Source: Anarhynchus alexandrinus (lineage: Eukaryota > Chordata > Aves > Charadriiformes > Charadriidae). Taken from it: a DNA stretch of 64,000 nucleotides. Numbering within the stretch: position 1 is the first letter of the stretch; every line of letters begins with the position of its first letter. Below are positions 1-64,000 of this stretch, piece after piece. Both the position numbers and the translations under genes were made by a program. The notes under the pieces are model-generated. The model had not been told where the DNA came from, searched no databases, and saw only the letters and a list, made by a program, of their open reading frames with translations. The stretch covers positions 1,764,096 to 1,828,095 of the forward strand of contig VUYV01000088.1 of assembly GCA_008711295.1 (NCBI GenBank), written 5' to 3'.

Positions 1-1684
1 GGGTCTATTCCAGTGCTGGTCTCTTTGGGGTACTCCTATGTCTTCTTGGCTCATGATAACCTGACCTTCTCATTTTCCCTGTGTGTGTAAGCTGTTTGGT
101 TTTGATATTTGATCTCTGAGTTGATCACAGAATTACTTGATTTTTGCTTCTATTTTACTTTCTAGAAAAGGGAATGAAAAGAAGATAATGGATAGAGGGT
201 ACTGTACCCAGGTCAGAACATTGTCAGAAGTAATGATGTCTACCTGCTCAGATCACTGGAATTCACTTAATTCTCATCCAACTTTGTGGAATAATGTGTC
301 CTGCAATATGTTGCAATAAATATTACAAAATTTGTGAATCAGTGACCCATCTCAGGATGAAAGTCATCTCACTGAATTGTTGAGTAAAGGTAGACATGTT
401 CCCCATTAGCCATTTAAGTTCCCCGTGCAGTATTTGAAGACAAAGAGGACAGCATATCAATTGATGTAATTCAGATCACTTTCCTTACGTGTCTGTTTCA
501 GAAGGGGATAAATAATTGTCCAAGACATCTGTATTCTCTATAAAAAAAGCCTCAGTGATCACCTTACTTTGGACACTGACTTTTAAATTGTTAACTCCAG
601 TCCTGCTGACTGATACTCATAGTTGTAGCCTTCAAGCAAGATTTATGCTTAGCAAATGATCCACGTATTTCCTTCCTGAAATTATTTTAACTCATTCTGA
701 AACAGCGACATAAGTTTTTCAAAGATTTGTCCTGTTAAGCTAATTAATGCAATTGCCATTTTCATCCTGACTACTGACATCAAGGCACGGAGTCAAACAC
801 TCTACAGAACAGTTCATTGAGATGTACTAACCCACCTCTTTCCATTTATTCAGCATCAGTAAGCACCTTTTCTTTGGGTTGTGCTGTCTGTGGTCAGAGA
901 TCATGCAGTTAAAAATAAGCGACTCATTCACAACTCAAAAGAAAACTAAGGTTAAATAAGCATTCTCTGCTCTGTATTGGCCTCTGTGTAAGTTGTAGTC
1001 AACCTAAAGAAATGACAATAAATTATGGATGTGTAAAACATTTGTTGATGTTCCAAACCTAGTTGACTGTTAATCATTTCAGCAAACCTGTTGGCTTGCT
1101 TTGCATTCCAGTACAATTACACGTATTAGAATTTCCCTAAGCATGCTATGTCTTCACAGGTTAATTTATTTTTATGAACATCCCAGGGACACTGAAGACA
1201 TTTTGCTGAACTTTGTTAACACAACTTGCTGTCAACCTGGTGCATTAATGAAAATAGTTCCACCTTTCTGATATGTTACCGACATTTAATTTCAAAAGCA
1301 CAATTAATATATGCAATGTTATTGTGTCTCTCGCTTTTGTAAGCCAGTAAACACTAACTTGGGATTTATTAACTGCTAAAAGCAGTAGACGTTCAATCAA
1401 TACAGTATACTTCTGGCATGTGAATGTGGCAAGAGCGTAATCAATCTTTTGGGTGAAATGTAAAACTTAAATCCTGACCATCTGAGATGATAAAGATCTT
1501 ATAATACGGTTTTGTTGTGGGTTTTTTTTGTTTGTTTGATTTATTTTGGTTTGGTTTGGGTTTTGTTATTGCATTTTTTTTTGTAAAGAGGACAGCAGCT
1601 AAGGAACTGCATACATTTGTCACATTTTGCATGGCAAAATACCGTAGCCACATCAAAATACCATGACCACAACAAAATATATGG
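1..1684. other. Gene-free unique sequence
   Basis: No repeat, RNA gene or supported coding exon was recognised here. The only reading frames are about 60-72 codons and resemble nothing I know. A T/G-rich low-complexity tract lies at about 1508-1585, mixing T runs with GTTTG and GGTTT units. The sequence directly abuts the left target-site duplication of the inverted LTR element. Confidence 0.6.
1508..1585. repeat. T/G-rich low-complexity tract
   Basis: The stretch is almost entirely T and G, with T runs of up to nine and degenerate TTTG and GGTTT units. Read on the minus strand it gives a lysine/asparagine-rich frame (1441-1656) that is a composition artefact. Confidence 0.6.
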
Positions 1685-1689
1685 CCACA
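1685..1689. repeat. Left 5-bp target-site duplication (CCACA)
   Basis: CCACA immediately precedes the TG of the left LTR and recurs at 2569-2573, immediately after the outer end of the inverted right LTR. A 5-bp duplication is normal for ERVL-like integration, and here it brackets the whole inverted structure rather than a single LTR. Confidence 0.7.
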
Positions 1690-1888
1690 TGTTATGGTTT
1701 CAGTTGTGACAGAGTTACCTTTCTTGCTGGCAGGTGGTATAGTGCTATGTTTTGGATTTGGGATGGGAAATAGTGTTGGTGCACACTGGTGTTTTTGGTT
1801 TTTGCTAAGCAGTCAAGGTCTTTTCTGGTCCTCATCCTGCCCCACCAGCAAGGAGGCTGGGAGCAGATACAGCTAACCCCAACTGACC

Positions 1889-1935
1889 AGAGGGATATTC
1901 CATACCATGTGACATCATGCTCAGTATATAAAGCT
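1889..1935 (+). promoter_or_regulatory. LTR core promoter with TATA box
   Basis: The conserved module runs from gatattccatacc through catgctcagTATATAAAG to gctggggg. The TATA box is at 1925-1933. The same module, with its TATA decayed to TATCAAAG, is present in the solo LTR at about 46939-46992. Activity cannot be judged from the sequence. Confidence 0.6.
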
Positions 1936-2112
1936 GGGGGAAGAAGAAGGAAGGGGGGGATGTTTGGAGTGAAGGCACGTATCTTCCCAAGTAACTGCTA
2001 CGTATGATGGAGTCCTGCTTCCCTGGACATGACTGAACTATGTCGGACTACTGGAAGCAGTTCATGATTTCCTTGTTTTGCTTTGCTTGCATGAACATCT
2101 TTTGTTCTACAT

Positions 2113-2118
2113 ATTAAA
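2113..2118 (+). terminator. LTR polyadenylation signal ATTAAA
   Basis: ATTAAA lies about 185 bp downstream of the TATA box and is followed by a T-rich stretch, in the normal position for the R-region poly(A) signal of this LTR family. Confidence 0.5.
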
Positions 2119-2254
2119 CTGTCTTTATCTCAACCCGTGAGTTTTTTCTCACCTTTACTCTCCTAATTCTCTCCCCCATCCCAACTTGGGGGAGTGAGTG
2201 AGTGGCTGTGTGGTGCTTGGTTTCTGGCTGGGCTTAAACCACAACAATCCTTTT

Positions 2255-2272
2255 TGGCACCCAACATGGCCC
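2255..2272 (-). other. Primer-binding site, lysine tRNA type
   Basis: Eight bases (2247-2254) after the LTR end, the sequence reads TGGCACCCAACATGG. This is close to the complement of the 3' end of tRNA-Lys(CTT) plus CCA, whose standard complement begins TGGCGCCCAACGTGGGG. Both differences near the start are CpG-type transitions. The homology does not stop after the usual 18 bases but continues to 2322. Confidence 0.75.
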
Positions 2273-2322
2273 ACAACCCTGAGATTAAAAGTCTTATGCT
2301 CTACCGACTGAGCTAGCTGGGT
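2255..2322 (-). pseudogene. Reverse-transcribed tRNA-Lys copy
   Basis: On the minus strand this is a nearly complete lysine tRNA. It has a 5' acceptor end resembling GCCCGGCTAGC, a D-arm reading GCTCAGTCGGTAGAGC, an anticodon arm, the T-arm, and a terminal CCA joined directly to the LTR leader. The D-arm and T-arm fit tRNA-Lys(CTT), although the anticodon triplet now reads TTT. About eight bases are missing from the T-loop, covering position 58. CCA is added to tRNA after transcription and is not encoded in vertebrate tRNA genes, so this copy came from mature tRNA through reverse transcription. The T-loop deletion and acceptor mismatches make a functional tRNA gene very unlikely. Confidence 0.8.
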
Positions 2323-2359
2323 GAGAGGTTCCAGGTTGGTATTCTGGGCAAGCTCTCCA
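2323..2359 (+). pseudogene. 3' half of a second tRNA copy, proline-like
   Basis: On the plus strand this 37-base segment reads like the 3' half of a tRNA. It begins with the anticodon-stem and variable-loop sequence GAGAGGT, continues with a T-stem pairing CCAGG with TCTGG around a 7-base loop, then an acceptor strand and CCA at 2357-2359. The closest tRNA I know is tRNA-Pro. Outside the T-loop the differences are transitions plus one inserted base. The T-loop is altered at positions 56-58. CCA abuts the reverse complement of the leader of the right-hand LTR, so this is that LTR's primer-binding site extended into its tRNA. The isotype is less certain than for the lysine copy. Confidence 0.55.
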
Positions 2360-2367
2360 AAAATGAC

Positions 2368-2568
2368 TGTTGTGGTTGTGGACTTCTTGTGCACTCCCAG
2401 CCTACTCGCTGGCAGGGTGGGATGAAGAGCAGAAAAGACCTTGACTGCTAAGAAACAACCAAAACCACAGGTGCGCTATCAGCCCTATTTCCCATCCCAG
2501 ATCTGACACATAACACTATAACAGCTGCTTGTAAGAAAATTAACCCTATCCCAATAGAAACCATGACA
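2368..2568 (-). mobile_element. ERVL-like LTR, inverted and internally deleted
   Basis: On the minus strand this begins TGTCATGG at 2568 and ends CCACAACA at 2368. Its first 190 or so bases match the U3 of the left LTR. There is a perfect 19-bp match of 2430-2448 to the complement of 1809-1827, and of 2485-2498 to the complement of 1760-1773. After that the copy jumps straight to the last few bases of an LTR, so about 350 bp (the TATA box, R and most of U5) are missing. It differs from the left LTR at roughly one base in four or five by eye, which suggests either great age or derivation from a different subfamily. Confidence 0.8.
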
Positions 2569-2573
2569 CCACA
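2569..2573. repeat. Right 5-bp target-site duplication (CCACA)
   Basis: This is an exact match to 1685-1689 and lies directly outside the outer (U3) end of the inverted LTR. Confidence 0.7.
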
Positions 2574-5500
2574 TTACTCAAGATCTCCTTGAATTCAGAG
2601 TCTCCTGCTGTTTAAAGTAGAGTAAAGCCTCTGTTGGCTGCAGCATTTTAGAAGTTTATCATTGCCTCTACTGGATAGTTACCAGACAGCGTTTGGGTGG
2701 CCTGACACTCCATCCTCTAGGAGTCAACAGAATGAAAACACTAGTTAGTAGATTATATTGTGTCAAACCAAATTTGGAAACCTGTTTTCTTCCTAAATTT
2801 CCACTGTGCTTCCAGCATCTGAATCTCCACCTTTTTTTGTCTTGAAAATCTAGCATTGTTATTGGGCTTTAAATAGCATGAGAATCCTTTGTAATAAAAT
2901 AAGCTAAATAAATATGACATTTTAGTATAAATGTGAAACATTGTTTCTTTTTGTGCTTTGGTTGCCATAGGTTGAAAACGATATTTCAAAAAAACCCATT
3001 AACGGTCCATATTACAAAATGTAAGATGTTAAAGGTTCATTTTCTGGAAGATAATATTTTATTGCATATGATTATTTTTAAATGGCTTTTATATGCAGAT
3101 TGAATGGATAGCCTGTGAACTGAACACTTTGTCCATAAAAGCATGAGATAAGGTTTTTTCTTTTTCTAAAAAATGCTCAACATACAGGAACAGAACCAAA
3201 GTCTTTGAAGTCAATATTTGTCAGTGTCTAAAGTAAATTTTGGTGTGTTTTTAAAAATTTAATCTTAAAATTTAGAACAATATTTAAAAGGTCAGCTGTT
3301 TAGAGCTGAATATGAAAACTGCTAGTCTTCTAATGAAAAATGCGTTGAGTTGGGTTTGCTATGTCATGCTACTTAACATTTGGCAGTATCCAGGTAATAA
3401 TGTTGGCCAATAACAGACTCTTACACAAATGCCTCATTGGATTGAAGTTCGTAGTTTACTATTAAAGCTAAGTAAACCTTTTTTTTCCAATGCAAAACTA
3501 GGCTTTTGACCTAACAATATGCTTAATCATTTGTGTTAAGCATCTACTTTTCTGCAGCATTTAATGATTTCATTGAGAAATTAAAAGCTTTGATTAGACT
3601 ATCTGATTAGAATAACTCGCCCACAATGCACCAGAGCTGGAGAATATAATACATCCCACTCTGAACCTTATAGAATCAATAAGTGGTTCACCCCGTGGAA
3701 GAGTTTAAAAGGATATAGGCATAGTAGTATTTTGGCAGAACCCATGTGCTTCATGAGAGCACATTTTACTGATGAACTTCGAGTTCTTTTCCTTTTGAAA
3801 AAATAATTATTTTCTATTCTTTTCTCCACATAAAATAACTCTTGCAGGAAAAGGCACTGCTGGTCTACTGGCACAAGCTGTTGAGAACCAGACATCTCTT
3901 TTCTTCATCAGCATAATGCCATCTGCCACAGATAGAGGAGATTAAAACTGGGGAAGAAGGAAGAGAATGACACCAACAGGAAAGATGTTTATTAAATCCC
4001 TGGTGATGTCTATTCAGTCTTCTCTAGATCTGGTTAGGAAAACAGTCAGACTGTTCAAAACCTAGTGGGTTCCTGGAAAAAAACTGCATTAATTTTCTTT
4101 CCCATTAATAATATTACAATTGATCTATGTGTACTTTTGAAGACTGAGATCTCTGAGGATATTGAAAAAAGTGCATCTAATAACAACACTTTTGAAATAA
4201 GGAACGCTAAGTGTTTTGTGTTTCAAATATTTGAGGGCATTATGGAAATAACACTCAGGGCAGGAAGAATACCAAGAAAACATCAAAACAAAGTATGTAA
4301 AAGTCCTCTCACATGTCTATTAAGAAAATAACAGACTGTCTCTGTATTTCTGGATTAGCTGCCTGAATCTAAAATACTAAAACAACAAACACAAGATGTG
4401 GTTTCTGTTTATATAAGTTAATGAACACTATAGAAAAATGGAAACTACTTTGATCTTTTTGCATTAAAGTAACACTTTCAGGATTTTACTGAAATGGATC
4501 CTCACTGAGCTAAAGTATTGCAGAAACACACAGTTAGAAACAGCCCCAGTCCCTTAAAATTTACATCATACACAGAGAAAATAGCTTATGAATGAGTGAA
4601 AAAAAAAAGAATTGCTTTTTTTCTTTACACATGTTGTAGATTTGTACAGGGAAGCAGAAGTAAGAAGTAAAAGGACTTCCCGTCTTTTCTTACAACGGTT
4701 CATTTATAGAAGCAGAGTATAAGTAAAGTTGGTGTTCTCACTGCTCCTCTAATATGTGAAGAAAACTGTTTTAGAATCCCTTCTTGAGCTCTGGGAGTAG
4801 GGTTTAGGGCCCCTACATCCAAACAGGGCAACTGGGCTGAGAAACCCAAATGTAGGGAAATGCATCTCAAGAAGGAATAATGCAACTAGCAAATCAATAC
4901 TTCACCCAGACCAGTGTTTCTTTGGACAGCAACTTGCTTAAGGAAACCGCTTTGGTAGGTTCAGTTCTCCATGTACACTGTATAGGGAGCCCAAGCGCCT
5001 AACACAGTGTGCTGGACTCCCTCTGGGAATCTGGAACATAAATGCTGTGAAATAACCATGGTGGTGCATGGTGATACAGGCATGGTCCCAGGCAGTGATG
5101 ACTTACACAAGGTCACAGGGGAGAATTGCAGTAGATTTAGGCAAAATCGTGCCCTGTGCCATCTCTATGGATGAATCCTTCAGCAATCCCACCCATTTAA
5201 TTGGTGATCCCTTTTCAAACACACATGCCCAGGCCTTACCAAGGAAGCTACTAGCTCCTGTGCCAGCACAAACTGAAACAGGAGCAAGGAGAAAAAGCTG
5301 AAATGAAGAGCTATCTTAACATCATAGATACTAAGACTGGAAGGTCATATAGCAATATACCTACGAATACTGGAATGCTCCCAGGAGTAAGATTCCTCGT
5401 GCTTTTTAAACACTATACTATTGCATGTCTGAATAGATTTCACTTTCTGAAAGTTTGGCTTAATACTCAGCTTGAAGCTACCTTTCCTTTTCTTCACACC

Positions 5501-5795
5501 ATTATTTCTAATTTCTATTAAGATTCTTTAAATGAGGCTCTGCTCAAGCTGAGCAGAAGAGATTATGCTCAGGCTGTGGTCTGTGCTTCAGAAAAGAGGC
5601 AGGCTGTAGACGAAAACACTGGGGGTAAAATATACTGAATTACGTCAGTGACTTACTGTTTGTCCATTTATCCTATACAGGTTCTTATACCAACTTTGTA
5701 GATTTTGCTATTTTAGTTTTATCTCCAGGGCACATCTCTTACTCATTCTTCTTCCTATTCTTTAAATACTATCAAAATGGTCTTTTTCTTTTCAG
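2574..5795. other. Gene-free unique sequence
   Basis: No recognisable repeat family or coding exon is visible. Reading frames reach 88 codons (4065-4331) with no family resemblance. Short A/T homopolymers occur around 4599-4625. A 10-bp inverted repeat at 4779-4788 and 4866-4875 is within chance expectation. Confidence 0.5.
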
Positions 5796-5827
5796 CCTGA
5801 AGACACTCAAACCGATGAGAAAACAAA
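5796..5827 (+). other. Candidate microexon
   Basis: A pyrimidine-rich acceptor (tctttttcttttcag, ending 5795) precedes 32 bases that read PEDTQTDEKT in frame 0 and are followed by the donor-like AAA|GTAGGT. If the donor is not used, the same frame continues to PEDTQTDEKTK and then a TAG stop at 5829-5831. I do not recognise the peptide. Both splice signals are good, but a candidate of this kind can arise by chance in 64 kb. It could be an alternative or terminal exon of a large neuronal-type gene, or nothing. Confidence 0.2.
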
Positions 5828-8689
5828 GTAGGTTTTTCTTTTTTCTTTCTTTTTTTCCCCTGACAGAATATATTCTTCTCTTTAACTATATTGGCCAACA
5901 TATTTTCTGCTTTATGACACTCAAGATGAAATATAAAATCTCACCGCATTCAGCTCGATGGGAGTTTTGATATTGATTTTTCTGTAGCCGGGATATCAAC
6001 TGTTAGCCATATCTTTCAGTTTTCTACCCGACACTGAGTATATGTGAGGTGAATTATTGTTCTTCTATACATAATACAACATTATTTAGTGGACATTTAA
6101 GAACAAATTCTGCAGACTAAACCCAGGTGTGTATTTACACCAAGTTAGTAATTTGTAAGGCCATAGGAAAAATCTTACTCCCTAGCCAAGGTGATATTAT
6201 TCAGCATAGCTCATCTGGGACTAATATATCTCTACAATAACTTATTCATATAGCTTGACTCTTTCTCATACTCCTTTGTCACATTTCTTTCCTAAATCAT
6301 TAATATCATTAATATTTCTTATTTATTGCTGAAGGGTAAAGAAAACACAAGTAATACATAATTTCCATCTCACCTTTAGATGTCTAAATGCCTTTAAAAC
6401 TGTAGCCCTGACTGACTTATGTGCATTCAAAACTGAGAATGGGCATCTTAAAAGGTTGCTTAATATTCATAGCTATGTACTTGTCAATTGCTTTTAATGA
6501 AAAATCAGAGAAACATGCTATGAAACACTCCAGTACTTATTGTGGGCAGGGTTTTCTAAACGTATGTGTTTACATTTGAGCTACTTGTCTGGGTTCTCAT
6601 TAGCATCACTAAAGAAATAGTGGTATTTTGGAGTATGATTAACCCTTCCTAAAGTTGGCACTTAGGAAGATTAAGTGGATCATGTCTTAAAATGCCTATC
6701 ATCTCTGTTAATTTTGAGAGAAACTTGGAACAAGTTGTGAAGTTGAAGACATCTGTGCTGTAGATATCAATATTATAAGGTATGATTCACAAACAACGTC
6801 AATATGGGTGCATGTGTGAACACTTCTGCATGTATGGGCTGGTGTGTGACATCCTATAGTTTCAATGGAAGGTTAGTGGTGAGATAATGGGATATGGATT
6901 CCATTTTCAGTTCGACTGTCTGAAATATATAATACAGCCTTAAACAATTCCTTACTCCACATTTTCCCCAGGAAAAATGGGACAACACTTACCTTTCTAA
7001 ATCAGATGTTCTAAGGAAGCTGGTTCATAATATGTGTGAAATACTTCTGAGATTTTGCACGGAAGGTTTGGAAAATGTTATAGTATTAACTTGTACTTTC
7101 CTTTTTCTGACTTGGGATTCAAGTTTCTCTGCCAAACTCAGCTTAAAAACAATTTTAAAAAGGAACCAAAGTTTCACTGAAGTGAATTAATCCAGGACTT
7201 TAAGTGGTAACAATATCTACAGAATGTGCTGTTTTGGATAAGGCTAAGTGTAAAGAGAGATGCATTAATGAAAGGAAAACAACTTTTCATGTTCGCTGAA
7301 CAACAAAATATGCAGTAGGCTCTCCTTTGTGTTTGATTATAAACTTTTTGAGAAGATAAAGCCTTCTGGCAATACATCAAACCATCCTGCTTAGTTTCAG
7401 TCTAACAACTCCAAACCGAGTACTTCTTTACAACTTCCCTCCACAGTGCTCTTTAGAATGTCCTTAGGTTTTCCTCCAGGCAATGGCAGCTATAGTATGT
7501 GCTGAAGGATTTGTCACTACAGATATTAATACAGCATCAAATAGAGAAATTCTTTTTAACTCTGTGTCAAATGCAAAATTATCATCACTAATACAAGAAC
7601 TTAACAGTGTTCTATTTTTTTTTTTAATCTAATGCATTTTCATTAATGTAGCTCTCTCATCAAACTTGAGGGAGACTGTAACAGACAAACTATGATGACC
7701 TTGGACTGATTCAGCACTGAGCTTTTTAATTTGAATACTTAATATTGTCTGGGAATACATATTCAAAAAAAGACTAATATGGACTATAGGAATAATTTTT
7801 CTTTTTTTTTACACAATTAGGTTTCCAGTCCTAACTAGTATACTAATTCCAAAATTAATTCTAGCCATCTAAATAATGTTTTAGAGAATTATTCAAACAC
7901 ACAAATTACTAACCAGAATTTAAATTACAGAATTGTAGAAAGTACCAGTATACTACTCCAAAACTACTGTTTTGTGTGTTAAGGTCTTTCTGTAAGTCTA
8001 CACAGATGAAACTTTACTGAAATTAGTATATTTAATTAGCTTTGACACAAAGATCTCAAAATATCTTTAAAATAGATTTTAATTACACTCCCACTTCCCT
8101 GCACGAAAGGAAAATTGTTTTGTATTCATTTCTATATTAGTATTCTAAAAGAAGGTTTGAGGCATTTGGTCTTTTCTGTATTGTGGACAAATCAGAAACT
8201 GACTGCCAGCCATGTCTTAACCAAAAGATGATACAGCCTCTGCCATATGTATAGAGTATTTTCTCTTGTTTTTTACGTTACTGTGATCACTTTTATTATT
8301 GTTGCTATTATTCACAGCATGTGAGTTTAATCTTGCCTCTGATATGCAACAATACATATCTCTTTTTTTCCTTCTTCTAGAAAATTATTTGTGCTCCCTC
8401 CTAACGCTGCATTCGCAAGCGATCTGTAACAGCTTAGAAAACAGATTTTCAGCTTTAAGCCTGCAGACTAAGAACAGGACAGGATCAGGCTTTAGGCTCC
8501 TTTCCTCCACGTTAAGAGCTAAGAAGGTTCCTGTCCTTACAAAATGTACAGCCTATCCACTTCAGATGTTTATAAACCTCCAATTTTCTGTCCCTGCGCT
8601 AAGCCGCGTGGTTTGCAGTGGAAGGATGGCTAAGTGCTGTATAATGTCTGCCAGAACAGGCTGGAAACTCTCAGATCATATTTCCTGCA
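5828..8689. other. Gene-free unique sequence
   Basis: The segment is AT-rich with T-rich tracts just after 5831 and near 7613-7626. No repeat family was recognised. The 150-codon frame at 8299-8751 begins here. It resembles no known protein and runs through a SINE relic. Confidence 0.5.
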
Positions 8690-8808
8690 AAGACTCTGCC
8701 CCTCGTCTCCAAGGCGATTTTGGGCAAGCTTTTTTGTCTCATTCTCCATGAGATAGAGATAATGACAATGATCTTCCTGTATAAAGAACTTTGATATCTA
8801 AGGCCACA
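8690..8808 (+). repeat. MIR-type SINE relic
   Basis: The order of blocks is that of an amniote MIR-like core and tail. A ttgggcaagct box is followed by tctcattctcc, then agatagagataatgacaatg, and a tail ending ctttgatatct. The match is diverged and was judged by eye. Confidence 0.45.
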
Positions 8809-10882
8809 AACCCTGGCAAAAGAAGTTATTAGTATTAATGGAATTGATCAAAATGGAGCTTAGAGCCTTACCAGACAGTTTGGCCTGAATTACCACCGCT
8901 CCATCCCCAACCTTCCCCCAGGCGCAGGTGCAAAATCACCCTTCACAGTTTGGCTATTTTGTGATGCAAACAAATTGAGGTATGTGTTGACTGACCAACT
9001 TTGTTGTTCATGGAAGCCTGCTATAATTAAGCCCGACAAAGAAGTTATTAGCAACCTGCCTCTCCAGGAACTTAGAAATTCCTCTAACATGCTACTTGTG
9101 GTTTGAAATGTACATTATTAGTGAATTAGTCTGGAAGGTAGGAGTAAAATCCTCTTAAACACTTTGAAGTTCTGGAGAAGTGAATGTAATATATACTTTT
9201 TCTTCTTTTAAAATACATTTTAAAATTATGGAAAAGCTTTATTCACAGGTTTTTGAGAAAAAAAAAAGAAAGAATGTTGTTAGAATTTTGAAATTTCTTT
9301 TAGCTGAAAACTGTGTAGATTTGAGGTTTGGACTAGAGACTTATAAAGTAAAAATGCGATCACTGTCACATAAAAACTTGACAGTACTTCCAAATTTTTA
9401 CTGGATGTGATGAACCTTCCTGTAGTCAGTCAGTATGAAAAGAATTTATATGAGACCCCAGTTAATATCTTGGACTGAAATCTTACTGTGCTACGAGATT
9501 TAGGTAAAGAATAAGTAATACATTTCAGGAATTGAGTTGGTCAGAGAACAAGAATATTTTCCCTAAAAGAGCTTCCAAGTAATCTTCCTATAACATTTTT
9601 GAAGAAGTTCCATTGTGATCTTTCTGAACAAGTTCTTGTTTCCTTTTTCTTTTTTTTTTTTCCAAGGTTTTTTAAAAATAAAAATGTTATTGTAAATTCC
9701 CCTTAAGACAAAACCCATTTTCCGAACTAAGTTTTATGACTTTTAATTATCTCATTTTAAAACTAAAATTTTAAAAAAAGAAGTTTTATTCTCAAATACT
9801 GATCCTTGTATAAGTCTAATTTTATTGACAAACCGAAACCACTTTCAGTTTCATTAACCTGCACCTATTCTTTATTTAATCTAAGTGCAGTCTATCTGGT
9901 TGTGATAAGAAGACAAAGACTTCAAAACTTACACTGTATCATTGTTGGAATGTTGTCTGTTCTGTATGTAATTACATACGTATTTCTTGTTTCACCTGTG
10001 CAGCAACTTTAAGAAATAAGAAACCAAATTCTTCCCTGGTGTAATATCACTAATGTAGCTATGTTTATATAAGTGATACATTTGGTTTATGGCCTTTATA
10101 TCTGAATAATCCTTTTAACAAACAGTGCAAATCCTGTTCACACACCTTACATACTGTTTAACCACCTGAAAATAAAATAAAATCTCCTTCTCACTGTAAG
10201 TTACTGGGTTTTTTCTTTGCTTTTATTTAACAGCGCTAGCACAACAATAAAGAAATGTACAGTTTGCAAAGGGCATACACATTCCAATTTCACTTGAACA
10301 CACAAAATAACACCCTTCTGTTTCATTCACGAAAAACATAATCCTGACCCCAATCCCACAAATCCATGAAAGCAAAGATGGAGTTAAGAGTTACGCATCA
10401 ACTGGGCCAGCAAAAACTCTCTTATCTTTTGGGGAAAAAACCCAAGCAAACCAACAACACAGAACAATAATATTATTTGTTCATTTTAAATACTGGACAA
10501 TTTCGTTGCAGTTCTAATAGATTTTCTGTACTTCCAGTTGTTTTTCAACTTCAGCAAATACATCTTCTCCTGTTTCCATTAAGTAATGAATAACCTTACA
10601 GTCACTGCACAGTAAGAAACAACCTTACAGAAAGTGAAATAGGCCTTGTAGCAAGTACATGGTATTTCCAGGTCCTTTTCAGAATGAAACGCAGCACGGT
10701 TTGACGCACAGAGATTTGGCCTAGACTGGGCTTGAAGAACAGTGTTTCAGTCTTGCTTTGGCCACTGACCTTCCATGTAAGAAGGTCGAGCTCTTACTTC
10801 TGCTTTCCCTTTTCAGACACTCTTTGTCTTCTGTGTTTGTGTGGTCAGGTCTTAAGGTCAAGGGCACTGACTGGCTCTACGT

Positions 10883-10915
10883 TTGCACAGCATTTAGCAC
10901 AGTAAGGATTTAATC
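10883..10915 (+). repeat. Possible SINE tail relic
   Basis: gtttgcacagcatttagcacagtaagg resembles the amniote SINE tail that usually reads gtacagcgcctagcacaatgggg. It is short and diverged. Confidence 0.25.
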
Positions 10916-12287
10916 TCAAATAGCTTGCAAAGACATGTATATTTATCCTTATAATCAAATGATTTGGTCATGTTTGGTCTGGACACATTGTGCAGTTACT
11001 CTTGCATGATGAACAGAAATACAGAATAAGATTTCTTCAGATTCATTATTCTGAGGATAGTCTGTACTCATGTACTCAGCACTAGCAAGGATGAATATTT
11101 TATACTTGCAAGCACTTTAATCTAACTGCACGCCTTCACTTGCTAAAATACCACATTTATGGTTCACATAAGAACTTAGCTGGTACCAAAATGTGGATAT
11201 TCAGCATGCTGCACAAGGAGCCTAATGCCTAGGGAATTTACTTAACTTCTGATGTGAAATAGCCTGCATTTTTAAATCTTACAAACTATCTCTTTCTTCA
11301 CAATTTCTAAAGAGAGAGACAAGCCAAAGGAGCTCTACATTGGTGCAAGGAGCATCTTGTTCGATGGGATCCTAAAGAATAGGTGATTATTGTGATGGGC
11401 AGCTGTTTTAAGTCCTACAGCGTGAGCATAGAGTTAGTAGAAATGTCAATATGAGCTCCATAAAGCAGAATGCCACCAGTGTTCTCATTGAGGGATAGGA
11501 AAAGGGAAATGAATTTTTGAAAATGGTCATAAATAATAAAAAATGGTTGGCCTATAACATTTTTCTTAAATTAACAAGAAGAACTTGAACCCCGTATAAA
11601 ATGCCTTGAAGAAAACCTGTCCAGTCTTGAGGGATGGGGGTTTGGATCAGGATAGATAAGTGTGTGAACGATTTTCAGACGCGCAATTTATTTCCTGTTT
11701 TGAAAGAAATTGTTTAGCCTTGAAAGGTTTGTCAGGAGCATTATCATGTTTTTAAGAGTGTTCAGGGAGTTTATCAGGAAGAAAGCAATACATTCCTAGC
11801 AGATCCCTTCCAAACTAAAATACAATTTCATAAAATATTCAGCATCTTTGTGGGCTCATAGTTATACTTATAGGAATCCATTCTCTTAGGATAAGGAACT
11901 GAATCTGTTGCATATATAATGAAGTCGTAGATAATCATGGTCATAACTGAGGGCAGAATCCATCCTTCCTTGCATGAAGCTCTTCTGGGGAACAAAAATG
12001 CAAGGAGCTCTGCAGCATGTCAGAGTTATTATTTGAATTTATGAACCAGTCACCAAACCGCAGTGCAGCTCCGGTATAGGCTAGAATAACACTCATGGCG
12101 CCTCTAAGCAGGACCTGTGAGCCACAGAGGCCTTGGTTTTGCCTATAAATACTGCCACAGCTCTTATTCCTCATCCCTTTACAGAGAACTCTCTGGGAAC
12201 CCACTGTCCTAGTCCCAGGTGCCCACCCTGGCTGGCTCAGAAAGCCTTAAATTGTCTGCCTGCAATCTGCCCAAAGAAAGGAGAGAG

Positions 12288-12288
12288 N
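12288..12288. other. Single-base assembly gap (N)
   Basis: A lone N sits between gagagag and cccaagg. Its length in the real genome is unknown. Confidence 0.7.
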
Positions 12289-12878
12289 CCCAAGGAAATC
12301 TGTGAGGGGAAAAACAGGAGCTAATGTATTTTTGTCTGGTGCTTAGTAAATGTGAGCAACTGCTCATCAGATTGGAGGCAAGGGAGTCCAGCCAGCTCCG
12401 TGCTAGACTATGACCAGATGCACAGCTTTGGGTGAATCACTTCCATTCTGTATCCTTTTCGAGTCTTTCATGTACAGATTTTTGGTCAGATCCAGCCTTC
12501 ATGACTGAAATGCCCAACTGCTGCTATTAAAAAAAAATAAATGAATGAATCTTTCCTCCCCAGTAATGTGCTGCCAACAATGTCCGTGTCACCTTAGCTG
12601 CTGTGCTGCTTCAAGGTCCAGGACTCGGGCTTTATCACCTGTGTAGGGACAGCAGTCTGGTGTCACCCATCATCCACCTCTGCTAGGGTTTTCCCCTCGA
12701 GGAAGCCGGTGGGTTTGCATCAAACCAGAGACAGACAAATAAGGGGCATACTGATTGTGCTGATGCTCAGGGGGGTTAGACTTTGGTTTGAGGACAAGTC
12801 CAAATTAATATAAGAAAACACTCATCCTGGTGTACCTGAGTAGTCAGTGAAGGAGGTGGAGGCCCTCAAACGTTTTCA

Positions 12879-13045
12879 AGTNGAAAGGAACCTTGAAAGA
12901 TCATCTGGTCCAACCTTTCATGGGAATGGGACCCTAGATTATCTAATGCCCTGTCCTATTGCCCCTTAAAAACCTCCAGCAAGGGAGATTCTACCTCCCT
13001 GGGGAGATACCTCCAGTCTTCTTGGTACTTTCCTCTTCCCACTGA
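12879..13045 (-). mobile_element. CR1 LINE 3' fragment
   Basis: The plus strand reads ggaaccttgaaagatcatctggtccaac, the reverse complement of the CR1 3' UTR. It continues through the old-type CR1 sequence (cccttaaaaacctccagcaaggg). An N at 12882 sits at the point where the terminal CR1 repeats should be, so the missing 3' tail may be an assembly artefact. It is non-coding. Confidence 0.75.
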
Positions 13046-13204
13046 CTCTGTGAGGAAGTCAGGTATTTTCTTTACTGCCTCACTATAATGCCTAAAATGC
13101 ATATCTCTCTGGGGTGTCCAAGGCTGGATCCCACTATTTTCAAGTCTTCAGAGTAAATATTGTTTCTCAGTATGAATCTGTGCTAATAAAATAGAGCTCT
13201 GGTT

Positions 13205-13248
13205 TCGTCTAGGTCCCATTGCTATTGCTGTAATACAAATAATCACAA
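13205..13248 (+). repeat. Possible SINE tail relic
   Basis: aggtcccattgctattgctgtaatacaaataat resembles the end of the amniote SINE tail (ggcgctactgtaatacaaataataa). Confidence 0.3.
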
Positions 13249-13944
13249 ACACAAGATTGAGATTCTCAGCAGGGCTTGTGAAAATAGGTTTAAGGCAGTA
13301 AAACTTATGTAAAGAATGTCAAATAAGGCAGACTGAAAATCTGTGAGGAAAATGTTGAAGTATGAGGTAAGTAGAGGTGGTAGAATGGTATAGGTAGAAA
13401 AAGACCCAAATAGTTAACTTTACAAGAGGATGACATTTGAAGATATGAAACTTTACCTACATTTCTCCCTGGCCGATCCCTTCCAATGAAGAATATAAAT
13501 CAAAAAGACCTGATATTTCTTTGTTGATAATTCAACCTTAAAGCTATCACTTTAGAAAAATTCATAAATAGGAGGGTTAGAATAAACATGTAAAGGTATC
13601 GTCACATGGAAATGGAGGTTTGTTTTGGAAGGAAATAGAAGAGTGGCATATGGAGTAACGTACAGTGAAATAATTAGATATAGCATGCTATTTTTTGAAA
13701 ACAGTGTGCTAAATTATAAAGTAAAAATTAAAACAAATTGACAGAATAATTTATTTATAGTGTAAGAAACTTATTTTCAATCCACCCATGAGTGTGTGAA
13801 GGTGGGTGCATATAGCTAAGTAGTAATGAGAAATGCTAATAATTCAAAGTAAGATAGACATGAAAGAGAGACATGAGGAGAAACCTAGAAATCCTTTAGG
13901 AAAGTCTATAGTTAGTATTCATCCACAAACTGGAAATTTTACAA

Positions 13945-13979
13945 NNNNNNNNNNNNNNNNNNNNNNNNNNNNNNNNNNN
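13945..13979. other. Assembly gap (35 N)
   Basis: This is a run of 35 N between acaa and ttgcgttacgg. Reading frames spanning it are meaningless. Confidence 0.95.
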
Positions 13980-15149
13980 TTGCGTTACGGTTACGTGTCT
14001 TCTGAACCTTTAGAAAGATCATTCCCAGTGGATCCCCAAGGGGATCAAGAGAGATATGTAGGAAGTAAAATTGCACAAAGGAGACAGACGTCATTAATCC
14101 ATCGATCTGACTGCCTGGGTCTGTCTTTCTATGCATTGCTAACTCCCTGGCAGGCTCTAGCCAGGTAGCGTAGGAAGTGCTAATGTGATCTGACTCGAGA
14201 TCAATACTAACATGGTCTTAGATGCACTGTTTGTGCTTGCCAGAGTACTAGTTTGGAGACAGTACTGGATTATGTTTTACACCTTTTTAGCATCTAACAA
14301 GCATTCTGGGCCTCTAACAGAAACCAAACACAATTAAGTATCAGAAGCGAGAGGAAGGCTGGAGGACTTGGTGATGTTGTGATAACAGAGTGAACCTTTG
14401 ACCTCTGGGTTAATAGTCTAAAACTTGCTTAAATTAGTCATGACAGAGGGCTAAATTCTGCACTGACTTTTACCCTTTAGAGCCTCATGGAAACAAGCAG
14501 GCTTGCAGGAATTCAGGCAGATCTAAAATTTGGTCTTCAAACTGAAAAGCAATTAGAAATGAATTGGGATTCTAAACACTGTTCCTGCGATCAGTTTAGA
14601 CACACAGGCACACAGCAAGTGGCACCAGTCGTGTTTGCTAGCGACCTCCGTGGGGATGCTGCGACTGCAGACTTCATCTTCCCCATCTACAAAGAGACCT
14701 ACCCAGCTGGTGCCACAACATGTCAGAAAGCAGTGTGGGGTGGTACTGCTGCTATCCACCCTCTGCGTGAGCTGTGGGTAAAGGTCTTCTGTCTCCAAAA
14801 GCGAACCCAGCTCCCTCCAAAAGTGCTAAATCTATCTGACAAACAGAAGGGTCTAAAACAACTTAGAAACATTTAGTGGCTCTAATATCTGTTCACCGCA
14901 GAGATTCAGAGTTACAGCTCCCATTCTAGCTACAGGATGCCATATAGACATCATGGTATGTAATAATTTCAGATAGCATATTTACACAGAGCCATTTAAG
15001 CTCCCTAAAGCACTTCATATGTGAGGCATAGACAAGCATTATTTCATTCACCAGCAAAATGAAACCACACATTCACCTGAAATAATCTTCTGTACTTCAA
15101 GTATGTTAATCTCTGAGCAAAAGTTTAAAAAACTAGCAGGAAAACCTAT

Positions 15150-17516
15150 GGAAGAAAGGGCTTGAAAAGTGTAGTCCACAAAAGATACAGAAACAGGTGG
15201 TGGAGGAGCCAACGAGGAGAGGTGCGCTGCTGGATCTTGTATTAACAAACAAAGAAGGACTGGTTGGGGATGTGAAGGTTGGGGGCGGTCTCAGCTGCAG
15301 TGACCATGAGATGGTGGAGTTCAGTATCCTGCATAGAAGAAGCAGGGCAATAAGTAGGATTACAACCCTGGACTTCGGGAGAGCTGATTTTGGCCTCGTC
15401 AAAGACCTACTTAAGGAAACCCATGAGTTAGGGCTCGAGAAGGTAGGGGGGTTCAAGACAGCTGGTTAATATTCAAACACCACTTCCTCCAAGCTCAAGA
15501 TTGGTGCATCCCTATGAGTAAGAAATCACGCAAAAGAGGCAGGAGACCTGCACGTATGAGCAAGGAGCTTCTGGAAAAACTCAAATGGAAGAAGGAAATC
15601 TACAGAATGTGAAAAAAGGGACTGGCCACTAGGAAGGAATATAGGAATGTTGTCAGAATATGCAGAGATGCAACAAGGAAGGCTAAGTCCTACTTGGAAT
15701 CAAATCTTGCAAGGGATGTCAAGGACAACAAGAAGGTCTTCTTCAAGTACATCAGTTGGAAAAGGAAGACTAGGGAAAATGTAAGCCCACTGCTAAATGA
15801 GGTGGGTGCCCTGGTGACAGACGATACAGAGAAGGCAGAGTTACTGAATGCCTTCTTTGCTTCAGTCTTTACTGCTAAGGCCAGCCCACAGACCCTGGAG
15901 GTAAGAGAAAAAGTCTGGAGAAAGGATGACTTTCCCTTGGTTGAAGAGGATCAGGTTAGAGATCATTTAGGCAAACTCAGCACCCACAGATCCATTGGCC
16001 CCGATGGGATGCACCCACATGTGCTGAGGGAGCTGGCAGATGTTATTTCTAAGCCGCTTTCCATCATCTTTGAAAGGTCATGGAGTACAGGAGAGGTGCC
16101 TGATGACTGGAGGAAAACCAATGTCACTCCAGTCTTCAAAAAGGGCACAAAGGAGAACCCAGGAAACTACAGTCCAGTCAGCCTCACCTCCATCCCTGGA
16201 AAGGTGATGGAACAGCTCGTTCTGGGCATCATCTCTAAGCATGTGGAGGAAAAGAAGGTTATCAGGAGTGGTGAACACAGATTCACCAAGAGGAAATGAT
16301 GCTTGACCAATCTGATAGCCTTCTACAATGGTATGACTGGTTGGGTAGATGAGGGAAGAGCAGTAGATATTGTCTACTTTGACTTCAGCAAGGGTTTTGA
16401 CACTGTCTCCCATAACATCCTCATAGGTAAGCTTAGGAAGTGTGGGTTAGATGAGTAGACAGTGACATGGATTGAGAACTGGCTGAATGGCAGAATTCAG
16501 AGGATTGTGATCAGTGGCGCAGTCTAGCTGGAGGACTGTAGCTAGCAATGTCCCCCAGGGGTCAGTACCGGGTCCAGCCTTGTTCAACATATTCATCAAC
16601 AACCTGGATGAGGGTACAGAGTGTACACTCAGCAAGTATGCTGATGACACAAAACTGGGAAGAGTGGCTGACACACCAGAAGGCTGTGCTGCCATTCAGT
16701 GGGACTTGGACAGGCTGGAGAGTTGGGTGGAAAGGAACCTAATGAAGTTCAACAAAGGAAAGTGTAGGGTCCTGCACCTGGGGAGGAATAACCCCATGCA
16801 CCAGTACAGGTTAGGGGTTGACTTGCTGGAAAGCAGCTCTGTGGAAAGGGACCTGGGAGTCCTGGTGGACAACAAGTTGACCATGAGGCAGCAATGTGGT
16901 CAAGAAAGCCAATGGTATCCTGGGGTGCATTAAAAAGAGTGCAGCCAGTAGGTCGAGGGAGGTCATCCTTCCCCTCTACTCTGCCCTGGTGAGGCCACAT
17001 CTGGAGTACTGTGTCCAGTTCTGGGCTCCCCAGTTCAAGACAAGGAAGTACTGGAGAGTCCAGCGGAGGGCTACGAAGATGATCAGGGGACTGGAGCATC
17101 TCTCTGATGAGGAAAGATTGAGACCTGGGACCTGGGTCTGTTTAGTCTGGAAAAAAAAATCAAACAGGGGAGATCTCATCAATGTTTATAAATATCTGAA
17201 GGGCATGTGTTAAGAAGATGGGGCCAGACTCTTTTCAGTGGTGCCCTGAGACAGGACAAGGGGCAACGGGCACAAAGTGGAACACAGCTAATTCCAACTG
17301 AACATGAGGAAAAACTTTACTTTGAGGGTGACAGAGCGCTGGAACAGGTTTCCCACAGAGCCTGTAGAGTGTCCTTCTCTGGAGATATTCAAAGCCCACT
17401 TGGACGCCATCCTGTGCAATCTGCCCTAGGTGAACCTGCTTTAGCAGGAGGGTTAGACTAGAAAATCTCTGAAGGTCCTTTCCAACCCCTACCATTCTGT
17501 GATTCTGTGATTACGT
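15150..17516 (+). mobile_element. CR1 LINE, long 5'-truncated copy
   Basis: About 2.4 kb of a CR1 element is present on the plus strand. It starts within the endonuclease part of ORF2, passes through the whole reverse transcriptase, and ends in the 3' UTR with ttccaacccctaccattctgtgattctgtgatt. 5' truncation and the short terminal 8-bp repeat are characteristic of CR1 insertion. It is the most complete transposon copy in the window. A deleted LTR (17632) and a second CR1 (17907) follow within 400 bp. Stops and frameshifts show that it is dead. Confidence 0.92.
15197..17213 (+). pseudogene. CR1 ORF2 pseudogene (endonuclease end and reverse transcriptase)
   Basis: The degraded frame encodes the C-terminal apurinic-type endonuclease region (LLDLVLTNKEGLVGDVK and the CSDHEMVEF motif, 15233-15330). 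The linker and reverse transcriptase follow from about 15694. Visible motifs are GPDGMHPHVLRELADV (from about 15999), DFSKGFDTVSHN (motif A, usual DFSKAFDTV, about 16381), NVPQGSVPGPALFN (about 16547) and the catalytic YADDTK (about 16638). In the intact element this protein nicks DNA and copies CR1 RNA at the nick. Here the frame is cut by stops at about 15612, 16297-16299, 16456-16458 and 16525-16527, and by frameshifts near 15470 and 16890. It cannot give a working enzyme. Confidence 0.9.
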
Positions 17517-17631
17517 GAAAGATAGATAATTTAGCTTTGTTTGCTTCTGAGTATGGGAAAAATTCATCTCCAAAGAAAAAAAATCCATCAAAATTTGTGT
17601 TGTCTCTGACAAGATTGTGTGTTTTGCTTCT

Positions 17632-17903
17632 TGTCCTGGTTTGAGGTGGAACAGACCCAATTTTCTTTTCAGTAATTTTACTTTTCGGCTAAGTCTCTCC
17701 TAACTAACCACACTTTCTGAAAGTAATTTGATATTTCTCAGACAGTCTGCTTCTAGCAATGATAAGGCCTGATGTTTATAGTTAACACCAAGGAATGGAA
17801 TGCAGAAAGGCTCTTGCTTATACTTATTGCCTTTGATCCTCATCTGTGAGCTCTTGAATCCAGTTCCTGAGTTCAGATCCTATCTGTTACGGAGTCCAGT
17901 CTG
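17632..17903 (+). mobile_element. LTR fragment, second ERVL-like family, internally deleted
   Basis: It starts TGTCCTGGTTTGAGG and matches the first 190 bp or so of the solo LTR at 46621. It then jumps to a segment matching that LTR's R/U5 region (ttgaatccagttcctg ... gagtccagtctg). The core promoter and the 3' end are missing. It stops where the CR1 copy at 17907 begins, and the rest of the LTR does not resume after that CR1. Confidence 0.7.
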
Positions 17904-17906
17904 CTA

Positions 17907-18297
17907 TGCTATGAGGACAGGCTGAGAGAATTGGGGTTGTTCAGCCTGGAGAAGAGAATGCTCCGGGGAGACCTTGTTGCTGCCTTTCAGTACTTAAAGG
18001 GGGGCTACAGGAAAGATGGAGAGGAACCCTTTATTGGGGGCTGTAGTGATAGGACAAGGGGTAATGCATTTAAACTGAAAGAGGGCAGATTTAGACTAGA
18101 TATAAGGAAGAAATTTTTTACTCTGAGGGTGGTGACACACTGGCCCAGGTTGCCCAGAGAGGTGGTAAATACCCCATCCCTGGAAACATTCAAGGTCAGG
18201 TTGGACAGGGCTCTGAGTACCTGCTCATTGCAGGGGAGCTAGTACTAGTGATCTTTAAGGTCTCTTCCAACCCAAACCATTCTATGATTCTGTGAAT
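17907..18297 (+). mobile_element. CR1 LINE 3' fragment
   Basis: This is a CR1 3' end beginning at gaggacaggctgagag. It encodes the tail of ORF2 ([21 protein letters not shown] and [16 protein letters not shown] in the frame at 17931-18242) and ends aaaccattctatgattctgtg. A short deletion removes part of the 3' UTR around 18230. It belongs to a different subfamily from the copy at 15150, judging by its ATTCTATG terminus. Confidence 0.9.
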
Positions 18298-21200
18298 TTG
18301 CCATCCCCATTGGCTGAACTCAGCTTAAATAGATCAGAGACTTGACATAGGAAATGACTTGCCAGCACTGCTTTTGTGTATGACAATGAGCTGGGAAGAA
18401 GTCTTCATTTGCCATGCTGCTAGAAAAGTGAAATCAATTCACCACCAATGGACCTTTATCAAGTACACAGACCTATCATACTGTATGCTGTGACATAAGA
18501 TGGGCAGTTTATTACCCAGAAAAACATCAGAATTAGACTCACTAGAAGTACTACATGGAAAAAAGAGCATGTGAAAATTGTCTGCTGGTTGAAACTACAT
18601 AACTGCTTATACTTCTTCTGTTTCTTCCCCTGTTATGACTGACTTCTATATCAGCACTTCTTTAATTCTTTTCTGTCAAAAAAGTTGTTACTAGAGATGC
18701 TAAGAAACGATCATGAAGCATCAATGGGTCTGAGGCAACATGGAATAGCTGTGCTGCTGTTTTTCTTTTTAACAAAGCAAAGGATGTGTTCAATTTAAAG
18801 AAGACTTATTTTTAATGTAAATAAGCAAATGCTGTACATAATCCACACAGTTCTGGAGCTTATGGATAACAAGTTTGCACAGCACAAGCAAGGCAGCTTT
18901 GTTTCTCTTTAGAGCTCAGGAAGGCGAAGGTCAGACAAATCAGAATATGGAACATTTGGTTCCTCATTGGCCTCCCTGGTGCTTTTTCCTCTCAGTGCAT
19001 TTCATTTTCTTGGCAAATGTCTGTGACATATCAGTAAGTCATTTTAACACTTCTTCATGCCCTACTATTTCAGTTTCAAGATCATTAATAAAACAGCAGC
19101 TTGGAAGGTGGCACAACAGGCATTCTAGTATGCTAGCAGGTAGGGTGGCTGTCTGATTATTTTTTTTCCCAGCTATTAGCATAGCCAGACCTCAGCCTCA
19201 TAAATAAACAGCACATAGTCTACAGAGAGTTTCATATGAAAAAAAAAATATGCACAGTATGCTGTTCACTGACTGGCTATGTGCTATTGAACCATCTATT
19301 AGAGAAACTTTACCCTGGAAATTCAGGCCTTATAATATTAAAGTTTTAAAATGAAACCCCCTCAGGCTAGCCCAGCATAAACAATTAGTTGCTCCCTGTT
19401 AAACTCCATATCCATAACAGCCCATTTTGAATGTTTCATAAGGTACACTAAGGGACATCATTAGTATGTGAATTTCTTTTACAAAGATCACAATGAGGGC
19501 TTTAGGAAGAGAATGCACATATCCAGGGAAGATTGGCAGACAGAACGTCGCAAGCTGCTCGTGCTGAGTCGATTTAGAATCATGTGAAAGCATTTGAGCC
19601 ATTTAACTCTATTTCTTTTGATCCTCAAATCTCTGCCTTCATATAATCTTATGAGTACAGTTTTCTAAACCCAATTTAATATCCTATCTTGATATTCCCC
19701 ACTGGGTCTCTGGATTATTTCTTTAACTATTTTTTTTTCTTTTCTATTTTCCTTTTTAAACTTTTATGATTTCTTTTTTTTTTTTGGTTCTAATATGAAA
19801 GCATCTGAAGTTTTTGCCTTTTAACCTCCTTGCTTCTGACACAGTTCAGGGGTAACCACCATATAGTACATTTCCTCATCTATCTTTATAGGCAAGTTTA
19901 ATGCTGCTTCTGATCAGCTTCATTGACTGCTGCATCCATGATGCTCTGCTTGAAATAGAATGAAATTCACACCAACTCCTCATTGATTCCTAGCTCAGAA
20001 TCCAACTCCAAAATTTGAAATCTAAAAAGAGTTTTGCCCCCTTTATGTACATAAATCAATTCTAGGCATCTTAACAGAAATCTTTACCTACAGATAAACC
20101 CTAGACTTACTGAAATCAATAGCTGGGATTCTAATAATGCATTGAAAATAAGATCTGGTGAGGAAGAAGTAAATTGAAACTTTGTTGCAATTAGATTGAA
20201 TTAACATCATAGCAGCACAAATCATTTAATTTCAGCTCTGCTTCTCAGTGGGAAGGATTGTGTTGGAAACAGCAGAAAAATTCAAATACTAAAAGGTTAT
20301 CGAGGTTTCCAAAATTCACATGCCTAATTATCATGAGAAAAAGCAGCTAGCGATTCTTCAAAGGACAGAACTCATTGCCAATATAAAACATGTTTGTCTT
20401 ACTCTTCATGGACACGGGTAATCACCACATCCACATGTAATATTTGAGGGCCATAATGTCAGAAACACTTATATCCTGGTCAGTTCAGTCAGGAATGGCT
20501 CCATCCAAATGCTCTGTTATGGTCTGTAACAGCGCAGATGCCCCAAAGGGAACAAAACAGTTTCTTATCAGTCACAATTCATACTTTTTCAAAGAAATCA
20601 ATATGTGATGAAATCTGATGCAGTTTATTGGTGCTACACATCGATAGAAAGCTCCAGCGATGAGCAGAGCAGAATGCAAAACATGAAGCCTCTGTCAGAT
20701 GTGGTTTTCTGTTGTGTTTATTCATCACTCACACCCACTTTAATGATTTTGAGTTTATCTACACCATGAGCAGAGCTGTAATACCAATCTAAATAGTAAT
20801 TCACAGCTTTTCCTATTTGGGGTTGAAGCTTTGTGCGGACACTTATTTCAACATAAGAGTGCCTTTATATAAATTCAGCTAAATTGGAAAGGAATCAACT
20901 TTAAGCTATATCAAAATAGGTCACTTAGACTGAAATAATAGTGTCAGCACACAGACTTAAAATAAAATAATGAAGGGTGTGAATAATAGCTGATATTTTT
21001 ATTTGGATTCCATTCAACACATAGTGTTTTATAGCAGAAGCAGCAAGTAAGGGTTATTTTTAAGATAACTGCACTGCTAGTAGGAAATAAAAAAATAGAA
21101 AAGTTTTTAAAAAAATCCTGATACTTTAGTTTTTGCAGAGTGGTGGGTAACACTGTTACATAGTCTGAACTGATGACTGGATCAACAGAAAAACGTAACA

Positions 21201-22771
21201 TTAGAAAGAAAAGAAGGCCTGAGGATCTGTAAGGGGAAAAGGGAGATTCCTGATGTGCAGCGCAAGAAGTGCAACACAAACTCACTGCAGAGATATGAGT
21301 AATTTATTTAGGCTTTACTAAGGTCCCTCTAGTCCCATTGAAAAGTAACTGCGAAATGTATATATAAATGCTGGATCTGTCCCAAGGGGTTCAATATTAA
21401 GCAAATGTTTAGTTCAGTTGTCCTCAGGAGGATTACTCTCTTCTTTGTAGTTATGACTCTGATTTGCTGAATCAGGGCCAGGAAAATGAGCATCTTTTAG
21501 AACTAAACCCTGATTAAACTAACAGAATAATAGCAAAGATCAGGCAGGCTTGGTCTGGCTATTGATCTTATTGGCTTTTATTTTCTTGCAATTTCAAGTG
21601 ATTTTTTATTTTCTCACAATTTCGGGTGACTTTTTTTTAATGACTAGAGAATGTGCTGAGAGCACATTCAACTATAGTTAGAAAGTAAATTAAATGCCTT
21701 ACAGGTTCTATATTAATTATTTTCAATGCAGTAATTTCAAAAATAGCTTTGTAATATTAGAATGCACTTTATAAATTATGCCACACAGCTTCCATATTAT
21801 AGAAAATTTTGGGAACACCAGGGTGCATATTTTTATTCCTCTGTATGCATAGATAAAAACTGACATTTCCTAAGGGAGTGCTTCAGCCAGGGCTACCGCA
21901 ACATTAAATGAGGCCGCAAATTCATAATTTATTACTCCAGCTTAAAGAAAATTCTTCAGCATCCAACATAAATCCATGATACTGCAAGTTAAAATTTCCT
22001 TTTAGTCAGTAAAGAGAAACCTTATGAAAAACAGGGTTTTTTGCTTTGTATTTATTGTTGCTTTGTCAAGTTTCATCATTATTGTCTTTTAAAAGGAGTG
22101 TTACAGAACTATCAAGTTAGCAAACAGTGATGGTTTCAATCTCAACTAGTGCAGCATTAATAAAGCCCCCTGTAAACTGTGTTGCATGATTTTACAAACA
22201 TAAAAATTGACACACAATGGATTGCTAGAATAAAATCTACCTCTTACCTAAGAGGTGGTTTGGGTTTGGGTTTTGATAGGTTTGGTGGTTTTCTTTAAAA
22301 TGCTGTAAAATTGTTGGAATTTGTGTCTGCAAGACTGATTATACTTCAGGAAAAAAGTCTATTGAGAGCAACTTCTGGTTTCATCTGTATACTGAGGAGA
22401 CTTTGATATGGTAAGAACATTTAAAATTTCTTTCTGGAAATGATCTAATTTAAGATTATTTGAGAACTGTAGAGAACAGAGGAAACTACTCTAAGTAGCA
22501 GAAAAAAAAGCAAACTAATCCTCAACTTCCAGGATTGCTGCCATCCACCTGTATGCATAAGTCTCAATCGCTCCAAGCAGGACACTTAAGATATAGAACA
22601 GAATGTTCTTAGTGTTAAGATTCAAATAAAATACCACACTAATGCTGTAGATCTGAATGGCTCCAAGTCTTTCCAGCTCTGAACATAAAACTCATTTATT
22701 TGATAAGACCTTCCCATGGAAGTGCTTTTCATCTTTCTGTTAGATTCAGAATAAAGAGAAAAGTAAAAGTG

Positions 22772-22785
22772 AAAAAAAAAAAAAA
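22772..22785. repeat. Poly-A tract (A14)
   Basis: An uninterrupted run of 14 A. There is no sign of a retrocopy upstream of it. Confidence 0.8.
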
Positions 22786-23966
22786 GTATGGTTACTTGCC
22801 ATTGTAAAATTAACCGCTTCTTTCAAAAAAAATATTTCCTAGGAACATATTCCCCTGCTATGTAATGTATTATCCAACAGGCAGGAGCAGCGGCTGTTGA
22901 AGAGCAACATATCATTGGGATATTGGTAAGCTGGTTGTAAGAGAAGAAAGAATAATACTAAAGAAATGAAGTCTGCTTAAAAGCTGGTATCAGGAAATGA
23001 AAGGCTAAAATGCTGCCTTGAGAAACTGAAGCCTGAGACTGGGAGAAGACACCTAGATCATTGAAGCCAGTTCCTTGCAGTCACGTACATTCATCGCCTC
23101 ATCCAACTTCAGCCAGCTCATGGCTATAGTTCTAAACTAAGCTATCTGTCTGTGGACTGCTACCATAAACAGAGAGATGGGAAACTGTAGTGAGGAACCA
23201 GTCTGAAATAAGATAGGTCTTGGAGCCCCAAGTTCCAAGAACTAGCACTGCAAACACATCCCCATCCAGTAAAACATATCTCAGCAACTTATAGATAACT
23301 CCAGGGCATTAGGAAAAAGATCAAAGCAGTACAAATGACAGACAGTCTGTGACACCAAAAGAAAAGGAGAGAGCATGAGTATTGCTCATATCCATATTCC
23401 TGCAATAACCAATAATTTATCAGGAGAAAACCCCAGCAGGCTCTACGAATACAGAATATACTATTATCTTTAGCTACTGCTCAGTTCTGGGATCCCACTG
23501 TTCAGAACACTTTAATAATGCCTGAAATAGAGAAAAATCTAGTGCTGATCATCACATATAATATAGTAAACATACATATGTACAGTAAAGATATATATAA
23601 AAGTACACTATATGATAGAGTGAATCAAATTATAATTTTTATTCTGCTAGTTGTGGGGAAAACTCATTATAATAAAGAGGAGGAAGGAGAAGAATAGGAA
23701 AATATTCAACTTGTTTGACAAGTGCATTTTTTTACTGACAAAAACAGGTAGAGCTAAATAAAAATAAGAATTCCTTTCCTGGAGAAAAAAATCCATTATA
23801 ACAACACTTAAGGCTTTTTGTTCATTTCTGCCTGAAAGACAATGACAAGGTGAAATACAGAAGTTCTCAGCAAAACAAAATGTTAAATGTGAATTATTTT
23901 ATTTTCTGTGAGGTGTTTGCTCTGAGCCAGTTCAGCATCAAACATCATCACCTGTGACTCTGCATA

Positions 23967-23986
23967 GCGTGCTGGGAGTTGTGGTT
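23967..23986 (-). promoter_or_regulatory. ZNF143/Staf-like motif
   Basis: gcgtgctgggagttgtggtt closely matches the reverse complement of the ACTACAATTCCCAGCATGC motif bound by ZNF143 and THAP11. The flanking 100 bp is richer in GC than the neighbourhood. The motif can also sit in old repeats, so function is not implied. Confidence 0.35.
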
Positions 23987-24368
23987 CAAAAGCCTTTTGC
24001 CTCATCTCTTGGCTATAACCTGTGCCACCTTGCTCTGCTGTGAGCTATAAGACAATGGAGATTTCCTACACTGAACTGCCTACCTGCCTATATTGTTGCC
24101 TATATCTCTATATATGACATTTTTCAACCGTATCATTATGTTCTATCTAAATTAAAATTAGGTGTCCACAAACGAGTTCCCACAAATGAGAAAAAAACTA
24201 TTTATGTGATATCAGCCGAACAAGACTATCAGCTTTAGACTGCAACTTAATCTGCTTCATATTCTCAAGCAAAATTTTTCTGAAGATATTTGACAATACC
24301 CTGAATTGCCTGAGATATCACATTGTTGGACTCTTGCAACAGCTTATATGGTCTTTCAAATTCTGTGA

Positions 24369-24384
24369 TTTTTTTTTTTTTTTT
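24369..24384. repeat. Poly-T tract (T16)
   Basis: An uninterrupted run of 16 T. Confidence 0.8.
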
Positions 24385-24955
24385 ATCCACAAAGTTACAG
24401 CTATATTTAAAATGCCATTAAATCCAGACAGTGTTTTCTGAGTTAAGCCTTTTCTCATTCTCAGTTGCCTTTTCTTTAAAAATGAAGTCTATATCTTTCA
24501 AGATATTAACATTGTCAATATTTTCCTTTTTAGAATAAAAGTATTTTAATTTAAAAATTATCAAAACTTTCTACCTCTTCTCAACTAGGTTCACAATAAA
24601 ATTCACAATAAAAAGAAATGTGAATAGCCAAATTGATCAATTAACACTTCAAAAGGCTAAGCAGTGACAACTGTATATGTCACTCAGTCATTTCCCATTT
24701 ATTAATTACAATCACAAAACCTCAGCAGAGGATGAGAAAGAGGAAACTATTGATTATCTGTTAAACAAAGACCTTTAAGAGGTCTAAATAATTTAAACTC
24801 TAATTGTAATTTGAGCCAATCTAACTCTTTATATTATTGAAAACAAAACAAAAAAAAATATTTTTCAGGGCAGCAACTCAATGTCATTCTTAGAGACAGA
24901 CAAATAGACACAGAGACAATGTTGAGTGAATTGGCTATTCATGCTCAGCTCTACA

Positions 24956-25118
24956 GGGTCTGGTTGGGATGGAGTTAATTTTCATCATAGCAGCTTGTAT
25001 GGTGCTATGTTTTGGATTTGTGACCAAAGCTGTGCTGATAACTCAGGGATGCTAAAACTGGGTGGGGGAATGAGCAAGCGGCTGCGTGGAGCTTTGCTGC
25101 CAGCTGGGGCTAACCCAA
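24956..25118 (+). mobile_element. ERVL-like LTR, internally deleted
   Basis: About 100 bp of U3 is fused to about 60 bp of U5. The U3 part includes gtgctatgttttggatttg at 25002-25020, identical to 1742-1760. The U5 part reads gagcaagcggctgcgtgg ... ccagctggggctaacc. The TATA and poly(A) regions are missing and both termini are eroded. It is the same family as the inverted pair at 1690-2568. Confidence 0.75.
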
Positions 25119-28100
25119 CTCATCAACTCTTCTTTATTTATTTTAAGGGTTTGTATATTGTTAACTTTCTTAATTCACTACATTCCATATAAAATATCTG
25201 CAAAATACTATCTAAACTAAAGTCCTACTGTATCAGATATTAGGCAAACGCGAACAACAGGCAGAAATTCAAAGAGAGCTAATTCATCCCATGGGAGACA
25301 GGTATCCCAAGTGTACAGCCCAGAGGGATACATTTTGTGCACCAGTAAAAAGCTCCAAAATAGCCAAATAGACTATGTTGCAGTAATTCAGGTTACAGTA
25401 GCAAAGATATGGATAGCAATAAGGCTTCATGGAGAGGAGGAGAGATCACAGACTAAGCAACCCACATATAATAGAAAGAACTTTCTTGAGACTAGCACTA
25501 TTACCTGAGACGTTTTTGATGACCTTATTTCCTCATTCTCCTGTATTTTTATTATGAATATATTTGAAGATGCGGTCACTAAGTTGTTATAATACTCTCT
25601 GGAGTTTAAAGTTTGAGCATTTTCCATTGTATCCTCAACTCTGGCATTTCTGGAAAGTTTTTCCTGTCTTTCCAAGCGCATAATGGCTTAGTTTTAGTAT
25701 CTGAAGGTCAGTAGTAGCAATCAGGAATTGTACAGCTCAACCTTACAGTGCTTGGAAATGCTAAAATATCCTTTCTCTTTCTTTCCATTTGAAGTGTCAT
25801 TATGAAACGTTATTTCCATTTCTTTCATTTTGTTTTAACTGGCTGCAGTCTTCTACTCACATTTAGGGGACACTTAGATTTTCTTATAAAACGATTTTGT
25901 TTAGAAAACATAACCTTTTGTTCACCATATCTACTACAGAAATATTTGCAGTGTCCTTAACTGTGTGGAGGCATTCTGCATTCAGGCAACTTTTTGTTCT
26001 TATTCATCTATTCCTCTACTCTCTCATTATATAAAACAATGTTAGGCAAACCTCCACGTTTCTGCAGCTATCCTCAGAGGTCTCCTCATCTCTTATCACT
26101 TATCTAACAACCAGCAGACAACTTCCCCATGTTATTTGAACTGTTACGAGCAAACACATTTCATTTGCTTAGTTTAAGAACGAGAACACAAAGCACATTA
26201 TTTATTTGCCTGGTTTAAGGTTTTTCACATAAACATCAGACTTGGCATTTAGTCAGACTCCAGGGATCATGCCTACAAATTAGGTAGCCAAGAGAGGCAC
26301 TTAATTGGGATTTGGATTATTAGGATGAAATGTGGCCATTGGCAACAGTCCAGATTCCTAACACTTTGCAATATTCTGTCAAAAAACCTCAAAACAAACA
26401 AAACAAAACAAAGTTTATCTAGTTTTTTAGCATGTATGGAGACAGCTCCAGGACATCATGAACAAACCTTTGTTTTAGAATGGATTTTTCTAGGACTTGA
26501 CTTCACTGTAAATGTAACTAAAGTAAATATCCCTAAGGAACCTAGGAGAAAGAAGTTTTTACAGTTAAACTCTTAGATTTCTTTACCATGATTTTAAAAT
26601 GCCACGTTTGTCAAACAGGGTACTGTTTCTTCCTCAGTAATTTGGAAAGGACAGTAATGATTCATAAAACAAGCTGCTACTAATGCTCTGGAGGGCATAG
26701 ACATGTTTTTGGATTAGTTTCGTAATTTCTTCTAGATGAGGCAGATAAGACCTTAGCTTCTATAGATACCAAATCGGATATTAAATATTAAAGTTGGCAG
26801 TAATTTTGTGGCCTACTGTGGGCAATTAAACCGTGGTGCAGGTTTTGTTGACTCAGTCTCTCTACCTTTGTTTACTTACATATGATAATGTTGGTAGATG
26901 AAAACAAATCTGGAAAAAATGCCTCCTTCTGAATGAAAAAGTGGAACTAGATTTGTCTGTTTGACCTTTTGTAAACCTCAGAGGGATTTCAAAATGGCAT
27001 CAGGCTAAATCTCTTAAAACTTGTCATCAATTTTCTGTTAATGTGTGCTATTATGGAAAAATTGCTCTCCACAATTTTATTTTTTTAACGGGGAGGGGAG
27101 AATGCCAGATTTGCTTAAAATACATTTTGATTATTGAAGTCAACATAAATTCTAGTATTTTGGCATATTGCCTTTATTGAGGTGGGGGTCTTTCTGTGTG
27201 ACTGTTTCTCTGTTTCTTTGGTTGGGTTTTTTTACTCGTTTAGTCTGATATTAAGCAGTTACTATTTGAGCTACCACAGGGACTTTGCGAGCACTGTAAT
27301 TTAGATGTGTCATGTCCTCAATCTCTTTCAGGTCTAGCCTAGATTTTCTATATGTATTGTATTTGTTGATGCATAGAAAGTTCCTCTTTTTGTCTTCTGA
27401 CAAACTGAAAAGAAAAAAGTCTTCCACTCAGTTGGTTAGAATTTATACAACATACCACGCACACTCAATTTTGGAAACAAAAATGTTTCATTTCTTCAGC
27501 AACGTGTAATAAGCATTTTGTTATTTCAGAAATATTTTGGAATATTTTCTTTCACAAATAGTCTTATATATTCATTTTGCATCCATTCTAGGACAAAACC
27601 AAATTTTGATGTATGGAATCTCTATATATCATATATGTAGACCTCATTATTTTACAACCATATGTGTATGAATATTGAGGATGTCAGAGATTGTTTGCTT
27701 GAGCAAGCAACTTTTTCTAAGCTTTCCACAATATCTCATGATATTTGAGAGAAGAAAGGACAGGTACCACCTAGCAGGGAATGCTCTGTAAATCCAGGCC
27801 CTCTCTTGCCTTGTGGCATGTTCGTATAGCTCTGCCATCTGTTTTAGCATGAGGCACTGTTGCATTGATATAATGACATCCATAAAGGGAGTTGTTCCCT
27901 TGTAAGTACATAATTAGAAAAAATCACACTGCTAACCAATGTCGTTATACTAATACAGAATCAATGAGTGGGCAGGGTCTACTGAAGCATGAGGCTGCAT
28001 TCAGATGTGCTCTTTGGGCACAGATGAGTCAAGATAAGAGAAACGCATTCCCATCTTGTTCTCACCACTCCCTTACTTCCTCAGCAAAGATAATCACCCA

Positions 28101-30118
28101 ACAAATCTGCTAGAAAAAATCCATGTGTGGCTACCCCTCGTCAAAATGATAAAAGCGAAAACCCAGCGACTCTGGGGCTCTAATATCAACAGTGATTGCT
28201 GTTTTCTATCATTTTGACATAAGCAGGTTGGGAGCATGCTTTTGCAGGCAGGTCTAAGGGAACAGTAGTCCCCAGGTAGGGTGAAGTGATGATCACTAAC
28301 ATCCCAGTTCAGCTCAGGTGCGACCTGTGCATCATGTCTGACCATGGCCTGAGTGCGTGCTTATCCTCCAGCTACTGATACGGGTGAAACTTCTGAAGAA
28401 TTATTTGGCTTCCTTCAAACTAGACAGGTGAGATCCTAGTAGCTGTGGATCCTTGGTAACTGGGAACTAAAACAGCACTCAAGTATGGTATGAGTGAGAA
28501 TTACGCTTCTTACGGACAACTGTCAAAACATCCCCTAAAAGGAACTACTTCTTACTGTCTTCTGCATAATTTTGGACTTTGCCTACCCCTGGAAGACTTT
28601 GAAAAGCAGCTGCTCCAGATACTATATGTTCTTCTATTTGGAATTTTTTTCTCTTTATTATTGATCTTTTCTTTCCAGTTTCTCTGCTTGTTTGTTTGTC
28701 TTTTTCTTTATATATTCTCTTTGACAAACTGCAACTCTTTCTTCAGTGCATTTATTTAGTTTGTTTTCTTCCACCTTCCTGTCTATTCTTCATCTCCGCT
28801 CTCTTGGAGATGGATGAGAGAATGATCACAGTAAAGTTTGACTCAAATCTTCCAACATGCAACAAGTCAGGGGGTTCAAAATCAGGCAAAACTTGCCTGT
28901 CCATTCATATTTAGAAAAGACACTGAAGCAGTTGAAGCAGACACCTTCAGAAGAAAACATTTTAAAAGCATCCACTACTTATGTTGATAATTATGCCAGG
29001 TATAGGACTGTATAGCGTTGATAAAATTCTACTGCGTTAGACTGCTGCGATCTTAAATCCAACTCACACTCTCTTGACACAGGCTGGCTTTTCAAAAACC
29101 AAAAATACTCTTCACATTTTCTGAACGTTGAGTACTTCTTAAACCTGGCTTCCCTTTGTAAATCTTTCTTTTTCTGATGCTTTGTACACCTTTGTAAAGA
29201 TTTCATTAAAAGAAATAAACATACATACATTATAAAAACCAAAACCCTTCTATTCATTTCCTTACTACAGCATTCAAGCTCTTTGTGGCACTGTGCCTAG
29301 TTTATATTACCAGGACGAGGTTTTTGCAAATGAAACTCTTTCAATTAGTGTTTCAGGAAGCAATTAAATTGTCTAAAATGTATTAATGAATACATTGAAA
29401 TCTGGAAGAGTACCCTTTTTCTAATACTTCCATTATTAATGCACCATCTGTTTTGTTTTGTTCCCTCACTAGTGTACAGTTTCAGTAACCTCATGTCCAC
29501 AGAAGACAGTATTCTCAAAAAGCAAAGCCAAGAAATTTAAGCTGATAATCAGTCTTAATTATACAGTATACATTCCAAATAATTTTACAGATACAATAAT
29601 CAAGGATGATTTTTTTTCCTCTCTTTTATTTAAATGTTCTGTGCGGCAAAGAAGCTCTCTGAATAACTGTGGGTTTGATCTTCGTTTTCTTGCAACAATA
29701 AAGACAATTAAATATTTGGCTTCAGTATGTGGGGTTATTTCTATAGCAGGCAAAGAAGCTAACTTTTGCACACTGATACGTACAATAATTAGGTGTAGGG
29801 GCAGTAGAGCTTTCATTAGAGAAGAGACTACAGGCATCAGATGCATTTGGGGTATTATTTGTGTAGAGCACTTGAAAGAATTTGAGCTAATCGAGATAGT
29901 GCCATGTGCATCACCATCTGTAGAGACCATCCATGAAATATCCTGAGGTGATAACTTAAAAAGACGCATGAAAAATATTAATTTATTCAGGCTGCCAGAA
30001 GTATTTCTTTCTGTTTTAAGGGTAGGAATCATCCCATTTGACCTCAAACCAAGCTAAAGCACCAAATAGTTTCAAATCTGCTCTAAATGGGAGAGATTGC
30101 TCACTTGTATCCATGCAG
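25119..30118. other. Gene-free unique sequence
   Basis: No recognised repeat family is present apart from a (CAAAA)n stretch at 26390-26413. A 17-bp inverted repeat with a 5-base bulge lies at 28141-28162 and 28201-28217. The 162-codon frame on the minus strand (29559-30047) is the longest in the window but has no recognisable domain and a length expected by chance. Confidence 0.5.
26390..26413. repeat. Short (CAAAA)n-like simple repeat
   Basis: Four to five imperfect units of CAAAA/CAAA. Confidence 0.6.
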
Positions 30119-30220
30119 CTCTTTTATGGGGTGAAACAAGGTGCAGGGCGAGATGCCACACTGGCTGCTGTTGCAGTGAGGGCAGAGCAGTCATCACCCT
30201 TTCACTTCAGTATTGAACAG
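30119..30220 (+). other. Candidate exon (102 bp, phase 0)
   Basis: A usable acceptor (ctcacttgtatccatgcag) precedes 102 bases open in frame 0, followed by the donor GAACAG|GTAATA. The frame begins LFYGVKQGAGRDATLAAV and ends FHFSIEQ. Base composition is richer in GC than the flanks. I do not recognise the peptide. The acceptor pyrimidine tract is weak and no partner exon can be assigned. Confidence 0.15.
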
Positions 30221-33200
30221 GTAATATTTAAGGATCAGAAGCAAATTTAATGTTTCCAGTTCCGCACCAGCTGATCATGAATATGTGTTTATTTATGGGG
30301 ATCCTGAGATATTTGCCTCATCTTTGCTGGTTGTATTAGGAACACAAATGTTTACAGAAGTAAAAGATTGCATGATAAATTTCTGTGGGCCCTCCAGCAG
30401 TTTCCACAAAGAGCATGGAGGCATGATCTGTTGTTTAGGATGAAGGTTCTTTTTTTTAAATATGAGGCCAGTTGATGGCAAAGGGATTGTGGTGCGATTT
30501 TTTTGGAAAAAGCTATACCTTTAGACATGAAAGAGCCAAAATCTGTACAGCTTCAGAGAATCAACTACAATGTGCCTTTCAAACCTAAGCTTTCAGAAAG
30601 GCCAGAGTTGATGCGCATCAGGAAGGGCGGGTGATGAAGGGCATTATTTTGTTTTGATTGGTAACTCTGGTTGCCTGGGTTTGGTGTCACGGGGTGGTGG
30701 AGAAGGAAGAGATTTACCATTTTTATGTATTTAAATTATTTCTAGAGCCCATATTTGAAGTTTTAGTTCTCTTTTTATTAGATTTCTATACCAATGGTAA
30801 CTACTGCCATGGCTGTGCAGCATAATAAGACTGGGAAACTGATTGTTACACTAAAATGTTTTTTTAGATATGCAACAGTTTACTAGACTTTGCTGGTTAT
30901 TCTGCTGGTTAGTCAACCCCTCTTCTCAGGAATAAAGAAAGCAACATATAGGTCATGATGGAAGGAGTTAACATTCAGTGTGAGGATTTTTTTTTTCACA
31001 GATGTGTGCCGGAAACAGCATAGACAACTACAGAGTACAGTCCCAAGGTCCTCAGATTCCACAGGCTGCACTGTACTTCTTATCATTTGATCATTTAAAA
31101 ATTAGCTTGGGTGTATCCACTTGAGCTGCATTTGGGTCCAAGCCCTCTGAGAAACTTATGCTCTGTTAATTTGTAGGAGCTTGAAGAGCAAAAAAAAAAT
31201 AATTGCATTTATGTTCACTTTAAGGAGGCTTTTTATTACCAGAGCAGTGTGCAGGGATCTAGTATAAAGGAGATTTAGTCCTTAAATTTTAAACATTATA
31301 TAAAAATTTAAATTAGTCTCTATTCTTCAGATTGTTGTCATTATGGAAAGGTCAGAGATGATGAATTGTTTGTTGCTGCTGCAGATATAATGTACTGTAC
31401 AGTTCTATTATTTGCTGTTGAAGAAAACATGATTTATTGGATAGTGTCAGAAAATATTTGCTCCAGGCATGCAATATATGAAATATATAGCCTGTATTCA
31501 GCCATGCTGCTTAAGGGAACCACTGTACAATCCTCTGAGGCTAAAAATGAGATCTTTCTACAAGTCTAAATTATTATTTAGTGATTCAGCAACAACACTA
31601 TGTCTTCAAAATAGTTTTTACAGCTACACATCAAATGCTCTAATTAATAAAAAATAAATCGAATAAACAAAACATGCACTAAGTGGCGTTTCAAATGCTA
31701 CTGACCTTTACAGTTGTTTGAGGAGGCATCCTGTATGTTGCAACCACAGTCACGTGGTGGGAGCCACAGTTAGAAAGTCAACAAAAAGCTGTGGCTGCTA
31801 ATAATAGAAACAAGATGTAAGTTTAAACACTAACTTGTATAAAAAATCTATGTAGAAACAGTTTCCTCATCTTATTCAAGCATTTTAGATTTAATTTTTC
31901 TCCATTCCCAAACCAGAATTAAAAAGCAGAAATCAGCAAAATGATAGAAACTGTAAACGTAAAGTAACATTTACTATGACTTGAAATTGTTTCTTATTTC
32001 CGATAATTTAAAAAGTACTGCATTTAACCCAAAGTTAAAATCCAGAAGGTGAATTTAAATCACAAAATTTGAGGTATTGGATGAACATGGAAAGTTTTTT
32101 TTAAAAGGCATTAAAGCTAACCACTTTTGTACAAATGTACTCAGTTCCAGGAAATTGGCCCTTTCTAGCAAATAAGTTGCAGAAAATTTTGGAACCTGCT
32201 TCAGTTATGTGTTCTGATCCCTAAGTCCATCATTTCGTTTCTTATACTCAGTGTTTTAGCAATGTCCAAGCTACGGCCATTTTGAAAAACAACACCTTAG
32301 TCCAGCCTGTGCCATGAGACCTTTTTTGAGCAATGGGGCACACGGCCATTTTGAAAACAGACAATTTTTCATGAGATGCTCTGAAACAGGATTCGTCCTC
32401 CAGTCTCTGCTGCGCAGTTCACCTTCACATATGAAAAATAAGAACAGAGTTATAATTAGAACAACACAGTTATTTTCAAAGAGTATCTGGTGCATCATAT
32501 CTGCTCAACAGGAGAGTCTCAAAGAGCGTGGGGAGATGGTGTAAAAAGAAGTGTAAGGAACACAAGAAGCTGGGAAAACTGGCATGTGCACGAACACACA
32601 CCGAGAAAGGCAGAGAGACATCTTTCCTAGGGTGTCTTTCGAGAATTATGACATCAAATTGTAAAGCGCTTTACAAAAATGTGGCAAATTCATCTCAGCT
32701 GGTAGCTCTGTTAATGTCAGTGGAGTTACAGCGGGAATGAATTTGTTCCAATGAAAGCATCACAAGGAGTACACTACTGTTAGACTGTTACATTGGTTAT
32801 TAACTCATTTTCCTTTCAGTGCTAAAGAGTATAGCTAAAGCTTCATGGATCTATTTTTAAACTATGTAAAGTATTTGCCTCACGGATCAAAGAAATATGA
32901 AGCCAAACTTACCATAGCACAGACTCGTGGAAAAATGGGCTAGACTGAAAGAAATGTCTTTGAAATATTCTAGGGACCCAGCATGAAACCTGGTTAAAGT
33001 TGTATAGCTTTCCATTTGAAAGGTCACATTCAGAATTGGCTTATAACTTTGTGAGAGGGTTACTTTTCAAGCTGAAATTGTCCATAGTTATTCTCAGTCA
33101 AAGACTTTTTTTTTAATAATGAGCAAAAAAAGGGGCAGTGATTTTTAAAGTTTTACTTTTGATTAATTGCCTTCAGTGCATAAGAGAGCAGAGACTGAGC

Positions 33201-33516
33201 AGCTGGTGTGTATCAGTATCAAGAAGGTGAAAAATCTGGTTCAAGCAGATGAGAAACTTGTCTCCCTCAGTGCAGAGAATGACTTGGGAAGCACTGAAGA
33301 GGTTAGGGACTGTACTGGGTCTGGAGAAGACGAGAATGGTGGCCAAACTTCTGAACTTTTTTTTTTTTCCCCAAAAAGATCCCTTGGCATCACACTTTCA
33401 GTCTCTCCACAGTGGCTTTTCACTCTTGGAGTCCTCTGAGCAGTAATAAGTGGTGCGCAGCAAGCAAAAACAGGAGCCCCAAACAAAACCCACCTGTGCT
33501 CTCTGTCCTCTCTCAG
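30221..33516. other. Gene-free unique sequence
   Basis: No recognised repeats. A 16-bp sequence (acggccattttgaaaa) occurs twice, at 32273-32288 and 32342-32357. A frame at 33167-33439 looks protein-like in composition but ends in a T12 tract and matches nothing I know. Confidence 0.5.
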
Positions 33517-33572
33517 GACCAGACTTGCGCAAAATAACCGCTCAGATCTACGCACAGAAAGAGATCACCTCG
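33517..33572 (+). other. Candidate exon (56 bp)
   Basis: A strong pyrimidine-rich acceptor (ctgtgctctctgtcctctctcag, ending 33516) and a fair donor (CTCG|GTAATG) bracket 56 bases. These are open in a frame reading PDLRKITAQIYAQKEITS after two bases that would complete a codon from an upstream exon. A second frame is also open. Third-position GC and several CpGs set it apart from its AT-rich flanks. I do not recognise the protein. Of the exon candidates in this window it is the most convincing. Confidence 0.25.
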
Positions 33573-36061
33573 GTAATGTTTGGCTAGTTCCGTTTCTGAT
33601 ATGCTGATTGTAAAGTTTGGATAGAGCCCCGGCTGAGTTTGCTGAGCTAATTCACAAGCTAACCACTACCCTGACATCTGGTCCCTCTAAAGACATGGTG
33701 TGTGTTTCCAACCTGAGCTCTAGATTAGGCGTGCAGTGAAAAAGCACACAGCTGGTGAGGGTCCCACAGCCTGTGCTAGATCCTGAGTTGTCATTCATTC
33801 AGGGGTGCATATAGCCAAAACTGAATTTAGGAAAAGGAACTTCTTCCTGAGGTCCATGAAGGTTATCTGATGGACGGTCTCTAGAAAAAAAGCCCAGCCA
33901 GGGCAGTCCTAAGTGAAGACTGGGATCTCTGCCACGGTTTGTGTACCAACATGATAGAGGTGTTTTATCAGCAGCTGTTGGATGACCTTTGGCACAAATT
34001 GAGAAAGGAGCACACTGCTGTATCAGACATTGTCCTGGCCCTCCATCATCACAGAGAAGCTTTGTCCTCCTTCCCTCCATGGCCTCCCCCTTCCCTAACC
34101 CCAGAGACAATGCTGTTCCCACAGCTGCCCTCTGGTTTCTCACGTTGCTCCTGCAACCGCCGGAAACACAAGTGGCTTGTGCCTTGGCAGCAGAACTGAA
34201 AACGGGCTCTACTGATGAACCAGATGCCTCCTTCATGGATTTACCCTGGGTGAAACCCATCCTGTTCACCTACCAGTGCACATGCAATCTCAGGCTAACA
34301 CCCCTCCTTCCTTTTCTGCTTAACATTGTCCTGAATTAGCTGAAAACCGAGCCCTGCTTTCTGCTCCTTCCACCTGAGAGGACAGAGAAAAGCCTGCATG
34401 GGTGCCCCCTCAGCATTGCCCATTTCCTGGCACCAGAGAACCCGACCCCTCTCCTTGCTGCAGTCTTTTTTGCGTGGAATAAGATGCAGGGGTAAACAAA
34501 GAATAAGCTTTGTCTGTTCAAACACGTTAATGACCAACCAGTCAATACTATCTTACTCATTTATTAGAAACTGAGAAAATGCCTGTTACCTTTTGAGACC
34601 AGACTACTGCAGGTGGTGGGTTTGTTTGTTTAGTTTATAAGAAGTTATCGATCAGAATATTTAGTCAAAAGTTAGAATGCTTATTGTGAACGGTTGCTGA
34701 GATTTGTGGTTTTACTGAGCTAATCTAAAGCAAAAATTATTAAAGTCAGGTCAATAATATGGATTGCTCCCTTCTTTAACATCTTGCTCAAAGAAATACA
34801 AATGAATTTATTTATATCCATTTGTAATATAGATTTCTGCATCCATTTCTAATATACTAATGTTTTTTCTTGTGAGAATTCAACTGATAGGTCTTTCCTT
34901 ATCATATTTACTGTCATTAAATACGTCGAATAATTTTGATACATAATTCAGTGTGCATCTGCTGTATAATAGTTTCATAAAATCAGTGTTTAAGGCTCTT
35001 CCAAAGTTTTAAAAAACATTTAGAAGGCAAATATATTATGGGTTCTTGAGTCAGCTTGGGAAATATACTTTCATATTTCCCAGCAGTATATACACAGCCC
35101 CTTTTGCTATATATCACAAACAGATTTCCTCCCCTATACCTTTCTAGTTTCCTATGGGAATGTGTTCGTCTGCATTAGACCTTCACACACTGTAAATCAT
35201 ACTCTACCTATCTGCTGTGTTTTGTTTGTGACTACAAACAGGAGCACCATACTTCCTTTCTTGAAGTGAGGTCATTTGTGCTTTGGTAACCAGCATTTAA
35301 TGTATGTAATTTCTGTTTGAAGAAGCCTGTTGCAGCTTGCTTTTATTACTGCTCAATTATAAGGCACTCCAAATGCATTATGAAAACTTTGAAGGTACAG
35401 AAAGTAAAAGATCATTTGCAAGGAAAACATATACAAAAGGTCACATTTGATACTTAGATAGGATTGATGCTTTCCTGCATCCCAACTACTCCTCTTTTGA
35501 GCCATGGTGCTGTATTGATAAGCACACTTATCTTTCTCTATGGTAAAAATGTGCTGCTTTCTAGAATCAGTCAAGTACTACAAAAACTAGTGGGGTCTCC
35601 CCAGAGGCATGTCCTCATGTCTAGTTGTTCATATTTGTGTTTTTCAGCTGTCTCGCACAAGCATAGCGTCCACATTCGGGCACATTCATCACTTCAGCAT
35701 TAGGAGGCTTATCACTTGCTGTCACAAGGTGATCCACTGACAGATGCTCTGGCATTTTCATCACCCTCGACACTGTTTCCATTATATCTTGTATACGTTC
35801 TCTGAAGGGAGATGACAAGCACATGTGGAGACAAATTCTTTAAAACACCGAGTAAACCCCCAGTCTTTCTTTTCAAGGAGTATTGAATGTTTCTAGCTTA
35901 TTTGAAAAGGAGTTGTGCTTTCTGAAGAATTTTGGGTTTGAGTTATTTTGGTAGCAGGTAGATTGTGGTGGCGGTGAAGCTTCTTATCCATATGCATAAA
36001 ATAATTACAGTCGTTTTAGAGTATTTTAATTCTTCACACTATATTTATTACAACTCACCAA
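33573..36061. other. Gene-free sequence with a GC-richer pocket
   Basis: A GC-richer pocket at about 33800-34500 carries overlapping frames of 86-156 codons on both strands (for example 33799-34269 minus), none recognisable. The remainder is AT-rich and featureless. Confidence 0.45.
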
Positions 36062-36185
36062 TCTCAAGGCACTTTAAAACATATGCAATAAATTTCACAC
36101 ATGCATCCCTTTGTCATGTAATTAAACCAAGTTACAGAGAGCTGAAGGATGACATGTCCAAGGTCTCACCGTAAATTGGAAAGCC
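36062..36185 (-). repeat. MIR-type SINE relic
   Basis: Reading ggcactttaaaac ... ttacagagagctgaaggatgacatgtccaaggtctcac, it matches the reverse complement of the MIR core (agaggttaagtgacttgcccaaggtcac) and the 3' tail. Confidence 0.5.
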
Positions 36186-39100
36186 CCTTTCAGCAGATCC
36201 ATAGTACCTCATTATATCAGTAATAGATGTATGTGCTGGTTCTTTTTTTTCCCCAGAGCACTGGCAGCCAGTCTGGAGTGGTCTGTAGGTGGAAACTCTG
36301 GAAAACAATAATGTGGTTTTAGAAATGACACTGCTGCCTATCTCCTTTGTAATAACCTTTTGTTGTTCAAACCTAGCAGAAGAAAAAAAATAAAAATTAC
36401 TTGTGTTGTTATGTGCCTTTTTTTGGTAACTTGAACTATTTACGGTATCTCCATTATTTTCCTCTTCTGTGGGGAGGGCATACAAAAACATATTTATTGT
36501 ACTGTCTATTTTAACTTAACCACAGGGCTGCAGGTTTAATATCTCAGCACTTCACAATCCTCATGTTTACAACATCCATGAGGTAGTAAAGTTCCGCTTG
36601 TAGATGGTATTATAAGATTTTTTTCAAGGCTGGAAGAGTTTAGAAATTCCTTTAAATTCTGCCATGTACATTATAACGTAGACAATCCTTCCTTCATGTA
36701 TGAGAGCAACAGCAATTATTTCCATAGAAATAGTCACTGAAAATCAGAATATAACATAATAGTATGTATATGCTTCTGTAGGACTGAGTCTGCTCCCTGA
36801 TTTGCTCGTAAACCCCCATAACCATCCCGCACCCTACACTGTGTTGAAAGGGAGGTTGTTTTCATGCTAGGGCATTGCTGTTGCCCCTCGATGTGAGGAT
36901 GTTTGGTGAAGGCAATCTTCAGGCAATATAGGATAGCAATGTCAACACCTGCGTGCTTAGCCAGCATATGAAAAAGTGCAGAGAGAACAATGTTCACAAG
37001 CTGTGAACAGCAAAGCAGCTATCTGGGTGGAAGTGAACACTGTGTCTTTTCTAATTAGGTCAGAACCGGATGGTTTGAAAAGGTCCTAAAACTACTTTTG
37101 CACTTGTAGTTGGTCACTGACAGTGCGCATGGATGTCTGGCAGCGTTTTTAGTTCAGGCTGGGATGTATGACAGTATTTACTGTGGATAAGCATTTTGTG
37201 GATCTTGTTTTACACTGTAAAACCTGGCAAAAAGAAGGTCCTGAGAGAAGTCCTTAAAGGAACTATTTGTCCTTTTTCCTATTAAAAAGAAAAAAAAAAT
37301 GTGGGCAGTTTTTTTAACATGTACTGTGTATGCAAAGGTATTTTTACCCTGTTTTTTCAATTGGGGAGGGTTGTTTGTTTTCATCTGGGTTTTGGCTTTT
37401 TGAGTTTTCATACGGTTGCTGTTCATTATTTTGAAAAACTGTGGAAATAAATACTTTTAGACAATTCATAGAGAGCACAACCAAGGCTTCTGTATGTTCC
37501 TTCCCCATTTCATTTCTCAAAGACTCCACGGGATAGGCAAGAACCCAACTTCTGAAATTTAGATTTATCACCGAGATGCCTGATCAATAGATCTTTGATC
37601 TCAGTAGGACTCTCCCACTGGGAGTTGGACTAGGTGCAGATTTATTTAGAACAAAGCAGCCTGTGTGTGGCTGTTCCCAGATGACTTTGTGAGCACTGTG
37701 CATTTGTAGGGATTAGTTTATAGGCTGGCTAGCTCAACAGATTTTTTTCCCCATGGTTATTTCAATGTATCAAGGCATAAAACCAAGACAGTCCAGATAT
37801 GTCAGATTACATATTCTCTTCTGACTATATTCTCTTGTTTTTCTAGTACATTTTCTGGGCTAGTTGTGTTTGTTCATTTGTTTGGCTTTATATAGTTCTG
37901 TTCTAACATTTGAAGTGAGCCAGCAAGGTACTTCTGTTCAAAAGACTGTTTTGTGAGTACCTGAACAAAACCCACAAAATATTCCAGGTAAAATCTGCTC
38001 TTTTTAATCTACTCTTTTTAATTATAACCTCTCTGGTAGGCCTGAGAGGCATATATAAATTTTTTATATTCACAACAACGAGAAGCTTCTTCATGAATGC
38101 CATTAGTACAGTTGCTCTCTGCACTTAGGAAAAAAGCAGGTTCCCATCTTTAGCGTAACCAAATTATACGAGTCTAGTGAGCAGTGATATAAATAACAGC
38201 ACTGATGTCTTCAAGCATCAACTGACGTGTGTTAGACTCGACAGGTTCTAGTAATTGAAGAACCTGTGATTGACTTAGCGAAGCCTGTGCCACTGTATGT
38301 CACTGTAGAAAGGTTCTTCCTCTGTGTCTGTGATGAGGGGCAGGGGAGTCTAACGCAAAAGAAGGACAAAAAGATTTTAATTTGTTAATCTCAAATGTCA
38401 GAACCACAGTGACTTTAATCATTGCTCTTTTTAAGGTCCATCTATTATTACTGATTTTTCTGCCCATATTTCCCAAGGTCTGAAATGATATAAAAAGAGA
38501 TAATTGTCTTTCTACTGATAGCTGCTTCTCTGCCCATTGATCAATAGCTGATGGATACTCTTGGATCTCCAGTGCTCTGTGGGACCTGAAAAGTTTACCT
38601 GGCACATGGATAGCTACCATGACGCTTGTGCATCCCTCGAGAACTTTTTCTGTAAACCTTTGTAATTGGCTACACAGCCGTGGTTCAGAGTGTTTGTCAC
38701 AAAGCAGCATTTATAGGACTCATTTGACTTTATAATATCTAATTTGTGCATGGTTTTTTTATCAGAAAGAGAGGGTTTGACATGAGCACAGGGGCAAAAT
38801 AAGTCATAAATTAGGGCAGTGACTTCTCATCATACTTCAAAATTCCCCTTACTATTCCATTTTTTCTGACACATCATCTCTCCCGGATGCAACGAGAGTG
38901 AAGCACCAGCTATGTCTGTCAGCAACAGTGTCTTAAAACCCTGTTAAATGTTCTCAAACAGGAAAGTTTTAGTGCTTATAACTCGGCGAGCAGGGGAGGA
39001 GAGCCGTGTGACCTCCTTCTGTCTGCTGCTCCTCTGATACTAATTTCAGGCTGCTGACTGATTGGCAAGCCGCAAACCTGTTAGCAAGAGATTTTTAGCT

Positions 39101-39458
39101 GTGGGATCTGAGACGGGCTTGTTTAATAGTGTCTAGGTCTGAAAATGAGTTCCTTCAAAGTTCTGGGAGGGTTTGGCTTCAATATTCATTTCAGTCCTTT
39201 CTGTCGGTGGAGGTTTTCAGGAGCAGATTACACAGAAGTGTATGAGGAATGGTTAAGGTATAGCAAAGCTGGTTTCTGAGCACAGGGTTGGGATAGATGA
39301 TGCCTTCATGTGTCTTCCTCACTTATTTTGTAGGTTTGTGATGGTAAGCTGATCTAAGCCACAAGATTCTGACAAAGATGCAAAAAGTAATGATGCTTCG
39401 GGCTAAAGGGTAAAGAGTAAATCAGATGTTATGGTCCCATCACATTGTATAAAATCAC
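36186..39458. other. Gene-free sequence with a SINE relic
   Basis: It contains a second MIR-type match on the minus strand at about 36538-36615 (gcacttcacaatcctcatg ... catgaggtag). No exon is supported. A 136-codon minus frame (38300-38710) is unrecognised. The segment at about 38985-39120 is richer in GC and may be conserved, but nothing in it identifies a function. Confidence 0.45.
36538..36615 (-). repeat. MIR-type SINE relic
   Basis: The blocks gcacttcacaatcctcatg, acaacatccatgaggtagtaaag and tgtagatgg follow the order of the MIR 3' part in reverse complement. Confidence 0.4.
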
Positions 39459-39525
39459 ACAGAATCACAGAATGGTCAGAGTTGGAAGGGACCTCTGGAG
39501 ATCATCTAGCCCAACCCCCAATCAG
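39459..39525 (-). mobile_element. CR1 LINE 3' terminal fragment
   Basis: acacagaatcacagaatgg followed by gttggaagggacctctggagatcatctagcccaac is the reverse complement of the CR1 3' end, including its terminal repeat. Only the last 65 bp or so of the element are present. Confidence 0.85.
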
Positions 39526-40971
39526 TCTTGGTCAAGATTATCTCTACTAATGGATTGAAGCATTTAGTCTGCACCTGCTGGACCTAGATAAAGCCTTTTC
39601 CTTCTTTTTAGTTCCTTAACCTATCAAATACAGAATCACAGCCTGTGCTTCCTAGTGTCTATGTTTCTGATCTTTCCAGTTCCTGGCCTGGTCTGAGAAA
39701 CCAGAAATGGTCTTTTTACAGGCTTATCTCTGGATTAACATTTTCGTGATGTAGGAGACTGAAAATGTACTGATCATACTTCCTCTCAGCTGTGGCTGCT
39801 GCTCCCAGCGTGAATGATGGCTGAAGAAGCTCACGTCCAGTTTTCCACAATACTCCAGAATCATGTGTTCTCCAAGGAAAGGCCACTACAATGGCATTCA
39901 CATGCCCATAGCTCAGGGTTTGTATTTTCAGAATGCTGTACATGCTTAGAATTATTTTTCTTTCTTTTTTTTGCACAAAGCCATTTAATAGGTTACTCAA
40001 CACATCTCTTCATGCATCCAGCAGCTGACATTTATCTCAACAGTATATAAAGATGAACTGGAGACAGTAAGAGAGAAGAGAAAACTCTTCTTCAAACGAT
40101 TTTGCTGACTTATTTTTAATTCTGTAGGATGACCATCTACAACACCAACAGCTGTTTTAGAGAGAAGTATAATAATAAAAATCACTGTTAACACAATTCA
40201 GCTATGTCTTATTGTGAGCACTAAAAAGCATGGGCTAACAAAAAAGCTGGATTATATTGATTTATGATTGTCCTCTTTTAACTGAACTCTCCTTTGAGAA
40301 GGTGTTCAGGCAGAAGTAAATTGCTTAAGTATTTATGCAAAAGAAGAAATAACAGGAAGACATGAAGCAGTTGTTTTCAGTGTGTCTTTTTCTACTAAAT
40401 TTTTAGAGTGATTTTCCTAATTGGGACTGTTAACAGGAGAATGAGATGCCAGCTATTGGAGAGGGGGAAATGGAAAGGCTTTGTAAAAGAAGTTAGCAAG
40501 ATCAAGCTTTTTGGAGGACATATTATAATTTATCTGAGAGTATCCAATATGTTCGGCTGAACTAAAGATACAAAGAGATGACTGGGTTTTGTTTCATTTT
40601 GTTTTGCTTTTTAATTTATAATACATTTTAACTTGCAGGAACAAAAAACTTGTTGTTCTGCAAAACAAGAGCTCCACCAGGGACACTGCAAGGAGTGAGC
40701 AGAGCGCGATGTGTTTGCCTGTCATGGAGGTGAGCATGCAAATACCTGTTCCAGCAGCAGCCAGAGAGATATCAGGGATGCCCGTCTGTGGCCCCTTCTC
40801 TGTCAGCACAGGACAAAACTATTTCAGGAAGCTCTCACTGAGTGTAAACATTTTCCTCACATTTTCTTTGCCTTACCGCTGTGATTGTGAATGCTGTATG
40901 TCATCCCTTAAGCTTTCTGAAGGCACTGTGCATGCGGCAGTCCATATTTCTTCCCTGTTCTGTGTTTGCAG
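39526..40971. other. Gene-free unique sequence
   Basis: No recognised repeats or exons. Reading frames do not exceed 95 codons. Confidence 0.5.
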
Positions 40972-41036
40972 TGTGTGATGCTACAGAGCCGAACGAAGTG
41001 GGGGAGGAGAGGGGCAAGGAAAGCCAAGGAACAGCA
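40972..41036 (+). other. Candidate exon (65 bp)
   Basis: A good acceptor (cctgttctgtgtttgcag) and donor (AGCA|GTAAGA) flank 65 bases. They are open in two frames, one reading CDATEPNEVGEERGKESQG and the other CVMLQSRTKWGRRGARKAK. The CpGs and GC content stand out locally. The peptide is not recognised, and being open in two frames weakens the case for coding. Confidence 0.15.
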
Positions 41037-41934
41037 GTAAGAAGGAAGAAGCAGCTTATTCAGCAAGTAAAAAGTCAAATAAAAGCTGTGCAGAGACAAT
41101 AAATCTTGCCGTGGTATTGCTCATGTTCCCAACATATCCAAGGGTGATACAGGGGTTGCTGAAGGATGAAGAGAAGTCCGTTGGTTATTCTTTCCACAAT
41201 ATCTCTTGGGAACAACTGGTCTGATACTGTGCCTCTTTCACTCTTCTCAGTTGTGACAGCGTTCTCTGCCTAAGAGCTCAAGTCTAAAATGTTACAGACA
41301 TCCCTGCTGCAGCTAGTGCAGAAACACTGACGAAACTATTGAGTTCAGACACATCTTGAAGTGCTGGAGGTGAAATAAGTCCCTTCTCAGACAACATCTT
41401 CATTTTTGAAAATACAGTACAGGACTCAGATCAGTTCTTTATGGACTACTCTTTGTACAAACATGACCATCCGAAACATCATATCAGAATATTTAGAGTA
41501 CTTGTAAGTCACACTTTGAATTAAAGCCTTCTTTTGGTAACCAGTCAGTGGTGAGGGTCATGTTAGTTCTTGAAGAACAAAGAGGAGACTATATCAAGAC
41601 ACAACTGAATGTACTTTGTCTGTGTTATATTTCTATTTGAAATATTTGGCAGGATCACCTAACAGCATTTCAGATGCTCTCAGATACCTGAAAGTCCAGA
41701 TGAGGCTGGCAGATATCCTGCATAGTCTATAGGAAACATATGCCTTCTTGGAGACATCTAGAGACACCATTGGACATTGAAAAAGGCTGTAGTTGCCCAT
41801 GTGTGAGCAACTAAATCAAATTCATTTTGCCTCATATAAGGCAAAAATTGATCTTTTTTTAAGCTCCACTGACTGTATTGACAAGGTATTGATTCAACTG
41901 TCTCAATTCATCTTGATCGAGCTGTCTTAAACTG
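41037..41934. other. Gene-free unique sequence
   Basis: Nothing recognisable between the candidate exon and the CR1 copy at 41935. Confidence 0.5.
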
Positions 41935-42501
41935 TCTCCCGCTCCACACTGCACTGGCGCACCTCGAGCACTGTGTGCAGTATTGGGCGCCTCAGTATAA
42001 GGACAACAAACTATCAGAGTGTGTCCAGAGGAGTGTAACCAAGATGGTGAAAGGCCCCAAGGGCAAGACTTACGAGGAGTGGCTGAGGTCACTTAGTTTG
42101 TTCAGCTTGGAGGAGAGAAGGCTGAGGGGTGACCTCATCACTGAGGCATGATTTCATCACATCTTCAGCTTCCTCAGGGGGCACAGTGGAGGGGGACATT
42201 CTGATCTCCTCTCTGTGGTGACCAGCAACGGGACACAAGGAAATGGAATGAAGGTGTGGCAGAGGAGGTTCAGATTGGACATTATGAAAGCTTTCTTCCC
42301 TGGGAGGATGGTCAGTCACTGGAACAGGTTCCCCGGGAACTGGTCACAGCACCAAGCCTGTCAGAGTTCAAGAGGTGTCTGGGCAATGCTCTTAGTCATA
42401 TCATTTAATTTCAGGTAGTCCTGCGAGGAGCAGGGAGTTGGACTCGATGATCCTTATTGTTCCCTTCCAACTTGAGGTATTCTATGATTCCATGATTCTA
42501 A
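41935..42501 (+). mobile_element. CR1 LINE 3' fragment
   Basis: It begins within the ORF2 tail (equivalent of the [11 protein letters not shown] segment: ctcgagcactgtgtgcagtattgggc). It runs through gaggagagaaggctgaggggtgacctcat and the 3' UTR, and ends tattctatgattccatgattcta. Several stops and small insertions break the frame. This subfamily has a 3' UTR different from the copies at 17907 and 60907. Confidence 0.9.
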
Positions 42502-45500
42502 TGCAGGCACTTGCTGTCTTTTTGGAAGCCCTTTTTGGTGCCCTGACTTCCAGCTGCCTTCCATAAAGGTTTAGCTCTCCTTTAGCACCTTTTTTGTAGC
42601 TATCATCTCCAGGTATAAGACTGAGAGGTACTGGCTACAAAGGGAGTTTAGATACTTAGTACACATTTAGAAGCCACGTGGTTATTTGCATGTTGGTGCT
42701 TTGGTCTCAAACTGAGCTTTCAAGATGTCAAGTACAGAGCTACAAACACTGACATCACACTGGCTCCTGAAGACATTTTTATACACCTTATTTCAAACAC
42801 CTATGCATGTTTGAAAGACAAGCATGTAAAGGGAATGAGAGTTGATGCCAATTGCTCTTGAAGTAGGGAGAAGACTGTCAGGTGGCCATTAGCTCATGCT
42901 CACTCTGTACTTGTGAAATGAAAGATTCAGGGTTAAACTTGGTGTGTGCAAAAAAAGATATAGTACAACTCCATAGGGAATGTTTAGTTTCAGTTTATAG
43001 GTGTTTCTTTACCAAATTTAGATTTGGTTGTGGGAGGTCAGATGGAATGCAAATGTTTTCCACACCCATAGGGAAGGAGACCTCACTTGTAGCTTACCTT
43101 AAGAATAAAATAAATGACTACATAACACCCATATTAAGTGTGTGAGGCAGCAGTCTGCTTATTAGCTAATTGTATGGACACACAGGAAAATGTTCTAGAT
43201 ATCTGAAGTGCTGTCTATTCAGCTAATAAATCTGACGCAAAGCAGATGGTGAAGTTTGCAGCAAACTAGGTATACAAGCGCTTACAAACGCTGCTAGGTA
43301 TGTCACAGTTTCCATTACAAAAAATCCATTGCTACCAAGGATTTGAAAACATGCTTGTAACGATCCATTCTGCTCAGCACAACTTAGAGAGTAAGTCTGA
43401 AGCAGAGAGCAAATGTTTTATTAATTTCCTTGTATTGCAACCAGAACAAGTAATTTTGATCCACACCTGACGCAAAGTGGGCAGGGACATGCAATGTTTT
43501 CTTATTCTACCATTTGCAGATATTTTTCAGTTTAAACTATTCATCCCCACTAGTTTGTTTTTTTAATACTATTTTTTAAAGATCTTTGAAAAGATTTCAG
43601 TCAGGATATCTCTCATTATGCTAAATACTAGATAAAGGTAATGGTTGCTGTCCCCAGAGACCTTACAAGTTTAAGCTTTAATTACACAGATTTTCTGAAC
43701 ATACCAAATTTGCCAAAATTTAACTAGTTCAAGTGAAATGTACGCATGTTAGCTGCTCTGGAAATTTTAAGCCAAGAGTAAGAGCTGATAGAAGATACAT
43801 TATTCTGTTTATGTGCAAAAAATGATTGTGGCTTTTTTTTTTTTTTTAACACTTTGGTAGTCCGGTGTTTTCCATCCAGCACTTACTCTTTTTGCAGTGA
43901 CCATGATACTAGACCTGCATCTTCTACCACCACAACAGAAATCCACAAGTCAACAGTCAGCTTGGGGGAAAAAAAATAAAAAAAAATGCCTGTTCACTCC
44001 AGACTTACTGAAGCTTCCCAAAAATAACTCTGATGGCTCTGAGCACGTTTGGGAGGGCAGGAGGAGGGAATTCACTGAAATTGTGGCAATTTTCCCTCTA
44101 AAGCCAGCCAGAGGAAATGGCTGCAGGGTTATTGTCTCTTGTGAGTCTTCAATGATTCTTCAGCTGTACAAACGAGAAAACATAAAGGACAGCAGCTGGA
44201 CTACAGTAAAAGAATAAGGCAAAGAGAGTAGACTGAGACAAAGAATTAGTCTGAGGACACTATAATTAGAGGATTCAGCCTTGGTAAGAGGGAGACAGAT
44301 ATAGCAACAGTGGAGATAACATACAACAGTGGAGAATGTGATACAAAAGTAAAAGAAAGGAGAAAGAGAGATTGAAAGAGGAGTTGAGAGGGGGCAAAAA
44401 GTGAAGCTGGCTGGGCAGTGAGACTAAGAAAATGGGATAGGTATGGGGGAAGAGAGATCTGAGTGTTGCTGGGACAGAGTTCAAAAGTAAATTTCATCAT
44501 CTCAAGAAGGTGGTAAGGTACCATTGCAGAATCAATCACTCAAAAGTTAGGAATACCAGAATTCAGGTTGTTTAAGTAACATAGAAAGGTGTTTTAAGAT
44601 GCAAAATTTCTTGAAAAGAAAATAAGCAGGGGGTTTTAATGACTTTCAAAAGCTTATTTAATGCTGCATCTTACTGTCAGCAGAATAGGATAGTACCATA
44701 TCTTCCCCCATAGGAATATCAAGCAAAACAGTTAACATTTTCAGAGTGCTCAGATACTACAGAGACGTGTGTAAAAGATAAATGAGGAAATTGATCATTC
44801 TGTCTCTAGAGAGCAGTTTTCATGCCCCAAATTTATTTCATTGGATCCAGAACCTTGATGCTTCTGAAAACCTCGCTTGAAGCCTGATGGTATCTTTAAG
44901 AGCTTAAATACCATGGAATTTACTAGCTAGATTTGTACCTTCTTCAGTGGCAGTGCCTCGGCTCATTTTTGAGTTCCTTTGACAAGGGAACCGACTGCTA
45001 CAACTCAGTGCACATAGCGAAGTGGGCAGTGGGGACTCAGACTCGTATAAGAATATACAAAGGTACCAAAAAGGTGATATAAACTCACCCTCAGTTCCTC
45101 AGGTAAGGAGGACCTTGCAATTTCTTATGTTGCTGTGGTGATAAGTATACTCTGAGGCACCTGAATGTAAAGTCTTGGGAGCAAGATAAACATTTTAGAG
45201 AGAGGTAACATAATTTTATACTTGCATCACTGAGAAAGAAATTAACAGTCTGAGAACAGAGACAAAGCTGCGTATTTCATCTGCTAATGGAGGTTCTTTT
45301 TCTACACTCATTACCACAGCTGACTGACACAGAGAGGATTTCATCATCAATCAATTGTTTGTGAATAATCTTCATCCTCACTCTCCAATTTGCTGAAGAA
45401 TTACTTTGTTTGAAAGAAAAGAATTGAATTACTCTTATTAATGAAAGAAAGTTCAGTTAAAAAAAAAATAAATCAATGCCTCACTGTATTAGACATAAAG

Positions 45501-45832
45501 AACTAGCATGAAGGCATTATCTATCCAGAGAGTCTGAACTCTGGGAGTTGGATAATGTGCAACAGGTGAACAAACAAAGAAAAATGTACAAAAAAGGCGA
45601 CAAGAAGGGTTTGAAGAAAGTTAACAACAAAATCAGATGTGACTCTGTAGTATACAAATAATTACAAACAACAAACACCTTTGAGAATTTTGCAATAGAT
45701 AATTGATGGAAAGAGGGAGGAGGGAAGTGATATAGAGATTATCCAAGTCAATCCTATTTGGCATTTTCTGGTGAAAAAAATTATGTCCAGCAAGCACAGC
45801 TGAATTCATGTCTCTCTCTTCTTATTTTGGTA
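42502..45832. other. Gene-free unique sequence
   Basis: It holds a T15 tract at 43833-43847 and a strongly purine-rich plus strand at about 44220-44480, which produces artefactual serine/leucine/proline-rich frames on the minus strand. No exon or repeat family was recognised. Confidence 0.5.
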
Positions 45833-46083
45833 TAATTTGTGGTGTTCAGTGCCAGAAGAGACCAACAGACCATCTAGTCTAAGCTCCAGTCTTCCACATG
45901 CCATCTAACTTCCCCCAGTCACCCTTGTACTGAGCTCGTGAACTTGGTTTCAGCAAATCATAACTTCAGGAAAGTTTAATTTGAAGACATTTAATTTGAA
46001 GACTCCAAGGAACATAGGCTTCAGCAATTCCCTTCGTATTTTTTCCCTTTCGTTAATCAAGAGAGGTTTACCACCTAACGTCG
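45833..46083 (-). mobile_element. Old CR1/L3-like LINE relic
   Basis: The plus strand carries gaccatctagtctaagctccag, then ccatctaacttcccccagtcacccttgtactgagc, then tttgaagactccaagg and gttaatcaagagagg. This order matches the reverse complement of the diverged CR1-type 3' end that is abundant in turtles and crocodiles. A plus-strand copy of the same family lies at 57560-57765. A 15-bp tandem duplication (tttaatttgaagaca) sits inside it. Confidence 0.65.
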
Positions 46084-46620
46084 AAACTGAAATTGTCAAT
46101 TCTTTGCTTCCACTTGTTTATTCATCTTCTATTTTTCAGCTATTTTAAAGTACATGGTACTTTCTATTTACTACAAATATTTCTACTCTGTAATCACATC
46201 TATCTTCGATCATCATTCTGATAAACTAAATAGACTGAAAAAAAACTTTTTTTTTCATTTTCTCTAGTTTGAAAATAAATAGTTAGCTGCTTCTGTAATC
46301 TCTGCAATTTTGCAATATCCTTTTTAAAACAGAAGACACTTAGGGCTGGATTCATCTCCAGCTTAAAACACGACTTGACTAATTCTTGTAAACATCTAGC
46401 ACTACTTGTGATATCCACAGGTATCTGACATAACACAGTGCAGACAGAAGACTTCCAAAGAATGCACAGCCCTTCTGACAGGAAGTTAGAGTCCAAGGAG
46501 GTTATCCTAGAGCATCCCAAATGGCAAGAGACACATGTTTAGGCAAAGGAATCATGTCATAAGTTCCAGACTTAGTCACCTTAATTGCATAACTTCACAT
46601 GCACACGTAAAATACACCTT
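46084..46620. other. Gene-free unique sequence
   Basis: AT-rich sequence containing a 106-codon minus frame (46200-46520) with no recognisable similarity. Confidence 0.5.
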
Positions 46621-47391
46621 TGTCCTGATTTGAGGTAAAACAGACCCAATTTTCTGTTCAGTATTTTTACTTTGCAGCTAAGCCTCTTCTGACTAACTGA
46701 ACTCTCTGAAATGAACAATATATTTTTTTAGACAGTAGTCTGCTCCCAGAGTGATAAGACCTATGTTTATAGTTTATGTCAAGGAATGGTATGCAGAGAG
46801 GTTCTCACTTATTCTTATTGCTCTAACACCCCAGGGCAGCTGACTTTGTTATTTGCCCCATTGTAGGGTCAGAAATGGAAAAGCGTAGAGGGGTCCCACC
46901 TGCAGGGAGGAGCGGACAGGACAGGTGACCCAAAACTAACCAACAGGGTATTCCATCCCATCTGCCTCATGCTCAGTATCAAAGCTGAGGGATCAAAGGG
47001 TCAGCTCTCTTCCTTCAATGGCCGACATCTGAGGAGGGCTCTGTCTGTTCATCTGCCTTTGATTTCGTTCTGTGCATTCCTGAATCCAGATCCAGAACAC
47101 AGTTCCTGTCTATCACTGAGTCCGGTCTGGGTCTTTCCCCATGCCTGTTGGTGACATGATCGTCATCCTGGGAGCTCAATACTGGTTTTGTATATATTGT
47201 ATACATTTCATTATTTTATTTTTATTATTTTATTAATATTTTCATTAAAGTAGTTTATCTTTTAAACTCATAACTCTTTCTCTCTTTCTCTTCCTCCTCT
47301 CCCGGAAGGGAGATGCTGTCCATTCTCTGAAGGGAGAGAGGTCAGAGAGCATCTGTTGTTCATTTCAGTGGCCAGTCCAGCTCAAACCACA
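46621..47391 (+). mobile_element. Complete solo LTR, second ERVL-like family
   Basis: This 771-bp LTR starts TGTCCTGATTTGAGG and ends TCAAACCACA, with TG...CA termini. Its likely target-site duplication is ACCTT (46616-46620) against ACTTT (47392-47396), with one mismatch. The core-promoter module (gtattccatccc ... catgctcagtat) matches that of the LTR at 1690, but the TATA box has decayed to TATCAAAG. An ATTAAAG poly(A) signal lies near 47246. No internal retroviral sequence remains, so it is a recombined solo LTR. The shorter copy at 17632 belongs to the same family. Confidence 0.82.
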
Positions 47392-47802
47392 ACTTTACAT
47401 GTGCACAGGTATTTCACATGCACGTTTAAACTCCCTTTACAATCAACAACAATCTGGTCAATGCAGTCAGCAGTACTTAGAGAGAAAGTCAGCTAACTTA
47501 AAATAGGTGAGACAAATCACTCCTTAGATTATTGACTATCTCGAATAGAGTCTCAGATGAGTAGCTCACACACACAGCCTTTTATTGCCACTTGAGATAT
47601 TCTAGGGTATCCTCCTTGGCCTCCAGTTGTCACACCAGGCAAAAAAGAGACTACCATCATCCTGTATCAGCTGTATGGGGATGTCTTGGATACCCTAAAA
47701 CATCTCAAGTAGCCCAAGGCAAATAGGTTTCATCAACAGATTGAGGCCTTTCCTTAAGTATATGATAACAGTCCTGGTAATATTTGTACTCCATACATTT
47801 GG
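47392..47802. other. Gene-free unique sequence
   Basis: Nothing recognisable between the solo LTR and the CR1 fragment. Confidence 0.5.
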
Positions 47803-47983
47803 AACAAATTTCCCAGAGAAGTTGTTGAGGCCCCGTCCCTGGAAGTGTTCAAGGCCAGGCTGGATGGGGCTTTGAGCAACCTGGTCTAGTGGAAGGTGTC
47901 CCTTCCCATGGCAGGGGGGTTGGAACTAGATGATCTTTAAGGTCCCTTCCAAACTAAACCATTCTATGATTCTATGATCTCTG
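47803..47983 (+). mobile_element. CR1 LINE 3' fragment
   Basis: It runs tttcccagagaagttgttgaggcccc ... caaggccaggctggatggggctttgagcaacctggtctagtgg, then the UTR, then ccattctatgattctatga. It is about 180 bp, 5'-truncated, with an intact terminus. Confidence 0.92.
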
Positions 47984-49489
47984 AACACATACCTCTTCAA
48001 ACTACTCCCATGCATACTCCAGAAATTACTGGACCTCTTTGTGCTGCCACATTCCACTAAGATAAAACACTTATTCCCTGTAGTCCTAAAACCCTTTCAG
48101 GGAATGGATGGAAACCACCTCAACTCTCGTATGAGCCAGATTCCTTTTATAGCCAGTGGAGAGATATTAGCACTTCTACAGCATAATTCATCTGGACTAT
48201 GTTAGAGATCTACCTTGAGATGAGGTGAACTGTACCAAAGAAATGTTTGTTTCTTCCAAGTGACAAGAAAGAGAAACTAGATTATTATTTCAGATCTAAA
48301 TATCTAAGCTGCAGAGATCTAAAATTTTATATGATCAATACAACCTTTCCTGTCTAAGATACAGTTTTGCCTTAGAGAAATTAAACAGATTTTTCTATGA
48401 AACTGTTGTGTAAGGCAGTGTTATGCTTTCTCAACAACTCTAATTGATTACTCTCAGGGCTGCATCACCATTTAAGAATGAACAAAGTATTGGATGAATT
48501 TTGCCCAAATGCTACACTGGAGAGGGATTCAGGATGCCAGTTCTCCCAGAGGAACAGAAAAAAGGGAAGAAGAATCTGGTTTTGCCTTATGGAAGAAGCT
48601 GGTTTTCCTCTGTGGTGTGAGCATATACTGCTGACCCTGAAAAGTGAATGCTCCGAAGTCTGGCAATCATATCTGCAGCCCCAGCAAAAGCCCAAAGGCT
48701 TTCTAGCATGGGAATCACCTGGAATTATCCCTTTACTTGACAGCACTTTGCTGTGTACTGCTTAGGTTAAAGGCAGTGTTGAACAGCAGCATGCTCTCTG
48801 ACATTTGAAAGGCTGTTCTCTCTTCAGTGTACATCTGTAACCCTCATTAATGTCAGCGGAAGTCAAGGATGCAAAACTGGACACCTCAGAAGGCACCACT
48901 GGGGCCAGCCTTCAGAAAGATGAGATATGGGAAGACAAGAGTCACTCATACTGGCAGGAGGAGCTTCAGGGGATGAATATTTGTTACCTGCTATATGTCA
49001 ATTTGCATGTTGATCTGCATTTCTTGAGTATAAGCCTCTAAAATACCAGGCTGTTTTGATACGAAATACAGCTGAGAGCACTCAGCAGCTTGGAGAATTG
49101 AACTAGCTGAGTTTTCTGTGTGTCTGCTACATAACATATGACTGAAAGCATGGAGTTGTTTGGTTTTCAGAAACCATGTGTGTGGAATATAATTGTAAAG
49201 TGCCTTTACTACGTGCTAAGACCAACTTGCTGTCTAAACCTGGCACATATTATTAGACTGTTTCTGTAGTCCAACGTATTAAGTGCATATGTAACATTCA
49301 TAAAACCGATCCTAGAAAATGTTCAAGGAAAACTGAGCTTTTAACCATGCTACACTCACTAGAGGTTTGCCCCTAAATGTCTTCAGCACATTCCAAACCA
49401 TAACTGGTCTGGCGTCTATAGATTGTGTCAGTTATAAATCAAGCAGGCAAACATTTAATCTCACACTTGTAGGTTCGGAAAACAGCTTT
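47984..49489. other. Gene-free unique sequence
   Basis: Overlapping frames of 93-95 codons occur on both strands at 48465-48765, with no recognisable similarity. No repeats were seen. Confidence 0.5.
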
Positions 49490-49760
49490 TCTTTCTCAGC
49501 TGCTGTCAGCGAGGCTACTCCTGCTGCCACCACAGCAGCTACTGCCATCGTTATTTCTGCTTCTGCTGTTACTGCCTTCGCTATGCCCCACGCTGCTGTC
49601 TCTGCGCCGCACGCCCGGCAGTGGTAGATACGGCAGTGATAGATACGGCAGTGGGATAATAGCAGCTACGGAAAGAGCATCAGAGGGAACCGTGACGGTG
49701 GAGGAGGCGGCAGCGTGCAAGCAGCTCTCGTCTGGAGCAGGCACCAGAAGGGGAACGCGG
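49490..49760. other. CpG-rich patch with short tandem repeat
   Basis: About 270 bp stand out as GC- and CpG-rich within AT-rich DNA. The first half is built of degenerate GCT/GCC/ACT triplets. The middle carries a 15-bp tandem repeat (gcagtggtagatacg at 49618-49632, gcagtgatagatacg at 49633-49647, then a partial third). The last part is gtgacggtggaggaggcggcagcg. It could be a small promoter or CpG island, a GC-rich minisatellite or an unrecognised exon. A minus-strand frame (49496-49744, 82 codons) is serine- and arginine-rich low complexity. Confidence 0.4.
49618..49660 (+). repeat. 15-bp tandem repeat, 2.8 copies
   Basis: Units gcagtggtagatacg, gcagtgatagatacg and the partial gcagtgggataat differ by one or two bases. 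Confidence 0.7.
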
Positions 49761-52700
49761 ATCCTATGGGTACATCTGATGTTGTGGGTGATTAACCAAA
49801 AATCAGGTTTTAAAAAGCCACTGTGGGTTGGTCCAGTGTGTTAAAAGAGTGGGACTTGTACTGTGCTTTTGGAGGATGGAAAAAAAGAAGCTTATAGTTC
49901 AAGCAATGCAAGTTATCTGTTCATTACTATAACTTCTGAGAGGTACATATTCTTCTAGTATTTAAAAAAAAAACCAACTAACAGTTTATAATCAGATTAA
50001 TGTAGTCCCTAGACAGATTAATGTGAAAATTACATTGTATTTGTGCAGGGCAAAGTTCCCACCTCACAATTGTTGTAACTGAACTTACGTGGTCACATCT
50101 GCAGTATCTAAATTATTTCTCTGGCAAGAAAGCTGAAGTAGAACAGGGTATAACCTCATGCGAATGAGCAACAGGTTATGAAAAATCTAGTTCTTGGAGT
50201 CAAGGTAATATTAGCAGACCCCTGGTCTTTCCTTTTTCTGTCTCTAGATTTTGTATGGCTGGAATTCGAGGAACTTGGACTAAATTTCCTCTAGGATTTC
50301 CTGACATCTGGCAGCTTGGTTGGAGCACCAGCTCCAGGAATGTGCAGAATTCACAGCCTGTCTTGTGCATGCACACCGCAAATTTAGAGAACATATGCAG
50401 ATAAGGAGCCTTTGGCCTCTGCTGCAAGGTATTCTGCTCCTAAAATTCAACAAATCTGATGTCTTTAGGACATGTCAGATTTACAATGTCTGCAAGATCG
50501 TCAGTTCAGTGAGTGTGTAGTTGGCTCAATGAGTATCAGGAGCCCTCTGTTTATTGCAAATACACACAGGTCTCTGCTTGGCAAACCCCATGAAAAAATT
50601 TGTCACCCTTTCATCAGGGAATTGATTGTCAAATCATTTTGTGGTGACATTTTTCAGGATGAGGAATCCTGAAATCCTCCCATTTACACTGGTGTCTTTT
50701 GCACTTCTACCTCAGCAAAGACAGCAAAGAATCAGATAGGACACTGTATTGTCTTGATTGTCCATAAAGGATCTGGAGGAAATCCTAATTCATACAAGAC
50801 ATAAGAGTCAAGCAATAGCTAGACTTTTCCTTTCATGGGAATGCCAAAATATACCAAGCAACACTGGTTTTCCAAATCAAAACAATATATTAAGCAGTTA
50901 TTATGGACTTCTAGTTCAATTAACAAGCCCTGGCAGCACTTCCAGCTCAGGTTCAGCACTGCGTGAGGGTGGCTCAACCCCAGTGTTGAAGTCTAAGGGG
51001 TAAAAAAGTGTGGTCACCTCAGTTCTAGCCATAGACCATGAAGACACAGGCACAAAGCTCAGCTTTCACCTCCTTCCCCTGGCTTTCCCCTCTAAAATGC
51101 ATGTGGGTCTGTTACCTTAACCTATGCCCTTACAACCAAGGACAGCCTGCACACTGTCAACCCGAGTTAGCTTTGGCTGCCATGCTGCCCGACAGAATTT
51201 ATTGCTCTGGGTGGTTACTCCTGCTGCCTACAGCTGGGTTTGACTGTTCAAAGAGACTGTATAGCACTTGGGTTACATCTGAAACAGAATACTTGACACA
51301 CCGACAGCCTTTAGCAATGTCTGCAATTGTCTGTGGATCTAAGACCCACTAGCAGGAAGCTATTAGCACCCTTCAACAGAACAGTATTTCTACTTGTACA
51401 AAAAGAGGTCACATCAATTTATAGGCCTTCCACCACAATAAGAGCCTCAATTGCTTGCAGATGCTATTCTTGACTGGGAATAATAGCCACTGAGTTAGCT
51501 GCCGAACATTAGAAACCTATTTAGCTGCTAGGAGGTCAATTCAGTTGCTCAGAGGTTGGTGTCCAGAGCCATATAAGTGCTGTAGGGCTAAACGTAACTT
51601 CTATTTGCCACACCAGGTGGGTACAAGGTTTCCCCTAAGTGCTGTGTGATACCTGCCAGCCCTGTGTTAATGCCTGACATAATCCAGGTCATCTCAAATG
51701 ACAGTGGACAGAAAAGGCCCATAAACATCTCCAAAACTATGTGCAGATTTTAAAATGTACGTGCAAAAATTGTCTATACATTGCTGATTTAAACACACAA
51801 AACACAATGATTTAGCTATGGCCATGAAATGCCTCTGAATGTGGCCAGTGGTAATGCTAAGATAATTTTTCTCAGGCCCTCCTGTCCTGCTTCCTCCTCT
51901 TTTCAAGGATTTAGTATTTACAACCACTAGTTCAAATGCAACAATCGCTGTGCTAAAACACCTCCATGAACTGACTCAAAGCTCTTTTTTGATAGGATTT
52001 AGCCTTCCCAGACTCAATGGAGCAGCATCCAAATTCTCCACAAGGAACGCCAGCTTCTTGCAACAGAGAAAAAAAGAGTAGCTGAACAATCTCCCTTTAA
52101 TCTGCAGTTAGCAGAATCCTCTTTTCCTCTTATTCTCTTCCAATTGGGCAGGGGCACCCGCTGTCAAAATCCCATAAATCAGCCAAGTCCCTAGAAAACA
52201 ATCTTTACAATAGGTCTCTGTGCTCATAAGAACTTCAGTATGTCTGTATAGCCTATTTATATACTCTCAGTGAGCTCCTGCTGGTTCTCAAATAGACTCT
52301 AAAGTGTCCTGCCATGTCATTTGACCACCACAGAAATCACCTCTGCAGCTACCGATAATTAATGAAACCACACAGAGTAAGATTCATCTCAGCTATTTTT
52401 GGCCATCTAGAGATTAGTCTTCTCAGTTAAGTCTTCTCTGCCCCTGTAGTTCACATATTTATGCACCTCTAAAGGATAATTCGTGTCACCTAACATCAAT
52501 ATAGACTGACACGCCCTCTGGACAAACTTCTCTTCCCTCTCTGACTGTCTAGGAGGCAAGCTTAGATGGTAGACTTTTAGAAAGTTTAAGTTGAAAGAGA
52601 TGAGTCACACCTTGTTTGACAATTTTTTAGTTTTTGGCCTAGTTGGCCAAGTTTGTCAGCCTAGTAAACTCCCAAACAGAAAGAGAAAATTATAGATGTG

Positions 52701-55457
52701 AGTTATTTCATCTTGCTTTAGATATCTAACAGTCAAAGCAGGTCAGTTTGTCTTGTCATCAAAAAGCCAAATGAATTCCTGAATCACCCCTGTGGTAGAT
52801 GACTGATTTTTTTGTGCATCAACTAAGGAAAGCATCAGATGACATAGCTACATTTCTCCCTTCTAGTTATCTGAAGTAGAGCAAACCAGTCCTCCCCCTT
52901 GTTACTTCCCTACAGTTCTTTATCTTATTTACACTACAAATTGTTTCAATGCATTTTTATAGGTAAATTAATACCTCATCTGTGTTAGCAGTGTTACCAA
53001 CATTTTTTTCCAGTATATTTTCTCACGACAGGACCAAATTCACTATTTGTCACTAAAACGTGCACTGCTCATTTGTTTACACCAACAATCAGCCTGGTTG
53101 TAGTACAAAATGCTTTTAATACAAGAAGCAGGATTTTTATTCTTGGAGCATAATGCCCAAATAATGCAAATATTGATAATTTAAGTAATTTATATGTGTT
53201 GAGTTTCTAATTTAACTCATTCCTCACAGCCGCATTGTATGGTTGAATGTTCCTACATGCTAAGACTTGACATGCCCAAAGACTGACCAATCTCCAGTTT
53301 CTAAAACTCTTTATGTGTTGGAAAGTAGCATATCCCAAGAGAGGAAAGCAATATCTTCCAAACAAATGAGCAAGATGGAAGGTACAGTCATGTCATTTCC
53401 AAGTGATACATTGCTCACTGTCACCATTTCAGGAACAACAAGCTTGATTTGAAAGTGGCTGTCCTCCATCCCTCTTCAGTGAAAGAAAATCAATGTGTCC
53501 ATGTCCACTCCTAATTAATTGTTCTCAGGAGAATCTGGAACCTAATCCACTGTGAGGTTCAGTTTACTTTTCCTTCCTTACTTACATTTTCTCCACTTGT
53601 TCTGATTTTTCCCACTTGCTCTTAGCTGTAGGGCTACAGGACAAAGGTAATGTGCAAAATACATCAATGCTGTTATTAACCAGCAATGCCATTGTTCAGG
53701 AGTCGTAGAGACTTCCAGCACATTAGAAATAAAACTCCAGCCCTTACCATCCCTGGTGTATTTTCTCCATATGTCACCTTCTTTATGCATTTAAACTCAT
53801 GGGGGATTTCTTACCATAACTGGCCAGTGCTGCCAACACTGAAGCATTTGGGCTCGAATATAATGCACTTGGACTGTAAAGAAATATGCAGGAGACAGAT
53901 GGCAGGAGATGAGATTTTATTAGTGTGCTGCTTCTCCCTTTAGAGTAAATCCCAGCATACATACTGTTGGATTTACATTGCCATTTGTGGTTAGAAAGAA
54001 GGAACAGCCACTAGACAGCCCATCAAAGGAGATAGCTTCCTGTATTACAAAACACATGGCACTTCCAAATACTGTCCCAGACATTGAAGACAATGTGTTA
54101 ATACCAGACAAATCAAGAGCTGAAGCATCTTGCTTGTGGTGAGAGAAAGACTAAAAGAAGACCAAGCTCAGATGCCCCATAACAGAGAATCCTGGAAAGG
54201 AAAATACTGTCACTGGTATTGATTTTCATTCTCTCCACAAACCAGGATTGCAGAAATGCACACTGCTGTTTGTACAGAGTGTGTCAGCAGAGGAAGGAGG
54301 GAGAACACACGTGGGAACATCTGTTCTGAGAAACAGGTTGAAAATAGCCATGTAATAGCACGACAGAAACATCTGCGCCATATGCAGCCTACCATGAGCA
54401 GAGCATCAGGAGGGACAAGGATGCAAACAAGTCTATGAGCATCAGGTCAGGAAGAGTCTCACTGCTAGGCGGGAAATGCTCCACTGATCCTTTTTACTTA
54501 CTGCAGTCCCATTATTATTTAAAAGGTAGGAGTACAGAAGGAGATGGGGCTTTGTGTGACATGGGCAGATGCTACAAGGGCCACATTGCATACCCGATGG
54601 CCCAAGGAACTGTTAAGGAAATGTGCTGAACAGTAATCATAATTAAGAGACAAGCAGCAAGTTAACTATAATATTAGTCAGAGCTAATTGACTAATACTG
54701 CATTTTTTTTCTTCTTTTGGGAAGAGGAGAGGAGTAACAGATTATACCATATCTGTTCAAATGGTGACACACTGGTGAAATTCTATTTCAAATGCAGTGA
54801 GGATATGGAATAGATCTGTTCAGTCCTTTCCTTAGACAACCCAGGGTATGTGTAATGCAGCAGGCTGGAAGAAAAAAAGGTAGCTCTGTGAGCAACAAGT
54901 TTTCCCTGAGCACTTTCCACTTTAGCCATCAGCAAGCAGAGACTTCTCATTCTTCAAGCTTCAGCATGGCTCCTGGTACTATCAAAATAATCTATTTTTG
55001 CTTAACGAAAAGAAGAAGGAAAGGATCTATTTCACTAAAGTTTCAGATGGTCCTGAAACAAATACATCCATACCAACATTTGCATGTAGGTGGAGGAGTC
55101 AGCATGAGTACGTTATTAAGTGCACAAGAAAGTACTTCTGCATTATTCCTGTATTGCATATGTATCACCCTCCTCGGAAATATGCAAATACCAGCTATGC
55201 AAATTCATCGCTTTTCTGCACATATCTTTAGCACAGCCCACCCATTTTTCAAGCCTTAGACAATTTGAGGTTCTGTGTAAAATCCAATAGCATTCTGGTA
55301 GTTTTCCAAAGTATGTCAGACCAGGGGGAAATCCAGAATCTTTGTTGTACATGTGAACTGACATTCAATAGGCTTTCCTCCTTCACTAGTGATATTTTTG
55401 CTAATTATTTTTTATATGTTAAAATCATATTGTAATGGATAAAGCAATATGAAACTG
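49761..55457. other. Gene-free unique sequence
   Basis: About 5.7 kb without recognised repeats or supported exons. Frames of 104 codons (51038-51352) and 134 codons (54855-55259) have no family resemblance. Confidence 0.5.
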
Positions 55458-56270
55458 ATACCAAACTGAGTGGGGAAGTGGACACTTTGGAAGGGAGAGC
55501 CACCCTGCAGGAGCACCTGGGTAGGTTGGAACAGTGGGCTAATGAGAACCTTATGAAGTTCAACAAGGACAAGTGTAAGGTCTTGCACCTGGGAAAACAT
55601 ATTCCAGGAGTGCAGCACAGACTGGGATCTACCTGGCTGGAGATCAGCTCTGTGGAAAGGGACCTGGGGGTCCTGGTGGACAACAAACTCAATACGAGTG
55701 AACAGNACTCAATACCAGTGAACAGTGTGCTGCAGTGACAAAGAAAGTCAACAGGATGCTGAGCTGCATCAATAAGGGCATCACCAGCAGAGATAAAGAA
55801 GCCATTATCCCACTCTACTCAGTGCTTGTCAGGCCACACCTGGAATACTGTGCTCAGTTTTGGTCCCCACTATAAAAAATTATGTGGACAGGCTGGAGAG
55901 GATCCAGAGAAGAGTCACGAAGGTAATCAAAGGACTGGGAAGCCTGCCATAAGAAAGGCTGAGAGAACTGGGCTTGTTCAGCCTTGAGAAAAGAAGGCTT
56001 AAGGAGACCTTATCACCATGAACCAGTATTTAAAGGGTGGCTACAAAGAAGATGGAGACTTCCTTTTTACAGGGAGTCACATGGAAAAGATGAGGGGTAA
56101 CGGGTACAAGTTATTCCTGGGGAGATTCTGATTGGACACAAGAGAAAAATTTTTCACAATGAGAACAATCAGCCTTTGGAATAACCTCCCCAGGGAAGTG
56201 GTGGATTCCCCATCACTGAACACTTTTAAGATTCAGCTGGACAGGTGCTGGGCCAAGTTGTCTAGACTGN
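55458..56270 (+). mobile_element. CR1 LINE fragment, 3' end lost at an N
   Basis: It starts just downstream of the reverse-transcriptase catalytic motif (DTKLSGEVDT). It continues through NLMKFNKDKCKVLHLGK, SSVERDLGVLVDNKL and the ORF2 tail (about 56130-56250), then stops abruptly at an N (56270) without the 3' UTR or terminal repeats. A second N at 55706 lies between two near-identical 19-base copies (55687-55705 and 55707-55725), an assembly duplication. Several frameshifts are present. It is 5'-truncated and dead. Confidence 0.88.
55687..55725. other. Assembly join with duplicated flank (N at 55706)
   Basis: actcaatacgagtgaacag and actcaataccagtgaacag flank a single N and differ at one base. 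Intact CR1 elements have this sequence once, so the contig ends overlap here. Confidence 0.7.
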
Positions 56271-57559
56271 AAGATGAAATAACATGGGAAAAGTATTGCC
56301 GACCACAGTCATTCAAGGTGGTTGATGACACTATTATCACAAAATTATCAGCCACCACCGTAGACACAAAAAAAAAGGACTATTTTAGGAAACATTTCCA
56401 ACTGCGTTTTCCTCCAAAATGCTTTGACTTCCTTACTTACAAGGTTAGGCTGACCTAAAATAGTACTGCAGTCAGCGGGCAACATTGCCAGCTATGTGTC
56501 AGAGATGGCTAGCAAAGAAGAAAAGATTTCCGTATGTGCTCATATCAGAGTACTCATCAAGAAATGGCTGTGAAAAAGCTGAAAAATCCCTGGGTGTGAA
56601 AGAACTGGTCACCAGAAGCTTTGCCAGCAAGACTGCTGTCATTTTTTTCACACTTCCTTTCATACAGATCGCAATCTTCCTCCTCCACCTCCTCTTCTTC
56701 AGGACAGCAACTCTTGGATGGGCTCCCAGATTTAACATCAGTGAAAGAAAAGGGACCAAATGTCTGAAGAAATCCTAAGGGTTTTGACCAACCATTAAGA
56801 AAAACAAATGTTTTCTGCCTAGAGACTGAGCTTTTGCAAACACTTGTCACCAAAGAAGGAAAATTAAATTATTATGTCTTAATCTGATTTTGGTTGCTGT
56901 TTCTTTTTCCTGATATCCACAATTTGACCAAATTCTTCAAGTAGCACATAAAATAAACAAATCCAGAGAATTCATAGCTAAACATAAGGGAGGAAAGTGG
57001 CACAAAAAAATGGGGATATAAGGGTAAGGTAGAGGGAAAAGAATGAGTAACAGTCAGTATCTCTCAGGTACTTCTGAGCAGCCTGATTTTTCCCATTGCA
57101 CATTGAGTGCAATGCTAACAGAAAGAAACTAAGACTTTTATAATATAGGTAGACTGGAATAAAAAGGAAAGTGAGAGAGACAGGCTCACATATGAAATGG
57201 ATGAGTGAAGCAAGAGGGACAGTCTAAATATGAGCATTTGGACGATGAAAACAGCTGAAGGACAAAGAGCTAAAAGATCCAAAAGCAATAGCTAATTAAG
57301 TAAAGCAGCCAACAAAGCAGAGACTACTGAAACTGATAAAAGCAGAGTCATTGACTGATACTAGGTTGACTAGTGCTTGCTTGCTGGAACAGAAGGCAAC
57401 CAGGCACACCTCAGATGCTTCAAGTGTGAAGGACAATATGGATTCTCCCTGAATGACCCAAAAGACCTGAGGATGGGTAAACAACTGACTGGCAAGGAAA
57501 TGAATGCAGCTTTATTGAAGTCAGACAAAATCAGATGGGAAATGTGGCATTAATTTTAA
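56271..57559. other. Gene-free unique sequence
   Basis: Overlapping frames of 86-98 codons on both strands at 56485-56853 are unrecognised. No repeats were seen. Confidence 0.5.
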
Positions 57560-57765
57560 GCATATGGCATAAATGATAAACCACTGGAACAAACTATTGA
57601 GGGAGGAGGTGGACTCACCATCTGCTGATACTTTCAAAAATAAGATTGCGTATCTTTCTGGAAAATAAATATTTTATACAAGCACATGTTACTGAGCTCA
57701 AAACAGAAGCAGCTGCAGGAAATCTGAAGCCTGTGAAAATATAGTTCATCAGAATAGTTGAACTA
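57560..57765 (+). mobile_element. Old CR1/L3-like LINE relic
   Basis: accactggaacaaactattgagggaggaggtggactcaccatctgctga is followed by tttcaaaaataagattgcgtatctttctgg and then a segment matching ...cacaagttattgggctcaat. This is the same old family as 45833-46083, in the opposite orientation. It encodes the end of ORF2 and part of the 3' UTR and is strongly diverged. Confidence 0.65.
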
Positions 57766-60207
57766 ATTGTCTCTCTATCCTATACATCTGTAGAGCTTTC
57801 CAAGAAGCACCTTAGGATTAGTAAAATGGTATCAAAATGCATATGAAAAATAAACCATTGATACCAATACACAGAGTGATACAAAACAGACCATAATAGT
57901 TAAATCTTGTTTGCGTGTGTGTATAAATGTTTAAATAAAATTTAAATAAGAGAGAAATTAAACACATAGCTGAGGTTCTCTGTAAACTTAGAAAACTGTG
58001 CACTGCTGTCATGATCTCGGCAGCAAAATGACTGTGATACTGTCAATTAGGAGGTGATACTGTAAATTATGAAGTGAAAGATTAAAATGAGGTAGTGTAA
58101 TATATCTGAATCATAGTGCCACATATTCCTGCTTGGATTAGGATTTAATTTCTGGTATTTTGTATCCTTTGCTAATTAAAATCAAATATCCACAGATGGA
58201 AGCTACTTTACACACTTGACCTGTTTTGAAATCAAAACTAACCCACTGCAGCTACAGAGCTGAAATCTGTTTTCCTTTTGTCACCGAATGCCACAACTTC
58301 TGTAAGAGCCCATGACAGCAAACTGTCATCCTTCAAAAATAATACAGGCTCTTCTCCCCAGTCACTAAATTTTACGAAAGCTGTAGTTCCAGGAAGCCAA
58401 AACAGGAGACAAAACCCAAGACAAAGACCCAAGTTATTTCCATTCTTATTTTACTCAGCATTGCTCGGAGCCTCCACAGCCAACAGGCAGGAGTAATGTT
58501 ATCAAAGGCAGGCATCTACATTAGAAATCCTTCTGTCTGAGCTTGTCACCCCACCTCCATTTAGAGGCAGCAGAAAGAAATAAACACCTCTAGGATGTGA
58601 TTCCTCCTGTTTTATAGTTGTTGTCTAAAATAGGGCAGATGAAAGTGCCCGTTTCATTTAGAGGAAGACAAGAACGGAAAGTGCAGCATGGACTTCTAAA
58701 ATTAGGAGAGATAAATTCCTTTCTGCCTATCTCTTTCTGAAACAGCAGAGATCTGGAATATCTCAGAAGTTTTCTAACCCTCGTGTATAAATGGAGAGGT
58801 ACCGCATATAGCTCACTTGGATTAAAGCATTGACGAAAGATGTTTAGAGTTTTAACTCCAGTAAGTAGCTTGAGTTGCAGCCTAAATTGCCCTAGAAACT
58901 TTTGGCAGGATGCAGCAGCCTAAATCAAGGACCATGTTAGATACATTGGGATATCTGAGACACCTGCAGGTGGATGGGAGATACAGGACAGGGCCTGCAG
59001 GATACACGTGACCTTGCAGCTAAAGGTCAAGCGTACCCCACTGCATCCAAAATGGCTATGATCTGAATGCTAACTTCTTGTTGCTAGCTAATTTTCAGCC
59101 ATTTTGCTTTAAGCAGTCCAAATTAACACCATTATCTCAATTGCTGTATAGGCCAAGTGCATTGTCATTGGCAAGGCAACCCAGCAGGTTGTCTCTCAGC
59201 GTTGGTGGGTAAGGATGCTTCCCCCAGTTCCTTCTGACAAAAACATTGCACCTCACCCAAATGTGTGCTTCTGTTCCACTGTCATGCCCTATCTTTACTT
59301 GCATAGTAACTTCTATAAACATTCTCCAATTTCACAAGTTTAGAAATTAAATTAGATTTTTTTTTTAAATCTAGGGAGTCCTACAGGATTCCAGGGATAT
59401 GGAAAAACTTTTCAAGGGACATCATTATAGTACGAAGCCATATTTCTTCAGATATTTTTCATGTTTAAAAACCTTTGTGTGTTTTCCTATGTGGAAATTT
59501 TGACTTAGAACTGCCTTATTTAACCTGGTCTAATATGTAAATGAGTATTTCACATTATACCAGTCTTTTATTCTCTTTTATCCTAAAATCTTAACATTTA
59601 CAAATTTATTATATAGAACATTTATTTTATATTAAATTTAATTAATAGAAACTATTCATAGTCATTTGAAATGCACTCCACGTTGATTGAAATAATTAGT
59701 GTAGGGCTACTCAATATTTACTTAAGATATGAATCTAGAGGGATTTGATAAAATTAATTAGCGGGAACTAATTATAGTTAGGATATGAGTTAGGGTTTAA
59801 TAAATATAATTACAGTACAAATGATGGATTCTTAATTAATAGATACTAGTTGCCAAACATTGAAGAGAGATTATCATATTTCTGTGCAGGACATGCTATT
59901 CAGCACACCTTCAGTTCCAGTGGAAATAGTGACATTTAAAGTGCTCAGGGCGGGGGCTTGAGAGGGAGTTAAAAACAGATAAACTAATTTATTTCAATTT
60001 TGCAATGAAAGTATCAGACCAATTAAGGAAAGCTGCCTTCTAAAAAAAGGATACATTCCTGCTTGTGGTATATTGGCATATGGCACAGTGGCTATGGGAC
60101 AGAATTTTAGAGTTATTTAGGCATTTAATAATCACGATAGGCTCCTGATGGGATTTTGGTATTACTTAGCTGTTTCTGAATATTCAGCTTGGCACCTGTT
60201 CTTTTCT
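57766..60207. other. Gene-free sequence with AT-rich candidate conserved element
   Basis: It contains a 20-bp tandem duplication at 58034-58073. An AT-rich block at about 59560-59900 has many TAATTA/ATTAAT cores and few CpGs, resembling vertebrate conserved non-coding elements. No exon was recognised. Confidence 0.4.
58034..58073 (+). repeat. 20-bp tandem duplication
   Basis: gtgatactgtcaattaggag is followed by gtgatactgtaaattatgaa and then a partial third unit, gtgaaa. Confidence 0.7.
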
Positions 60208-60335
60208 TTTGTGTGCCCAACTCTCTCTAAAAATACAGCCTTCACTTGTCTGTGCCTTGCTGTCCTACCCCAAAAATGGGGACAATAATGTTTTCCTACC
60301 TTAGAAAGGTGTTGCGGGTATAATTTCTTCAAAAA
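60208..60335 (+). repeat. MIR-type SINE relic
   Basis: cttgtctgtgccttgctgtcctacc, then aaaaatggggacaataatg, then tttcctaccttagaaaggtgttg follows the MIR core: ctctgtgcctcagtttcc, tgtaaaatggggataataat, acctacctcatagggttgttg. Confidence 0.6.
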
Positions 60336-60808
60336 CTGAAGTAATCAACTAGTAGATTATTAGAAGCTGTATAAATATTATGATAAATCGATGGAAGAAT
60401 TGCTCTCTATTTTGAGGCAGAAAGCTGGCCGTGTTTTAAATTAACTTTCTGCATTTGGATTCTCCATCCAGTTCGGGTTCATTGCACCCTAGGGCTTCTT
60501 AACATATGTCTACATAGCAATCCAGAAATGCAATTGCTGTATCATAGACTGGCATTTGACCTGTGTACTAACACACCACAGGAAGGACAGGAGTGAGAGG
60601 ACACACATCCTATTGTTCCAAAATGTGAAGGGCAGGTTCATAAAAATTGCAATTACTGACCAGCTAGTGAGGGAAGAAGTTGATTATTATTTGGATGAGA
60701 AGAAAACTGGTCTATGACATCTTTTATTTTCCCTTAGCCAGTCCTAAGAAATTATTTAAAGAATACTCACTGTTTCAGTCTGAATCACCTATCATCTTAA
60801 GTATCATC
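60336..60808. other. Gene-free unique sequence
   Basis: Nothing recognisable up to the CR1 sliver at 60809. Confidence 0.5.
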
Positions 60809-60838
60809 TTGCCCCTCTACTCCACTCTCGTGAGACNC
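60809..60838 (+). mobile_element. CR1 sliver at an N
   Basis: tgcccctctactccactctcgtgagac matches a CR1 ORF2 segment ([11 protein letters not shown] region). It breaks off at an N (60837) and lies between two copies of catcttaagta (60793-60803 and 60839-60849). Confidence 0.6.
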
Positions 60839-60906
60839 CATCTTAAGTAATCAGAAATCAAATTTCACAGTTACCCAGAAAGCTATGAAATTATGAAAGG
60901 ACAAAA

Positions 60907-61133
60907 AACATTAGGAAGAAGTTTTTCACTTTGAGGGTGGTAAGGCACTGGAACAGGTTGCCCGGAGAGGTTGTTGAGGCCCCATCCCTGGAGGTGTTCA
61001 AGGCCAGGCTGGACGTGGCCTTGGGCAGCCTGGTCTAGTGGGAGGTGTCCCTGCCTATGGCAGGGGGGTTGGAACTCGATGATCTTCAAGGTCCTTTCCA
61101 ACCTAAACCATTCTATGATTCTATGATTCTATG
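60907..61133 (+). mobile_element. CR1 LINE 3' fragment, duplicate 1
   Basis: It runs acattaggaagaagtttttcactttgagggtgg ... ggcccc, with ctggaggtgttcaaggccaggctgg, and ends with three ATTCTATG terminal repeats. Confidence 0.92.
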
Positions 61134-61191
61134 AATCAGAAATCAAATTTCACAGTTACCCAGAAAGCTATGACATTATGAAAGAACAAAA

Positions 61192-61411
61192 AACATTAGG
61201 AAGAACTTTTTCACTTTGAGGGTGGTAAGGCACTGGAACAGGTTGCCCGGAGAGGTTGTTGAGGCCCCATCCCTGGAGGTGTTCAAGGCCAGGCTGGACG
61301 TGGCCTTGGGCAACCTGGTCTAGTGGGAGATGTCCCTGCCTATGTCAGGGGGGTTGGAACTCGGTGATGTTCAAGGTCCTTTCCAACCTAAACCATTCTA
61401 TGATTCTATGA
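61192..61411 (+). mobile_element. CR1 LINE 3' fragment, duplicate 2
   Basis: Same segment as duplicate 1, with a handful of substitutions (for example gggcaacctgg for gggcagcctgg) and two rather than three terminal repeats. Confidence 0.92.
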
Positions 61412-61584
61412 AAAAAGCATATTTATAGCATGAACAGAACAGCCATGTTGTCAAGGACAGAAATTTCTGTGTATTCTCCTTTTAAGAATTCAGGGGCAAA
61501 CTGAAGTATGGATGGGGTATTTTGCCCTGGCACATTTCCGCCCTTCATCTCACTTGGAAACTGCAATTAACTCTCAAACAAGTA

Positions 61585-61650
61585 GACTGGGACTAGGGGT
61601 GCTCTCAAGATCACCCTTCCAACATAATCGATGCTGTGATTCTGTGAACA
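61585..61650 (+). mobile_element. CR1 LINE 3' terminal fragment
   Basis: gactaggggtgctctcaagatcacccttccaac followed by gatgctgtgattctgtgaa matches the last 65 bp or so of a CR1 of the ATTCTGTG-terminus type. Confidence 0.65.
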
Positions 61651-64000
61651 ACCGTTACGTGGAAACCAAAAGTGCAGCTGCGCCTCTTTCTAGGACAGGA
61701 GGAACATTACATTTAAGGCAACATTCATGTTTCCCTACAGTTTGCCCCTTTCAGAACACAACTAAGTGACCCAAGTGTAAGAGATGCTGGCTACTTTCTG
61801 CTCCCATGTATCATGTGTTTGGCTGTTAATCCAGAAAGTCTGATCATTCAACCAAATGGGTAAATTCTTAGCTTCTAGCTAGGCTCCCACCATCTCATAG
61901 AAATGTTTGGTTATAACAGGCCTTCAATGCCATATTTTTGCCAATGTAGAAAAATTTCTAGCAGTTTGGCATTATTTTGCTGCCATCAGCTGAATATCCA
62001 GCTGGTGCAGAAGTGCAAAGGCACACCTTCTTCACAGCAGCTCATTGAACCAGGAGTTTATCTGTTTGCCAAGTATCCCATAGTGAGAGGCAGTTGAGAA
62101 AAACATGAGATCAAGCCAAAAAAGGGAAGGTATTGAATCAGAATATCACCCAGACATTGCTAACCAGTCAAGTAACCTCATACCTGCTGTTTGAGGCTTA
62201 TTCAGATATGAGTCTATTCGCTAGATTTCATTTTCTTCTCCATTCTTTTAAGTATCTCTGTAAAGCATAAGGCTTTAAAATTCACTTATTCCAAAAAACT
62301 CATCTTTTCCCCCTAAATTCAATGTAAAATAACAAAAAAAAAACCTCAACATTTTATACCTGCCATAAGCATTAAGTAGTACTAAGTCTATCAAATTTAT
62401 TAGAAATGCTTTAATTCTATTACATTATTTTATATGTCATTCATAACAGCAATAAGAATGTAAAATAATGTCTTTTCATTTATCTTATGTCTTAATGAAA
62501 TACTACTGGGCTCCTACCAGAGCCAATGACAAAATTCCCCAAAGTGCTCCAAAGGCCAGATTGCAGCAGACATTGATGAGTAAAAGAAAGAGAGGTAATG
62601 ACCAAAGATACTTTCCTCTCTCCAGACCGCATCTGACTCAAATTGAGAAATGACATGATCTCTAATCCCCTGTGACCTTCCCAGAGAAGTGTGTGTAGGC
62701 TGAGGGTAGGAAGCTACTCCTCCAGCAACAACAGTGGGAAATCTGGTAATCAGCAGTGTCTTGGCCACCATGTCCCAATTTGAACATCAGAAATTGACTC
62801 TTTCAGAGCTGCAGTACAGACTGCAACCCATAAGCCAGTCAAAGTTACCTTTCTGCATAAAGCTTCATCCTTTGATAGGTAGGTGGTTATCTCTCCGGAG
62901 GGGCTGCGATTTGTAGCTTCACAGGATCTAGCTTTCTAAGAGCACAAAGGGGTGTATTCGTTACTCACAGCGATGGGAACAGACAGGGAGAAGGGCAGGG
63001 TTAACGAGTAAACAGAAAGGAGCAAGTTGTTAACAGGGACATAGCCCAGGTTTATAGACTGATTCCCCCATTTTCTCTTCATAAAAATAAAAATTTAAAA
63101 GTATGTGAGATGCACGCATACACAAAGGAGAGGAAATAAAACACCCAGCATTTAGAAGGGATACAGAGCAGAACACATCATTTATTTATGATTTTTTTTT
63201 TCTTTGTCCCTTTAAATGAACTGTCACAGTGGCAAGGGAGAGGGAGCGATCCTTCATATGTTTGTACTGAAAGGAATTTTAAATACATAAAGACAGGCTG
63301 GGAATAGCTGCCAAACTGTAAACTGCAGCTCTTCCTTTGCACGCTTTCTCTTCTACAGCCTACCTGGAAGGCAACAGTAATAGACTCTTGTGCAATTTCT
63401 ACCTTGCTCCTTCACGCTAAGCAGTGCTGACAGACACATCACTGCAAGTTTGTCTCTTTACCCAACAGTAGTACACACCTTAAATGAGACCCCTCAAGTC
63501 TGCAGAGTGAAAGAGCCTCCTCCACCCACTCGTCTACTTTCTCCTGTCATTATCACGCCATAGTTTATCGCTTTTCAGAACTGCCTCTCTCCATCCCTCC
63601 CTCACAAAGTGATCTCACATGGAAGTGTATAGCAAGAAGATACTGGCAGTGGGGGGTGAACTTGGCAAGTACTACACGGTTCTTCTTTGTTGGTGAAAAC
63701 TCGGCAATGTGAATATAGTGCTCCTCTCTGTGGATCACACCCATCCACTTGTGTAAAATTCACGGTGTGTTCAAGCCAAATGCCAAAATACTTGGCTTAA
63801 AACAAGGTCAGACAGAAATCCAGGCAAGGAAAGATACCTGTGAACCAATGTTTAAAAAAGAGTCCTAGGATCTAGACTTCCCATTTTGTCCTATTGGCTC
63901 AGTTACAGACTTATTTAAAACCAGTAGCCAATTAAGTGCCCCTTCCTCCTTATTCTGTACAAATGAATTTGTGTGTCATTATAAGCAGTTGTAACACTTC
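61651..64000. other. Gene-free unique sequence
   Basis: No recognised repeats or supported exons. A pyrimidine-rich segment lies at about 63480-63610. Frames do not exceed 85 codons. Confidence 0.5.

Follow-up and report, generated by a model that had tools for sequence, protein, structure and literature searches.

How could two long terminal repeats (LTRs) of a retrovirus come to stand tail to tail in the genome of a bird, with DNA copies of tRNA between them? The question is raised by a window of 64,000 bp in the assembly of Anarhynchus alexandrinus (GCA_008711295.1; 1.19 Gb in 1076 contigs), the window being the whole stretch of DNA that was analysed, C88:1764096-1828095 (contig VUYV01000088.1), to which coordinates refer unless another locus is named. 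An earlier note, made from the letters alone, had read positions 1685 to 2573 as an LTR, a leader, a complete tRNA-Lys copy, half of a proline-like tRNA, the inverted leader and an inverted LTR, took the centre for the junction of two tRNA-primed strong-stop products, and knew of no description of such an element. In an ordinary provirus or solo LTR, U3 forms one end and U5 the other; this pattern is absent here, both outer ends being U3.

The inserted unit spans positions 1690-2568, has U3 LTR ends at both termini with TG and CA outermost, and is enclosed by two copies of CCACA (1685-1689 and 2569-2573) that can be read directly. From the left, a complete LTR of 557 bp (1690-2246, plus strand; TG...CA, U3 end outward), whose ends were set by its other copies, is followed by the 8-bp leader that separates U5 from the primer binding site (2247-2254, plus strand), recognized by family comparison and reading ATCCTTTT where the family mostly has GTCCTTTT. 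TGG, the complement of CCA, comes directly after the leader (2255-2257) and opens an antisense DNA copy of tRNA-Lys(CTT) (2255-2322, minus strand), beyond which a 37-nt piece (2323-2359, plus strand) leads with its CCA up to the inverted leader (2360-2367, minus strand; GTCATTTT on that strand). The latter agrees with the family at 7 of 8 positions (AAAATGAC against AAAAGGAC) and belongs to an inverted repeat (2237-2257 and 2357-2377) of 90% identity. The left LTR and both leaders are thus as the earlier note had them, and so is the position of each CCA where a primer tRNA would be attached.

The inverted LTR, in contrast, does end at 2568 but is not whole, about 370 of its 557 bp being missing. 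It keeps its last ~10 bp before the leader (2368-2377, minus strand; AACCACAACA), which form part of the inverted repeat, and an outer U3 part of 175 bp (2394-2568, minus strand, U3 end outward), identical to the left arm at 138 of 175 positions. Beside the internal deletion lies a short stretch (2378-2393, minus strand) whose outer ~12 bp match some family copies, and when the right arm is aligned to L007, L012 and further copies, the match extends to arm position 187, the outer part retained being perhaps ~187 bp. This arm is 84% identical to the LTR copy L002. At the centre of the element, the 34 bases beyond the TGG of the right arm meet the 5′ end of the tRNA-Lys. Three imperfect 19-bp repeats, each with CCACA, are found directly to the left of the element (1635-1690), and elsewhere in the window (24951-25118) there is a related LTR whose middle is mostly missing, leaving the U3 start and the U5 end.

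Positions 1690-2568 appear to be a single insertion that duplicated the 5 bp CCACA, and the relatives of the LTR follow the same rule. The left LTR is 74-84% identical to 39 other LTR places, some of them partial (best 40 scored of 4204 candidates). A search for LTR ends gave 114 candidates, and 26 loci were fetched from the best 40 places, those left out being the window, L014 and 12 places that match the LTR end only; the leader or a close variant follows the LTR end in 24 of the 26, TGG comes next in 21, and 21 continue through the primer binding site into shared internal sequence. Flanks were compared in 26 family LTR loci (32 entries minus six with incomplete ends), including L012 and L014, which score 0 because their right side carries the leader and not a target site. 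At a length of 5 bp, 13 of these loci match at four or more positions and nine match exactly, against 9 and 3, respectively, of 650 cross pairs, and exact matches of length 4 or 6 were absent from the 26 loci. The 5-bp duplication is therefore the rule in this LTR family, and it is the one feature by which the retrovirus would be classed as ERVL-like, duplications of this length being those of ERVL (class III).

Two independent insertions, or a later inversion or deletion, might instead have placed the two LTRs tail to tail, with a 5-bp match arising by chance. In favour of this, the family is abundant, as the 4204 candidates indicate, and old, and the left-flank repeats contain CCACA three times. 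It would nevertheless require an exact chance match of the kind seen in 3 of 650 cross pairs together with a tRNA copy that happens to end at nucleotide 1, and the coincidence would have to recur in three further elements described below (L102, L012, and L109). We therefore hold this explanation to be very unlikely.

The stretch at 2255-2322 is an antisense tRNA-Lys, with 39.8 bits against the Rfam tRNA family RF00005 (gathering score 29). Its alignment to tRNA sequences, proposed as a check by the earlier note, gave a score of 96 with a presumed reference sequence of tRNA-Lys-CTT; no shuffle comes near (maxima 24 with n = 300 and 27 with n = 400). Identity amounts to 61 of 68 positions, the seven differences being transitions, four of them at CpG. 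The copy is antisense, includes CCA and ends exactly at nucleotide 1 of the tRNA, but it is not complete as had been stated: its one gap, of 8 nt, takes away tRNA positions 54-61, that is, the T-loop (with A58) plus one base. ARAGORN reported no tRNA in the window, which might be expected because the copy is without its T-loop. At 68 bases, and reaching nucleotide 1, the copy exceeds the 18-base primer binding site that limits an ordinary provirus.

Several other origins of this arrangement were considered and dropped. A tRNA gene or a SINE inserted between the LTRs should have left its own duplication, and none is visible around the tRNA part, whose CCA adjoins the leader and which ends at nucleotide 1. 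A TRIM with a tRNA, of the Helenus type, does not fit a tRNA copy that lies outside the LTRs, at a junction found once in the genome search, nor does a DNA transposon with long terminal inverted repeats fit ends that are LTRs, seen elsewhere as solo LTRs, and a junction that was not refound. The search in question, made with window positions 2243-2394, returned the junction itself and two partial tRNA-Lys-like matches, three candidates having been scored, and a miss in it does not prove rarity. Library preparation can create palindromic junctions, and a fold-back chimera of the library or the assembly would mimic a tail-to-tail element; this is exceedingly improbable for arms that differ by 21%, are unequal in length and stand inside an outer duplication. 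As arms 79% alike and unequal are unlike a fold-back copy, the artefact was rejected as well. The tail-to-tail structure with its tRNA-Lys centre is real.

Antisense copies of tRNA-Lys were also met at two other loci. In L038 (C236; locus positions 1279-1556), a presumably retroviral protease-like stretch is joined to an antisense tRNA-Lys copy (1502-1556) of 55 nt, 53 of them identical, which keeps the T-loop and stops at nucleotide 22, so that skipping of the loop is not obligatory; the upstream part of this locus is masked. In L037 (C40; 1501-1545), a partial antisense copy ends at nucleotide 1, the 3 kb of the locus show no LTR match, and the sequence downstream is presumably CR1-like. Reading frames that are presumably CR1-like were also met in this genome and, together with its size, fit a bird. 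Judging from these two loci, copying into tRNA-Lys was probably not a single event in this genome.

The 37-nt piece on the right of the centre (2323-2359) had been called proline-like. It has the shape of a T-arm, with a 5-bp stem and a 7-nt loop, and was compared with 41 distinct ARAGORN sequences from 30 tRNA loci fetched of 56 matches. Against a tRNA-Pro of this genome it is identical at 26 of 37 positions, with 10 mismatches and one gap (score 27), where decay as fast as in the left copy predicts ~4 mismatches. The five tRNA-Pro sequences of the genome score 23-27; a presumed reference sequence of tRNA-Arg-ACG scores 28, and the genome's own Arg-ACG scores 21. None of 396 genomic 34-mers reaches 28, one of 400 shuffles does, and the best of a separate set of 300 shuffles scores 27. 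Nothing stands out in the folding energy of the piece: 17 of 200 shuffles fold as well. A cluster of tRNA sequences on C405 (584000-594000; L057, L066, and L068) holds several sequences of tRNA-Pro, Ala, Ser, and Thr that look decayed, among them one Pro-like body with an anticodon read as AAA.

The piece is probably tRNA-derived, Pro- or Arg-like, and probably represents the 3′ half of a second primer tRNA. The claim of two different tRNAs accordingly stands for lysine, whereas the second is weakly tRNA-like, with its CCA at the leader, and may be Arg (28) as well as Pro (27). It is conceivable that only the left half is as described and that filler or retroviral sequence makes up the 37 nt; in that case, one over-extended plus-strand strong-stop DNA would have been joined to an unrelated 3′ end. 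The closeness of the Pro, Arg and best shuffle scores, the ordinary hairpin energy and an outer pairing of five bases, GAGAG/CTCTC, that is not a tRNA feature would suit filler. The T-arm geometry, the scores of 23-27 obtained by all five tRNA-Pro sequences found in the genome and a CCA placed exactly at the inverted leader argue for a tRNA, and filler is in our judgement quite unlikely.

Primer tRNAs are copied into DNA when plus-strand synthesis enters a tRNA still attached to the minus-strand DNA, and this synthesis normally halts at m1A58, a known roadblock, after 18 bases. Since the minus-strand DNA carries the tRNA, as RNA, at its 5′ end, it is the plus strand that copies it, and the arms would be plus-strand strong-stop DNAs. 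The idea of two tRNA-primed strong-stop products can be retained with the strand corrected from minus to plus; it is well supported for the left half and plausible for the right. Indeed, the left arm has what characterizes an over-extended plus-strand strong-stop DNA, namely U3-R-U5-leader followed by the complement of a tRNA over more than 18 bases.

As the best explanation, we consider it reasonably probable that reverse transcription failed in an endogenous retrovirus with 5-bp duplications and that the window element is the result, integrated with two U3 ends. Plus-strand DNA begun at the polypurine tract would have passed m1A58 by skipping the T-loop, as the deletion of just this loop with its A58 roadblock suggests, and would have run off the 5′ end of the tRNA. 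Within the same family, another plus-strand strong-stop DNA would have copied the 3′ half of its tRNA and stopped near the anticodon loop. Being over-extended, both products would have been unfit for the second strand transfer, and their 3′ ends may have been joined by a polymerase switch or by end joining, which would yield a linear molecule bounded by U3 on both sides. Insertion of such a molecule by integrase through its two U3 ends, leaving the 5-bp duplication, is the well supported step of this sequence. The ~370 bp of the inverted LTR may have been lost during reverse transcription or later.

The divergence of the parts offers an approximate date. The tRNA-Lys copy has changed at 10% of its positions, and two initially equal arms that decay at this rate should differ by ~20%; the 21% observed suggests that there was probably very little difference between the arms at insertion and that they came from near-identical RNAs. 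Both are closest to L002 and not to each other, among the sequences compared. Other family copies (best 40 of 4204) differ by 16-26%, which fits the clock set by the tRNA copy, a single small sample of seven substitutions, and the event is probably about as old as the LTR family.

The double-U3 form recurs elsewhere in the genome. The comparison covered 32 distinct LTR loci (L031, L032, and L034 being repeats of L014, L012, and L029); they are the best matches to the window and not a random draw, and the sample is biased accordingly. Besides the window, L012 was the only tail-to-tail case among them, and of the 26 LTR-end loci, three (L102, L109, and L099) contain LTR sequence in inverted orientation in the ~800 bp that were fetched. 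L012 (C555; 1501-2470) has the flanks CGGAG and AGGAG (4/5), and its joint consists of leader-TG and the R end of another LTR. Its right arm belongs to a different LTR family, B (40 scored of 1650 candidates), with 87% identity to the closest of the B copies fetched and 61% identity to L012's left arm. All 20 fetched B copies (of 39 other places listed) run past the joint, from which it follows that the B arm was cut just after the ATTAAA signal. For the same reason, a solo LTR-B inserted into the leader was dropped as an explanation of L012. With arms from two LTR families only 61% alike, L012 indicates that joining between two nucleic acid molecules occurs.

The other three cases differ in their centres. 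L102, with L115 and L116 (C428, ~36180-37484), has the flanks AACAG and AACAG (5/5) and consists of LTR(+), leader, primer binding site, ~450 bp of internal sequence, seven T and an inverted U3-R; on the sense of the inverted arm these are seven A, and they are missing from three internal copies. L109, with L117 (C71, ~2224273-2225329), is flanked by CTTTC and GTTTC (4/5), has arms 90% alike over 103 bp, and contains at its centre inverted internal sequence and further LTR pieces, the first ~150 bp being partly assigned. In L099/L119 (C206), the inverted R end known from L012 follows an LTR at leader-TGG, and inverted internal sequence, primer binding site and leader come next, where the element ends without an LTR; its flanks agree at 2 of 5 positions and show no duplication. 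Four of the five candidates (window, L102, L012, and L109) thus have flanks that match at 4/5 or better, with joints at the R/poly(A) end (L012, L102), complex (L109) or at tRNA (window). The sisters would share the double-U3 end product and differ in part in the joint: the R/poly(A) end is involved in three of the four (L012, L099, and L102), and a tRNA copy was recognized at the centre of none of these four elements.

These joints bring in another possibility, that the polyadenylated 3′ end of a viral RNA supplied the inverted arm. Its poly(A)/R end would have annealed to a run of U, either the UUUUU of the leader or an internal one, and been extended, and second strands started at two polypurine tracts would then leave U3 at each end. 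On this view, additional switching would have brought tRNA copies into the middle of the window element, making it a variant of the scheme. The inverted arms of L012, L099, and L102 do stop just after ATTAAA, the 20 fetched family-B copies (of 39 listed) run past the stop of L012, and the seven A at the joint of L102 are lacking in three internal copies. For the window, however, this account is unlikely: the inverted arm is U3 with the last U5 bases, leader and a CCA-ending piece, and not U3-R, and the left arm ends at the 5′ end of a tRNA.

The double-U3 reading draws its strength from a tRNA copy that ends exactly at nucleotide 1, from CCA at the leader and from a duplication of 5/5. It is weakened by a 37-nt piece that is weakly tRNA-like, an incomplete inverted LTR, the missing duplication of L099, sisters without a tRNA centre and the threefold CCACA of the left flank. 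On balance we lean slightly toward the view that this retroviral lineage has repeatedly given rise to integrated double-U3 proviruses as a class of by-products. Integrase could then pair and insert two U3 ends, and tail-to-tail joining, at times between RNAs of two LTR families, would allow dead-end intermediates, whether over-extended plus-strand strong-stop DNAs with tRNA copies or RNA 3′ ends, to reach fixation in the germline.

Parts of this scheme are known from other systems. Over-extended products of HIV-1 with tRNA-Lys3 include P1, which reaches the 5′ end of the tRNA, and P5, which stops in the anticodon loop, and neither can serve the second strand transfer, according to a 2026 review (PMC13191261). 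Apart from its missing T-loop, and with HIV-1 and tRNA-Lys3 in place of the present tRNA, the left arm corresponds to P1, and the right arm resembles P5 in its stop position; P1 and P5 are products of HIV-1 reverse transcription, whereas the form in the window is joined and fixed in a germline genome (PMC13191261). A murine retroviral circle with tRNA-Gly between its LTRs (Colicelli and Goff, 1986, as described in PMC12220202) resembles the window element in that a tRNA that had misprimed did not come off, served as template for the plus strand and was kept between LTRs. It differs in being unintegrated and in having one tRNA that lacks four 5′ bases, and the portion of the description available to us mentions no double-U3 ends (PMC12220202).

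A Jurkat clone carries a tRNA-Gly next to an HIV provirus (Gurgo and Franchini, 2025; PMC12220202), a reverse-transcribed tRNA whose CCA abuts the LTR in chromosomal DNA, as in the window. Its authors hold that this insertion was probably not mediated by integrase, and tail-to-tail LTRs are not described in the sections available (PMC12220202). HIV proviruses with asymmetric LTRs and inversions are also on record, template switching being invoked for the LTR deletions, and, unlike for the window, the available text reports neither double-U3 ends nor tRNA copies (PMC9278108). Helenus, a short LTR element with a tRNA-like sequence and 4- or 5-bp duplications, shares these two traits with the window element, but its tRNA-like part is enclosed by the two LTRs, in a mobile family that has PBS and PPT, whereas the window junction was found once, between inverted LTRs (PMC10886601). 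Among the matches listed in a literature search by title and start of abstract, with subscription papers mostly outside it, there was no U3/U3 provirus and no integrated tail-to-tail LTR pair with tRNA copies. The supposed novelty of the structure therefore holds for the integrated double-U3 form within that search, and not for a tRNA between or beside LTRs, which is known (PMC12220202).

The window element resembles a fossil in which intermediates of reverse transcription, otherwise seen in the tube or in infected cells, have been preserved. Its tRNA copy would record the path of plus-strand synthesis after a failed stop, with the missing T-loop marking the modified base. If the double-U3 class is real, genomes could be mined for primer use, for read-through of tRNA modifications and for the co-packaging of different element RNAs, and such fossils could show whether integrase requires ends of both kinds, U3 and U5.
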